From: Pseudoselenomonas ruminantium
Lineage (GTDB): Bacteria; Bacillota; Negativicutes; Selenomonadales; Selenomonadaceae
Assembly (NCBI RefSeq): GCF_900142515.1
Contig: NZ_FRBC01000004.1
Span: forward strand, 1-45,121
DNA: 45,121 nucleotides
Direction of reading: 5' to 3'
The notes under the pieces were generated by a model. That model saw only the letters and a list, made by a program, of their open reading frames with translations. It searched no databases and had not been told where the DNA came from. The position numbers were made by a program, and so were the translations under genes. This document shows positions 1 to 45,121 of this stretch, one piece after another. How positions within the stretch are numbered: the stretch's first letter is position 1; the number at the start of each line of letters is the position of its first letter.

Positions 1-11
1 TTGTTGCTCAT
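1..11 (-). CDS. iscB: start of iscB (IscB RNA-guided nuclease), cut by window edge
   Basis: Only the first codons are in the window: ATG AGC AAC AA, giving M-S-N-(N or K), at the 3' end of the structured RNA described next. IscB proteins commonly open with Met-Ser-Asn/Lys followed by a hydrophobic strand, and their genes typically begin right behind the omega RNA, so position and residues agree. Four residues cannot identify a protein: the call rests almost wholly on the RNA upstream. No clear Shine-Dalgarno is seen directly before this ATG. If correct, the product is the RuvC/HNH nuclease, ancestor-like to Cas9, that uses the adjacent RNA as guide. Confidence 0.45.
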
Positions 12-305
12 TAACTGCTCTCGACAAGCCGAGTATCGGATTAGTCCGAACCAAGCAAGCGGTCTACGCAGCAACTACCACAACTGGACGCAGCACTACG
101 CCCTCTACCTCATAGGCTTATGCTATTTGAGGTTACTTGTTTTTGCTATTTTCATGTAGGCGGCTTTGCCGCTGAACGAGGTGTCTACGTCAACCTTGGA
201 CATTTTTACAAGCCGTAAGGGCGATGTCTCCTCGAATACGTAGAAACGAGGCTCTTTTCTCGGCTCAACCTTTCTAAAGTGCAGTTCCCGTAGGTTCGTT
301 ACGTA
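12..305 (-). ncRNA. IscB-associated omega RNA (HEARO-type structured RNA)
   Basis: Read on the minus strand this stretch folds into a dense set of helices. A 10-nt helix with 9 pairs joins GUUUCUACGU (about 247-238) and ACGUAGACAC (190-181). Inside it GACAU (228-224) pairs AUGUC (203-199). GCGGC-AAA-GCCGC (172-160) and CCUCA...UGAGG (134-108, with inner UAG/CUA) are hairpins, and CGGA-CUAA-UCCG (47-36) is another. AGCCGAG (265-259) is a perfect 7-nt complement of CUCGGCU (33-27), which would form a long-range pseudoknot like the one known in omega RNAs. The RNA ends against an ATG reading Met-Ser-Asn. From memory, motifs such as CACUUUAGAAAGGUUGAGCC and the CGGACUAAUCCG/CUCGGCUUGUCGAG end match the HEARO/IscB omega RNA family. 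The family assignment is recognition, not a covariance search; the helices are seen directly. The 5' end is uncertain. Confidence 0.72.
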
Positions 306-306
306 C

Positions 307-335
307 ATTATAACAAAATATTTAATATTTGAGAA
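307..335 (-). promoter_or_regulatory. candidate promoter of the omega RNA
   Basis: Minus strand TTCTCA (335-330), 17-nt spacer, TATAAT (312-307). Initiation would fall near 300, at the first nucleotides of the structured RNA, leaving almost no room for a 5' guide. Guide-bearing transcripts would then need a start further upstream in the AT-rich flank. Confidence 0.45.
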
Positions 336-395
336 TAGTTTGTTTATTTTTGTTTACTATATTCTATTTCGACATGAGCGCCTTCCTTACCTGCA
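336..395. other. AT-rich flank of the putative element
   Basis: No gene seen. The stretch between the structured RNA and the groEL terminator is very AT-rich, with near-palindromic AAATATTTAATATTT at 316-330 just before it. In IscB elements the guide is read from DNA abutting the left end, so this is where guide sequence and the element/host junction would be expected. The junction cannot be fixed from one copy. Confidence 0.35.
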
Positions 396-399
396 ATAA

Positions 400-441
400 A
401 AAACGGCCTCCCCTTCATCAGACCATGAGGGGAGACCGTTT
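400..441 (-). terminator. groESL terminator
   Basis: Minus strand hairpin: ACGGUCUCCCC pairs with GGGGAGGCCGU (one G-U), extended by UCAU/AUGA, followed by six U. It lies about 85 nt behind the groEL stop and is a strong intrinsic terminator. Confidence 0.9.
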
Positions 442-524
442 TTCTATTCTTTATGGCCAAAATGCGGCCAAATGGCTTTTATAATAACGCCGAAGCCTTT
501 ATTCACAAGGCTCACAAGCTCTTA

Positions 525-2153
<1,629 letters not shown>

Positions 2154-2183
2154 TTATATTACCTCCAGAAAATACGCTTCTAA

Positions 2184-2465
2184 TTAGAGAATTGCCAGAA
2201 TGTCGCTTTCGCGGACAATCAGATATTCCTTGTCGTCAACCTTGACTTCAGAACCGGAATACTTGGAGAAAACTACTGCATCGCCAGCTTTGACTTCCAT
2301 AGCAGCGCGCTCGCCGTTTTCCAGGAGCTTGCCAGCGCCAACAGCTACAACCGTGCCCTTCTGGGGCTTTTCTTTAGCCGTATCCGGCAGCACAATACCG
2401 CTGGCGGTCTTTACATCGCCTTCAGCAACTTCGATGACAACTCTTTCGCCCAATGGCTTAATCAT
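2184..2465 (-). CDS. groES: co-chaperonin GroES
   Basis: 93 residues, beginning [14 protein letters not shown] frame-compatible start 16 codons upstream exists but lacks a ribosome binding site and would overlap CIRCE; the chosen ATG follows AGGAGGAAG. GroES is the heptameric lid of the GroEL chamber. The mobile-loop region [12 protein letters not shown]-type sequence (here [17 protein letters not shown], about residues 17-33) and the roof/core motif [13 protein letters not shown] are present. First gene of the groES-groEL operon. Confidence 0.97.
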
Positions 2466-2506
2466 AGGTATCTTCCTCCTACCATTTAAAATACATAAGT
2501 AAGTTG

Positions 2507-2533
2507 TTAGCACTCACTAGCCTTGAGTGCTAA
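2507..2533 (-). promoter_or_regulatory. CIRCE operator (HrcA site)
   Basis: Perfect consensus TTAGCACTC-N9-GAGTGCTAA between the promoter and groES. CIRCE is the binding site of the heat-shock repressor HrcA, so groESL is expected to be derepressed on protein-folding stress. Confidence 0.97.
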
Positions 2534-2544
2534 GCACAGTTCTT

Positions 2545-2573
2545 ATAGTAACCTTTTTTAGTCAAAAAGTCAA
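2545..2573 (-). promoter_or_regulatory. groESL promoter
   Basis: Minus strand TTGACT (2573-2568), 17-nt spacer, TACTAT (2550-2545). Sigma-A type. CIRCE lies just downstream of the expected start, so bound HrcA would block transcription. The rest of 2574-2704 is AT-rich and shows no gene. Confidence 0.8.
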
Positions 2574-2704
2574 GGCTATAAGACAATAAATAAATATATA
2601 TCGTATTTTATTGTTTCTTAGGCAAAACCGTGTTTTTCGTTGACAAAATGTTGACAATTGGTTCGCAAACAATCCAGACTGGTGCTGCAAGCATCGCAGA
2701 TATG

Positions 2705-2755
2705 TCAAAAAATAAGCTCTACCCCATGTGATCAGAGGGGTAGAGCTTGTTTTTT
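2705..2755 (-). terminator. glutamine synthetase terminator
   Basis: Minus strand hairpin: AAGCTCTACCCC (2748-2737) pairs perfectly with GGGGTAGAGCTT (2725-2714), followed by A and six T. It starts a dozen bases behind the glutamine synthetase stop. Confidence 0.92.
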
Positions 2756-2760
2756 ATCTT

Positions 2761-4647
2761 TTAGATCATATTCTTGACATAGCTGTCGTAGAGGGCCTTG
2801 AGTTCCTCAATCTTGTCATACATCTCAACCTGCAGGCCGGAGGCAGCAGCGTAATCGCCTTCGTTCAGCGCATTGATGAGCAACGTGAACAGGGATTTCT
2901 CATCGATGCTGTCTTTGGCCAGATATGCACGGATGCCGTTGATCTTGTTCCAGTTGTAGGAATCCAGATCCGTTACATATTCTGCCTTGATTTCCTTGGC
3001 AGCACGGACGATATCGCGGTTTTCCGGAATGATGCGGGAAATGAGCTCCGTCTTCCAGCGCAGCAGGGCACCAGAGCGGAATGCGTTGATGATGGTGTCA
3101 TTGAGCGCGCCGCCAGCGGTGATAACGGCCTTCTTGTCTGCATAGTTTTCGAAGTTCTGCATGTTTTCCCAAACCGTAGCCGGTGGTGCACCAAAGAGAC
3201 GATCGCGTTCTTCATCCGTATAATCTTCGAAAACATCATCTTCGCTGCGGTATGCACGATTCTTTTCGAGATAGAAACCTTCTTCGCCAGCTTCCTTGGA
3301 AAGCTCGGTGAGGAGTTCTGCCGTGGTGTGTTCAACAGCAACTTTGATGCCATCGAGGCATGCGGAATAGATGGCAGCCAGTACCAGATAAGTATTGGTG
3401 TACGGGTTGCAGGCACGCAGCTCGAAGCGGGTTGCGTACGGGTTGCCCAGGTCACGGATGAGACCAGCCAGGATCGTACGGTTACGGGACGGGATTTCCG
3501 GCGTCTGTCCCAGAGAAGTTACGATACATACCGGAGCTTCGAAACCGGGTTTCAGACGGTTCAGGGAGTCATTCGTAGCGGAAACGAACGGATTGATGGC
3601 TTCGTAGTTCTTGAGCATACCCATCAAAGAACCATAACCAACAGCACTCATGAAGTCCTTGCGCTGGTCATCTGCAGTAAAGAGGTTATGAACCTTGCCA
3701 TCTTTCGTCACAGCAGCCATACCGATATGCGTGTGCTCACCATTACCAGCCAGACCAATCATCGGCTTAGCCTTGAAGCTTACTTCGAGACCGATGGAAC
3801 GGAAGGTTTCCTTGACGACCATGCGGACGAGGATTTCATTGTCCGCAGCCTGCAGAGCATCAGCGAAGCGCCAGTCAACTTCCAGCTGTTCGCAGACATG
3901 CGTCATGTTGCCGCTGCCATCGATCTGAGCCTTGAGGCCGCCTACTTCTTTATGGCCCATCTCTACTTTCAGACCGTATTTATCGAGTTCCAGCAGGCAG
4001 TTTTCCATAGCCGTGCGCACAGCGCCATGCGTACGTTCCCAATACTGTTCCTGCATGACCTGAGAAGCGGACATTTCTTCGATAGCGGCTTCTTCCAGCG
4101 GCGTCTTCACCCAGAATTCCAACTCCGTTGCGGAAGTGAACTGGATGTCGACCACATCATTGCCGTTGACGCTTTCGAGACCGGAAATCTGCGGATGTTT
4201 CTTGAATGTATCCAGCAGTTCTTCCTTGACGTAGTTCAGCGTGTCAGCGAGCACTGCACGGGAGTCAACGCGTTTGCCTTCGTGCACGAGGAAGGACGGG
4301 ATACGCAGAGTACCAACCGGTTTGCCCGTTTCTTCATCATAGAATTCCATATTGTAGTCAACGAACCAGTTGACGGAAGGATCGATAGGCATATCAACCT
4401 TAGCATTGTTCAGGGTGGCAATGCCCGTCAGCACAACGGAAGAACCGTCAGTCTGTACGGCCGTGCCAGCATAGAAATCATCGATATCTTTGAGGAAGAT
4501 GCGAACCGGAATCTTCTCGTCCGTATCGTTGCCAGCCATGTCCACGCCCACCAGAGAAACGAATTTGATTTCTGGATGTGCCTTCAGTTGTTCGATAATT
4601 TCCTCTTTCGTCGAATTGGCCGGAATCACATACAGTAAGTTTTCCAC
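2761..4647 (-). CDS. glutamine synthetase, GSI-like with C-terminal extension
   Basis: 628 residues, ATP-dependent ligation of ammonia to glutamate in the cytoplasm. Core motifs are modified but recognisable: NGEHTHIGM near 304 (in place of the GSI GSGMHxHxS box), NRLKPGFEAPV near 365 (glutamate/ATP region), and RFELRACNPYTNTYLVLAA near 410 (the RxE/cation-site box). After about residue 450 there is an extra, largely helical-looking region of some 170 residues that classical 440-470-residue GSI enzymes lack. It is also shorter than typical GSIII (about 700). The start is GTG with GGGTGG six bases upstream. Monocistronic, with its own promoter and terminator. Family-level function is confident; the exact GS class is inferred. 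Confidence 0.9.
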   Translation of the reverse strand: MENLLYVIPANSTKEEIIEQLKAHPEIKFVSLVGVDMAGNDTDEKIPVRIFLKDIDDFYAGTAVQTDGSSVVLTGIATLNNAKVDMPIDPSVNWFVDYNMEFYDEETGKPVGTLRIPSFLVHEGKRVDSRAVLADTLNYVKEELLDTFKKHPQISGLESVNGNDVVDIQFTSATELEFWVKTPLEEAAIEEMSASQVMQEQYWERTHGAVRTAMENCLLELDKYGLKVEMGHKEVGGLKAQIDGSGNMTHVCEQLEVDWRFADALQAADNEILVRMVVKETFRSIGLEVSFKAKPMIGLAGNGEHTHIGMAAVTKDGKVHNLFTADDQRKDFMSAVGYGSLMGMLKNYEAINPFVSATNDSLNRLKPGFEAPVCIVTSLGQTPEIPSRNRTILAGLIRDLGNPYATRFELRACNPYTNTYLVLAAIYSACLDGIKVAVEHTTAELLTELSKEAGEEGFYLEKNRAYRSEDDVFEDYTDEERDRLFGAPPATVWENMQNFENYADKKAVITAGGALNDTIINAFRSGALLRWKTELISRIIPENRDIVRAAKEIKAEYVTDLDSYNWNKINGIRAYLAKDSIDEKSLFTLLINALNEGDYAAASGLQVEMYDKIEELKALYDSYVKNMI

Positions 4648-4683
4648 TCAATACCACCCTTTCAATAACACAAAAACAAGCCA

Positions 4684-4716
4684 TGTGAACACACCCCCTC
4701 CGAGGTTATGTTCACA
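4684..4716 (-). repeat. inverted repeat in the glutamine synthetase leader
   Basis: TGTGAAC (4684-4690) and GTTCACA (4710-4716) with a 19-nt spacer, located between the promoter and the GTG start. It could fold in the leader RNA or bind a regulator. It does not fit the GlnR consensus TGTNA-N7-TNACA, so no regulator is named. Confidence 0.5.
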
Positions 4717-4757
4717 CAGCTCCATTGCCATAAGTCTTTTGTTTTTCTCTGATTGAT

Positions 4758-4786
4758 ATACTAACACATAGTCGTACAGTTGTAAA
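4758..4786 (-). promoter_or_regulatory. glutamine synthetase promoter
   Basis: Minus strand TTTACA (4786-4781), 17-nt spacer, TAGTAT (4763-4758). It begins right behind the sdaAA stop (4799), so glutamine synthetase can be transcribed independently of the serine dehydratase genes. Confidence 0.7.
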
Positions 4787-4798
4787 GTGCTTTTTTGC

Positions 4799-5686
4799 TT
4801 AAATCCCCGAACCGTACAATTTTTTTTCAATAAGCTGTGCCGTTTTTGTTACCGCCAGGCCGCCTTCACTGGTTTCCCGCAAGCTTTTCGGCAGCGCCTT
4901 GCCTATGCGGTTCATCGCTTCAATCACTTCATCCACTGGAATGACAGAATCTACTCCCGAAAGCGTCATGTCCGCTGCCAGCATGGCCACGACTGCAGCA
5001 AAGCCATTGCGCTTGACACAGGGAACTTCTACTAATCCTGCCACAGGATCACAAACCAGTCCCAAAAGGTTCTTGATTGCCAATGCTACAGCGTTGCCAA
5101 CCTGCTGTGGCGTACCTCCAGCCAATTCCACCAGCGCGCCGGCTGCCATGCCTGCAGCTGTGCCACATTCGGCCTGACAACCACCTTCAGCCCCGGCAAT
5201 GGACGCATTCTGATCCACCACCATGCCAATCCCTGCTGCTGTAAACAATGCCTTTACGATAACTTCATCAGCCAGCCCTCGTTCCTGTTGCGCTGCATAT
5301 AAAGCTGCAGGCACGATACCACATGATCCGGCAGTCGGGCATGCCACAATGCGTCCCATAACGGCATTGACTTCACTGATGCCTACAGCATAAGCGGCAG
5401 CGGCCAGCACACGCTCTCCCATGTATCCCTGTCTGCGATAAGCAAAAATCTTTTTCGCATCACCACCAGTAAGACCACTCAGCGATTTCTCTGTATTGGC
5501 CACTCCCCGCTCAATGGAAGCCTTCATCACTTGCCAATTCACTTCCATCCTGCTGAGGATTTCATTCCGTTCCTGCTGACTATCATGCATTTCCCGCTGG
5601 ATGATCAACTCATGCAAAGACGCGCCCTGCTGTTCTGCCAGCTCAATAAGCTCCCTGATTGTACCGAAATTTACTATCACTTTCAT
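4799..5686 (-). CDS. sdaAA: L-serine dehydratase, iron-sulfur-dependent, alpha subunit
   Basis: 295 residues. With SdaAB it deaminates L-serine to pyruvate and ammonia using an oxygen-labile [4Fe-4S] cluster. Family signatures: ACPTAGSCGIVPAALYA near 115-131, GGCQAECGTAAGMAAGALVE near 168-187, and CDPVAGLVEVPCVKRNG near 212-228. Cysteines 116, 122, 170, 174, 212 and 223 include the cluster ligands, though which ones cannot be said from sequence alone. The start MKVIVNFGTIREL follows AAGGAG; a longer frame upstream overlaps sdaAB and has no ribosome binding site. It lies 14 bases behind sdaAB and is cotranscribed. Product pyruvate is the substrate of the PFOR encoded nearby. Confidence 0.95.
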   Translation of the reverse strand: MKVIVNFGTIRELIELAEQQGASLHELIIQREMHDSQQERNEILSRMEVNWQVMKASIERGVANTEKSLSGLTGGDAKKIFAYRRQGYMGERVLAAAAYAVGISEVNAVMGRIVACPTAGSCGIVPAALYAAQQERGLADEVIVKALFTAAGIGMVVDQNASIAGAEGGCQAECGTAAGMAAGALVELAGGTPQQVGNAVALAIKNLLGLVCDPVAGLVEVPCVKRNGFAAVVAMLAADMTLSGVDSVIPVDEVIEAMNRIGKALPKSLRETSEGGLAVTKTAQLIEKKLYGSGI

Positions 5687-5700
5687 TACTCTCCTTACAA

Positions 5701-6363
5701 TCAAATCGCCGGAATGGCAAAAGCATATTGCACAGCCTCTGCCATCTGACACTCAGCAATGACCTCCGGAGCAGGCTGTTCATCCAGCTCCATGATCATC
5801 ATGGCTGTTTCTCCGCGGTTCTGACGCGACACCCGCATAAAGGCAACATTCACTGCGGCATGAGCCAGGATCCGGGTCACTTCCGTAATAACACCAGGAC
5901 AATCCCGATGAATCGTGATCAACGCCGGATACTGTCCAGTCAATTCCACTTGATAACCATCAATATTGCTGATGATAATGTTACCACCACCAACAGATGC
6001 CCCCAACACCCGTACACTGCGTCCGGATTGCCCTGTCAGGAAAATGACCGCTGTGTTTGGATGGGCCTCTTCCAGATTTACCGTCTGAAAGCAGAAATCC
6101 AGCCCCTTTTCACCTGCAATGGCCAGCGCATCACGAATCCGCTCATCCTCCGGATTGAAACCCAAAATTCCTGCAATCAAGGCCTTATCCGTACCATGTC
6201 CACGATAGGTACGGGCAAATGAACCATGCAGATTGATTTCTGCCTTTGCAGGAACCTCTCCTAAAATCTTCCGTGCCATCAGCCCCAAGCGCACCGCTCC
6301 TGCCGTATGAGAGCTGGAAGGACCGATCATCACCGGACCGACAATATCAAATACTCCGTGCAT
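5701..6363 (-). CDS. sdaAB: L-serine dehydratase, iron-sulfur-dependent, beta subunit
   Basis: 220 residues. The N-terminal motif GPVMIGPSSSHTAGAVRLG (about 9-27) is the signature of the beta domain, and the C-terminal 75 residues (from about ALITIHRDCPGVITEV) form an ACT domain, which in this family usually binds an amino-acid effector. Forms the heterodimeric serine dehydratase with SdaAA. Separated from dapA upstream by a 66-base gap holding a strong hairpin, so it may depend on read-through from the dapA promoter or on a promoter not recognised here. Confidence 0.95.
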   Translation of the reverse strand: MHGVFDIVGPVMIGPSSSHTAGAVRLGLMARKILGEVPAKAEINLHGSFARTYRGHGTDKALIAGILGFNPEDERIRDALAIAGEKGLDFCFQTVNLEEAHPNTAVIFLTGQSGRSVRVLGASVGGGNIIISNIDGYQVELTGQYPALITIHRDCPGVITEVTRILAHAAVNVAFMRVSRQNRGETAMMIMELDEQPAPEVIAECQMAEAVQYAFAIPAI

Positions 6364-6384
6364 ATGCTTCCTCGCTTTGACAAA

Positions 6385-6414
6385 TTAATCCCGCTGGCTA
6401 TTCAGCGGGATTAA
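6385..6414 (-). terminator. hairpin between dapA and sdaAB (terminator or attenuator)
   Basis: Perfect 12-bp inverted repeat TTAATCCCGCTG / CAGCGGGATTAA with a 6-nt loop. On the minus strand it is followed only by a weak T run, so termination may be partial, which would set the ratio of dapA to sda expression. Confidence 0.6.
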
Positions 6415-6429
6415 CAATATAATTCTTGA

Positions 6430-7317
6430 TTATTTAATCAGCCCATGGCGGCGCAGAGCATCCTCCAGCTGACGTTCATGCTGAGATTCCATCTCAGACA
6501 AAGGCATACGCAGAGGTCCTGCCGCATACCCCAGCTTACGCATAGCTACCTTCACCGGAATCGGATTGACTTCACAGAACAGCGCATCAATAAGATCCGC
6601 ATACTCAATCTGCATCTCTGCAGCTTTCTTTACATCGCCGTCAAAAAAAGCCTGACACATATCATGAGTTTCCTGCGGTGCTACGTTGGAAAGTACCGAG
6701 ATAACGCCCTGTCCCCCTAATGAAAGGATAGGCACGATCTGGTCATCATTGCCGGAATAAATGGTGAGATCATCCCCCACAGCTGCCCGCAGGCGCAGGA
6801 TCTTGGACAGGTCACCATTGGCTTCTTTTACTGCCACGATATTGGGATGTTTGGACAAAGCCACATAAGTATCCGTAGCAATAGCTACTCCGGTACGGGA
6901 AGGCACATCATAAAGAATAATGGGGATATTCACTGCATCAGCAATAGCTGTATAGTGAGCAATAAGCCCCTTCTGTGTGCATTTGTTATAATACGGTGTC
7001 ACTACCAGCAGAGCATCCGCGCCCACGCTTTCCGCATACTTGGAAAGTTCCACCGCATAGCTGGTCTCGTTGGAGCCGGTTCCAGCAATCACTGGCACCC
7101 TGCCTTTCACATGTTCCACCGCAAATTTGATAGCAGCCCGGTGCTCCTCATCACTCATGGTTGCAGATTCACCAGTAGTTCCTGTGATGATGATAGCATC
7201 CGTATGATTCTTTATCTGATCATCAATGATACGGCCTAGTTCTGGAAAATTAATACCGTCTTCCGTATACGGCGTAATGATAGCTACGCCGGCACCACGA
7301 AAAATTGTTTTTTTCAT
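6430..7317 (-). CDS. dapA: 4-hydroxy-tetrahydrodipicolinate synthase
   Basis: 295 residues, the usual DapA length. Condenses pyruvate with aspartate semialdehyde in the first committed step of lysine/diaminopimelate synthesis. Visible active-site elements: GTTGE at 46-50 (Thr-Thr of the proton relay), TPYYNK at 107-112, Tyr136 in ILYDVPSRTG with Arg141, and Schiff-base Lys164 in VAVKEANGD. The start MKKTIFRG follows GGGAGGGC at good spacing; an upstream in-frame Met lacks this. N-acetylneuraminate lyase and other family members share the fold, but the GTTGE/YDVPSRTG combination favours DapA. Transcribed from its own promoter, with sdaAB-sdaAA downstream. Confidence 0.93.
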   Translation of the reverse strand: MKKTIFRGAGVAIITPYTEDGINFPELGRIIDDQIKNHTDAIIITGTTGESATMSDEEHRAAIKFAVEHVKGRVPVIAGTGSNETSYAVELSKYAESVGADALLVVTPYYNKCTQKGLIAHYTAIADAVNIPIILYDVPSRTGVAIATDTYVALSKHPNIVAVKEANGDLSKILRLRAAVGDDLTIYSGNDDQIVPILSLGGQGVISVLSNVAPQETHDMCQAFFDGDVKKAAEMQIEYADLIDALFCEVNPIPVKVAMRKLGYAAGPLRMPLSEMESQHERQLEDALRRHGLIK

Positions 7318-7371
7318 GAAAAGCCCTCCCCTGCAAGCTCCAACGCCTGCAATTTTATTCAACTGTCTATC

Positions 7372-7400
7372 ATTATCCCATGCTCTGCAAACAAAGTCAA
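7372..7400 (-). promoter_or_regulatory. dapA promoter
   Basis: Minus strand TTGACT (7400-7395), 17-nt spacer, GATAAT (7377-7372). The leader to the dapA start is only about 50 bases, too short for a lysine riboswitch, and none is seen. Confidence 0.8.
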
Positions 7401-7473
7401 CGCTTTAGAGGACAATGATTACAGAAAATTTTGCGTGCATAATCTCATAAAGCATGATCCATTTTCATCAGCA

Positions 7474-7511
7474 CAAGGGGGACTGGCAGACAAATCTGCC
7501 AGTCCCCCTTG
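7474..7511 (-). terminator. 17-bp hairpin behind the PFOR gene
   Basis: CAAGGGGGACTGGCAGA pairs perfectly with its complement across a 4-nt CAAA loop, 60 bases behind the PFOR stop. No T run follows on the minus strand, so it may act as a transcript-stabilising 3' end or a poor terminator. Confidence 0.6.
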
Positions 7512-7570
7512 CATTATTCACTTATAGAAGCACACGTATCCTGCACTTCCTATCAGCATTTCAGTCAAGC

Positions 7571-10500
7571 TTATTTACCTGCGAGAATCTTGTAACCTTC
7601 ATAACGTCCCTTGGCATCATTCTGGGTCTTTTCGAACAAAGCCTCAGCAGCTTCCGGGAAGGAACGTTGGAGGTTGATGTAGCGGTTTTCGCCCATCAGG
7701 AATTCCTGGAACTTGTCAAAGTTCGGTTCCTTGGAATCGAGGCTGAACGGGTTCTTGTCCGTACCCACGAGCTGCGGGTTGTAACGGTAGTTCACCCAAT
7801 AGCCGCACTCAACAGCAAGTTTGGCTTCGAGCTGGCTGTTGCCCATGCCCTTGCGGATACCATGGTTGATGCACGGTGCATAAGCGATGATCAGGGACGG
7901 GCCATGATAAGCTTCTGCTTCCGTAACAGCCTTCATGAGCTGGTTGTGGTCAGCGCCCATAGCCACCTGAGCTACATAGACATAGCCGTAGGACTTAGCC
8001 ATCATGCCGAGATCCTTCTTCTTGGTCTTCTTGCCGGCAGCAGCGAACTGTGCGATAGCAGCAGCCGGAGTGGACTTGGAAGCCTGACCGCCCGTGTTGG
8101 AGTAAACTTCGGTATCGAAGACAAGGACATTGACATCTTCGCCGGAAGCCAGCACATGGTCAAGGCCGCCGTAACCGATATCGTAAGCCCAGCCATCGCC
8201 GCCCAGAATCCACTGGGAACGCTTCACGAAGTAGTCCTTGTTGTCATAGATCTTGTTCAGGAGTTCATCCGTGCCCTTTTCTGCTTCCAAGAGAGCCGTC
8301 AGCTTGTCAGCACGCTCGCGGGAACCTTCGCCCTCGTTCATGTTGTCAACCCATTCCGTCAGAGCGGCTTTGAGTTCGTCACTGCCCTTGCCGGCTTCTA
8401 CAGCAGCCTTGGCATCAGCAGCCAGTGCATCACGAACAGATTTCGTACCCAGGAACATGCCCAGACCGAATTCCGCATTGTCCTCGAACAGGGAGTTTGC
8501 CCAAGCCGGGCCATGACCCTTGTGGTTCTTGGTGTACGGCATAGCCGGAGCACTGCCGCCCCAGATGGAGGAGCAGCCCGTAGCATTAGCTACCATCATG
8601 CGGTCACCGAAGAGCTGCGTCAGAAGTTTTGCATACGGAGTCTCGCCGCAGCCTGCGCAAGCGCCGGAGAACTCGAGCAGCGGCTGTTCGAACTGGGAAC
8701 CCAGGACCGTACTCTTTTTCATCGGGTTCTTCTTCGGAGCAACCTTCTTGGCATCAACGCCGTAATCGAAGTAAACCTGCTGTGCCTTGAGCTCGTCATC
8801 CAGCGGCTTCATATCGAGAGCCTTCACCGGGCAGACCTGAGCACAGTTGCCGCAGCCCAGGCAGTCCATCGTGGACACAGCCACCGTGAAGTGGTAATCC
8901 TTGATGGCCTTCGTCTGCTTGGAGGGGAAACCTTCCGGAGCATTCTTGAGTTCTTCTTCCGTCGTAAGGACCGGACGGATGGCAGCATGCGGGCAGACAT
9001 AGGAGCACTGGTTACAGCCAATGCATTTGTCCGTATTCCAAACCGGTACATTGATAGCCGTACCGCGTTTTTCGTAAGCAGCACCGCCTACCGGGAACGT
9101 ACCATCTACCATTTCGCCATTGAACTTGGAAACAGGCAGCTTGTCGCCTTCCTGACGGTTCATGACATCCTGGACTTCCGTAATGAAAGCCGGAACAGCT
9201 TTCTTCTCTACCACTTCGTCAGCAGCATCAGCCCAGGCAGCCGGAACCTCTACCTTATGGAGAGCTTCGATGCCCTTATCGATAGCACCGTTGTTCATGT
9301 TGACGACTTTCTCGCCCTTCTTGCCGTAGGACTTGACCACAGCGTCTTTCAAATATTCCACAGCGGTTTCGATGGGAATGATGGCTGCAATCTTGAAGAA
9401 GGCAGACTGCATGACCATGTTGAAGCGGCCGCCGAGGCCCAGTTCCTTAGCAATATCCACAGCGTTGACCGTGTAGAACTCAATCTCGTTCTTGGCGATA
9501 TAGCGCTTCATGGCTGCAGGCAGGTGCTTGTCAAGGTCTGCATCAGACCAGACGGTGTTCAGCAGGAACTTGCCGCCTTTCTTGAGGCCTGCCAGCAGGT
9601 CATATTTGTAAACATAAGACTGCTGAGAGCAGGAAATGAAGTCCGCATTGTTGATGAGATACGGGCTCGTGATGGGCTGCTTGCCGAAGCGCAGGTGGGA
9701 CATGGTAATACCGCCAGACTTCTTGGAGTCATAAGCAAAGTAAGCCTGTGCATACATGTCCGTCTTGTCACCGATGATCTTGATGGCACTCTTATTGGCA
9801 CCAACCGTACCATCGGAACCCAGGCCCCAGAATTTGCAGGCCGTCGTGCCAACCGGTGTGAGGTTTACATCGCTCATGACTGGTACCAGGCTTGTATTGG
9901 TTACATCATCATCGATACCGATGGTGAAGCCATCTTTCGGTGCATCCTTCTTGAGTTCTTCAAACACAGCGAAGATCTGATCCGGCGTCGTGTCCTTGCC
10001 GCCGAGACCGAAGCGGCCGCCCACGATGATCGGGCTAAGCTCGGAATCATAGAATGCGGACTTGACATCCAGATACAGCGGTTCGCCCAAGGAACCTGGT
10101 TCCTTGGTATGATCAAGAACAGCGACTTTCTTGACCGTCTTCGGCATGAACTGGAAGAAATGTTTGATGGAGAACGGACGATAGAGATGTACGGACATCA
10201 AACCGACCTTCTCACCCTGCTTATTGAGGTAGTCCACCGTTTCCTGCACGGCCTGGCAGACAGAACCCATGGCGATGATGATGCGGTCAGCATCTTCGGC
10301 ACCATAGTAGTCAAAGAGGTGATGTTCACGGCCCGTGATCTTGGCCATATCAGCCATAGCCTCTTCCACCAGCTCCGGCAGAGCTTCATAATATGTATTG
10401 GAAGCTTCGCGTTCCTGGAAGTACACATCCGGGTTCTGAGCGGTACCGCGGATAACCGGATGATCCGGATTCAGTGCGCGGCGGCGGAATTCTTTCACGG

Positions 10501-11095
10501 CTTCCCAATCGAGAATCTTGCCCAAATCATCATAATCCACTACTTCGATTTTCTGAATCTCATGGGAGGTACGGAAACCATCAAAGAAGTTGATGAAGGG
10601 TACACGGCCCTTGATAGCTACGAGATGTGCTACAGCGGCCAGATCCATGACTTCCTGCACGCTGGCTTCGCAGAGCATTGCGCAGCCGGTCTGACGGGCA
10701 GCCATGACATCCTGGTGGTCACCGAAGATATTCAGGGAGTTAGCGGCAAGGGCACGGGCAGATACATGGAATACGCCCGGCAGCAGTTCACCAGCTACCT
10801 TGTAAAGATTCGGAATCATAAGGAGGAATCCCTGGGATGCCGTATATGTGGTAGTCAGGGCACCTGCCTGCAAGGAACCATGCACAGCACCAGCGGCACC
10901 AGCCTCTGACTGCAATTCGATCACACGGACTTTCTGACCAAAGAGGTTGGTCTTGCCTTTAGCTGCATCTTCATCCACATGTTCAGCCATCGGCGAAGAC
11001 GGCGTAATCGGATAGATTGCAGCAACATCCGTAAAAGCATAGGAGATGTAAGCGGCGGCCTGGTTGCCGTCCATGGTTTTCATCTTTTTGCTCAT
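7571..11095 (-). CDS. nifJ: pyruvate:ferredoxin (flavodoxin) oxidoreductase
   Basis: 1174 residues, the single-chain homodimeric type. Oxidises pyruvate with CoA to acetyl-CoA and CO2, reducing ferredoxin. Domains in order: N-terminal TPP-partner domain (YPITPSSPMAEHVDE near 20), CoA-binding and gamma domains in the middle, a 2x[4Fe-4S] ferredoxin domain with CIGCNQCSYVCP near 690 and CLGCGNCAQVCP near 743, and the TPP domain with CAGCGETPY near 811 (ligands of the proximal cluster), GDGWAYDIGYGGLDH near 968 and VYSNTGGQASKSTP. All cluster motifs are intact. It has its own promoter and a long leader. Central catabolic enzyme of the strain; oxygen-sensitive, which fits with the cytochrome bd operon next door. 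Confidence 0.97.
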   Translation of the reverse strand: MSKKMKTMDGNQAAAYISYAFTDVAAIYPITPSSPMAEHVDEDAAKGKTNLFGQKVRVIELQSEAGAAGAVHGSLQAGALTTTYTASQGFLLMIPNLYKVAGELLPGVFHVSARALAANSLNIFGDHQDVMAARQTGCAMLCEASVQEVMDLAAVAHLVAIKGRVPFINFFDGFRTSHEIQKIEVVDYDDLGKILDWEAVKEFRRRALNPDHPVIRGTAQNPDVYFQEREASNTYYEALPELVEEAMADMAKITGREHHLFDYYGAEDADRIIIAMGSVCQAVQETVDYLNKQGEKVGLMSVHLYRPFSIKHFFQFMPKTVKKVAVLDHTKEPGSLGEPLYLDVKSAFYDSELSPIIVGGRFGLGGKDTTPDQIFAVFEELKKDAPKDGFTIGIDDDVTNTSLVPVMSDVNLTPVGTTACKFWGLGSDGTVGANKSAIKIIGDKTDMYAQAYFAYDSKKSGGITMSHLRFGKQPITSPYLINNADFISCSQQSYVYKYDLLAGLKKGGKFLLNTVWSDADLDKHLPAAMKRYIAKNEIEFYTVNAVDIAKELGLGGRFNMVMQSAFFKIAAIIPIETAVEYLKDAVVKSYGKKGEKVVNMNNGAIDKGIEALHKVEVPAAWADAADEVVEKKAVPAFITEVQDVMNRQEGDKLPVSKFNGEMVDGTFPVGGAAYEKRGTAINVPVWNTDKCIGCNQCSYVCPHAAIRPVLTTEEELKNAPEGFPSKQTKAIKDYHFTVAVSTMDCLGCGNCAQVCPVKALDMKPLDDELKAQQVYFDYGVDAKKVAPKKNPMKKSTVLGSQFEQPLLEFSGACAGCGETPYAKLLTQLFGDRMMVANATGCSSIWGGSAPAMPYTKNHKGHGPAWANSLFEDNAEFGLGMFLGTKSVRDALAADAKAAVEAGKGSDELKAALTEWVDNMNEGEGSRERADKLTALLEAEKGTDELLNKIYDNKDYFVKRSQWILGGDGWAYDIGYGGLDHVLASGEDVNVLVFDTEVYSNTGGQASKSTPAAAIAQFAAAGKKTKKKDLGMMAKSYGYVYVAQVAMGADHNQLMKAVTEAEAYHGPSLIIAYAPCINHGIRKGMGNSQLEAKLAVECGYWVNYRYNPQLVGTDKNPFSLDSKEPNFDKFQEFLMGENRYINLQRSFPEAAEALFEKTQNDAKGRYEGYKILAGK

Positions 11096-11157
11096 GTTGT
11101 TTATTGCTCCCCTCTAAAATAGAATACGATTGATTGGTTGATAAGTCATTGCATAAA

Positions 11158-11191
11158 ATTACGCACTTATGTATATTTATAAATGCGTGAT
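11158..11191 (-). promoter_or_regulatory. hairpin in the PFOR leader
   Basis: Minus strand ATCACGCATTTATA, a 6-nt loop, then CATAAGTGCGTAAT; 13 of 14 positions can pair (one mismatch, G-U counted). It lies in the predicted 5' untranslated RNA, about 65-100 bases before the start codon, and could affect stability or translation. Confidence 0.55.
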
Positions 11192-11222
11192 TTTATCTTT
11201 ATAGCTCATCTACACGATTTAT

Positions 11223-11251
11223 ATTATACACCGCCCTTAAACGATTGTAAA
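11223..11251 (-). promoter_or_regulatory. PFOR promoter
   Basis: Minus strand TTTACA (11251-11246), 17-nt spacer, TATAAT (11228-11223). Strong sigma-A match. Gives a leader of about 120 bases. Confidence 0.85.
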
Positions 11252-11441
11252 CAGAACAAATCGTAAAACTACACGATTAGACGGCACCATTTATTTTATC
11301 CAGTTGCGCCTTTCATAATCTGTAACTATTGTTACGATAAATATAATTTAATTTATTACTTCTATAAATAAATTTTCATACATTTTTTCCTACATACGGC
11401 AATTTATTTTTATACTTGTTATATATGCCATTCATGCTCCA

Positions 11442-11480
11442 TAAAAAAAGCCCCGCAAGTTAATTTTCTCACTTGCGGGT
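11442..11480 (-). terminator. terminator of the small gene at 11488-11718
   Basis: Minus strand CCCGCAAGT (11479-11471), 10-nt loop, ACTTGCGGG (11460-11452), then GC and seven T. It ends the short transcript before the PFOR regulatory region. Confidence 0.9.
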
Positions 11481-11487
11481 TTTCTCA

Positions 11488-11718
11488 TTATTCTACATTG
11501 ATTCCGGCCCGTTTATAATACTCAGCCAGAACATCTTCGGTTCTCTGACCTGTCCGTTCACCGATTTCATCAGCCATCAATTCGCAGGCATAGCTGAGAT
11601 TTGCAAAGAGGTTAATAATGCTTTGATACCTGTTCACCTCTGCATAACTGCTCTCAAGCATCTTCATCTTCTCCAGCTGCTGCAGTGCCTCCCGTACCGG
11701 TCTTTTCACATCATGCAT
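11488..11718 (-). CDS. small protein of unknown function, divergent from cydA
   Basis: 76 residues from MHDVKRPVREALQQLEKMK; this ATG has GGAGGG seven bases upstream, unlike the Met nine codons earlier. Predicted largely helical and soluble, with charged amphipathic stretches and no signal peptide or membrane segment. Not recognised as a family. It stands 164 bases from cydA on the opposite strand and has its own terminator, so it is a real small transcription unit. A link to the oxidase is possible only by position. Could be a small regulator or adaptor, but no helix-turn-helix is evident. Confidence 0.75.
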   Translation of the reverse strand: MHDVKRPVREALQQLEKMKMLESSYAEVNRYQSIINLFANLSYACELMADEIGERTGQRTEDVLAEYYKRAGINVE

Positions 11719-11881
11719 AAACCAGCCCTCCTTTGTCATCTTCACTGACTATATTCTTTCTTTTTCGTCGAAAACCTGCTGACTGATGCAATTTTTTCTT
11801 GTCAAATTAAAGGATTCATGAGGTTTATCACGAATATTCCCACTAAGAATTTATACGATTATTATGTTAGGAGGGATTTTT

Positions 11882-13249
11882 ATGGAGGCATTGCTTTTGT
11901 CGCGATGGCAATTTGCCATTACGACGATCTATCACTTTCTCTTTGTGCCGCTGACATTAGGGCTGACCATCTGGGTGGCCCTGTTGGAAACCTGTTATGT
12001 AAAGACACAGCGGCCGCACTGGAAGGAACCCTGCCGTCAGCTCGTGAAATTCTTCGGCACGCTGTTCCTGATCAACTTCAGCCTGGGCGTCGTCACCGGT
12101 ATCGTACAGGAGTTCCACTTCGGCATGAACTGGTCCGAGTATTCCCGCTTTATGGGCGATATCTTCGGTGCCCCCCTGGCATTGGAAGCACTCACCGCCT
12201 TCTTCCTGGAGTCCACTTTCCTGGGTATCTGGATGTTTGGCTGGGATAAGCTGTCCCCCAAGGCTCATTGCCTCTGCGCATGGCTGATTGCCATCGGCAG
12301 CAACCTGTCTGCCTTCTGGATTCTCGTCGCCAACTCCTTTATGCAGCATCCTGTTGGCTATGTAGTACAGAACGGCCGGGCTGAGATGAATGACTTCCTC
12401 GCGCTTGTCACCAATCCCTATGTGGTCGGTGAATATTCCCACGCCCTGTTCTCCGGCATTTCTACGGCAGGCGTGCTGGTGTTGGTTGTCGCTGCCTGGA
12501 AATATGTCCACGACAAAGCTTCGCAGGAAACTTTCCGCCATGTGCTGAAAGCCGGTGCGATCTATCTGGCCATCGGCGTGCTCGGTGTCATGGGCAGCGG
12601 CCATATGCACACCCAATATCTGGCTGAAGCCAATCCCATGAAGCTGGCTTCGATGGAAGCGCTCTGGGAAAATGAGAATCCGGCACCCTTTGCCGTGATG
12701 GCGGTCATCGACCAGGCCAATCATAAGAACGCCTGTGAAATCAAGATTCCGGCATTGTTCTCCCTGATGCTCTACAATAAACCAGACGGGGAAGTCAAGG
12801 GCATCAACACCGTCAATGCGGAAATGATTGCCAAATACGGCAACGGCGATTACCGTCCGGATGTCTTCGGCATGTTCTGGAGCTTCCGCATCATGGTAGC
12901 CTGCGGCGGTGCCATGCTGCTGCTTGCACTGACTGTGGGAGCACTGGCACACCTTGACCGGCTGCAGCTCTATCCCTGCCTGCTGAAGTTCCTGCCACTA
13001 ACACTGCCCCTGCCCTTTCTGGCCAACACAGCCGGCTGGTTCGTGGCTGAAGGTGGCCGTCAGCCCTGGATCGTGGTAGGCCTGCAAAAGACTGCGGATG
13101 CGGTCTCACCGAATCTGACCGGGCTGGAGGTCTTCCTGACCATGGTCGGCTTTACCCTGCTGTACCTGGTTCTGATCATCGCTGCCCTCTATGTGGCTGT
13201 ACGCTTTATCCGGAAAACTTCCATTCCCGCAGAAGGGAGGGACGCATAA
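11882..13249 (+). CDS. cydA: cytochrome bd oxidase subunit I
   Basis: 455 residues. Membrane quinol:O2 oxidoreductase subunit carrying hemes b558, b595 and d. Multiple hydrophobic helices begin at once (MEALLLSRWQFAITTIYHFLFV), with His18 at the position of the conserved N-terminal heme ligand, a second ligand candidate His in VVGEYSHALFSGISTAG near 180, and the conserved GWFVAEGGRQPW motif near 385. The loop between helices 6 and 7 is short, so this is the short-Q-loop type. Start chosen at the ATG behind GGAGGG; a Met six codons upstream has none. Overlaps cydB by one base (TAATG). In an anaerobe the usual role is oxygen scavenging or microaerobic respiration. Confidence 0.96.
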   Translation: MEALLLSRWQFAITTIYHFLFVPLTLGLTIWVALLETCYVKTQRPHWKEPCRQLVKFFGTLFLINFSLGVVTGIVQEFHFGMNWSEYSRFMGDIFGAPLALEALTAFFLESTFLGIWMFGWDKLSPKAHCLCAWLIAIGSNLSAFWILVANSFMQHPVGYVVQNGRAEMNDFLALVTNPYVVGEYSHALFSGISTAGVLVLVVAAWKYVHDKASQETFRHVLKAGAIYLAIGVLGVMGSGHMHTQYLAEANPMKLASMEALWENENPAPFAVMAVIDQANHKNACEIKIPALFSLMLYNKPDGEVKGINTVNAEMIAKYGNGDYRPDVFGMFWSFRIMVACGGAMLLLALTVGALAHLDRLQLYPCLLKFLPLTLPLPFLANTAGWFVAEGGRQPWIVVGLQKTADAVSPNLTGLEVFLTMVGFTLLYLVLIIAALYVAVRFIRKTSIPAEGRDA

Positions 13250-14259
13250 TGGATTACCAGGTTATTTGGTTTATACTGATTGCTGTGCTCTTCACCGGCT
13301 TTTTCTTCCTGGAAGGCTTTGATTACGGCGTAGGCATGCTCTTCCCCTTCGTCAGCAAGCGTCCCGAGGACCGCAGCCTGATCCTGCGCACCATCGGCCC
13401 CGTCTGGGACGGCAACGAAGTCTGGATGATCACCGCTGGCGGCGCTCTCTTTGCAGCCTTCCCCCATGTCTATGCCACCATGTTCAGTACCTTCTATCTG
13501 GCCTTGTTCCTGATGTTGGTGGCCCTGATCCTGCGTGGCGTGGCCTTTGAGCTGCGCACCAAGGAGAAATGCCCCTGCTGGCAGAAGATGTGGGATGCTG
13601 CCATCTTTATCGGCAGCATCGTCCCGGCTTTCCTCTGGGGCGTAGCCGTGACGGATCTGGCAGCAGGTCTGCCGATTGGCCATAATATGATCTATCAGGG
13701 CAACTTCCTGAATCTGTTAAGTATCTACTCCATTCTCGGCGGCCTGGTCTTTGTGCTGGTCTTCGCCTATCACGGCGCCTCTTTCCTGCAATTGCGGCTG
13801 GTAGATAAGGGTTTGCTCTACAAGATCCAGGATTTAGGCAAATGCGCCGGCGGTTTGGCGGTCATCGCCTATGTACTCTATCTGCTTCTCACCATGGAAA
13901 ACACGGACCTGCTGGCTCACCCCTGTGCATTGGTTTTGTTCCTGGCTACGGCCGTTTTCTTCCTGCTGAGTCTCTGCCTCTTTGTCAAAAAGCCCGGTAA
14001 GCACAGCTTTATCTTCGGCGCACTGGCTATTGCGAGCGTGACATTTGGCTTCTTTACGGGGATGTTCCCCCGGCTCATGGTATCGAGCCTCAATCCGGAC
14101 TGGAGCCTGACCATCACCAATGCTTCGTCCACCGAATACACCTTGTCCATCATGACAGTGGCCGCATTCATCCTGGTGCCCATTGTTCTCTGTTACCAGA
14201 TCTGGACTTACTACATCTTCCGCAAACGCTTGACCGCGGACGATACCGCCCATTACTGA
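13249..14259 (+). CDS. cydB: cytochrome bd oxidase subunit II
   Basis: 336 residues, eight to nine predicted membrane helices. Opens MDYQVIWFILIAVLFTGFFFLEGFDYGVGML, the CydB signature with the conserved acidic residue in the first helix, followed by GPVWDGNEVWMITAGGALFAAFP near 50-72. Pairs with CydA to form the oxidase. Start overlaps the cydA stop, pointing to translational coupling; cydD follows after 27 bases. Confidence 0.96.
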   Translation: MDYQVIWFILIAVLFTGFFFLEGFDYGVGMLFPFVSKRPEDRSLILRTIGPVWDGNEVWMITAGGALFAAFPHVYATMFSTFYLALFLMLVALILRGVAFELRTKEKCPCWQKMWDAAIFIGSIVPAFLWGVAVTDLAAGLPIGHNMIYQGNFLNLLSIYSILGGLVFVLVFAYHGASFLQLRLVDKGLLYKIQDLGKCAGGLAVIAYVLYLLLTMENTDLLAHPCALVLFLATAVFFLLSLCLFVKKPGKHSFIFGALAIASVTFGFFTGMFPRLMVSSLNPDWSLTITNASSTEYTLSIMTVAAFILVPIVLCYQIWTYYIFRKRLTADDTAHY

Positions 14260-14286
14260 TTACGTTCAAGACACAGAAAGGCAGCT

Positions 14287-15930
14287 ATGATTCCACTACG
14301 TTTCCGACTCTATTTCCAACACCAAAAGAAGATTTTGCTGGGCCTTTGGGGCTGGCAGCTGGCAGCCGTCATGCTCTACACTGCCGCCATGAATGCCCTG
14401 TCCTGGTGCGTGGATGCTGTCTTTCTGGAACAAAAAACTTTAATACAAGCAGCACCGGTTTTACTGGTGCTGCTTTTCTTGCTCATTTTCTGGGAAATCA
14501 CCCGCTACCTGCAAAAACAGGCCCAGCACAGAGCCTCTCTGCACATCCGTCACAAACTGCGGCAAAAGCTTCACCGCCAGCTGCTTGCTGCCCCCCAAAC
14601 GGCTGCCCATAGTCCCCGTCTATTGACCTTGGCCTGTGAAAATACAGAAGCTGTGGACGACGATTGGCAGGTCATCATTCCCGCCCTGATTTCCCTGCTG
14701 ACCATCATCCCTTTCCTACTACTTGTCTTTGCCTGCAGCGACATCATCACCGCCGCCATATGCCTGGCAACCATCCCCATTGCCCCCTTCTTGCTCTATC
14801 TGCTCAGCAGCCTGACCCAAAACCGCAGTACCCGTGCCTGGGAAAATTTAGCCCAGCTCACACAGGGATTCCATGAACTGCTCCGCGCCCTGCCCTTGCT
14901 GAAGATCTTCCAACAGGACAAAGCCCAGCGCCTGACTGCGCAAAAACTGCTCCACGATTTTTCCACGGCCACCCTCAAAGTTTTGGAATTAGCTTTTTTA
15001 GCCAGCTTTGTGCTGGAACTCATCACCACCCTGGCCATTGCCCTGATTGCCGTGACCATCGGTCTGCGGCTGCTGCATGGGGAACTCACCTTCCAAACCG
15101 GCTTCTTTATCCTGTTGCTGCTGCCAGAATTCTACCAACCCCTGCGCCAGAGCGGCATCGCCTTCCATGCAGCCATGAACGGCAACACCGCCGCCGCCCG
15201 CATCGAGCAGGCTTTGACCGCAGCTTCATGCCCTTCCCCGCAAGGTCATCACGAATCCCTACGCATTCCGCCCGCCATAACAATACAGGACCTTCAATTC
15301 ACCTATCCTCAGCGGCATACTCCCGCCCTGAATCATCTTTCCTTGCATTTCCCGGCAGGCAGAATCACCCTGCTCACGGGCAGCAGCGGCTGCGGCAAAA
15401 GCACCTTGCTGACCTTGCTGTCAGGAATCTATCCTCCTGACAGCGGGCAGATTCTCCTGAAAGACCAGCCTCTGCCTACCATGCACCCGGACAGCAGGGC
15501 AAAACTGATTGGCTGGCTCCCCCAGGAACCGCATCTCTATCAGGGGACACTGGCACAAAACCTGCTGCTCTTCCAAAATGCCCCGGATGAACGCTGCCTG
15601 CAGGCCCTGCGGCTAACTCAATTGGAAGATTTTTATACCAGCCTGCCTGACGGTCTCGACACACTGTTGGGCGATGGCGGGCAAAAACTTTCCCAGGGAC
15701 AGCTGAAGCGTCTGGGACTGGCCCGGCTCATCCTGCAAAACAATCCCATCCTGCTGTTGGACGAGCCCACCACTGGTCTGGATGAAGAAACAGAACAACG
15801 CGTCATCCGAACCATTTCCGTACTGGCTAAACGACGCACCGTGATCATCAGCAGCCATCATCCCGCTTTGCAGGAAATTGCCGACAAAATCATCAACCTT
15901 AACGATTATCTGCCAAAGGAGGGCGACTGA
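14287..15930 (+). CDS. cydD: CydD, thiol reductant ABC exporter subunit
   Basis: 547 residues: an N-terminal six-helix membrane domain (to about 300) and a C-terminal ATPase with Walker A GSSGCGKST near 365, signature LSQGQLKRLGLARL near 467 and Walker B ILLLDEPTTGLD near 490. CydDC exports glutathione/cysteine or otherwise controls thiols and heme needed for assembly of cytochrome bd. The signature reads LSQGQ rather than LSGGQ, a tolerated variant. The stop overlaps the start of cydC (TGATG). Placement directly after cydAB makes CydD the safe assignment over other ABC exporters. Confidence 0.92.
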   Translation: MIPLRFRLYFQHQKKILLGLWGWQLAAVMLYTAAMNALSWCVDAVFLEQKTLIQAAPVLLVLLFLLIFWEITRYLQKQAQHRASLHIRHKLRQKLHRQLLAAPQTAAHSPRLLTLACENTEAVDDDWQVIIPALISLLTIIPFLLLVFACSDIITAAICLATIPIAPFLLYLLSSLTQNRSTRAWENLAQLTQGFHELLRALPLLKIFQQDKAQRLTAQKLLHDFSTATLKVLELAFLASFVLELITTLAIALIAVTIGLRLLHGELTFQTGFFILLLLPEFYQPLRQSGIAFHAAMNGNTAAARIEQALTAASCPSPQGHHESLRIPPAITIQDLQFTYPQRHTPALNHLSLHFPAGRITLLTGSSGCGKSTLLTLLSGIYPPDSGQILLKDQPLPTMHPDSRAKLIGWLPQEPHLYQGTLAQNLLLFQNAPDERCLQALRLTQLEDFYTSLPDGLDTLLGDGGQKLSQGQLKRLGLARLILQNNPILLLDEPTTGLDEETEQRVIRTISVLAKRRTVIISSHHPALQEIADKIINLNDYLPKEGD

Positions 15931-17483
15931 TGCTAAGAGAAATCTTCACCATACTGCGCCCCTTTGAAATCTGCCTATTACTGACGCTCAGCCTTGGGGC
16001 CATGCTCACGAATTTAGGGCTGTTGGGCGCCGCCGCCTGGCTGATCAGCTCTGCCGCCCTGATGCCCCCCCTCTATGCCCTGACCTTAGGCATAACCGCC
16101 GTGCGGGCATTGGGCATTGGCCGGGCAGTCCTGCGCTATGGCGAACGCTATTTCACCCATGCAAAAGCCTTTGCGTTGGTGGAAAAGCTGCGCCTGCATC
16201 TCTACGACACTGCCAGCCATCTGGCCAGCACGCCCAAGAACAGAGCCAAACAGGGCACCATGCTGAATGCCCTGCTCACCAATGGCAATATCGTACAGGA
16301 TTTCCTGCTGCGTGGACTGCTCCCGCCAGCCGTCCTGTTCCTGGGAGTGGTACTTCTGCTGCTCTGCCTTTACCCTGTCCTGAACATTGCGGCTCTGCTG
16401 CTCCCGTTTCTCTATCTGCTCCACCTGATGCCGCTATGCTTCCCTATGAATAAAAAAAATCGCCATAGTCAGGCCTACCGCAATCAATTGCTGGATTTTG
16501 CCCAGGGTTCCCAAGAACTCCTTATGGCCAGTAGCCTTTCCCCAGCCTGCGCCAAACTTGACCAGTCAGCGCTGAACTGGCAAAAAAAGCTTCTGCAAAG
16601 TGAAAGACAACAGGACCAGATTGATTTGCTTTTGGGTATCGTACGCCTGCTGGTCTTCGTCAGTCTCTTTGCCCTGCTGATTGATGATGTCCGGCAGGAT
16701 ATGCTCGATGGCATCGGCTTATCCCTATGGGTATTGATTCTGTTGGCCTTCTTCAACGAGCTACCCCAACTCCCCCATGCCGTCCGTCACTTTCAGGAAG
16801 CCCGCCTGGCCGCCCATTCCTTGCAGCGGCCATCCACAGGGAAAGAAGCCACCTCTGACGAAAAAGCCGCTTTGCTGACCGTCAAAAATCTTTCCTTCCA
16901 TTACCCGCATGGCGCAGATATCTTCCATCAGCTGAATTTCTCACTTACTCCCGGTCAGCACTTGGCCATTATCGGTGACAGCGGCAGCGGCAAAACCACA
17001 CTGGCTTACCTGCTGGCCGGCCTCTGGCAGCCTACGGGCGGCGCCATCAGCTACTGTCCGACTGACTCCGCCCCCATCTGCGCTATCCCGCAGGGCAGTT
17101 ATCTCTTCAGCCAGTCCATCCGCGAAAATTTCCTGCGCCTGCACCCTGCCATCTGCGAAAATGACATCCTAACAGCTCTGCAAGCTGCCCAATTGACCAA
17201 CCTCATAAAAAAACTCCCCCAGGGAATCGATACCCCCCTAGGGGAAAATGCCTATTTTCTCTCAGGTGGCGAACGCAACCGCCTGATCACAGCCCTGATT
17301 CTGGCCAGTCCCGCCCCCATCCTGCTCTTTGACGAACCCACCGCAGGCCTTGACCTGGCAACTGCCCAAAAAGTCCTGGACAATATAATTGACCGGTCAA
17401 ATCTGACCGGTCAAACCGCAATCGTGATTACCCATGACCTGCCACAGCTGCATAGATTCTCACAAATCATGAAAATGCCTTAA
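15930..17483 (+). CDS. cydC: CydC, thiol reductant ABC exporter subunit
   Basis: 517 residues, same half-transporter layout: six membrane helices, then an ATPase with Walker A GDSGSGKTT near 350, signature LSGGERNRL near 442 and Walker B ILLFDEPTAGLD near 463. Forms a heterodimer with CydD. Last gene of cydABDC; the stop lies 21 bases from the convergent acyl-CoA synthetase stop and no terminator hairpin is evident between them. Near the 3' end the palindrome TTGACCGGTCAA is repeated almost at once (17391 and 17405). Confidence 0.92.
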   Translation: MLREIFTILRPFEICLLLTLSLGAMLTNLGLLGAAAWLISSAALMPPLYALTLGITAVRALGIGRAVLRYGERYFTHAKAFALVEKLRLHLYDTASHLASTPKNRAKQGTMLNALLTNGNIVQDFLLRGLLPPAVLFLGVVLLLLCLYPVLNIAALLLPFLYLLHLMPLCFPMNKKNRHSQAYRNQLLDFAQGSQELLMASSLSPACAKLDQSALNWQKKLLQSERQQDQIDLLLGIVRLLVFVSLFALLIDDVRQDMLDGIGLSLWVLILLAFFNELPQLPHAVRHFQEARLAAHSLQRPSTGKEATSDEKAALLTVKNLSFHYPHGADIFHQLNFSLTPGQHLAIIGDSGSGKTTLAYLLAGLWQPTGGAISYCPTDSAPICAIPQGSYLFSQSIRENFLRLHPAICENDILTALQAAQLTNLIKKLPQGIDTPLGENAYFLSGGERNRLITALILASPAPILLFDEPTAGLDLATAQKVLDNIIDRSNLTGQTAIVITHDLPQLHRFSQIMKMP

Positions 17484-17504
17484 CGCCTATTGATCACTAA
17501 GAAA

Positions 17505-18989
17505 TCATACAATCTTCCCGGCCTGGAATTCTGCCAGAATCTCCTTCTTGGCAATCTTGCCCGTAGAGGTACGGGGCAGTTTTTCCATGATATGGAACTC
17601 CCGCGGAATCTTATAGAGCGCCAGATTGTTTTGCAGGTAGTGTTTGAGTTCCCGAATGTTGACGGATGCTCCTGGATGAACGCTATAGAAACAGGCACCA
17701 GCCTGGCCGCGAAGCTTGTCTTCAATACCGATGACAGCTGCCTCATGAACCCCCGGGAACTGATAGATGACCTCTTCGACTTCGCGCGGGTAGACATTCT
17801 CGCCCATGCTGATGATCATATCCTTGATGCGGTCGACGATATAGATATAGCCGTCTTCATCGGCTCTGGCCACATCACCCGTATGGAACCAGCCGCCCCG
17901 CATGGCATCATAGGTCACATCCGGAAGGTTCCAATAGCCCAGCATCACATTCTCACCTTTTACGACAAGCTCGCCTAATTCGCCACGAGGAACCTCTTCG
18001 CCTTGGTCATTGACAAGCTTCCATTGCAAATCTGGCACCACCGGCCCACAGGAACCCACTTTTGTCTTTCCCAGAGGCGTCATCGTGACAATCGGCGATG
18101 TTTCTGAAAGGCCATAGGCCTCGCTGATATCCAGGCCAAACTTCTCCGTGAAGTCCTGCTGGATTTTCAGTGGCAAGGTCGTGCCGGCACTGACCACCAG
18201 CCGCACCGACTTCATATCCTCAGGCGTACCAAGCTTGGTCAGCAGGCTGCAGATAGACGGAACCAGATAGAGGTCTGTGACACCTTCCTCACGGATCGTG
18301 CTGATTGTCGTCCGCGGCGTGAAGGAATCGAGGATGACAATGGCCGCACCAACACTGAGCGTATAAAATACTGCACAGGTCAGTCCATAGCAATGGTACA
18401 TCGGCAGGACGCAAAGCGCCTTGTGCCCGGGCTTGCAGCCCATATAGGCGATCTGCCCTACATTGAACAGCAGATTGTGATGGGAAATCACCGCGCCCTT
18501 GGGATTTCCTGTAGTGCCTGATGTGTAGATGATCTGGCAGGGATTGTCCGCACTGAAGAACTCGGACAGCTCTGGTGCTTCTTCAATGCCTGGCTTAGCC
18601 TTGCCAATGGAACGGATATCATACTGCACCACTCTGAGCTGGCAGCGCAGCTGCGCCAAAGCATCTACCAGGTTCAACGGCTGGTAGGTCAGCAACAGCT
18701 GGATGCCGGCATCCTTGATGATATAGGCAATCTCGCGATTGCTGAGCTGGAAATTCAAGGGAACAGCGATTGCCCCCAGAGAAGTGATGCCCATATAGGC
18801 AAAGATGAACTCAGCACTGTTGCGCGTGAAGATGCCAACACGGTCCCCCTGATGGACACCGCTGGCAGCCAGACGGTCACGGCAGGCTTTTACCGCCAGC
18901 TGCAGCTCTTTATACGTAAAACGACGTTCATGATCCACAATCGCTAAATCATCCGGTGCGCCCCGGTAAATCAAATCATGAATAAGCAT
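17505..18989 (-). CDS. acyl-CoA synthetase (AMP-forming, fatty-acid:CoA ligase type)
   Basis: 494 residues, complete ANL-superfamily enzyme that adenylates a carboxylic acid and transfers it to CoA. P-loop YTSGTTGNPKGAV near 155, A5 motif YGLSETSP near 290, A7/A8 region GGWFHTGDVARADEDG and IKDMIISMGENVYPREVEE near 365-410, and the C-terminal catalytic lysine in PRTSTGKIAKKE near 482. The substrate cannot be fixed; medium/long-chain fatty acid is the usual annotation. Single gene with a promoter overlapped by a pair of palindromes, implying specific repression, plausibly by a fatty-acid-responsive MarR/TetR-type protein (inference). Weak Shine-Dalgarno AAAGAGTGA. Confidence 0.88.
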   Translation of the reverse strand: MLIHDLIYRGAPDDLAIVDHERRFTYKELQLAVKACRDRLAASGVHQGDRVGIFTRNSAEFIFAYMGITSLGAIAVPLNFQLSNREIAYIIKDAGIQLLLTYQPLNLVDALAQLRCQLRVVQYDIRSIGKAKPGIEEAPELSEFFSADNPCQIIYTSGTTGNPKGAVISHHNLLFNVGQIAYMGCKPGHKALCVLPMYHCYGLTCAVFYTLSVGAAIVILDSFTPRTTISTIREEGVTDLYLVPSICSLLTKLGTPEDMKSVRLVVSAGTTLPLKIQQDFTEKFGLDISEAYGLSETSPIVTMTPLGKTKVGSCGPVVPDLQWKLVNDQGEEVPRGELGELVVKGENVMLGYWNLPDVTYDAMRGGWFHTGDVARADEDGYIYIVDRIKDMIISMGENVYPREVEEVIYQFPGVHEAAVIGIEDKLRGQAGACFYSVHPGASVNIRELKHYLQNNLALYKIPREFHIMEKLPRTSTGKIAKKEILAEFQAGKIV

Positions 18990-19017
18990 TTTATCACTCT
19001 TTTCTTTTTGACAAAAA

Positions 19018-19052
19018 TTAGTACCTGTTACTAATTTTATACCAGGTACTAA
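19018..19052 (-). promoter_or_regulatory. tandem palindromic operator of the acyl-CoA synthetase gene
   Basis: Two sites share one pattern: TTAGTA-N5-TACTAA at 19018-19034 (perfect) and TTATAC-CAGG-TACTAA (near-perfect) at 19037-19052. The outer halves also form a 10-bp inverted repeat TTAGTACCTG/CAGGTACTAA. One site covers the promoter spacer, the other the expected start of transcription. Reads as a repressor site; the repressor is not in this window. Confidence 0.7.
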
Positions 19053-19062
19053 AAAATGTCAA
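19034..19062 (-). promoter_or_regulatory. acyl-CoA synthetase promoter
   Basis: Minus strand TTGACA (19062-19057), 17-nt spacer, TAAAAT (19039-19034), overlapping the operator above. Confidence 0.8.
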
Positions 19063-19076
19063 AGGAAAAATTTAAA

Positions 19077-19116
19077 CGGGCTATGCCTAAATGATCCCTC
19101 ACTTACGCACAGCCCG
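19077..19116 (-). terminator. terminator of the recO operon
   Basis: Minus strand CGGGCTGTGC (19116-19107) pairs with GCATAGCCCG (19086-19077), one G-U, followed by TTTAAATTTTT. Sits 20 bases behind recO and ends the operon before the acyl-CoA synthetase promoter. Confidence 0.8.
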
Positions 19117-19137
19117 CGTCATCATATCAAAATTTTA

Positions 19138-19869
19138 CTATGACAATTGCTGGATAAAAGCCAGTGACTTCAGCGGCCTGCCCAACAGATTCTGCAGATA
19201 GGTCAGGAACAGCTGCTCTGCCTGCATCAGCAAGCTGCCGGTCACTTTGAGTTCCTGCGGATTTTCCCAATTGTAATCTCTGAGCGCCAGGATAAAGCGG
19301 CGCAATTCATCCGCCAAAGGCTGCGCCCCTGGCTGGCGGCAGTCTTCGCAAAGAACGCCACCCGCAGTCATGCTGAATAAAGCATCATCGCGCATCGCCG
19401 CACCGCAATGGACACAATGCTCGAAATGCAGCTGCATGCCAGTGAATTCAAGCAGCTGGATTACGGCCATCAATGCCGTCACCCGAGGGTTGCGCACCTC
19501 GAAGGAATCGAGGATATATAAAAGCCGGGCAAACATCTGCGGCTCAGCCTGTCCTAGCGGCAAAAATTCTCGCAGGAATTCGGCCACGAAGCTGCCGTAA
19601 GCCATGACTTCCAAGTCCTCAGTGAGTTTCTTATAATGACGCTTCAAGGTGCACTGGCGTACCGTGTCCAGCCGCTTGCCCTCGGAAAGCTGCACTTCAA
19701 TGCTGGAAAACATCTGCATGCCAGCGGCCAGCGGGCTGCGGGGACGACGGCAGCCAAAAGCCGCGGCCTCTATCAGGCCGCGGTCTGCAGTGAAAAGCGT
19801 CACCATCTTATCCGCTTCGCCCCAGTTTTTGGACCCCAGGACTACAGCGGCAGTTTGGTAGCTTCCCAT
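19138..19869 (-). CDS. recO: DNA repair protein RecO
   Basis: 243 residues. Recombination mediator that helps load RecA on SSB-coated single strands (RecFOR pathway). N-terminal OB-fold begins YQTAAVVLGSKNWGEADKMVTLFT with the typical GEADKxVTLF motif; a zinc site is formed by Cys152/155 and Cys174/177. Last gene of the operon, overlapping the DUF502 gene by one base (TAATG). Era-recO adjacency is conserved in many Firmicutes. Confidence 0.94.
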   Translation of the reverse strand: MGSYQTAAVVLGSKNWGEADKMVTLFTADRGLIEAAAFGCRRPRSPLAAGMQMFSSIEVQLSEGKRLDTVRQCTLKRHYKKLTEDLEVMAYGSFVAEFLREFLPLGQAEPQMFARLLYILDSFEVRNPRVTALMAVIQLLEFTGMQLHFEHCVHCGAAMRDDALFSMTAGGVLCEDCRQPGAQPLADELRRFILALRDYNWENPQELKVTGSLLMQAEQLFLTYLQNLLGRPLKSLAFIQQLS

Positions 19870-20477
19870 TATTTTTTCTCCTCTGGTTTCACATCACTGA
19901 TGCGCTGGGGCATGACCGCCCCCGCCGTCAGCATATACTGCAGGGCCGATTCACTGCTGATATCGAGATAGGTCACATCGCTCTTTTTGACAAAGAGGTT
20001 CGTACCGGAGGTCATATTAAGGCTCCATGGCACGAAAACGCAGACATAATCATCCCCGAGCTTGTCCTTCAAAGTCTGGGGCACATCGGCCATGATAAAG
20101 CCCAAGGCCTGGGACTGATGGAAAGGCACCAGCACCACATGGTCAAACATATTATTGGACTCAAACACCGCCGTAGACAAATGCTTGACGCTGTTATAGA
20201 TGAACTTGACCACGGGAATCTTGCCCAGCAGGGTTTCCCCGATATAGATCAAGCGGCGGGCCGCCCAATAGGTTGAAGCCCAGCCTGTCAGATAAATCAC
20301 CAGTAGCAGGGTAATCAGTCCCATACCCGGAAAATAGAACGGGAGGTGCTTGCCCAGCACCCCTTCCGTAAAGTTCAGCGTTTCCAGCACCACAAAGACC
20401 GTGATAGCCAAAGGCACGAGAATAATCAGGCCGTTGATAAAACGGCGGGAAATCCGCTTTGAGCAACTTTCCTTCAT
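19869..20477 (-). CDS. DUF502 family membrane protein
   Basis: 202 residues. Two hydrophobic segments, about 13-35 (FINGLIILVPLAITVFVVL) and 50-75 (GLITLLLVIYLTGW), followed by a soluble C-terminal region with the family stretch GETLLGKIPVVKFIYNSVKHL and VPFHQSQALGFI. DUF502 proteins are inner-membrane proteins of unknown role; in plants a relative takes part in signalling at membranes, which says little here. Overlaps era by four bases (ATGA) and recO by one, so translation is coupled within the operon. Confidence 0.88.
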   Translation of the reverse strand: MKESCSKRISRRFINGLIILVPLAITVFVVLETLNFTEGVLGKHLPFYFPGMGLITLLLVIYLTGWASTYWAARRLIYIGETLLGKIPVVKFIYNSVKHLSTAVFESNNMFDHVVLVPFHQSQALGFIMADVPQTLKDKLGDDYVCVFVPWSLNMTSGTNLFVKKSDVTYLDISSESALQYMLTAGAVMPQRISDVKPEEKK

Positions 20478-21373
20478 CGCTCGTCACCAAATCCGAAATT
20501 GCGCAGAATGCCATCGCGGTCGCGCCAGTCCTTCTTGACCTTTACCCAAAGGTCAAGAAAGACCTTGGAGCCTAAGAGGTTCTGGATATCCGTGCGGGCC
20601 AGGGCGCCGATTTCCTTGAGCATGGCACCTTTGGCACCAATCACAATGCCCTTCTGCGAGTCACGCTCTACATAGATGGTGGCCCGGATATAAACATCAT
20701 CATTGGGACGGGTGGTCATCTCATCCACATCCACAGCAATGGCATGGGGAATCTCGTCGCGGGTAAGCTGCAGGGCCTTCTCACGGATGAGTTCGGCTAC
20801 GATCAGGCGCTCTGGCTGGTCGGTGACCATATCCTCCGGATAATACTGCGGCCCTTCCGGCAAATATTTCTTGGCTTCCGTCAACAGGCTGTCGAGATTC
20901 ATTTCCTCTTTGGCCGAAATGGGCACCACACCAGCAAACTCATATTTGGATGTGTAGTTGGAAATGATGGGCAAAGCCTGTTCCCGATCGATCAGATCCA
21001 GCTTATTGACGACGAGGATAACTGGACGTTTCGTTGCCTGCAGGCGCTCCAGGATATAATGCTCACCAGGCCCCATCTTTTCCGTAGCATCCACCACAAA
21101 GAAGATGGCATCCACTTCACGCAGGGTGCCCTCAGCAGCCTTGACCATATACTCGCCCAGTTTATGCTTGGGCTTATGGATGCCCGGCGTATCGAGAAAG
21201 ACAATCTGCGCATCGGGCTGTGTCAGGATACACAGGATACGGTTGCGCGTGGTCTGGGGTTTGTCGCTCATAATTGCGATCTTCTGCCCAATCAGGGTGT
21301 TGATCAGTGTGGACTTGCCCACATTCGGTCGGCCAATAACGGCGATAAAGCCGGATTTCATCTTCTGCTCCAT
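20474..21373 (-). CDS. era: GTPase Era
   Basis: 299 residues. Ribosome-associated GTPase for 30S maturation, binding the 3' end of 16S rRNA. G1 GRPNVGKST, G2 QTTRNR, G3 DTPGI, G4 NKLD, G5 SAK are all present, followed by the C-terminal KH domain (IGAKGAMLKEIG ... DLWVKVKKDWR). Start chosen at MEQKMKSGF, behind AAAGAGG; an earlier in-frame Met overlaps ybeY without a ribosome binding site. Confidence 0.97.
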   Translation of the reverse strand: MEQKMKSGFIAVIGRPNVGKSTLINTLIGQKIAIMSDKPQTTRNRILCILTQPDAQIVFLDTPGIHKPKHKLGEYMVKAAEGTLREVDAIFFVVDATEKMGPGEHYILERLQATKRPVILVVNKLDLIDREQALPIISNYTSKYEFAGVVPISAKEEMNLDSLLTEAKKYLPEGPQYYPEDMVTDQPERLIVAELIREKALQLTRDEIPHAIAVDVDEMTTRPNDDVYIRATIYVERDSQKGIVIGAKGAMLKEIGALARTDIQNLLGSKVFLDLWVKVKKDWRDRDGILRNFGFGDER

Positions 21374-21402
21374 ATATGCCTCTTTCCTAAATCTCTTATC
21401 TT

Positions 21403-21867
21403 TCAATCTCTGCTGATGCCCAATTTATCCATAACAAAGCGTTGTTCCGCTTCCATCTCTTCACGTTCCTCATCTTCCATATGGTCATAGCCCAGAAGAT
21501 GCAGCATGCCGTGCACGGTCAGGAAAGCAACTTCCCGACGCACGCTATGACCGTAATCGGCAGCCTGTTCTTCGGCCCGTTCCAGGGAGATGATCAGATC
21601 GCCCAAAACATTCACTTCGCTGCCGCCCACTACTTCCGGCTCCTCGCTCTCATTGAACGCAAAGGAAATCACGTCCGTGGGGCGGTCAACGCCGCGATAT
21701 TCCCGATTGATCACATGAATGTGTTCGTTATCGGTCAGCGTCACGCTGACTTCGCTGTTTTCCACTCCATAAAGCTTGCCTACCGTTTCGATGGCCGTAC
21801 GGATATTTGCGATATATTCTTCCGGAACCTGTAACTCTTCCGGTTCGTTGCTGATGATGATTTCCAT
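21403..21867 (-). CDS. ybeY: endoribonuclease YbeY
   Basis: 154 residues. Zn-dependent single-strand endoribonuclease in 16S rRNA 3'-end maturation and ribosome quality control. Metal motif HGMLHLLGYDH with His119, His123 and His129; conserved REYRGVDRPTDVISF near 56-69. Start MEIIISNEPEE one base behind the phoH-like stop, with AGGAAAAG inside the end of that gene; a longer frame runs into the upstream gene and is not supported. Sits between the phoH-like gene and era as in most Firmicutes. Confidence 0.96.
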   Translation of the reverse strand: MEIIISNEPEELQVPEEYIANIRTAIETVGKLYGVENSEVSVTLTDNEHIHVINREYRGVDRPTDVISFAFNESEEPEVVGGSEVNVLGDLIISLERAEEQAADYGHSVRREVAFLTVHGMLHLLGYDHMEDEEREEMEAEQRFVMDKLGISRD

Positions 21868-21868
21868 G

Positions 21869-22873
21869 TTACTTTTCCTGTCTCGCCTTTTCTTTCTCTT
21901 TTTCGGCCTTGCGCTTCTCTTCATAAGCACCGTAAGCCTCGATAATGCGGGTGACGACTTCATGACGGATCACGTCCAGAGGTGCCAGCCGCACAATCCC
22001 TACGCCCTTGACATTTTCCAGCACCTTAGCCGCTTCCCTGAGGCCTGACGTTACCCCTCGTGGCAGATCTACCTGTCCCAGATCACCCGTAACCACCATA
22101 CGGGAACCAAAGCCCAGACGCGTCAGGAACATCTTCATCTGCTTGTCCGTGGTGTTCTGTGCCTCATCGAGGATGATGAAGGCATCTTCCAAGGTACGGC
22201 CGCGCATATAAGCCAGCGGCGCAATCTCGATAAAACCCTTGGCCATGAATTTCGTATAGGTGTCCTGCCCCAAAATATCCTGCAGGGCATCATAAAGCGG
22301 GCGCAGATAGGGATCTACCTTGTCCTGCAGATCTCCGGGCAAAAAGCCCAGGCGTTCCCCGGCTTCTACGGCCGGACGCGTCAGGATGATCTTGCGCACC
22401 TCGCGGTTACGCAGCGCCGCTACAGCCATCACCACGGCCAGATAGGTCTTGCCGGTACCAGCCGGACCGATGCCGAAGGTGATGGAATTGTGGCGGATGG
22501 TATCCAGATACCGCCGCTGCCCTAAAGTCTTCGGGCGCACATGACGGCCCCGGGCCGTAACGAGGATGGTATCACCGAACAGGGTATGCAATGCTTCGCC
22601 TTTGCCGCCCTTTACGAGTCCAATACCATAACGCACCTCGTGCATGGTGATGGTAGTTCCCTGCCGATAAAGATAGAGAAGCTCCTCCAGCACCTTGGCC
22701 GCCATCTCCACCTGAGCACCTTCCCCGAGGATTTCCACCTGAGTACCCCGGCTGATGAACTGGCAGTCAAACTCACTGCGGAACACCTGTAAAAATTCAT
22801 CGCCTTCACCCAAAAGAGCGAAGGCTTCATGATTGTCCTGAAAAATAATTTTCCGTTCTAATGCCTGCTGCAA
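21869..22873 (-). CDS. PhoH-like ATPase
   Basis: 334 residues. N-terminal KH-like part (to about 100), then a P-loop ATPase with Walker A GIGPAGTGKTYLAV near 134 and Walker B AFIILDEAQN near 235, and conserved TGDLGQVDLP near 265. PhoH/YbeZ proteins partner YbeY in RNA processing. The start codon appears to be TTG (GAGGTG nine bases upstream). The last 20 residues are almost all Lys/Glu/Arg. Second gene of the operon. Confidence 0.93.
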   Translation of the reverse strand: MQQALERKIIFQDNHEAFALLGEGDEFLQVFRSEFDCQFISRGTQVEILGEGAQVEMAAKVLEELLYLYRQGTTITMHEVRYGIGLVKGGKGEALHTLFGDTILVTARGRHVRPKTLGQRRYLDTIRHNSITFGIGPAGTGKTYLAVVMAVAALRNREVRKIILTRPAVEAGERLGFLPGDLQDKVDPYLRPLYDALQDILGQDTYTKFMAKGFIEIAPLAYMRGRTLEDAFIILDEAQNTTDKQMKMFLTRLGFGSRMVVTGDLGQVDLPRGVTSGLREAAKVLENVKGVGIVRLAPLDVIRHEVVTRIIEAYGAYEEKRKAEKEKEKARQEK

Positions 22874-22904
22874 AAAATCTGTTCACCTCTAGCATATTAG
22901 CAAA

Positions 22905-23807
22905 TCAATCTGCGATATATTTCGCATTGTACTTTTCAATCATCTTTTCCGGCTTGTAGGATTCCTTGGCCTTACGCAGGCCCTCCTGCCCCATATCTTC
23001 CTCCCGGTTGATATAGGTCATGCCGCTCCATTCGTGCTCGATAAATCCCTGGTTAATGGCCGGATACGCCCCGCGGATATTGGGATCGGCTTTTTCTACA
23101 TGCACCACCACCGAGTCACTGTTGAGCTGTTCCCCGAAAGTAAAGGCGATAATCTTACCGTTCAGGCAGATTGCTCCCCCCTTGAGCTGAAAATAATCCC
23201 AATCCTCGAAAAGTTCCAGAATCGCATCCCGCTCCCAAGGGATAAAGACAGACTCAGGCATGGCCTCGATATGATCCGCATACCACTTCTCCAGCTCTGC
23301 TCTGCAGGCAGGCAGGATCTCTGGCGTGATTTCCTGATACTCAGCCTCAGGATAGAGTTTCCGGAACGCATTCAGGTGATTCTTCTTGGAATGCAATTTA
23401 CGCCCGGACAGGGTAATGAGCTTATCCGCCAGATAGACATAGTCGAAATTATCCCGATCAGCCTGAATGTCAAATTTCCCGGCGTACTTTTCAGCCAGGA
23501 AACCGGCAAAGGCTTTCTCAATCCCGGTAAAGTACAGCACCGTATCCTGCTCCGCAAAATAACTGCGCAGGACCTCCACGGCCTCTTCCCAACGGGACGG
23601 ATCGCAAACGGGCTGCAGCGCATAGAGCACCCCTTCCCACTCACAGGTCAGATAAAGGATGCCCTCCTGTTCTGCATGTTTTACATGATAGGGCTTGCGC
23701 CACATAAAGAGATTGGTGAAATTGAAATGAGAGTTCTCATAATACCCACTGCGATAATATTTATCGAGAAGATCTTTATCTTGTTTCGTTAGTTCTTTAA
23801 AATTAAT
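22905..23807 (-). CDS. DUF2156 protein with an apparent non-standard start codon
   Basis: About 300 residues; DUF2156 (C-terminal domain of phosphatidylglycerol lysyltransferase-like proteins, GNAT fold), exact role unknown. The first ATG (23705) gives 266 residues, but coding continues upstream in frame with family-like sequence (NFKELTKQDKDLLDKYY, then NSHFNFTNLF before MWRKPY). Between the in-frame stop TAG (23838) and that ATG there is no ATG, GTG or TTG. A strong AGGAGG at 23817-23822 is followed by CTG AAT ATC ATT; ATT at 23807 (nine bases) or ATC at 23810 (six) are the best-spaced candidates. Promoter upstream is strong. It heads the phoH-ybeY-era-recO operon, 31 bases before the phoH-like gene. 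Confidence 0.8.
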   Translation of the reverse strand: MNFKELTKQDKDLLDKYYRSGYYENSHFNFTNLFMWRKPYHVKHAEQEGILYLTCEWEGVLYALQPVCDPSRWEEAVEVLRSYFAEQDTVLYFTGIEKAFAGFLAEKYAGKFDIQADRDNFDYVYLADKLITLSGRKLHSKKNHLNAFRKLYPEAEYQEITPEILPACRAELEKWYADHIEAMPESVFIPWERDAILELFEDWDYFQLKGGAICLNGKIIAFTFGEQLNSDSVVVHVEKADPNIRGAYPAINQGFIEHEWSGMTYINREEDMGQEGLRKAKESYKPEKMIEKYNAKYIAD

Positions 23808-23846
23808 GATATTCAGCCTCCTATTGAAAAAAGCTCTCTATCATCA

Positions 23847-23876
23847 ATTATAACGCCATTGTTCGAATTTTGTCGA
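23847..23876 (-). promoter_or_regulatory. promoter of the DUF2156-phoH-ybeY-era-DUF502-recO operon
   Basis: Minus strand TCGACA (23876-23871), 18-nt spacer, TATAAT (23852-23847). The -35 lies in the small palindrome TTTTGTC-GATA-GACAAAA (23868-23885), which could be an operator or a weak hairpin behind dhaM. Confidence 0.75.
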
Positions 23877-23904
23877 TAGACAAAACTCCCCATCTGCGTT
23901 TCCA

Positions 23905-23930
23905 TGAGACAAAGAGCGTTCCTTGTCTCA
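23905..23930 (-). terminator. hairpin behind dhaM
   Basis: TGAGACAA and TTGTCTCA, 8-bp perfect stem with a 10-nt loop, 37 bases behind the dhaM stop. No T run on the minus strand, so a weak terminator at best. A second palindrome GTGACC-CT-GGTCAC overlaps the dhaM stop (23958-23971). Confidence 0.4.
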
Positions 23931-23967
23931 TTATAGCTGACCTGTCAACACTTGGCCGTGACCCTGG

Positions 23968-24351
23968 TCACGCAAGCTTCTTCTGGCCGCATGTTTCCTC
24001 GGCTGCTACCACCACTTCTTCAAGGGAGCCGCCATTGGCCGCTACCACAGCCGCCCGCATGGTGCCTTCCAAAAGCGGACAATCCGCCATGCGCACGGCA
24101 TCGTCCTTGAGGTTTTCCAGCACCAGTTCCGTGGTCATGATGGCGCTGCCCATATCCATGATCACTACTGCACCATCACGGCCGCAGACCAGTTCCACAG
24201 CCTCGCTGATTTTCTCATAGCTCGTACCCATGATGCCGTCTTCGAGGCCTCCTGCCACGGCAATCTGCACATTATGGGCCATCATCTCGGCCATTTCCTT
24301 GATACCTTCGGCAATCTTCACATTATGGGATACCACAACAATCCCTACCAA
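23968..24351 (-). CDS. dhaM: DhaM-like phosphotransfer protein (PTS EIIA-Man fold)
   Basis: 127 residues. Opens (M)VGIVVVSHNVKIAEGI with His9 as the expected phosphorylated histidine, and GLEDGIMGTSYEKI, matching the short Gram-positive-type DhaM that relays phosphate from HPr to the ADP of DhaL in dihydroxyacetone kinase. The start is TTG: AAGGAGG precedes it by seven bases, while the ATG six codons upstream contains that Shine-Dalgarno. DhaK and DhaL are not adjacent and not in this window, so it either serves kinases encoded elsewhere or acts as a lone regulatory EIIA. It follows purL by 86 bases. Confidence 0.87.
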   Translation of the reverse strand: MVGIVVVSHNVKIAEGIKEMAEMMAHNVQIAVAGGLEDGIMGTSYEKISEAVELVCGRDGAVVIMDMGSAIMTTELVLENLKDDAVRMADCPLLEGTMRAAVVAANGGSLEEVVVAAEETCGQKKLA

Positions 24352-24377
24352 AATGAATACCTCCTTCAATAGGTAAA

Positions 24378-24406
24378 TGCGGTCAGCTATAAATAGACCG
24401 ACCGCA
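24378..24406 (-). terminator. hairpin between purL and dhaM
   Basis: TGCGGTC and GACCGCA, 7-bp stem with a 15-nt loop, followed on the minus strand by TTTACC. Possibly a partial terminator; it ends shortly before the dhaM Shine-Dalgarno. Confidence 0.4.
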
Positions 24407-24437
24407 CACCTGTTATATTATTGTTGAATCCAAGATC

Positions 24438-27400
24438 TTAGCTGTAATAAGCTACGCCAGCCTCAAAGAGCTGCTGGTCTTTCTGCCCCGGCACATTGCG
24501 AGCAATATCCTGTCCGATACGCTCGGAATGTCCCATTTTCCCAAGTACCCGGCCATCGGGGCTCGTGATGCCCTCCACAGCGCTGACGGAACCATTGGGG
24601 TTATGGGGAATGAACAAGGAAGGATTCCCCTGCTCGTCCACATACTGGGTGGCAATCTGACCGCGCACCCGCATGCCTGCCAGGACTTCCTTATCGGCAA
24701 CAAAGCGTCCTTCACCATGGGAAACTGCAATGGTATGGATATCCCCCACATTGACATTATTGAACCACGGGGAGAGATTGGATACCACTTTGGTCTTGAC
24801 CATGCAGGAAACATGCCGACCTATGTTATTATACGTCAAAGTTGGCGAACTGTCTACCAAATCACGAATTTCTCCGTATGGAACAAGTCCCAGTTTGATT
24901 AAAGCCTGGAAACCATTACAGATACCCAACATCAAACCATCGCGTTTGAACAACAGTTTATGGACTTCTTCCTTGATACGGGGATTGCGGAACATGGCCG
25001 CAATGAACTTGCCGGAACCATCCGGTTCGTCACCACCGCTGAAACCGCCGGGCAGCATGATGATATTGGCTTCTTTGATGCCCTTGACGATTGCTTCTAC
25101 GGATTCCTCGACAGCACGCGGCGTAAGATTGCGCACCACCAGTGTTTCCGCCTCAGCACCAGCCCGCTGCCATGCCCGGGCAGAATCGTATTCACAGTTA
25201 GTACCCGGGAATACAGGGATAAATACCCTCGGCTTAGCGATCTTGATCTGATTCCGGATAGCATTGCCCTTGCTATAGGTCATATCAATAGCCTTGTCCT
25301 TGCTATACTGTTTCACCTGCGTCGGGAAAATCTTCTCCAGCGGTTTGGTATAGGCCGTTTCGATATCGGCCAGCATAACTACTGTATCATCGCAGACAAC
25401 ACTTGGCCCATTGGTAGTTTCACCGATTTCCTGACAGCCAGCCTGATGCAGAAGCTCTGCCAGTTTTTCCGACCCCGGTACTTCCAACAGCAATGCACCA
25501 TAATCCGGCGTAAAGAGCTTGCTCTTATTCATGGATTTGGTGAACTTGAAGCCGACACCATTGCCCAGCACCATCTTGGAAACAGCTGCTGCGATACCAC
25601 CCACGCCGATACTCTGAGCAGCAAATACGCGGTGTTTTTCTATGAGATCCGTGACCAGGGACCAATTTGCACGCATCTTGGGGAAGTCCGGCAGATCCTG
25701 TGCGTCCTTCAGTGCCGGAACCAGATACACCTTGTTGCCGGGATATTTGAATTCCGGCGATACAGCATCGTCCGCCTTGAGCACGTCCACGGCAAAAGCA
25801 GCCAGCGTCGGCGGTACATGGATGTCTTCAAAGGTGCCGGACATGGAATCCTTGCCGCCAATAGCCGGAATCTCCAGTTCATGCTGAGCCCAAAGCGCAC
25901 CCAAAAGTGCCGCAAAGGGCTTGCCCCATTTTACTTCGTCCTTACCCAGGCTTTCAAAATATTCCTGGAAAGTCAGACGGATCTTGTCGGCGCGGCCGCC
26001 CAAAGCCACCATCTTGGCCGCCGCTTCAACGACAGCATAGAGAGCGCCATGGAACGGGCTCCATTCCGTAAGCGCCGGATTGAGACCGAAAGTCATGGCC
26101 GTAGCCGTATTGGTCTCCGCACCTTCCACGGGCAGTTTTGCCACCATACCTTCTGCCGGCGTCAACTGACGCTTGCCGCCGAAGGGCATCAGAACCGTAT
26201 TGCCGCCAATGGTGGAGTCAAAACGCTCTGCCAGGCCTTTCTGGCTACAGACATTGAGATCCTGCAGATTTTTAAGCCAGAGTTCTTCCAGACCAGCTTT
26301 CTTTTCCTGCAGTGCCTTGGGGATCTCGCGCAGATAACGCTGTTTTTCGTCGGGACAGGTGATCCTGGCCTTCACATGCTGGCGCACACCGTTAGTATCA
26401 AGGAATTTGCGGTTCATCTGCACGATGGCCTTGCCCCGCCATTTCATGATGAGACGCGGTTCCTGCGTGATTTCGGCCACCTTGGTCGCTTCCAGATTTT
26501 CTGCATCGGCCAAACGGGCAAAACGTTCCAGATGTTCCGGGCGGATGACAACAGCCATGCGTTCCTGAGACTCCGAGATAGCCAGTTCCGTACCGTCAAG
26601 GCCCTTGTACTTTTTCTTGACCGCATCGAGGTTGATCGTGAGGCCCGGTGCCAATTCACCAATAGCTACAGCCACACCGCCCGCGCCAAAGTCATTGCAG
26701 CGCTTGATCATGCGGCTGACTTCCGGATTGCGGAACAGGCGCTGAATCTTGCGTTCCGTCGGCGGATTGCCCTTCTGCACTTCTGCGCCGCAGGAGGTCA
26801 GGGATTCTTCCGTGTGCTCCTTGGAGGACCCCGTAGCACCACCACAACCATCACGGCCCGTACGACCACCTACCAGCACGACGATATCGCCAGCCAGTGG
26901 ACGTTCACGCACGACATTCTCCTTCGGAGCAGCCGCGATGACGGCACCGATTTCCATGCGCTTGGCCATATAGCCTTCATGATAGACTTCCCGAACCTGA
27001 CCGGTAGCCAGGCCAATCTGATTACCATAGGCAGAATAACCAGCAGCAGCGCCCAAAGTAATCTTCTTCTGGGGTAGCTTGCCCGGCAGGGTATCCTTCA
27101 AGAGACGGCGGGGATCTGCGGCACCGGTCACGCGCATGGCCTGATAGACATAGGAACGGCCGGACAGCGGGTCACGGATGGCGCCACCCAGACAGGTTGC
27201 CGCACCACCGAATGGCTCGATTTCCGTCGGATGGTTATGGGTTTCATTCTTGAACATCACAAGCCATTCCTCTGGCTTGCCGTCAATATCAGCTTCCACC
27301 ACGATGCTGCAGGCATTGATCTCCTCGGATTTGTCGAGGTCCTCTAGTTTGCCCTGACGGCGCAGCGCCTTCATGCCGATAACGGCAATATCCATCAGCG

Positions 27401-28217
27401 TCACATCGCGCTCCTCACCAATGTAGAGCATCTCACGATAGTTCAGATATTTTGCATAAGCCTTGGACAGGCTCGGGCTGTAGTAACCTTCATCAATATG
27501 CACATCATCCACCGCCGTGGTAAAGGTCGTATGGCGACAATGGTCAGACCAATAAGTATCAATAACGCGAAGTTCCGTGATCGTCGGCGGACGCTTTTCC
27601 GTATCCCGGAAGTAGATCTGGCAGAAAGCCATATCGGCAAGGCTCATAGCAAAACCATGCTGGCGCCAAAAGTCCTGCAAACCTTCAGCATCCAGTTCGT
27701 TGAAGGTTTCCAGCACTTCAACATCAGCAGGTTCTTCATATTCACTATGCAGGGAAGCGGGTTTGGCAAGGCTGGCTTCCCGGCTCTCCACCTTATTGAT
27801 GCAATATTCCTTGATTTTCCCAAAGGTTTCCATATCGATATCGCCCACGATGACGATAACCTTAGCCACCCGGATTTCCGGGCGCTCTTTCTGGGTAATC
27901 AGCTGCACGCACTGCGCGGCCGAATCCGCTGTCTGATCATACTGTCCCGGCAGGAATTCCACAGCAAACATCCGGGAATTGGTGAACTTGGGCAGCTTTT
28001 CCTCATAGACAACATCCACCGGCGGTTCGGAGAAAACAACATTTTTCACAGCAGCATATTCCTCATCGCTGAGGCCCTCAATGTCGTAGCGCTTGATGAT
28101 GCGCACGGCCTTCAGCTCATCGAGGCGGAAGGTCTCCCTGAGGTCATCGCACAGCTGCTGGGCGGGAATATCGAAATATCCCTGTCGTTTTTCTACGAAA
28201 ATTCTTCTAACAGTCAT
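24438..28217 (-). CDS. purL: phosphoribosylformylglycinamidine synthase, single-chain
   Basis: 1259 residues. Converts FGAR, glutamine and ATP to FGAM in purine synthesis. The large fused form: N-terminal PurS-like part, two PurM-like ATP/FGAR domains (CRHTTF near 240, NETHNHPTEIEPFGGAATCLGG near 330, ATGSSKEHTEESL near 460, GGKDSMSGTF near 790), and a C-terminal class I glutaminase with PVFPGTNCEYDSARAW near 1000, GGFSGGDEPDGSG near 1060 and nucleophile Cys in GICNGFQ near 1095. Most Firmicutes use separate purS/purQ/purL, so the fused form is notable but common in Negativicutes and some clostridia. Monocistronic except for possible read-through to dhaM; no purine riboswitch is seen in the leader. 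Confidence 0.97.
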   Translation of the reverse strand: MTVRRIFVEKRQGYFDIPAQQLCDDLRETFRLDELKAVRIIKRYDIEGLSDEEYAAVKNVVFSEPPVDVVYEEKLPKFTNSRMFAVEFLPGQYDQTADSAAQCVQLITQKERPEIRVAKVIVIVGDIDMETFGKIKEYCINKVESREASLAKPASLHSEYEEPADVEVLETFNELDAEGLQDFWRQHGFAMSLADMAFCQIYFRDTEKRPPTITELRVIDTYWSDHCRHTTFTTAVDDVHIDEGYYSPSLSKAYAKYLNYREMLYIGEERDVTLMDIAVIGMKALRRQGKLEDLDKSEEINACSIVVEADIDGKPEEWLVMFKNETHNHPTEIEPFGGAATCLGGAIRDPLSGRSYVYQAMRVTGAADPRRLLKDTLPGKLPQKKITLGAAAGYSAYGNQIGLATGQVREVYHEGYMAKRMEIGAVIAAAPKENVVRERPLAGDIVVLVGGRTGRDGCGGATGSSKEHTEESLTSCGAEVQKGNPPTERKIQRLFRNPEVSRMIKRCNDFGAGGVAVAIGELAPGLTINLDAVKKKYKGLDGTELAISESQERMAVVIRPEHLERFARLADAENLEATKVAEITQEPRLIMKWRGKAIVQMNRKFLDTNGVRQHVKARITCPDEKQRYLREIPKALQEKKAGLEELWLKNLQDLNVCSQKGLAERFDSTIGGNTVLMPFGGKRQLTPAEGMVAKLPVEGAETNTATAMTFGLNPALTEWSPFHGALYAVVEAAAKMVALGGRADKIRLTFQEYFESLGKDEVKWGKPFAALLGALWAQHELEIPAIGGKDSMSGTFEDIHVPPTLAAFAVDVLKADDAVSPEFKYPGNKVYLVPALKDAQDLPDFPKMRANWSLVTDLIEKHRVFAAQSIGVGGIAAAVSKMVLGNGVGFKFTKSMNKSKLFTPDYGALLLEVPGSEKLAELLHQAGCQEIGETTNGPSVVCDDTVVMLADIETAYTKPLEKIFPTQVKQYSKDKAIDMTYSKGNAIRNQIKIAKPRVFIPVFPGTNCEYDSARAWQRAGAEAETLVVRNLTPRAVEESVEAIVKGIKEANIIMLPGGFSGGDEPDGSGKFIAAMFRNPRIKEEVHKLLFKRDGLMLGICNGFQALIKLGLVPYGEIRDLVDSSPTLTYNNIGRHVSCMVKTKVVSNLSPWFNNVNVGDIHTIAVSHGEGRFVADKEVLAGMRVRGQIATQYVDEQGNPSLFIPHNPNGSVSAVEGITSPDGRVLGKMGHSERIGQDIARNVPGQKDQQLFEAGVAYYS

Positions 28218-28275
28218 GAACTTTCTTTTCCTCCAGACAATAATAGATTAGTACATAAAGCTTCGTCACTGTTCC

Positions 28276-28303
28276 ATTATAATTCACTCATATAGCTTGT
28301 CTG
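28276..28303 (-). promoter_or_regulatory. purL promoter
   Basis: Minus strand CAGACA (28303-28298), 16-nt spacer, TATAAT (28281-28276). The leader of about 55 bases has no recognised riboswitch fold. Confidence 0.6.
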
Positions 28304-28343
28304 TATTTCCTGAATCATAATCTCACAGTTCCATATAGACAAA

Positions 28344-28384
28344 CAGGCATAGAGACACCTATCGAAATAGTGTCCCTATGCCTG
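28344..28384 (-). terminator. terminator of the YhcH-family gene
   Basis: CAGGCATAG-A-GACAC pairs with GTGTC-C-CTATGCCTG around an 11-13-nt loop; a T-rich stretch follows on the minus strand. Starts just behind the stop codon. Confidence 0.8.
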
Positions 28385-28388
28385 TATA

Positions 28389-28862
28389 TCACAAACTATC
28401 AATGGCTACTTTCACGACCACTTTGGTCACCCGGCAAGACTCCTCGCCTACGGAAGCCTGCGGGCGGTGCACGTCCTCGGGATAGAGCACGGCAAAACAC
28501 CCCGGCGAGAGCACGATGCTGCTATCGGGAACCAATGCTTTATAGAACGTCACATCCCGCTCCTCATCATAGGGAGCGTCTTCTTCCAGATCCGGGCTTA
28601 ACGGGCACCAGCCCATAAACTCTTCACCATCAACCATAAACTGGATATCCACGAATTTCCTGTGAGTCTCCGGCTTGCAATCCGTTTCCGGACGGGTATT
28701 ATAGCGTTGCAGATTGGCAAAGCACTTATCGCCCTCGATGGGATACTTGCCATCTTCCATCTTGGTGAAATCGTGTTCACGCAAAAACGCCAATGCCTTT
28801 TGAATAATCGCCGGATAATCTACATGATTTTCATCCAGCGTATCCATACTGCCGATAATCAT
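28389..28862 (-). CDS. YhcH/YjgK/YiaL (DUF386) family protein
   Basis: 157 residues, cupin-like. Typical features: the HRKFVDIQFMVDGEE stretch near 70-85 (His/Asp and Glu at the putative metal site), LSPGCFAVLYPEDVHRP near 115-131 with the metal-site His, and KVVVKV near the C-terminus. Family members have been tied to sialic-acid/sugar-anomer handling (NanQ-like) and to biofilm phenotypes; the substrate here is unknown. No sugar-catabolic genes lie next to it. Own promoter and terminator, so a single-gene unit. Confidence 0.88.
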   Translation of the reverse strand: MIIGSMDTLDENHVDYPAIIQKALAFLREHDFTKMEDGKYPIEGDKCFANLQRYNTRPETDCKPETHRKFVDIQFMVDGEEFMGWCPLSPDLEEDAPYDEERDVTFYKALVPDSSIVLSPGCFAVLYPEDVHRPQASVGEESCRVTKVVVKVAIDSL

Positions 28863-28913
28863 TTTCTAACCCACTCCCTGCTCACATAGTGATTCATAAA
28901 CTCTTCCATAACC

Positions 28914-28942
28914 ATTTTACCTAAAACGCCTGTTTTTGACAA
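28914..28942 (-). promoter_or_regulatory. promoter of the YhcH-family gene
   Basis: Minus strand TTGTCA (28942-28937), 17-nt spacer, TAAAAT (28919-28914). Confidence 0.7.
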
Positions 28943-28964
28943 GTGCACAAAACCAGAGAATTCA

Positions 28965-29921
28965 TCATTTTTCTTGAATAAAATGATTTTGAACTCTCAT
29001 CATAACGCCATGCAATAATTCGGTCTCCGACATTTCATCAGCCATATACCAATGGATATAGGGCATCTTCCGGTACCAGGTCAGCTGGCGCTTAGCAAAA
29101 TGGCGAGTGCTTTTCTGAATCAGGTCTACAGCCTCTTCCCGGCTCATTTCCCCGTTCAGCCAGGCAGCGGTTTCCTTGTAGCCAATGCCCTGCATAGCCT
29201 GCATGTCCCGGGTGACGCCTCCCGCCAACAGTTTGCGCACTTCCTCTTCCAGTCCAGCGGCAAACATCAGTTCCACCCGCTGATTGATGCGCGCATAAAG
29301 CCCCTGCCGTTCCCGATTGAGCCCGATGACACAGGCATCATAGCAAAGGGACTCCGCATCATTCTCCTGGCTGGCCTTAGTCTTGGAAATCTGCTCTCCG
29401 CCGAAATGAGCCACTTCCAAAGCCCGGATTACCCGGCGCAGATTATTGGCATGGATTCCAGCCGCCGCCTGCGGGTCAGCCTTTGCCAACAGACCATGTA
29501 CGTAATCCCGGCCTTTTTCTTCCGCCAGAGCCGTCATTTCCTGCCGGAATCCGCTATGGTCGGCAGTCTCATTGAACTCATAGCCCTCCAGCAAAGCCTT
29601 GATATACAGGCCCGTACCGCCGGCGATAATAGGAATCCTGCCCTGACGGTTCAAGTCGGTAATGACCGCTTGCGCTTCCCGCACGAAATCCGTCACATTG
29701 AAATTCTCCCAAGGTTCCAGATTGTCCACCAGATGATGGGCAATACCCTGCCGTTCAGCCACTGTGGGCTTGGCTGAGCCGATATCAAAGCCCTTATAGA
29801 AGAGCATGGAATCCCCGGAAATGATCTCCGTATCCAGTTCTTTGGCCAGTTCAATAGACAAATCTGTCTTGCCCACCGCCGTAGGCCCCAAAATAACGAT
29901 TAATCTTTCTTTTTCCTGCAT
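28965..29921 (-). CDS. miaA: tRNA dimethylallyltransferase
   Basis: 318 residues. Adds the isopentenyl group to A37 of tRNAs reading UNN codons. P-loop GPTAVGKTDLSIELA near 13-27, DSMLFYKGFDIGSAKPT near 38-54 (catalytic Asp), GGTGLYIKALLEG near 101 and the ARINQRVELMFAAGLEEEV and RQLTWYRK motifs are all present. GTG at 29927 is an alternative start but would sit too close to the GGAA Shine-Dalgarno; ATG at 29921 fits. Begins two bases behind the UPF0173 stop, so cotranscribed. In many genomes hfq or mutL neighbours miaA; here neither is present. Confidence 0.94.
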   Translation of the reverse strand: MQEKERLIVILGPTAVGKTDLSIELAKELDTEIISGDSMLFYKGFDIGSAKPTVAERQGIAHHLVDNLEPWENFNVTDFVREAQAVITDLNRQGRIPIIAGGTGLYIKALLEGYEFNETADHSGFRQEMTALAEEKGRDYVHGLLAKADPQAAAGIHANNLRRVIRALEVAHFGGEQISKTKASQENDAESLCYDACVIGLNRERQGLYARINQRVELMFAAGLEEEVRKLLAGGVTRDMQAMQGIGYKETAAWLNGEMSREEAVDLIQKSTRHFAKRQLTWYRKMPYIHWYMADEMSETELLHGVMMRVQNHFIQEK

Positions 29922-29923
29922 CT

Positions 29924-30598
29924 TCACATTTCCAGCGTGGCCCCGGGTTCTACGATATGAACCTCTGCCCGGGTCATCGCCTCTGTAATCTCCTTGTAAT
30001 GGCGCACATCCTGATTGATGATGGGCCAGGTATTGTAATGGACGGGAATCACATGGCGGGCATTCAGAAGCTGCGCCGCCATAGCCGCATCTTCAAGTCC
30101 CATGGTGTAATTATCCCCCACAGGCAGGATGGCGTAATCCAGATCATCCTTCTTGCCAATGATCTGCATATCCGAGAACAGCGCCGTATCTCCGGCAAAA
30201 TAAATCTTCAGGCCACCTATGTAGATGACATAACCGCAGGCAATACCGCCGGACACACCACTGCTATGCTGTGCCAACGTCATGCGCACCTTGCCGAAGG
30301 GCAGGTGCAGTGAACCTCCAAGGTTCATAGGATGCTGCTTGAGCCCCGGCACCCGTTCCTCACATACCCCCAGGACCTCTGGTATCCCCACCAGACCGGC
30401 TCCCGTGCGAGCAGCGATTTCCGGTGCATCCCCCAGATGATCGCCATGGGCATGGGTGATCAGGATAAAATCCGCATCCACATCCTCAGCCTTGACCGTG
30501 GCCTTGGGATTCCCCGTCAAAAACGGATCGCAGAGCACCTTGTACTTGCCATCATCCAGCAGGAAACAAGCATGACCATAATAAGTAAAACGAACCAT
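29924..30598 (-). CDS. UPF0173 metal-dependent hydrolase (beta-lactamase fold)
   Basis: 224 residues. Metallo-beta-lactamase-fold protein with ITHAHGDHLGD near 54-64, HSSG near 115, FAGDTALFSDM near 145 and C-terminal HVIPVHYNTWP near 185, the pattern of the UPF0173/YtkL family; the substrate is unknown. The start MVRFTYYGHACFLL follows AGGGGAG; a Met 15 codons earlier lacks one and overlaps the divergent promoter. First gene of a two-gene unit with miaA. Confidence 0.9.
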   Translation of the reverse strand: MVRFTYYGHACFLLDDGKYKVLCDPFLTGNPKATVKAEDVDADFILITHAHGDHLGDAPEIAARTGAGLVGIPEVLGVCEERVPGLKQHPMNLGGSLHLPFGKVRMTLAQHSSGVSGGIACGYVIYIGGLKIYFAGDTALFSDMQIIGKKDDLDYAILPVGDNYTMGLEDAAMAAQLLNARHVIPVHYNTWPIINQDVRHYKEITEAMTRAEVHIVEPGATLEM

Positions 30599-30622
30599 CG
30601 CTAAAACTCCCCTCTGCACAAT

Positions 30623-30651
30623 TTGCCTGTAAACAATCTTCATGTTATGCT
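30623..30651 (+). promoter_or_regulatory. possible promoter of the thiN-hydE unit
   Basis: TTGCCT, 17-nt spacer, TATGCT on the plus strand. Weak -10. It lies within the divergent intergenic region, facing the UPF0173 promoter. No TPP riboswitch is seen. Confidence 0.4.
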
Positions 30652-30660
30652 ATACGTATC

Positions 30661-30689
30661 ATTATACCATAAATCCGAGGTAATGTTTA
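30661..30689 (-). promoter_or_regulatory. promoter of the UPF0173-miaA unit
   Basis: Minus strand TAAACA (30689-30684), 17-nt spacer, extended -10 TGGTATAAT with TATAAT at 30666-30661. It overlaps the Shine-Dalgarno and start of the divergent gene. Confidence 0.7.
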
Positions 30690-31408
30690 TGACCAACTCT
30701 AAACGCTTTCTAAAGCTTCCCCAGGTTTGTATCTATGGAGAAAATTATGGCCGTTCCCCCTGGTTGTTGATTACCGGTGGGCGAGCACCTTCCCCTGACT
30801 GGCTGAAAAGCCTGCCTCCTGTAGAAGAGATTTTTGCAGCCGACCACGGCCTTGATACTTGCAAAGCCTGTCAGATCAACCCCACCTATATTTTAGGTGA
30901 TGGTGACAGTGCTGCTCCAGACACCTGGAATTGGGGCAAAACACTCGGCGTACCTATGGAAGAATTTCCTGTTGCCAAAGATTACACAGACACCCAGCTT
31001 GCCCTGCAAAAAATGATAAAAGCACCGGTCATTATCATAACCGGTGCCTTCGGTGGGCGCCTCGATCATCTTTATAGCACGATGTTTTCCTGCAGCCAGC
31101 AAACAGTTCCCTGTGTCCTTTGCGACGAACAGGAAATCCTATGTATTGTCCGGGATGGCGAAAGTGTCCGCTTTGACTTCCAGCAACATCCTCAGGCCAT
31201 ATCCCTGTTGCCTGTCACTGAAAGCTGCACTGGCGTATCCTTGGACAATGTGCGCTGGCCGCTGAAAAAGGCCCGCCTGAAACAGGAAATGCCCAACGCC
31301 ATCAGCAACGAACTGTTGCCAGGGCAGGAATCCCTGACGCTTTCCGTTGACCAGGGCACATTGGCCATTTATTTCCATTATCCTTCTGACTGCACAGGAG
31401 CTGTCTGA
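30689..31408 (+). CDS. thiN: thiamine pyrophosphokinase
   Basis: 239 residues. Transfers pyrophosphate from ATP to thiamine, making TPP, a cofactor of the PFOR encoded in this window. Conserved pieces: ITGGRAP near 26, AADHGLDTC near 52, ILGDGDSAAP near 68 (usually GDFDS), KDYTDTQLAL near 98 and TGAFGGRLDHLYS near 117-129. The start at ATG 30689 follows GAGG at eight bases. The hydE start comes one base after the stop, so the two are translated together, an unusual pairing. Confidence 0.88.
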   Translation: MTNSKRFLKLPQVCIYGENYGRSPWLLITGGRAPSPDWLKSLPPVEEIFAADHGLDTCKACQINPTYILGDGDSAAPDTWNWGKTLGVPMEEFPVAKDYTDTQLALQKMIKAPVIIITGAFGGRLDHLYSTMFSCSQQTVPCVLCDEQEILCIVRDGESVRFDFQQHPQAISLLPVTESCTGVSLDNVRWPLKKARLKQEMPNAISNELLPGQESLTLSVDQGTLAIYFHYPSDCTGAV

Positions 31409-31409
31409 A

Positions 31410-32483
31410 ATGAATACACTTTGTTACTATCAAAACCTTATAAAAAAATTGACAAAACAGCAAGACTTGACCAACGAAGAATTTACAGCCCTGCTGACCT
31501 GCGAAGATCGTGCTGTCACAGATTTCCTGACCCAGCGTGCCCGGGCTGTACGAGAAAAACACTACGGCAAGGACGTGTATATCCGTGGCCTGATCGAATT
31601 CACCAATCACTGCCGCAACAACTGCTACTACTGCGGCATTCGCCGGGGCAATGATAAAGCTCAACGTTACCGCCTGACCAGGGAAGAGATCCTTTCCTGT
31701 TGTGAACAAGGTTACCAGCTCGGTTTTCGCACATTCGTCCTGCAAGGAGGAGAAGATGCTTACTTCACCGATAAACGTCTGTCTGAACTGGTCTTTGCCA
31801 TCAAGAATCGCTTTCCTGACTGTGCGATAACATTATCCATTGGCGAGCGCGAAAAAGAGAGCTACGAAGCATTCTTTGCAGCAGGTGCAGAACGCTTCCT
31901 ATTGCGCCATGAAACCGCCGACCAAGCGCATTACCAAAGCCTGCATCCAGCAGAAATGTCCTTTGACCACCGGATGCAATGCCTGAATGATTTGCGTACG
32001 ATCGGCTATCAGGTTGGCTGTGGCATGATGATTGGTTCTCCGGGGCAGACGCCTGAACATCTGCTGAAAGACCTGCGCTTCTTGCAGGACTTCCAACCGG
32101 AAATGGTGGGCATTGGCCCCTTTATCCCTCAGCACGACACACCCTTAGCCAAATATCCCGCGGGCACCGCAACTTTAACCGTACGGCTGCTGGCTATCAT
32201 CCGCCTGTTATTGCCCAAAGTCCTGCTTCCTGCCACCACTGCTTTAGGAACCATCGATTCTCTGGGGCGCCAAAAAGGACTGCTGGCCGGAGCTAATGTA
32301 CTCATGCCCAATCTCTCCCCCACCAACGTCCGGAAGAAATATGCTCTGTACGACAATAAGATATGCACAGGTGAGGAAGCCGCTGAGTGTATCCGCTGTC
32401 TTACCAGACAAGTGGATTCTACCGGTTATCACATCACCATCAATCGGGGAGATTCTATCGTATTTATGGAAAGGAAAAAATAA
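31410..32483 (+). CDS. hydE: [FeFe] hydrogenase H-cluster radical SAM maturase HydE
   Basis: 357 residues. Radical SAM enzyme for assembly of the 2Fe subcluster of [FeFe] hydrogenase, working with HydF and HydG. Cluster motif CRNNCYYC with Cys68, Cys72 and Cys75 (CX3CX2C), followed by GIRRGN as in HydE, and the HydE-type FVLQGGED near 110, RFLLRHETAD near 160 and GIGPFIPQHDTPL near 232. BioB-like and ThiH-like paralogs differ in these segments. hydF and hydG are not in the window. Shine-Dalgarno AGGAGC lies in the end of thiN. Confidence 0.92.
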   Translation: MNTLCYYQNLIKKLTKQQDLTNEEFTALLTCEDRAVTDFLTQRARAVREKHYGKDVYIRGLIEFTNHCRNNCYYCGIRRGNDKAQRYRLTREEILSCCEQGYQLGFRTFVLQGGEDAYFTDKRLSELVFAIKNRFPDCAITLSIGEREKESYEAFFAAGAERFLLRHETADQAHYQSLHPAEMSFDHRMQCLNDLRTIGYQVGCGMMIGSPGQTPEHLLKDLRFLQDFQPEMVGIGPFIPQHDTPLAKYPAGTATLTVRLLAIIRLLLPKVLLPATTALGTIDSLGRQKGLLAGANVLMPNLSPTNVRKKYALYDNKICTGEEAAECIRCLTRQVDSTGYHITINRGDSIVFMERKK

Positions 32484-32486
32484 ACT

Positions 32487-32684
32487 ATGGAAATCCTACG
32501 CTATATCGTCAACATCCTCTGCTTTCTGGCCTTGTTCATCACCCTGGAGGTAGTTTGGACTAATGTGAAGAACCATTGGCAGAATAAGAACCTATTAAGC
32601 TGTGCTGAATACATAATCGGCGGTATAACCGTGCTGCTGGTGTTAATCGCCATCAGTGATGCTGCTAACAGTATGCTGCTTTGA
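32487..32684 (+). CDS. small two-helix membrane protein
   Basis: 65 residues, three bases behind hydE, with AAGGAA upstream. Two hydrophobic segments, about 5-25 (RYIVNILCFLALFITLEVVW) and 42-60 (YIIGGITVLLVLIAISDAA), joined by a polar stretch. No known family recognised. Its last 42 bases overlap the 3' end of the convergent PTS gene. Could be a genuine member of the thiN-hydE unit; membrane-segment pattern and spacing speak for translation. Confidence 0.6.
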   Translation: MEILRYIVNILCFLALFITLEVVWTNVKNHWQNKNLLSCAEYIIGGITVLLVLIAISDAANSMLL

Positions 32685-33989
32685 GTTTACTCTATTGGCC
32701 ACCACCACAAACGGTGCATAAATAAGGATATCGATTAGCAGCCACACCAATTGCAGGATGCCTCCAGCCAGGCTTCCCGTGCTGATCACACCGCCGGCAA
32801 AAAGCGGCATTGTCCACGGCACCACATATTTAAAGATAGGCACCAGTCCCATCGACATAGCCAGCCACCCTACGATTGTATTGACCAAGGGAGCCAGGAT
32901 ATACGGAACCAACAACAGCGGATTCAGCATGATGGGCAAGCCAAAGAGCAACGGTTCCTGAATATTGAACAACATAGCAGGAAGGCTGATCTTGGCCACG
33001 GCCCGCCAGCTTTCCCGTTGAGAAAAAAGCAGTATGGCAAACAAAAAACCTAAGACATGCAGCAAACCAGCTTCAAAGAAGCCATTCGAGATAATATAGC
33101 TGCCCTCTCCTGTCTGATTAGCCAATTGAGCCGGCACATACACCATATTCTGAATAGCTGCCGTTACATGATGTCCGTGTATTCCCATCCACCACAAAAG
33201 CCATGTAAGCCCTTGGAACAGCAACGAAAAGCCTAATCCCTGAGACACCCCCATAAGTGGTGCCTGGAGCAGTGCATAAATCAACTCATTCAACGAGCTT
33301 GTCCCCATAAAATCCATCTGCTGCAAAAAGAGTGCAAATAACGCAAAACACCACATGGTAATCAGCACCGGCAACAGCACGGCAAAAGATTTGGCCACAG
33401 TCTGTGGCACGGAAGGAGGCATGGAGATAACAAGTTTTTTGTTTTTCGACAGGCAAATAAAGGTCTTGGCCGCTGACGTTGCCACAATGATGGCAGACAG
33501 CATTCCGCGGTTGCCAAAGTATTGCAAGTCAAAACCAGGCACGCCGCCCACCGTCTGCGGCGTAATGATGACAAATGCCCCCAAGGCTGTCAAAGCCGTT
33601 ATAAATGGCGGGCCACCCCAAATCAGCCCCAGACGATAGGCCAGCGAAACCACCATCAACAGGGATAAGAGTCCAAATCCAACTGTGACTACCATATTGC
33701 ACATGCCTTGAACCACTTGCAAGGAACGAACAAAATCACAGTTTTTATAATCAGGGCTATCCTGCTCCAATCCCGTAATGACGGCCCCCATATTCAGCCC
33801 CCGCGCGCCCATAACAGTCCCCCAGGGATCTAACAGCACCCACTCTACTACCCCAAAAAAGGAGGCTACAAAGATAAAAGGCAACAGTATGGCAAAAGAG
33901 TCCCGCATAGCCTGCAGATAACTGAATTCAGATATGCGCTTCGCCCAGGGCATCATAAATTCGGCAAAAAAAGAAATCACACTATTCAT
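32643..33989 (-). CDS. PTS sugar transporter EIIC (lactose/cellobiose family), orphan
   Basis: 448 residues, about ten membrane helices. Family marks: MRDSFAILLPFIFVASFF near 28, LLWWMGIHGHH near 254 and FNIQEPLLFGLPIMLNPLL near 340 (the NxxEPxxFGxPxxxNP motif of CelB-type EIIC). It is the membrane channel for a beta-glucoside/chitobiose-like sugar, needing EIIA and EIIB from elsewhere since none flank it. Start behind GGGAGG. Own promoter; no terminator seen because it ends inside the convergent small gene. Confidence 0.9.
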   Translation of the reverse strand: MNSVISFFAEFMMPWAKRISEFSYLQAMRDSFAILLPFIFVASFFGVVEWVLLDPWGTVMGARGLNMGAVITGLEQDSPDYKNCDFVRSLQVVQGMCNMVVTVGFGLLSLLMVVSLAYRLGLIWGGPPFITALTALGAFVIITPQTVGGVPGFDLQYFGNRGMLSAIIVATSAAKTFICLSKNKKLVISMPPSVPQTVAKSFAVLLPVLITMWCFALFALFLQQMDFMGTSSLNELIYALLQAPLMGVSQGLGFSLLFQGLTWLLWWMGIHGHHVTAAIQNMVYVPAQLANQTGEGSYIISNGFFEAGLLHVLGFLFAILLFSQRESWRAVAKISLPAMLFNIQEPLLFGLPIMLNPLLLVPYILAPLVNTIVGWLAMSMGLVPIFKYVVPWTMPLFAGGVISTGSLAGGILQLVWLLIDILIYAPFVVVANRVNSKQHTVSSITDGD

Positions 33990-34018
33990 TGTCTACCTCC
34001 CTTGATTGTCTCGTTTCT

Positions 34019-34047
34019 AGTATAATGCACAAAACGAAAAATGGCAA
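34019..34047 (-). promoter_or_regulatory. promoter of the PTS EIIC gene
   Basis: Minus strand TTGCCA (34047-34042), 17-nt spacer, TATACT (34024-34019). It starts within the T run of the preceding terminator. Confidence 0.75.
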
Positions 34048-34095
34048 AAAGAAGCCACCAAGGATGGCTTGCACCATTCTCACCCTTGGTGGCTT
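34044..34095 (-). terminator. terminator behind the GH3 remnant
   Basis: Minus strand AAGCCACCAAGG (34095-34084) pairs with CCTTGGTGGCTT (34063-34052) with a 20-nt loop, followed by CTTTTT. Strong. Confidence 0.88.
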
Positions 34096-34125
34096 TCCTT
34101 ATACCCAGCTGTCAGGTTTCCCGCC

Positions 34126-35088
34126 TCATTCCAGTACAGCCGTAAAGAACTTTATCTTTTCTGTGGTGTTCAGGAAATGGGTAGGCTTGATCTGGTCAGG
34201 GGCAGTCTTCTGCCTGAACCGCTGTACATCACGATAGAGCAGATGGCTTTCCGCGGCCAGATAGCTGACCTCACAGGGCAACAGCCCTTTTTTTCTTGCG
34301 GCGGCATAAACCTGGTTGGCTTCGCATAGTCTTTTGTCTATGTCCGGAGCCAGATTTTTCGTTTTATCATCAGTCTCCAGCATGAGTTGCAGTCTGGAAC
34401 TGCCATCAGTATCCTGCAGGCAATAGGAATAATCCAACAGAGCCACACCGTCTGCCTCAGCAGCGGCAGCGATGGCCTGATAGATCTCCTGCTCCCAGAG
34501 GAGCCCATCCTCCAAGGTCAGTGTATCCGACAGCTGTCCAATATCGCTGAAGATAAGTTTACCATCCTCGCAGCTCTCCACCTTGATGACCATCTCTGTG
34601 GCATAGCGGTAAAGTCCGGCGCGGTTGGTAAGTATTATCTCATAGCTTTCCCCCGCCTGCAGTTCGCTGATAAAAAGAGGACGCTGCTCTGGCGTTGCCG
34701 TCAGCGGACGGAATTCGTAGAAATTTTCTCCAGTCAGCAGTTTGTAATTATCGCTTCCAGTCATGGATTTGCCGATAAGGGCCTCGGAAGTGGCAAACAG
34801 ACCATTATCCTGCGGCAGGTCCCCTATGTATTTCGAGAGTGCTTTCGTATAGACGGCAAAGCTCCCGGTGCCGATAGCGACAATGCGCTTCAGCTTTGGC
34901 CAGACAAGCGCCGCTACGGGCTTGGCAAAGCCCTGCCCGAATATCGCGCGCAGCTCCCGGGCGCGCTCCGGCTCTGGGGTCAGCAGGCTTTGCAGGCTAG
35001 CCTGAAATTCCGCCGGCACATCCAGACTGAAGTTGATCTTTCCCTGTTCGATGTCGAGGCACAAATTCCATGATATCATCCCTTTCAA
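34126..35088 (-). pseudogene. GH3-family acyl-adenylating enzyme, N-terminal half missing
   Basis: 320 codons matching the central and C-terminal parts of GH3 proteins (acid-amide synthetases, about 500-600 residues): SWNLCLDIEQG, then LTPEPERARELR, LVWPKLKRIVAIGTGSF, LFATSEALIGKSM (the acid-binding SE motif), NFYEFRPL, and TNRAGLYRYATEMVIKV near 180 (GLYRYxxxD-type hinge). The N-terminal nucleotide-binding half with the SSGTT phosphate loop is absent, and only about 220 bases separate it from the pckA terminator, so it was deleted rather than frameshifted. Start context is poor: TTG (35088) has no Shine-Dalgarno, ATG (35079) sits against AAAGGG, and the well-spaced ATG at 35072 is out of frame and stops early. 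Probably a remnant; a short working protein cannot be excluded. Confidence 0.72.
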
Positions 35089-35114
35089 GTCAGCATTCTT
35101 ACTGTGCAGGTACG

Positions 35115-35129
35115 AATCTAATTTAGATT
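35115..35129. repeat. 15-bp palindrome at the GH3 remnant promoter
   Basis: AATCTAA-T-TTAGATT, perfect, overlapping the -10 element and the expected start of transcription. Operator-like. Confidence 0.5.
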
Positions 35130-35135
35130 ATATCA
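35127..35135 (-). promoter_or_regulatory. extended -10 promoter of the GH3 remnant
   Basis: Minus strand TGATATAAT (TG-N-TATAAT), no good -35. The rest of the gap up to the pckA terminator shows no gene. Confidence 0.55.
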
Positions 35136-35257
35136 TATAACCAGCAGTTATTTCACGCAATTTCCGTCAATATTCAGAAAATAATCATAATAACCTGCCA
35201 GCTGTGGAAAAAAAAGTTCAATGCTCAATATGGGGTACAATAACTTTACCGATATAC

Positions 35258-35292
35258 AGAAAAATGCAGTCCGATATAAGCGGACTGCATTT
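35258..35292 (-). terminator. pckA terminator
   Basis: Minus strand AAATGCAGTCCG (35292-35281), 7-nt loop, CGGACTGCATTT (35273-35262), then TTTC. Perfect 12-bp stem, 20 bases behind the stop. Confidence 0.9.
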
Positions 35293-35312
35293 CTATTATG
35301 CGATTTACGCTC

Positions 35313-36932
35313 TTAGAGCTGCGGGCCTGCGGCAACGAGAGCCTGACCTGCTTCGTTGTTCTTCGTGTATTTGTCGAAGTTCTTGATGAAGCGCTGAGCG
35401 AGGTCTTTTGCCTTTTCTTCCCATTCAGCCGGGTTAGCATAAGTATCCTTCGGATCGAGGATGTTGGTGTCAACGCCCTCAAGTTCCGTCGGTACTTCGA
35501 GATTGAAGAACGGAATCTTCTTGGTCGGAGCCGTCTTGATGGCACCGCTATGGATAGCATCGATGATGCCACGAGTATCCTTGATGGAGATACGCTTGCC
35601 GGAGCCATTCCAGCCCGTATTCACGAGATATGCCTTCGTGCCGTTGGCTTCCATCTTCTTGACGAGTTCTTCTGCGTACTTCGTCGGATGGAGTTCGAGG
35701 AATGCCTGGCCGAAGCAAGCGGAGAAAGTCGGCGTCGGTTCGGTGATGCCGCGTTCCGTACCAGCCAGTTTAGCCGTGAAGCCGGAGAGGAAGTAATACT
35801 TCGTCTGTTCCGGAGTCAGGATGGAAACCGGGGGCAGTACGCCGAAAGCATCTGCGGACAGGAAGATAACGCTCTTGGCTGCCGGAGCTGCACTCTTATC
35901 GTTGACAAAGCCCTTGACGGTGCCTTTGATGTGGTCGATAGGATAGGATACACGGGTGTTTTCCGTGATGGTCTTATCCGCAAAATCGATATTGCCCTTG
36001 TCATCGAGGGTTACGTTCTCAAGCAGAGCGTTACGCTTGATGGCGCCATAGATGTCCGGTTCGGATTCCATGTCGAGGTTGATGACCTTAGCATAGCAGC
36101 CGCCTTCGAAATTGAAGACACCTTCATCATCCCAGCCGTGTTCGTCATCGCCAATCAGCAGGCGTTTCGGGTCAGTGGACAGCGTGGTCTTACCCGTGCC
36201 GGAGAGGCCGAAGAAGATAGCCGTGTTCTGGCCCTGTTTGTCCGTATTGGCGGAGCAGTGCATAGCAGCAATGCCCTTGAGCGGCAGGAAGTAGTTCATC
36301 ATGGAGAACATGCCCTTCTTCATCTCACCGCCGTACCAGGTGTTGATGATGACCTGCTCACGGCTCGTGAGGTTGAATACTACTGCCGTCTCGGAATGGA
36401 GACCCAGTTCCTGATAGTTTTCTACCTTAGCCTTGGAAGCGTTGTAGACAACGAAATCCGGCTTGAAGCTTGCCAGCTCTTCTTCCGTCGGCTGGATGAA
36501 CATATTGGTTACGAAATGTGCCTGCCAGGCAACTTCCACGATGAAGCGGACAGCCATGCGGGTATCCTTGTTGGCACCGCAGAAAGCATCGACAACGTAG
36601 AGCTTCTTGTTGGAGAGTTCCTTCTTGGCAATCTCTTTCAGAGCATTCCAGGTTTCCGGCGTAGCTCTGTGGTTGTCGTTGTGATAGTCTTCAGAATCCC
36701 ACCAAACGGTGTCGTGGGAAGTCTCATCATCCACGATGAATTTATCTTTAGGCGAACGGCCAGTGAAAATACCGGTCTTTACATTGACAGCGCCCAGTTC
36801 GGAAACCTGGCCCTGTTCATAACCCGTTAAGCCTTCTTTAGTCTCTTCTTCAAAAAGCGTCTTGTAAGACGGATTGTGGAGAATTTCAGTCGTACCAGTG
36901 ATGCCATATTGGCTAAGATCGATGTTTGCCAT
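35313..36932 (-). CDS. pckA: phosphoenolpyruvate carboxykinase (ATP)
   Basis: 539 residues. Interconverts oxaloacetate + ATP and PEP + CO2 + ADP; in succinate/propionate-forming anaerobes it often runs toward oxaloacetate. [14 protein letters not shown] near 58-71 (substrate loop), [14 protein letters not shown] near 242-255 (kinase P-loop), [24 protein letters not shown] near 260-283 (metal Asp pair), and RVSYPIDHI near 328 identify the ATP type. Start ATG is about 11 bases from GAGG, a long spacing. Single gene with strong promoter and terminator. Confidence 0.97.
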
Positions 36933-37015
36933 TTTACATTCAACCTCTTTCGTAAAAAAGATACTTTTTCGCAGTTTGAGAAGCTTTTCACTTTTTGTTT
37001 CTCACCACGCTTATC

Positions 37016-37044
37016 ATATTAACTTATTTTTCCATAAATGTCAA
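37016..37044 (-). promoter_or_regulatory. pckA promoter
   Basis: Minus strand TTGACA (37044-37039), 17-nt spacer, TAATAT (37021-37016). The roughly 80-base leader can form a small hairpin TGAGAA/TTCTCA. Confidence 0.8.
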
Positions 37045-37112
37045 CTATTTTCTGCTCTAATTCAAAAACTGTCATTTATCAAAATTGTTTGACATAAATT
37101 ATAAAAGCAAAA

Positions 37113-37152
37113 CAGAACACTCGATAATCGTTTATTGTTAGCAAGTGTTCTG
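37113..37152 (-). terminator. thrC terminator
   Basis: Minus strand CAGAACACT (37152-37144) pairs AGTGTTCTG (37121-37113), followed by TTTTGCTTTT. Starts a dozen bases behind thrC. Confidence 0.85.
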
Positions 37153-37164
37153 CCTCTATAACTT

Positions 37165-38652
37165 TTATTTCGCGACAAATTTCAACACAGCATCTGCCAT
37201 CTTGTCCTTGGCACATACGTCCTGATGGCGTACTTCTTTGGTCTTGAGAGCCGCCAGGCCGGCGGGAATCGGCTGTTCATTGACTTCCTGCAGCTTATCC
37301 AGCAGGTCGAATTCATCCAGCCCAGCGGTTTCCACCTGCAAGGCCTCCAGCACGCTGCCATTGAACTTATAGGGACTGGCCGTGGATACCACCACCATCA
37401 CATGCTCGTCATGAGTGGCATGGCGATAGTTCTTCGCCACCTGATAAGCCACTGCCGTATGGGTATCCAGCACATACTTATGCTGTTCGTAGACCTGACG
37501 GATGCAGGCCTTGGTAGCATTATCGTCCACGAAATCCGCCCAGAAGAATTCCTTGATCTTGCCCCGGGTATCCTTATCCACTTCATAGCTGCCCTTCTTG
37601 GCCAGTTCTGCCATCCAGCCCGCTACCTGCTCCTTATTGCCCGTGACATGATAGAGCAGACGTTCCAGATTGCTGGAAATCAGGATATCCATGGACGGCG
37701 TGATGGTCTTATAGAAATCCCGATTGCGGTCATAACATCCCGTCTGCAGGAAGTCCGTCAGCACATTATTGGCATTGGAGGCGCAGACGAGCTTATGCAC
37801 CGGCAGGCCCATCTGCTTGGCATAGAAGCCCGCCAGGATATTGCCGAAGTTGCCCGTGGGCACCGTGAAGTTGACTTCTTCCCCAGATGCAATCGTGCCT
37901 GCCTTGCGCAAATCCGCATAGGCACTGAAATAATAGACAATCTGCGGCACGAGACGGCCCCAGTTGATGGAGTTGGCCGAGGACAGCTTCACGTTTGCCT
38001 TGGCCAGTTCCTCGCCAAAAGCCTTGTCGCTGAAGATGACCTTGACGCCGCTCTGGGCATCGTCAAAATTGCCTTGCACGGCAGTCACATTGACATTGCT
38101 GCCTTCCTGCGTCAGCATCTGCAGCTGCTGAATCTGGCTGACACCGCCCTCAGGATAGAAGACCATGATGGAAATCTGGTCCACGTCCTTGAAGCCCTCC
38201 AGCGCAGCTTTGCCCGTGTCGCCGGAAGTCGCCACGAGAATCAGCACATCAGACTTTTCCCCGGTCTTCTTGAGTGCCGTGCTCATAAGCTGCGGAAGCA
38301 GCTGCAAAGCCATATCCTTGAAGGCACTCGTGGGGCCATGCCAGAGTTCCAGCACCTGCATCGTGCCCAAATCTGTCACGGGTGCCCGGTCCTCACAATC
38401 AAACTTACCCTGACCATAGGCATTATTGACACAGGTCTTTATTTCCTCAGCCGTATAATCCGTCAGGAACAGTCCCAGCACCTTGGCCGCCCGCTCCTCA
38501 TAGGAAAGAGGCAGCAAATCTTCAATAAACGACTGGTCAACCTGCGGCAAACTGTCCGGCACGAACAGGCCGCCGTCTGTAGCCAGTCCTTTGATGATGG
38601 CTTCTGCCGAAGTAAGTTTCACATTTTCTCCCCGGGTACTGCTGTAATTCAA
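37165..38652 (-). CDS. thrC: threonine synthase
   Basis: 495 residues, the longer (E. coli/yeast-like) PLP enzyme that converts phosphohomoserine to threonine. N-terminal NYSSTRG, PLP lysine in HGPTSAFKDMALQLLP near 105-120 (Lys about 111), phosphate-binding ATSGDTGKAALEGF near 142, and SANSINWGRLVPQIVYYF near 226. The start is TTG (38652-38650) with GAGGCGG upstream; no ATG is better placed. Follows ybaK by 29 bases and is probably cotranscribed. Homoserine genes are not in the window. Confidence 0.95.
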   Translation of the reverse strand: MNYSSTRGENVKLTSAEAIIKGLATDGGLFVPDSLPQVDQSFIEDLLPLSYEERAAKVLGLFLTDYTAEEIKTCVNNAYGQGKFDCEDRAPVTDLGTMQVLELWHGPTSAFKDMALQLLPQLMSTALKKTGEKSDVLILVATSGDTGKAALEGFKDVDQISIMVFYPEGGVSQIQQLQMLTQEGSNVNVTAVQGNFDDAQSGVKVIFSDKAFGEELAKANVKLSSANSINWGRLVPQIVYYFSAYADLRKAGTIASGEEVNFTVPTGNFGNILAGFYAKQMGLPVHKLVCASNANNVLTDFLQTGCYDRNRDFYKTITPSMDILISSNLERLLYHVTGNKEQVAGWMAELAKKGSYEVDKDTRGKIKEFFWADFVDDNATKACIRQVYEQHKYVLDTHTAVAYQVAKNYRHATHDEHVMVVVSTASPYKFNGSVLEALQVETAGLDEFDLLDKLQEVNEQPIPAGLAALKTKEVRHQDVCAKDKMADAVLKFVAK

Positions 38653-38681
38653 TCAAACCGCCTCTTTCCTCTATATAATAC

Positions 38682-39170
38682 TTATCTGCTGACTGCTGCT
38701 ACAGTGGCCTTGGCCGCCTGCACCAGATCCGCGGGCTTCAGGATGATCTGTTCGCCGCGCTTGCCGGCGCTGATGGCGATGACCTCCTGCGCCTCGGCAC
38801 TGGCATCAAGATAAACCGGATAATCCTTCTTTGCTCCCAGAGGTGAGCAGCCGCCACGGATATATCCCGTCAGGCCAAAGACCTCCTTCAGATGCACCAT
38901 TTCCACGCGCTTGTTGCCCGAAGCTGCAGCCAATGCCTTGAGGTCAAGCTCTCCCCCACCGGGAATCACCGCCATCAGCACGCCGTTCTTATCCCCGCGG
39001 CACACCAGGGTCTTATAGACCATTTCAATGGGCATCCCCACGGATTCAGCCACATGCACAGCTGACAAGTCATTTTCATCCACCTCATAGGTCTTCAGTT
39101 CATAGCTGATGCCTAACGTGTCCAGAATCCTTGCCGCATTGGTCTTTGCTTCTTTTTTCTTTTTTGCCAT
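38682..39170 (-). CDS. ybaK: Cys-tRNA(Pro)/Cys-tRNA(Cys) deacylase YbaK
   Basis: 162 residues. Editing-domain protein of the YbaK/EbsC type that hydrolyses mischarged Cys-tRNA(Pro). Typical are KTLVCRGDKNGVLMAVIPGGGELDLKALA near 53-81 (catalytic Lys region), YIRGGCSPLGAKKDYPVYLDASA near 104-126 and EVIAISAGKRGEQI. The first residues are unusually Lys-rich (MAKKKKEAK). Shine-Dalgarno AAGGTG. Leads the ybaK-thrC unit. Confidence 0.92.
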   Translation of the reverse strand: MAKKKKEAKTNAARILDTLGISYELKTYEVDENDLSAVHVAESVGMPIEMVYKTLVCRGDKNGVLMAVIPGGGELDLKALAAASGNKRVEMVHLKEVFGLTGYIRGGCSPLGAKKDYPVYLDASAEAQEVIAISAGKRGEQIILKPADLVQAAKATVAAVSR

Positions 39171-39210
39171 TTTTACTTACACCTTGTTTCCAAAAAACTC
39201 TACCTTTCCT

Positions 39211-39216
39211 ATTATA
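39211..39216 (-). promoter_or_regulatory. -10 element of the ybaK-thrC promoter
   Basis: Minus strand TATAAT with a poor -35 (TGGTAA at 17 nt). About 45 bases upstream lies the palindrome at 39263-39284, where an activator or repressor could bind. The leader of about 35 bases excludes a T-box. Confidence 0.45.
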
Positions 39217-39262
39217 CATTTATTTTACATATTTTACCACAAAAAAATAAATTTATTTCCGA

Positions 39263-39284
39263 AGTGTAAATACATGTTTACACT
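39263..39284. repeat. 22-bp palindrome upstream of ybaK-thrC
   Basis: AGTGTAAA-TACATG-TTTACACT, perfect 8-bp arms, between the EAL gene terminator and the ybaK promoter. Operator-like; factor unknown. Confidence 0.55.
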
Positions 39285-39290
39285 AGCAAA

Positions 39291-39326
39291 ATAAAAGAGC
39301 CGCTGACAGGTCAACCTCAGCAGCTC
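39291..39326 (-). terminator. terminator of the EAL-domain gene
   Basis: Minus strand GAGCTGCTGA (39326-39317) pairs TCAGCGGCTC (39306-39297), one G-U, followed by TTTTATTTT. Confidence 0.85.
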
Positions 39327-39339
39327 GCCTTAAGAACAT

Positions 39340-41286
39340 TCAATCCAGCCAGGAATAATCCCGATGACTCTCCATAAAAACCACCAGTTCATCTGCCGGC
39401 AGCGGCCGGGAGAAATAATATCCCTGTTCGTATTCACAGCCCATCTTCGCCAATTGCTGGGCCATATGTTTGTCCTCCACTCCTTCGATGATGATGGCCA
39501 TTTTTTCCTCCTGGAACATATGCATCACATGCAGGAGTATATTGCTGTTGCTGCGGAAGTAAGCCCATACCAGCTGCATATCGATCTTCACCATGGCGAA
39601 AGGCAGATTGATGACACGCACGATATTGGAGGTCCCTGCACCAAAATCATCCAACAAGAAGCGTACGCCACAGTTTTTCAGCCGCCGCATCTGTTCCAGC
39701 AGGGATTCCATATCTCCGGTAGCCGACTCGGTAACCTCCAGGCGAATCTTATCCATCGTGATCCGATGTCTTACGGCAATGCGTTCCAGCTCATCACCCA
39801 GATTGTAATTCAAGCACTGGGCCGGAGAAATATTGACCGTCACAAAATCAATCCCCAACGCATCCAGATCATGTTCACTGATGAAATGACAGGTCTTGGC
39901 AAATATCTGCCGTCCCAGTTCCATGATATCACCATCGTTCTCAGCTATGGGAATGAATTCCTGAGGCGGAATATAGCCCAGTTCTTCATCATACAAACGT
40001 GCCAGGATTTCCAACGCATTGATGCGCTTCTCTTTGACGGAATACAATGGCTGCATATGAATCTGCAAATTATTTTCTCGCAGTGCCTTGCCCAGGATAC
40101 GCCGGACTTTTTCCTGCCGTTTCATCTGTTCCAGCAGTGCCTCATCCACTACGTAAACATCGGTCATATCACGGCGATATGCTTCATTGAAGGCCTGTTC
40201 CAAACAAATCTCCACATTGCGTGCATTCTTCTTGGGTACACTCTTGGAGACAAAGATCATATTGATCCCCAAGGCTGCCTGAGCACCACCATTATCTGAC
40301 CAGGGATAACGGAAACGCTCTTCAATCTTTCTGGCCATGCCCTGCACATCACTGTAATCGGAGACATGGTTCAACAGCACCATCTGGCCATTCCCCATAT
40401 AAAAGACCTGAAAGTCCTTGAACTGCTTGTCCAGCCACTTGCCGATATCCAAAAGACTCTTATACATCGTATTGGGGCCATAAAAAGTCTTGAAGGCAGG
40501 ATAGTTCTTGATGCTGATGCCCAAACAAGAAAATTGCTTTTCTTTGATCAACAGTTCTGACACCATTCCCCCCAAAGCTGCTTTATTGAACACGTCCACC
40601 ATCCTGTCACGGAATGAGTCCGGATTCTGTGCCGTCAGATAGATGATCAGGATGGCCATGAGACTGAAGAAACTCGTGACCAGCGTGTTCATGAATGCAT
40701 GACGTACCAAGATTCCCACGGCCAGAATCAGATTGCTGCTGTATAAGCCAGCCTGCAGTCTGACAGATGCATCCTTCCGGCAGCAAGTGAGAACCGCCAC
40801 AGATGCCAGGATATAAAACCAAGTACTGAAATAGATTGCATTGTAATAGGCCAGATTATGATAGCCTGTCACCGGATCTATCGTAAAGATAGCTCCCGTC
40901 CAGGGCGTCGATAAAATCATCAGGCAGACAAGCAGCGCGGGGATGATTCCTCCCCAGCTATAACGCCGTCCCCAGCGACGCGGCGCATTCACCACCTCAG
41001 ACGCATAGACAAAAAGCAGCCAGCCCCTCAAAATAAAGCTGAGAAAATAAGCAATATTCAGTCCATAAGACAAAGAAACTGGATATTCCTGCCAAACTTC
41101 ATTCAATTCGCATGCCCAGATATCCGTAATGGTCATGATGATATTCATCATCATGACCCACCAGAAACTGCGGCTCTGCCGGGTAGGCAGCTGCCGCCGC
41201 AGATAATAGACGGTCATCAGGATAAGCTGTATGGGTATGGTTGCCAAAGCAAAGTCATAATTATAATCACTAAGCCAATTCCACAT
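39340..41286 (-). CDS. membrane-bound EAL-domain protein (cyclic-di-GMP phosphodiesterase type)
   Basis: 648 residues. Residues 1-230: about seven hydrophobic helices, a membrane sensor of unknown ligand. Residues about 240-385: a GGDEF-like fold without a GGDEF motif, so no cyclase activity expected. Residues about 395-645: EAL domain with ALEILARL near 423 (EIL for EAL, key Glu kept), VNIS, LEVTES, LLDDFGAG near 548, VKID, IIEGVED and QGYYFSRPLP near 622; all metal- and base-binding positions seem present, so hydrolysis of c-di-GMP is plausible. Its Shine-Dalgarno AAGGGG lies in the 3' arm of the upstream gene's terminator. Controls motility/surface traits in general; target unknown. Confidence 0.9.
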   Translation of the reverse strand: MWNWLSDYNYDFALATIPIQLILMTVYYLRRQLPTRQSRSFWWVMMMNIIMTITDIWACELNEVWQEYPVSLSYGLNIAYFLSFILRGWLLFVYASEVVNAPRRWGRRYSWGGIIPALLVCLMILSTPWTGAIFTIDPVTGYHNLAYYNAIYFSTWFYILASVAVLTCCRKDASVRLQAGLYSSNLILAVGILVRHAFMNTLVTSFFSLMAILIIYLTAQNPDSFRDRMVDVFNKAALGGMVSELLIKEKQFSCLGISIKNYPAFKTFYGPNTMYKSLLDIGKWLDKQFKDFQVFYMGNGQMVLLNHVSDYSDVQGMARKIEERFRYPWSDNGGAQAALGINMIFVSKSVPKKNARNVEICLEQAFNEAYRRDMTDVYVVDEALLEQMKRQEKVRRILGKALRENNLQIHMQPLYSVKEKRINALEILARLYDEELGYIPPQEFIPIAENDGDIMELGRQIFAKTCHFISEHDLDALGIDFVTVNISPAQCLNYNLGDELERIAVRHRITMDKIRLEVTESATGDMESLLEQMRRLKNCGVRFLLDDFGAGTSNIVRVINLPFAMVKIDMQLVWAYFRSNSNILLHVMHMFQEEKMAIIIEGVEDKHMAQQLAKMGCEYEQGYYFSRPLPADELVVFMESHRDYSWLD

Positions 41287-41289
41287 AAA

Positions 41290-41348
41290 AATTCCCCTTG
41301 CTCTCTAATCATAAATATTCATTATCTATGATTTCGCCAAGGGGAATT
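41290..41348 (-). terminator. terminator of the symporter gene, containing the EAL gene's ribosome binding site
   Basis: Minus strand AATTCCCCTTG (41348-41338) pairs perfectly with CAAGGGGAATT (41300-41290), then TTT; an inner AATCATA/TATGATT stem extends it. The 3' arm holds AAGGGG, five to seven bases before the EAL start at 41286, so a read-through transcript would hide that ribosome binding site. Confidence 0.85.
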
Positions 41349-41364
41349 CTATTTCCTGCAATAT

Positions 41365-42765
41365 TTAGTTAATAATCCCAAAAGCCTGCAAAGCCAGGAT
41401 AACCATGATTACCGGAGCCACATAGCGGATGACTGCACGGTAAAGGCCCTTGCGCGGCATAGGACTGCCATCGGCTTCCATCTCGCCGATAATCCAATCC
41501 GGCTTCACGAGCCAGCCAATCAGAATGGCTGACAGGAACGCGATGATGGGCATCATGCAAGCCGTACTGATATAGTCCATGATATCCAGAAGCTGCCCCG
41601 TAGAGCCATTGGGCAGGCCAACCTCCACATAGAAAAGGCTGTAACCCAGAGCGATGACCACCGTGATGATGGTGTAGAAAGCACTGACAATCAGCGTGAC
41701 CTTCTTGCGCTCCGCATGGAAGATTTCCATGCAGTTGGCCACAATCGCTTCCAGCACGGAAATGCAACTGGTCAAAGCCGCAAAGATGGCCATCAGGAAG
41801 AAGGCGGCACCGATGATGATACCGATAAAGCCTAAGGAATTGAAGACCTTGGGCAGGGAAACAAACATGAGTTTCGGTCCGGCCGCCATGCCCTCCATGC
41901 CCGAGAAAGCAAAGATGGCAGGGATGATCATCATGCCGGCCAATACAGCCACCGCCGTATCTACAATGGCAATCTGGGACACAGACTGATTGAGGTTCAC
42001 ATCTTTCTTGACATAGGAACCATAGGTAATCATGATGCCCATGGCCACAGACAGCGAGTAGAACATCTGGCTCATGGCATCCAGCACGATCTGGATGTAC
42101 TTACTGAGCGTCAACCCCTCAAAATTCGGCAGGAAGTAAATCGCCAAGCCCTGCAAGCCGGTTCTGACCGTACCATCTGCATCCTGAACTTCCAGCGTCA
42201 GCACATACAGGGAAATCAGGATAACCGTAATGAGCAGGACAGGCATGATGATGCGCGAAGAAGCCTCAATGCCCCGTTCTACCCCGCGGTAAACCACGAA
42301 AGCTGTTGCCAGCATGAAGATAGCCGCATAGATGCCGGACTCCACGGGGTTCGTGATGAAGCCCACGAAATATTCATCCTGCGCGGCCGCCGCGCCCGCT
42401 CCTGTCAGGAACGTCACCGCATACTTGGTAATCCAGCCGCCGATAACCGCATAATAAGTCATGATGATTGCCGGTACTAGAAAGGTCAGGATTCCCAGGA
42501 ATTTCCAGCCGGGTTTCATGGCTCCATAAGCCTTGATGGAACTCAGCTGAGTCTTGCGGCCAATGGCCAAATCAGAAGACAAAAGTGCGTAGCCAAAGGT
42601 CACAAGCAGAATCAGATACGTCAGCAGGAATATTCCGCCGCCATCCTTCGCAGCAAAATAGGGAAAACGCCAAAGATTGCCCACGCCTACGGCGGAGGCT
42701 GCTGCCGCTAGCACGAAGCCAAGCTGGCCGGAAAAGCTGCTGTCCTTGCTGTTTTTCTCGTTCAT
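41365..42765 (-). CDS. sodium-dependent transporter, neurotransmitter:sodium symporter family
   Basis: 466 residues, about eleven to twelve membrane helices, LeuT/MhsT-like. Helix 1 carries LGFVLAAAASAVGVGNLWRFPYFAAKDGG (broken helix with the GNLWRFPY sodium/substrate motif), followed by EGMAAGPKLMFVSLPKVF. Likely imports amino acids with sodium; the substrate is not readable from sequence. ATG at 42765 follows AGAGGTG at six bases; the ATG three codons earlier is too near. Own promoter with a palindrome in the spacer, terminator shared with the EAL gene leader. Confidence 0.9.
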   Translation of the reverse strand: MNEKNSKDSSFSGQLGFVLAAAASAVGVGNLWRFPYFAAKDGGGIFLLTYLILLVTFGYALLSSDLAIGRKTQLSSIKAYGAMKPGWKFLGILTFLVPAIIMTYYAVIGGWITKYAVTFLTGAGAAAAQDEYFVGFITNPVESGIYAAIFMLATAFVVYRGVERGIEASSRIIMPVLLITVILISLYVLTLEVQDADGTVRTGLQGLAIYFLPNFEGLTLSKYIQIVLDAMSQMFYSLSVAMGIMITYGSYVKKDVNLNQSVSQIAIVDTAVAVLAGMMIIPAIFAFSGMEGMAAGPKLMFVSLPKVFNSLGFIGIIIGAAFFLMAIFAALTSCISVLEAIVANCMEIFHAERKKVTLIVSAFYTIITVVIALGYSLFYVEVGLPNGSTGQLLDIMDYISTACMMPIIAFLSAILIGWLVKPDWIIGEMEADGSPMPRKGLYRAVIRYVAPVIMVILALQAFGIIN

Positions 42766-42794
42766 ATACATCACCTCTAATTGTTAATGATATT

Positions 42795-42822
42795 ATTATA
42801 CACCTTTACAGTTATTTGTAAA
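42795..42822 (-). promoter_or_regulatory. symporter promoter with internal palindrome
   Basis: Minus strand TTTACA (42822-42817), 16-nt spacer, TATAAT (42800-42795). The inverted repeat CTTTACA-N6-TGTAAAG (42804-42823) fills the spacer and -35, an ideal repressor position. Confidence 0.75.
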
Positions 42823-42884
42823 GCTTTTTATTATAAAGATATACTTTTGTCCATTTATAATCAACATTATTTTTAGTCATGATA

Positions 42885-42930
42885 AGAAAAACAGCCGTAA
42901 TCCATGCCTGTTGGACAGGGATTACGGCTG
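42885..42930 (-). terminator. udk terminator
   Basis: Minus strand CAGCCGTAATCC (42930-42919) pairs with GGATTACGGCTG (42903-42892), 15-nt loop, then TTTTTC. Confidence 0.9.
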
Positions 42931-42976
42931 ACTTTGCCGGTTTTATATTCTATTCCAAATGGACATTTGTTTTATG

Positions 42977-43600
42977 TCAATCTTCATCCGGATTTTCTAA
43001 AATGTGTTCAATCTTATTCTTCATCACTTCAAAGGCCACATCATTGAGACCGCTGTTCAAAACGATATCCGCCACATTGCGGGTGGGCTCTACATAAAGA
43101 TAATGCATAGGCTTGACCGTAGCCAGATAATGTTCGATGATATTCTGCAAATCCCGGCCGCGCTCTTCCATATCCCGTACTACCCGACGCAAGATACGCT
43201 CATCCGCATCAGCTTCGACAAAGATCTTGATGTCAAACATATCCCGCAGGCGCTCATCCTGAAAGATCAGGATGCCTTCCACCACGATCACCCGACTGGG
43301 CTCTATGGTTATGGTCTTATCCGAACGGTTATGTTGGGTAAAGTCATATACCGGGCACTTGATACTCTTACCCTGCCGCAAAGCATCCAGATGTTCTATC
43401 AGCAGATCCGTTTCCAAAGCCTGGGGATGGTCATAATTGATCTTGCGGCGTTCCTCCATGGATAAAGCATCGTTAGCACGATAGTAATTGTCATGATATA
43501 TGACTGTTATGTTATCACCAAAAAAATTCTTCAAGCGATTGGTAAAGGTGGATTTGCCCGAGCCCGAGCCGCCCGCAATACCGATAATCGTTGTCTTCAT
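42977..43600 (-). CDS. udk: uridine kinase
   Basis: 207 residues. Phosphorylates uridine/cytidine in pyrimidine salvage. P-loop GIAGGSGSGKST near 6-17, HDNYYRAND near 35, NYDHPQALETDLL near 53 and EGILIFQDERLRDMFDIKIFVEADADERILRR near 105-137 are characteristic. Start MKTTIIGIAG behind AAAGGAGGTG; an in-frame Met eleven codons earlier spans this site. Single gene with its own extended -10 promoter. Confidence 0.95.
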   Translation of the reverse strand: MKTTIIGIAGGSGSGKSTFTNRLKNFFGDNITVIYHDNYYRANDALSMEERRKINYDHPQALETDLLIEHLDALRQGKSIKCPVYDFTQHNRSDKTITIEPSRVIVVEGILIFQDERLRDMFDIKIFVEADADERILRRVVRDMEERGRDLQNIIEHYLATVKPMHYLYVEPTRNVADIVLNSGLNDVAFEVMKNKIEHILENPDED

Positions 43601-43641
43601 TTGGCGCAACACCTCCTTTGGGTAATTCAGCATTAGTAACG

Positions 43642-43650
43642 ATTATAGCA
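43642..43650 (-). promoter_or_regulatory. udk extended -10 promoter
   Basis: Minus strand TGCTATAAT (TG-N-TATAAT), about 42 bases before the start; no clear -35. Confidence 0.6.
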
Positions 43651-43656
43651 CAAAAC

Positions 43657-44397
43657 TCATTCTTCCGCTAGTATTTCATAAAGCTCCATGATTTCCCGTA
43701 TTCTTTTGGTCTCAACAGCACTCAGGTCATGACGGCGTGACTTGCCGCCGCTCTTATAATAGACAATATAGCCGCCGCCAACACTCAATATTCGTTTGAA
43801 TGCATCGACAACCGCCTTATTGGCATTCAGCGAATAACTCTCCGACAGCCACTCTGCATCAGAAGCCATATGCTTATTCAGTTTTGACGGATCAAAGGCT
43901 ACGGTCGTTGTCTGCCCACCGGCTACAATATCCAGATGGTCTCCCTTGATCCAGGCTGTCTGCAATGGATCGCTGATATGGTAATAATAATAAACATCAT
44001 AAGCGAGGATGCACTTTTCCTTTCCCTCTATCAAAAAAGGTCGCAGGTACACGCCCGGGTCCGGCTTTTTCGGCCACTTATGCTTATAATAGGTCACGCT
44101 GCCAACAGTTTCCGCTATCACATTATCCTTGATTTCCCGTTTCTTTTTCTCGCGAACTTCCTCTGCTGCTTTTTCTCTAGCCTCTTCCTGACGGCGTAAT
44201 TCCTCCTCTTTCGCCCTTTGTGCTTCCCGTTCCAATTCCTCCGGCGTCTTTTCTTTTTCTCTCAACGTCTCTTCTGACAATTTCGCTTCCTGCTGGATTT
44301 TCTGTTCCTGCTGAACATAATAATATGCTGCGCCCCCCACAGCCATGATCAGAATATATACTGCAGCTGCGCCAGCAATGATGTGGGATTTTTTCAA
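43657..44397 (-). CDS. membrane-anchored coiled-coil protein of unknown function
   Basis: 246 residues from a TTG start with GAGGTG six bases upstream; an ATG seven codons earlier spans that site. A single membrane anchor (about residues 5-28, IIAGAAAVYILIMAVGGAAYYYV), then a highly charged Glu/Lys/Arg coiled coil (about 30-90), then a folded domain with YYKHKWPKKPDPGVYLRPFL, CILAYDVYYYYHI and WIKGDHLDIVAGG. Topology suggests the folded part is outside the cytoplasmic membrane. No family recognised. Its neighbour at 44495 is also an envelope-type unknown, but a terminator separates them. Confidence 0.8.
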   Translation of the reverse strand: MKKSHIIAGAAAVYILIMAVGGAAYYYVQQEQKIQQEAKLSEETLREKEKTPEELEREAQRAKEEELRRQEEAREKAAEEVREKKKREIKDNVIAETVGSVTYYKHKWPKKPDPGVYLRPFLIEGKEKCILAYDVYYYYHISDPLQTAWIKGDHLDIVAGGQTTTVAFDPSKLNKHMASDAEWLSESYSLNANKAVVDAFKRILSVGGGYIVYYKSGGKSRRHDLSAVETKRIREIMELYEILAEE

Positions 44398-44451
44398 TGT
44401 TCTCACCTCATATGTCATATTTTACCTGGCAGGGCAAAAATCCTGCAAGAA

Positions 44452-44487
44452 AAACAGCCCTGCAAGCATTTCCTTGCAGGACTGTTT
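44452..44487 (-). terminator. terminator behind the proline-rich repeat protein gene
   Basis: Minus strand AAACAGTCCTGCAAG pairs CTTGCAGGGCTGTTT (one G-U) around a 6-nt loop, followed by TTC. Fifteen-bp stem. Confidence 0.9.
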
Positions 44488-44494
44488 GATTTCA

Positions 44495-45121
44495 TCAGTC
44501 GAAGCAGATATAAACCGCATCTATATCCTCAAGCTCCAACCCCATCTCTTTGAAAGCCGTATGTAACGCCTGGCTGGCAACATCCACATTGCGCGCCTTG
44601 TCACCGGCTTCTAACAATCTCAATGCAGATTCATCAACTGGATGAATCGCAAATGTCAGACCATCATAAATCAAACGGAAAGCAGCGGCACCGTTCTTGG
44701 TAAATAACGGTTTCGTATACTCCCGATACTGATTAGGCATAATCTCCTTGGGCACCGGAATATCCTTATCCGCAGGCATCAGACTGACCTGCTGCGGTTC
44801 CACAGTTACCTGATACGTACCATAATCATAGATCTGACCATTCACCTTCTTGCCAAAGGGAATCTTGGCCACAGTCAAACCTAAGACCTTCTGGACAGAG
44901 CCTTCATCCGGCCTGTTTTCCAAGCTATAACTTCCCTGTCCCCCTCGCGATTCATTTTTAAGATAATCAATCTGCGGACGCTCGACAGAAGTTCTCTGCG
45001 GCGTTTCCGGGACTACAGCAGGCTCTTTCGGTTTATCCGGCACTACCACAGGTTCTTCCTTCGGCTTGTCCGGCACTACCGCAGGTTCCTCCTTTGGCTT
45101 GTCCGGCACTACCGCAGGTTC
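44495..45121 (-). CDS. proline-rich repeat protein, 5' end outside the window
   Basis: At least 208 codons; the frame is open to the window edge, so the start is missing (an internal GTG at 45109 is not a start). The visible N-terminal part is a run of 11-residue units of the form PDKPKEEPAVV, changing to PETPQRTSVER, typical of an extended wall- or envelope-spanning linker. The C-terminal 150 residues form a compact domain: KVLGLTVAKIPFGKKVNGQIYDYGTYQ, then AAFRLIYDGLTFAI and a final helix ending YICFD. No family recognised. Likely an exported or surface protein, but no signal peptide can be seen here. Confidence 0.8.
   Translation of the reverse strand, partial: EPAVVPDKPKEEPAVVPDKPKEEPVVVPDKPKEPAVVPETPQRTSVERPQIDYLKNESRGGQGSYSLENRPDEGSVQKVLGLTVAKIPFGKKVNGQIYDYGTYQVTVEPQQVSLMPADKDIPVPKEIMPNQYREYTKPLFTKNGAAAFRLIYDGLTFAIHPVDESALRLLEAGDKARNVDVASQALHTAFKEMGLELEDIDAVYICFD
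45001..45121. repeat. 33-bp tandem repeats in the proline-rich gene
   Basis: Three to four imperfect 33-bp units (33 bases = 11 codons, motif PDKPKEEPAVV) run to the window edge. Copy number can change by slippage while keeping frame. Confidence 0.85.

Follow-up and report, generated by a model that had tools for sequence, protein, structure and literature searches.

Where does translation begin in a gene whose reading frame offers none of the usual start codons near its expected beginning? The question is raised by a DUF2156 gene on the minus strand of the window, that is, the whole 45,121-nucleotide stretch of Pseudoselenomonas ruminantium DNA that was analysed (NZ_FRBC01000004.1, positions 1 to 45,121). 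From the preceding in-frame stop the minus strand reads TAG (23840-23838) AGA GCT TTT TTC AAT AGG AGG CTG AAT ATC (23810-23808) ATT (23807-23805) AAT TTT AAA, and the frame ends at a TGA (22905-22907). After the TAG at 23838-23840, ATG, GTG and TTG are absent until the ATG at 23705, which lies 34 codons past the ATT. ATT (AUU) is a very rare start codon. The features discussed here are collected in Table 1.

Table 1. Features in and around the DUF2156 gene, in window coordinates.
Feature	Position	Strand	Basis or remark
DUF2156 / LPG_synthase_C (PF09924) gene	22905..23807	-	300 codons + stop, read from ATT
Proposed start codon ATT	23805..23807	-	9 nt after AGGAGG; column in relatives mostly ATT/ATA/ATC, sometimes ATG
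Rival start codon ATC	23808..23810	-	6 nt after AGGAGG; column variable in relatives: AGT, ACC, GCC, AAA, ACT
Shine-Dalgarno (SD) AGGAGG	23817..23822	-	duplex with anti-SD tail -12.3
CTG adjoining the SD, spacing 0	23814..23816	-	NTG in many relatives; taken as extended SD, not start
In-frame stop TAG upstream	23838..23840	-	sequence
First in-frame ATG, not the start	23703..23705	-	within conserved NLFMWR motif
Short upstream ORF, ATG, 7 codons in all, TAG overlaps SD	23821..23844	-	
phoH, next gene, TTG start	21869..22873	-	PF02562
ybeY ORF, true start probably internal	21403..21963	-	TIGR00043 match at residues 45-184 of 186
era	20474..21376	-	NF000908
Promoter-like TCGACA-18-TATAAT	23847..23876	-	consensus scan only
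TTGACA-7 nt-TATAAT element	23930..23948	-	upstream of DUF2156 in 39/156 class loci

A sequence-only reading of this DNA had proposed that family-like coding continues 34 codons upstream of the first ATG, in a frame without ATG, GTG or TTG after the preceding stop, and that the start is the ATC or the ATT properly spaced from AGGAGG. The frame was found to be as described, with spacings of 6 nt for ATC, 9 nt for ATT and 0 for CTG. Alignment with DUF2156 homologs, which that reading had suggested as a check, runs from the ATT and through the disputed codons, and the closest named relatives are Selenomonas ruminantium records, the best of them at 89% identity. A non-AUG start is thus upheld, and the codon columns described below favour ATT over ATC.

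The protein matches a single Pfam family, PF09924, over residues 26-296 of 301 (E 1.6e-59; 201.9 bits against a gathering cut-off of 27.5). The AlphaFold prediction for the 300-residue chain read from the ATT is a single compact model, with a mean pLDDT of 95.9. Its first 34 residues are predicted to form a short strand and helices 8-19 and 30-35, with block mean pLDDT values of 94-97. The short strand, helix 8-19 and most of helix 30-35 precede the internal Met, so a start at 23705 would remove them. That Met also lies inside the conserved motif NFTNLFMWR and therefore is not the N-terminus; homologs do not begin there. By alignment and predicted structure, the 34 codons from the ATT to the internal Met are coding, and a start at 23705, inside both the NLFMWR motif and the fold, was ruled out. 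A sequencing error at the start was also rejected, as the same state is found in many independent genomes of this and other genera. The sequence-only reading had named ATG at the start column of relatives as a reason to abandon the idea; among the class loci ATG is not the rule.

MprF, the phosphatidylglycerol lysyltransferase, carries an N-terminal membrane flippase domain. No such membrane part was found in this 300-residue protein by the Pfam search or in the model. By Foldseek the fold is closest to 2hqy (TM score 0.94), followed by 4v36 and 5vrv (MprF/LPG synthase domains; about 0.66) and FemX (about 0.6), and profile comparison to 2HQY gives an E-value of 3.4e-97. By homology, the product is predicted to be a tandem-GNAT transferase of acetyltransferase-like type. 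Related proteins are described in PMC10700544, where H. pylori HPB8_1270 is called a DUF2156 protein with two GNAT domains. The H. pylori member is reported there as an acetyltransferase that most likely modifies lysines of RNase J, and BT_3689 (PDB 2HQY) as holding acetyl-CoA. BT_3689 shares family and fold with the protein described here.

How widely is the odd start shared? DUF2156 homologs occur in 348 of 380 Negativicutes genomes and in 219 of 391 genomes in the class of a clostridial MAG. At first 195 loci were read (168 distinct); with the outgroup added, the set comprised 234 distinct loci, 157 from the class Negativicutes and 77 from an outgroup belonging mostly to the class of the clostridial MAG. 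The class sample was a chosen one: it took in all 22 genomes of the window's genus and otherwise mostly one or two per genus plus named records, the loci outside the genus being picked among the matches listed and exact duplicates dropped. Start codons of the form AUH or ATH are those in which H is A, C or U (T).

The 157 class loci divide into 129 of ATH type, 27 in which one of the four codons before a conserved Phe is canonical, and a single locus, L160, that fits neither description. Of the 129 ATH loci, 54, drawn from 11 coded families and the named records, contain no ATG, GTG or TTG all the way to the stop, and every one of these 54 has an SD (score 11 or more) serving an ATH codon. The extreme case is L099, in which a lone AAA separates the stop from the ATT. 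In the other 75 ATH loci some canonical codon lies upstream; comparison of the SDs favours the ATH codon in 73 of these, gives a tie in one and goes against it in one.

The first scoring was asymmetric, in that an upstream ATG, GTG or TTG counted as canonical in the outgroup while an NTG at the SD was counted as ATH in the class. The scoring was repeated blind, with a single rule for both groups. When the codon with the best SD and spacing was taken at every locus, ATH was chosen in 137/157 class loci against 11/77 outgroup loci, the latter figure being the error rate of the SD rule. When any canonical codon with a fair SD was accepted, the counts were 125/157 and 1/77. Judged from these comparisons, an AUH start (ATT, ATA or ATC) is kept by most sampled Negativicutes behind a strong ribosome-binding site.

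The odd start is not indispensable in the class, because 22 of the 150 scored class loci are canonical and seven coded families (f6, f13, f18, f19, f21, f22 and f30), sampled with one or two loci each, show none but canonical loci. One genome, G118, carries two DUF2156 copies, one with an ATG start and one of ATC type (L112 and L336), which offers a natural comparison within a single cell.

A separate case is found on a small clostridial branch. The same-genome pairs L070/L230 and L071/L231, together with L247, from three genomes in all, have only CTG after a GGGAGG-type SD; their relatives L228, L239, L242 and L331 start with ATG. This branch has apparently made an independent move to a non-canonical start.

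Which codon is used can be approached by comparing columns of the alignment. At the ATT column the 157 class loci have ATT 65 times, ATA 35, TTA 23, ATC 18, ATG 9, TTG 3 and other codons in four; in 19 of the 23 loci with TTA, an ATT stands one codon upstream. A start at ATC 23810 in this species, one codon ahead of the ATT, would suit the leader too, both spacings being permissible, and of the 108 ATH-class loci whose ATT column holds an ATH, 56 have ATT or ATC one codon before it as well. The codon there is not ATH in the remaining 52, and the spacing in infC, discussed below, is mostly about 9 nt. The ATC column is less constrained across the class than the ATT column, and therefore ATT 23805-23807 is, on the comparative evidence, the best start; ATC is a minor rival and an unlikely one.

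A start at the CTG (23816), three codons upstream of the ATT, would lengthen the protein by three codons at an unusual SD spacing. In this column the class loci have GTG 31 times, ATG 20, GGG 20, CTG 11 and TTG 6, besides others, so that this position, which lies at the SD or overlaps it, is an NTG (ATG, GTG, TTG or CTG) in 68/157. Its spacing from the SD would be about 0 or negative, its first base varies, GGG and other codons occur in its place, and the codons from there to the ATH are poorly conserved. The 54 loci without any ATG, GTG or TTG up to the stop, L099 among them, also speak against it, and in infC a TG at the comparable place belongs to GGAGGTGA. The frequent TG after the SD in DUF2156 leaders is consistent with an extended SD, as in infC of the class and in sigR. 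The NTG at the SD was accordingly treated as an unusable start, and initiation there is very improbable for this gene; where the codon is ATG, GTG or TTG, it may be used.

Ribosomes might also enter from the mini-ORF at 23844-23821 by coupling or frameshifting, in place of AUH initiation. In the window and in L002 the stop of the mini-ORF falls on the SD. None of the other leaders printed contains the mini-ORF, and these have an AUH start all the same; entry by this route is hardly to be believed.

The median anti-SD duplex value is -11.8 for ATH loci (n=128), -10.0 for canonical class loci (n=22) and -9.4 for canonical outgroup loci (n=72), with Mann-Whitney p values for ATH of 2e-4 against the canonical class loci and 7.5e-10 against the canonical outgroup. 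The difference weakens once relatedness is taken into account (median p 0.07 for independent pairs on the tree). The spacing histogram is biased because the ATH codon nearest to 8 nt was chosen.

Controls were provided by other genes of the same genomes. An AUU-type start with a similar SD layout is found in infC in all 28 readable Negativicutes genomes (ATT in 24, ATA in 4; 30 were fetched, and L222 and L225 were unread), as in the DUF2156 gene. The SD of infC in the class, including the window's own genome, is mostly (A)GGAGGTG-like, with GGAGG mostly at about 9 nt. In the window's genome infC is a separate gene (G000:C13:103206-103706). A canonical codon stands two codons before the ATT in L211 (ATG) and L221 (GTG); a GTG overlaps the SD in L196, L217 and L223; and in several others a canonical codon lies far upstream or downstream. 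The era gene of the same genomes has canonical starts: 23 of 30 loci were read, and in 22 of the 23 a canonical codon lies no more than 16 codons from the G1 motif, L319 and L325 being counted through GTGs inside the domain only. An ATG lies further up in L305, L325 and L319.

The string by itself means nothing, since AGGAGG-N7-9-ATH occurs at 180 sites in the window's genome against 212 in a reversed control. A partial blind scan of that one genome covered about 95 of the 180 pattern sites (30 loci and 65 sites), and it yielded only two convincing long frames that lack a canonical start, DUF2156 and infC. Four other frames were not convincing: L364 (82 codons), L372 (a hydrolase-like piece), and L383 and L393 (both spurious-looking). 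The first canonical codon comes more than 25 codons late in 37/151 DUF2156 frames against 24/276 others. This control says little, since many of the late-starting frames among the others appear to be antisense or spurious.

The history of the start was reconstructed by parsimony, as a two-state count on a single FastTree tree built without the first 12 alignment columns. The scored loci were 128 ATH and 22 canonical in the class, with 72 canonical and 3 CTG in the outgroup. L012, L089, L140, L164, L160, L123 and L147 had been set aside before the 128/22 count, L115, at first taken as canonical, was counted as ATH on account of its SD spacing, and the outgroup loci L069 and L072 were left unscored. 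Rooting misplaced four loci with respect to the division between class and outgroup. The tree requires 16 changes, three gains and 13 losses, and each loss concerns one tip or a clade of at most three loci. The pattern suggests that the AUH start arose within Negativicutes, by one to three gains from an ancestor with a canonical start, followed by about 13 scattered losses. The odd start is thus easily and repeatedly lost, but it still predominates.

To our knowledge, genes starting with AUU, AUA or AUC have come to light one at a time. Experimental precedents in Staphylococcus aureus are given in PMC13009471: cvfC1 (AUU) and ccpN (AUA) have an extended SD and yield about 10% of the AUG reporter level in RPMI medium, and their starts, shown by Ribo-Ret, are conserved among staphylococci for cvfC1 and between S. 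aureus and B. subtilis for ccpN. The same paper adds citZ of S. aureus. The DUF2156 gene resembles cvfC1 and ccpN in joining a conserved non-canonical start to an extended SD; it differs in being another gene, spread over a whole class and known from sequence alone, whereas Ribo-Ret and reporters stand behind the staphylococcal cases. In Streptomyces, sigR starts with GTC behind a very strong ribosome-binding site, AGGAGGTG, and its translation is repressed by IF3; the gene had been misannotated upstream, and its start is reported for Streptomyces, with no evidence for it reported in other actinobacterial genera (PMC5472188). It shares with DUF2156 the non-canonical start and strong ribosome-binding site, but the codon is GTC, not AUH, and the product a sigma factor. 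For E. coli pcnB an AUU start, like that of the DUF2156 gene, is reported or proposed in PMC1780047 and PMC13009471.

Searches found no paper joining DUF2156 with "start codon", Negativicutes with "non-canonical start", or Selenomonas with AUU and "start codon", subscription literature lying mostly outside the search.

The locus has three marks in common with such genes: no usable ATG, GTG or TTG, a strong SD at normal spacing, and an odd start conserved in relatives. We give a probability of roughly 0.7 to the reading that the gene starts at the ATT and belongs with the non-AUG genes discriminated by IF3 (infC, pcnB, sigR, cvfC1 and ccpN), with an output that is low or dependent on IF3. DUF2156 is most likely a further gene of this type, distinguished by its class-wide breadth and by the gene itself. 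The strong, often extended SD at normal spacing would hold the 30S subunit, while the mismatched AUU, AUA or AUC codon, against which IF3 discriminates, would limit commitment. Translation would then reach only part of the rate seen with AUG and would rise when there is little IF3 activity for the 30S subunits present, and output of the transferase would track the state of translation initiation the way IF3 itself does. This dependence on the IF3/30S ratio follows, if IF3 discriminates against the DUF2156 start as we infer. An odd start kept behind a strong ribosome-binding site, as in infC, suggests that translation is deliberately held back. The infC gene differs in that its product is IF3 and it is autoregulated; the DUF2156 product is a predicted tandem-GNAT transferase (PF09924) and not IF3, so autoregulation in the infC sense would not apply.

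The simplest alternative is that output is set at a fixed low level. AUH would be kept since the protein must be scarce, with discrimination by IF3 as the means, and nothing would be sensed. The comparative evidence fits this equally well, and the weaker SDs of the canonical class loci (-10.0 against -11.8) are what would be expected if the level is held. A low set point has been argued for pcnB. The S. aureus cvfC1 AUU start shows no response to medium (PMC13009471). Against a fixed set point, a strong SD with a weak start codon is an odd route where a weak SD with ATG would suffice, and infC, with the same layout, is known to be regulated through it, as stated in PMC5472188. A fixed set point is a real possibility, at a little under even odds.

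A stronger version of regulation by IF3 is doubtful. The AUH start would act as an IF3-gated sensor, and the transferase, co-induced with IF3 when IF3 is short of 30S subunits, would acetyl- or aminoacyl-modify a component of translation or RNA turnover. If this were true, infC and the DUF2156 gene would be the two conserved members of a small IF3 regulon in Negativicutes.

The odd starts of DUF2156 and infC, the canonical outgroup and the natural losses form a comparative system for asking whether IF3 also controls genes besides its own. Gene finders limited to ATG, GTG and TTG would be expected to misplace the N-terminus, either truncating the fold by its opening strand and helices or extending the protein by three spurious residues.

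The sequence-only reading had further placed the gene at the head of a ribosome-biogenesis operon. In the window phoH, ybeY and era do follow, as it said; the weight that it gave to the operon did not stand. Across downstream stretches of about 0.6-3 kb, phoH was found in 19 of the 168 distinct loci, within about 210 nt in 15 of them, and 7 more loci were too short to tell. A phoH-ybeY-era operon as the general reason for the odd start was ruled out on this count, the start being much more widespread than this arrangement of genes.

Several elements lie upstream of the gene. All 22 loci of the window's genus carry a TTGACA-7 nt-TATAAT element, which has only two sites in the whole genome. It is promoter-like with the wrong spacing of 7 nt, and could be either an operator specific to this gene or a promoter of an unusual kind. 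By eye, the window has at about 23847-23935 some 80 extra bases relative to L002, placed between two copies of TATAAT and containing a GAGACAA...TTGTCTC inverted repeat. A further inverted repeat, GTGACCAGGGTCAC, lies at 23958-23971 on the minus strand and overlaps the end of the upstream EIIA-man gene. We take it to be reminiscent of CRP/FNR-type sites, and by eye it is partly kept in relatives of the genus, with 5 or 6 central bases.
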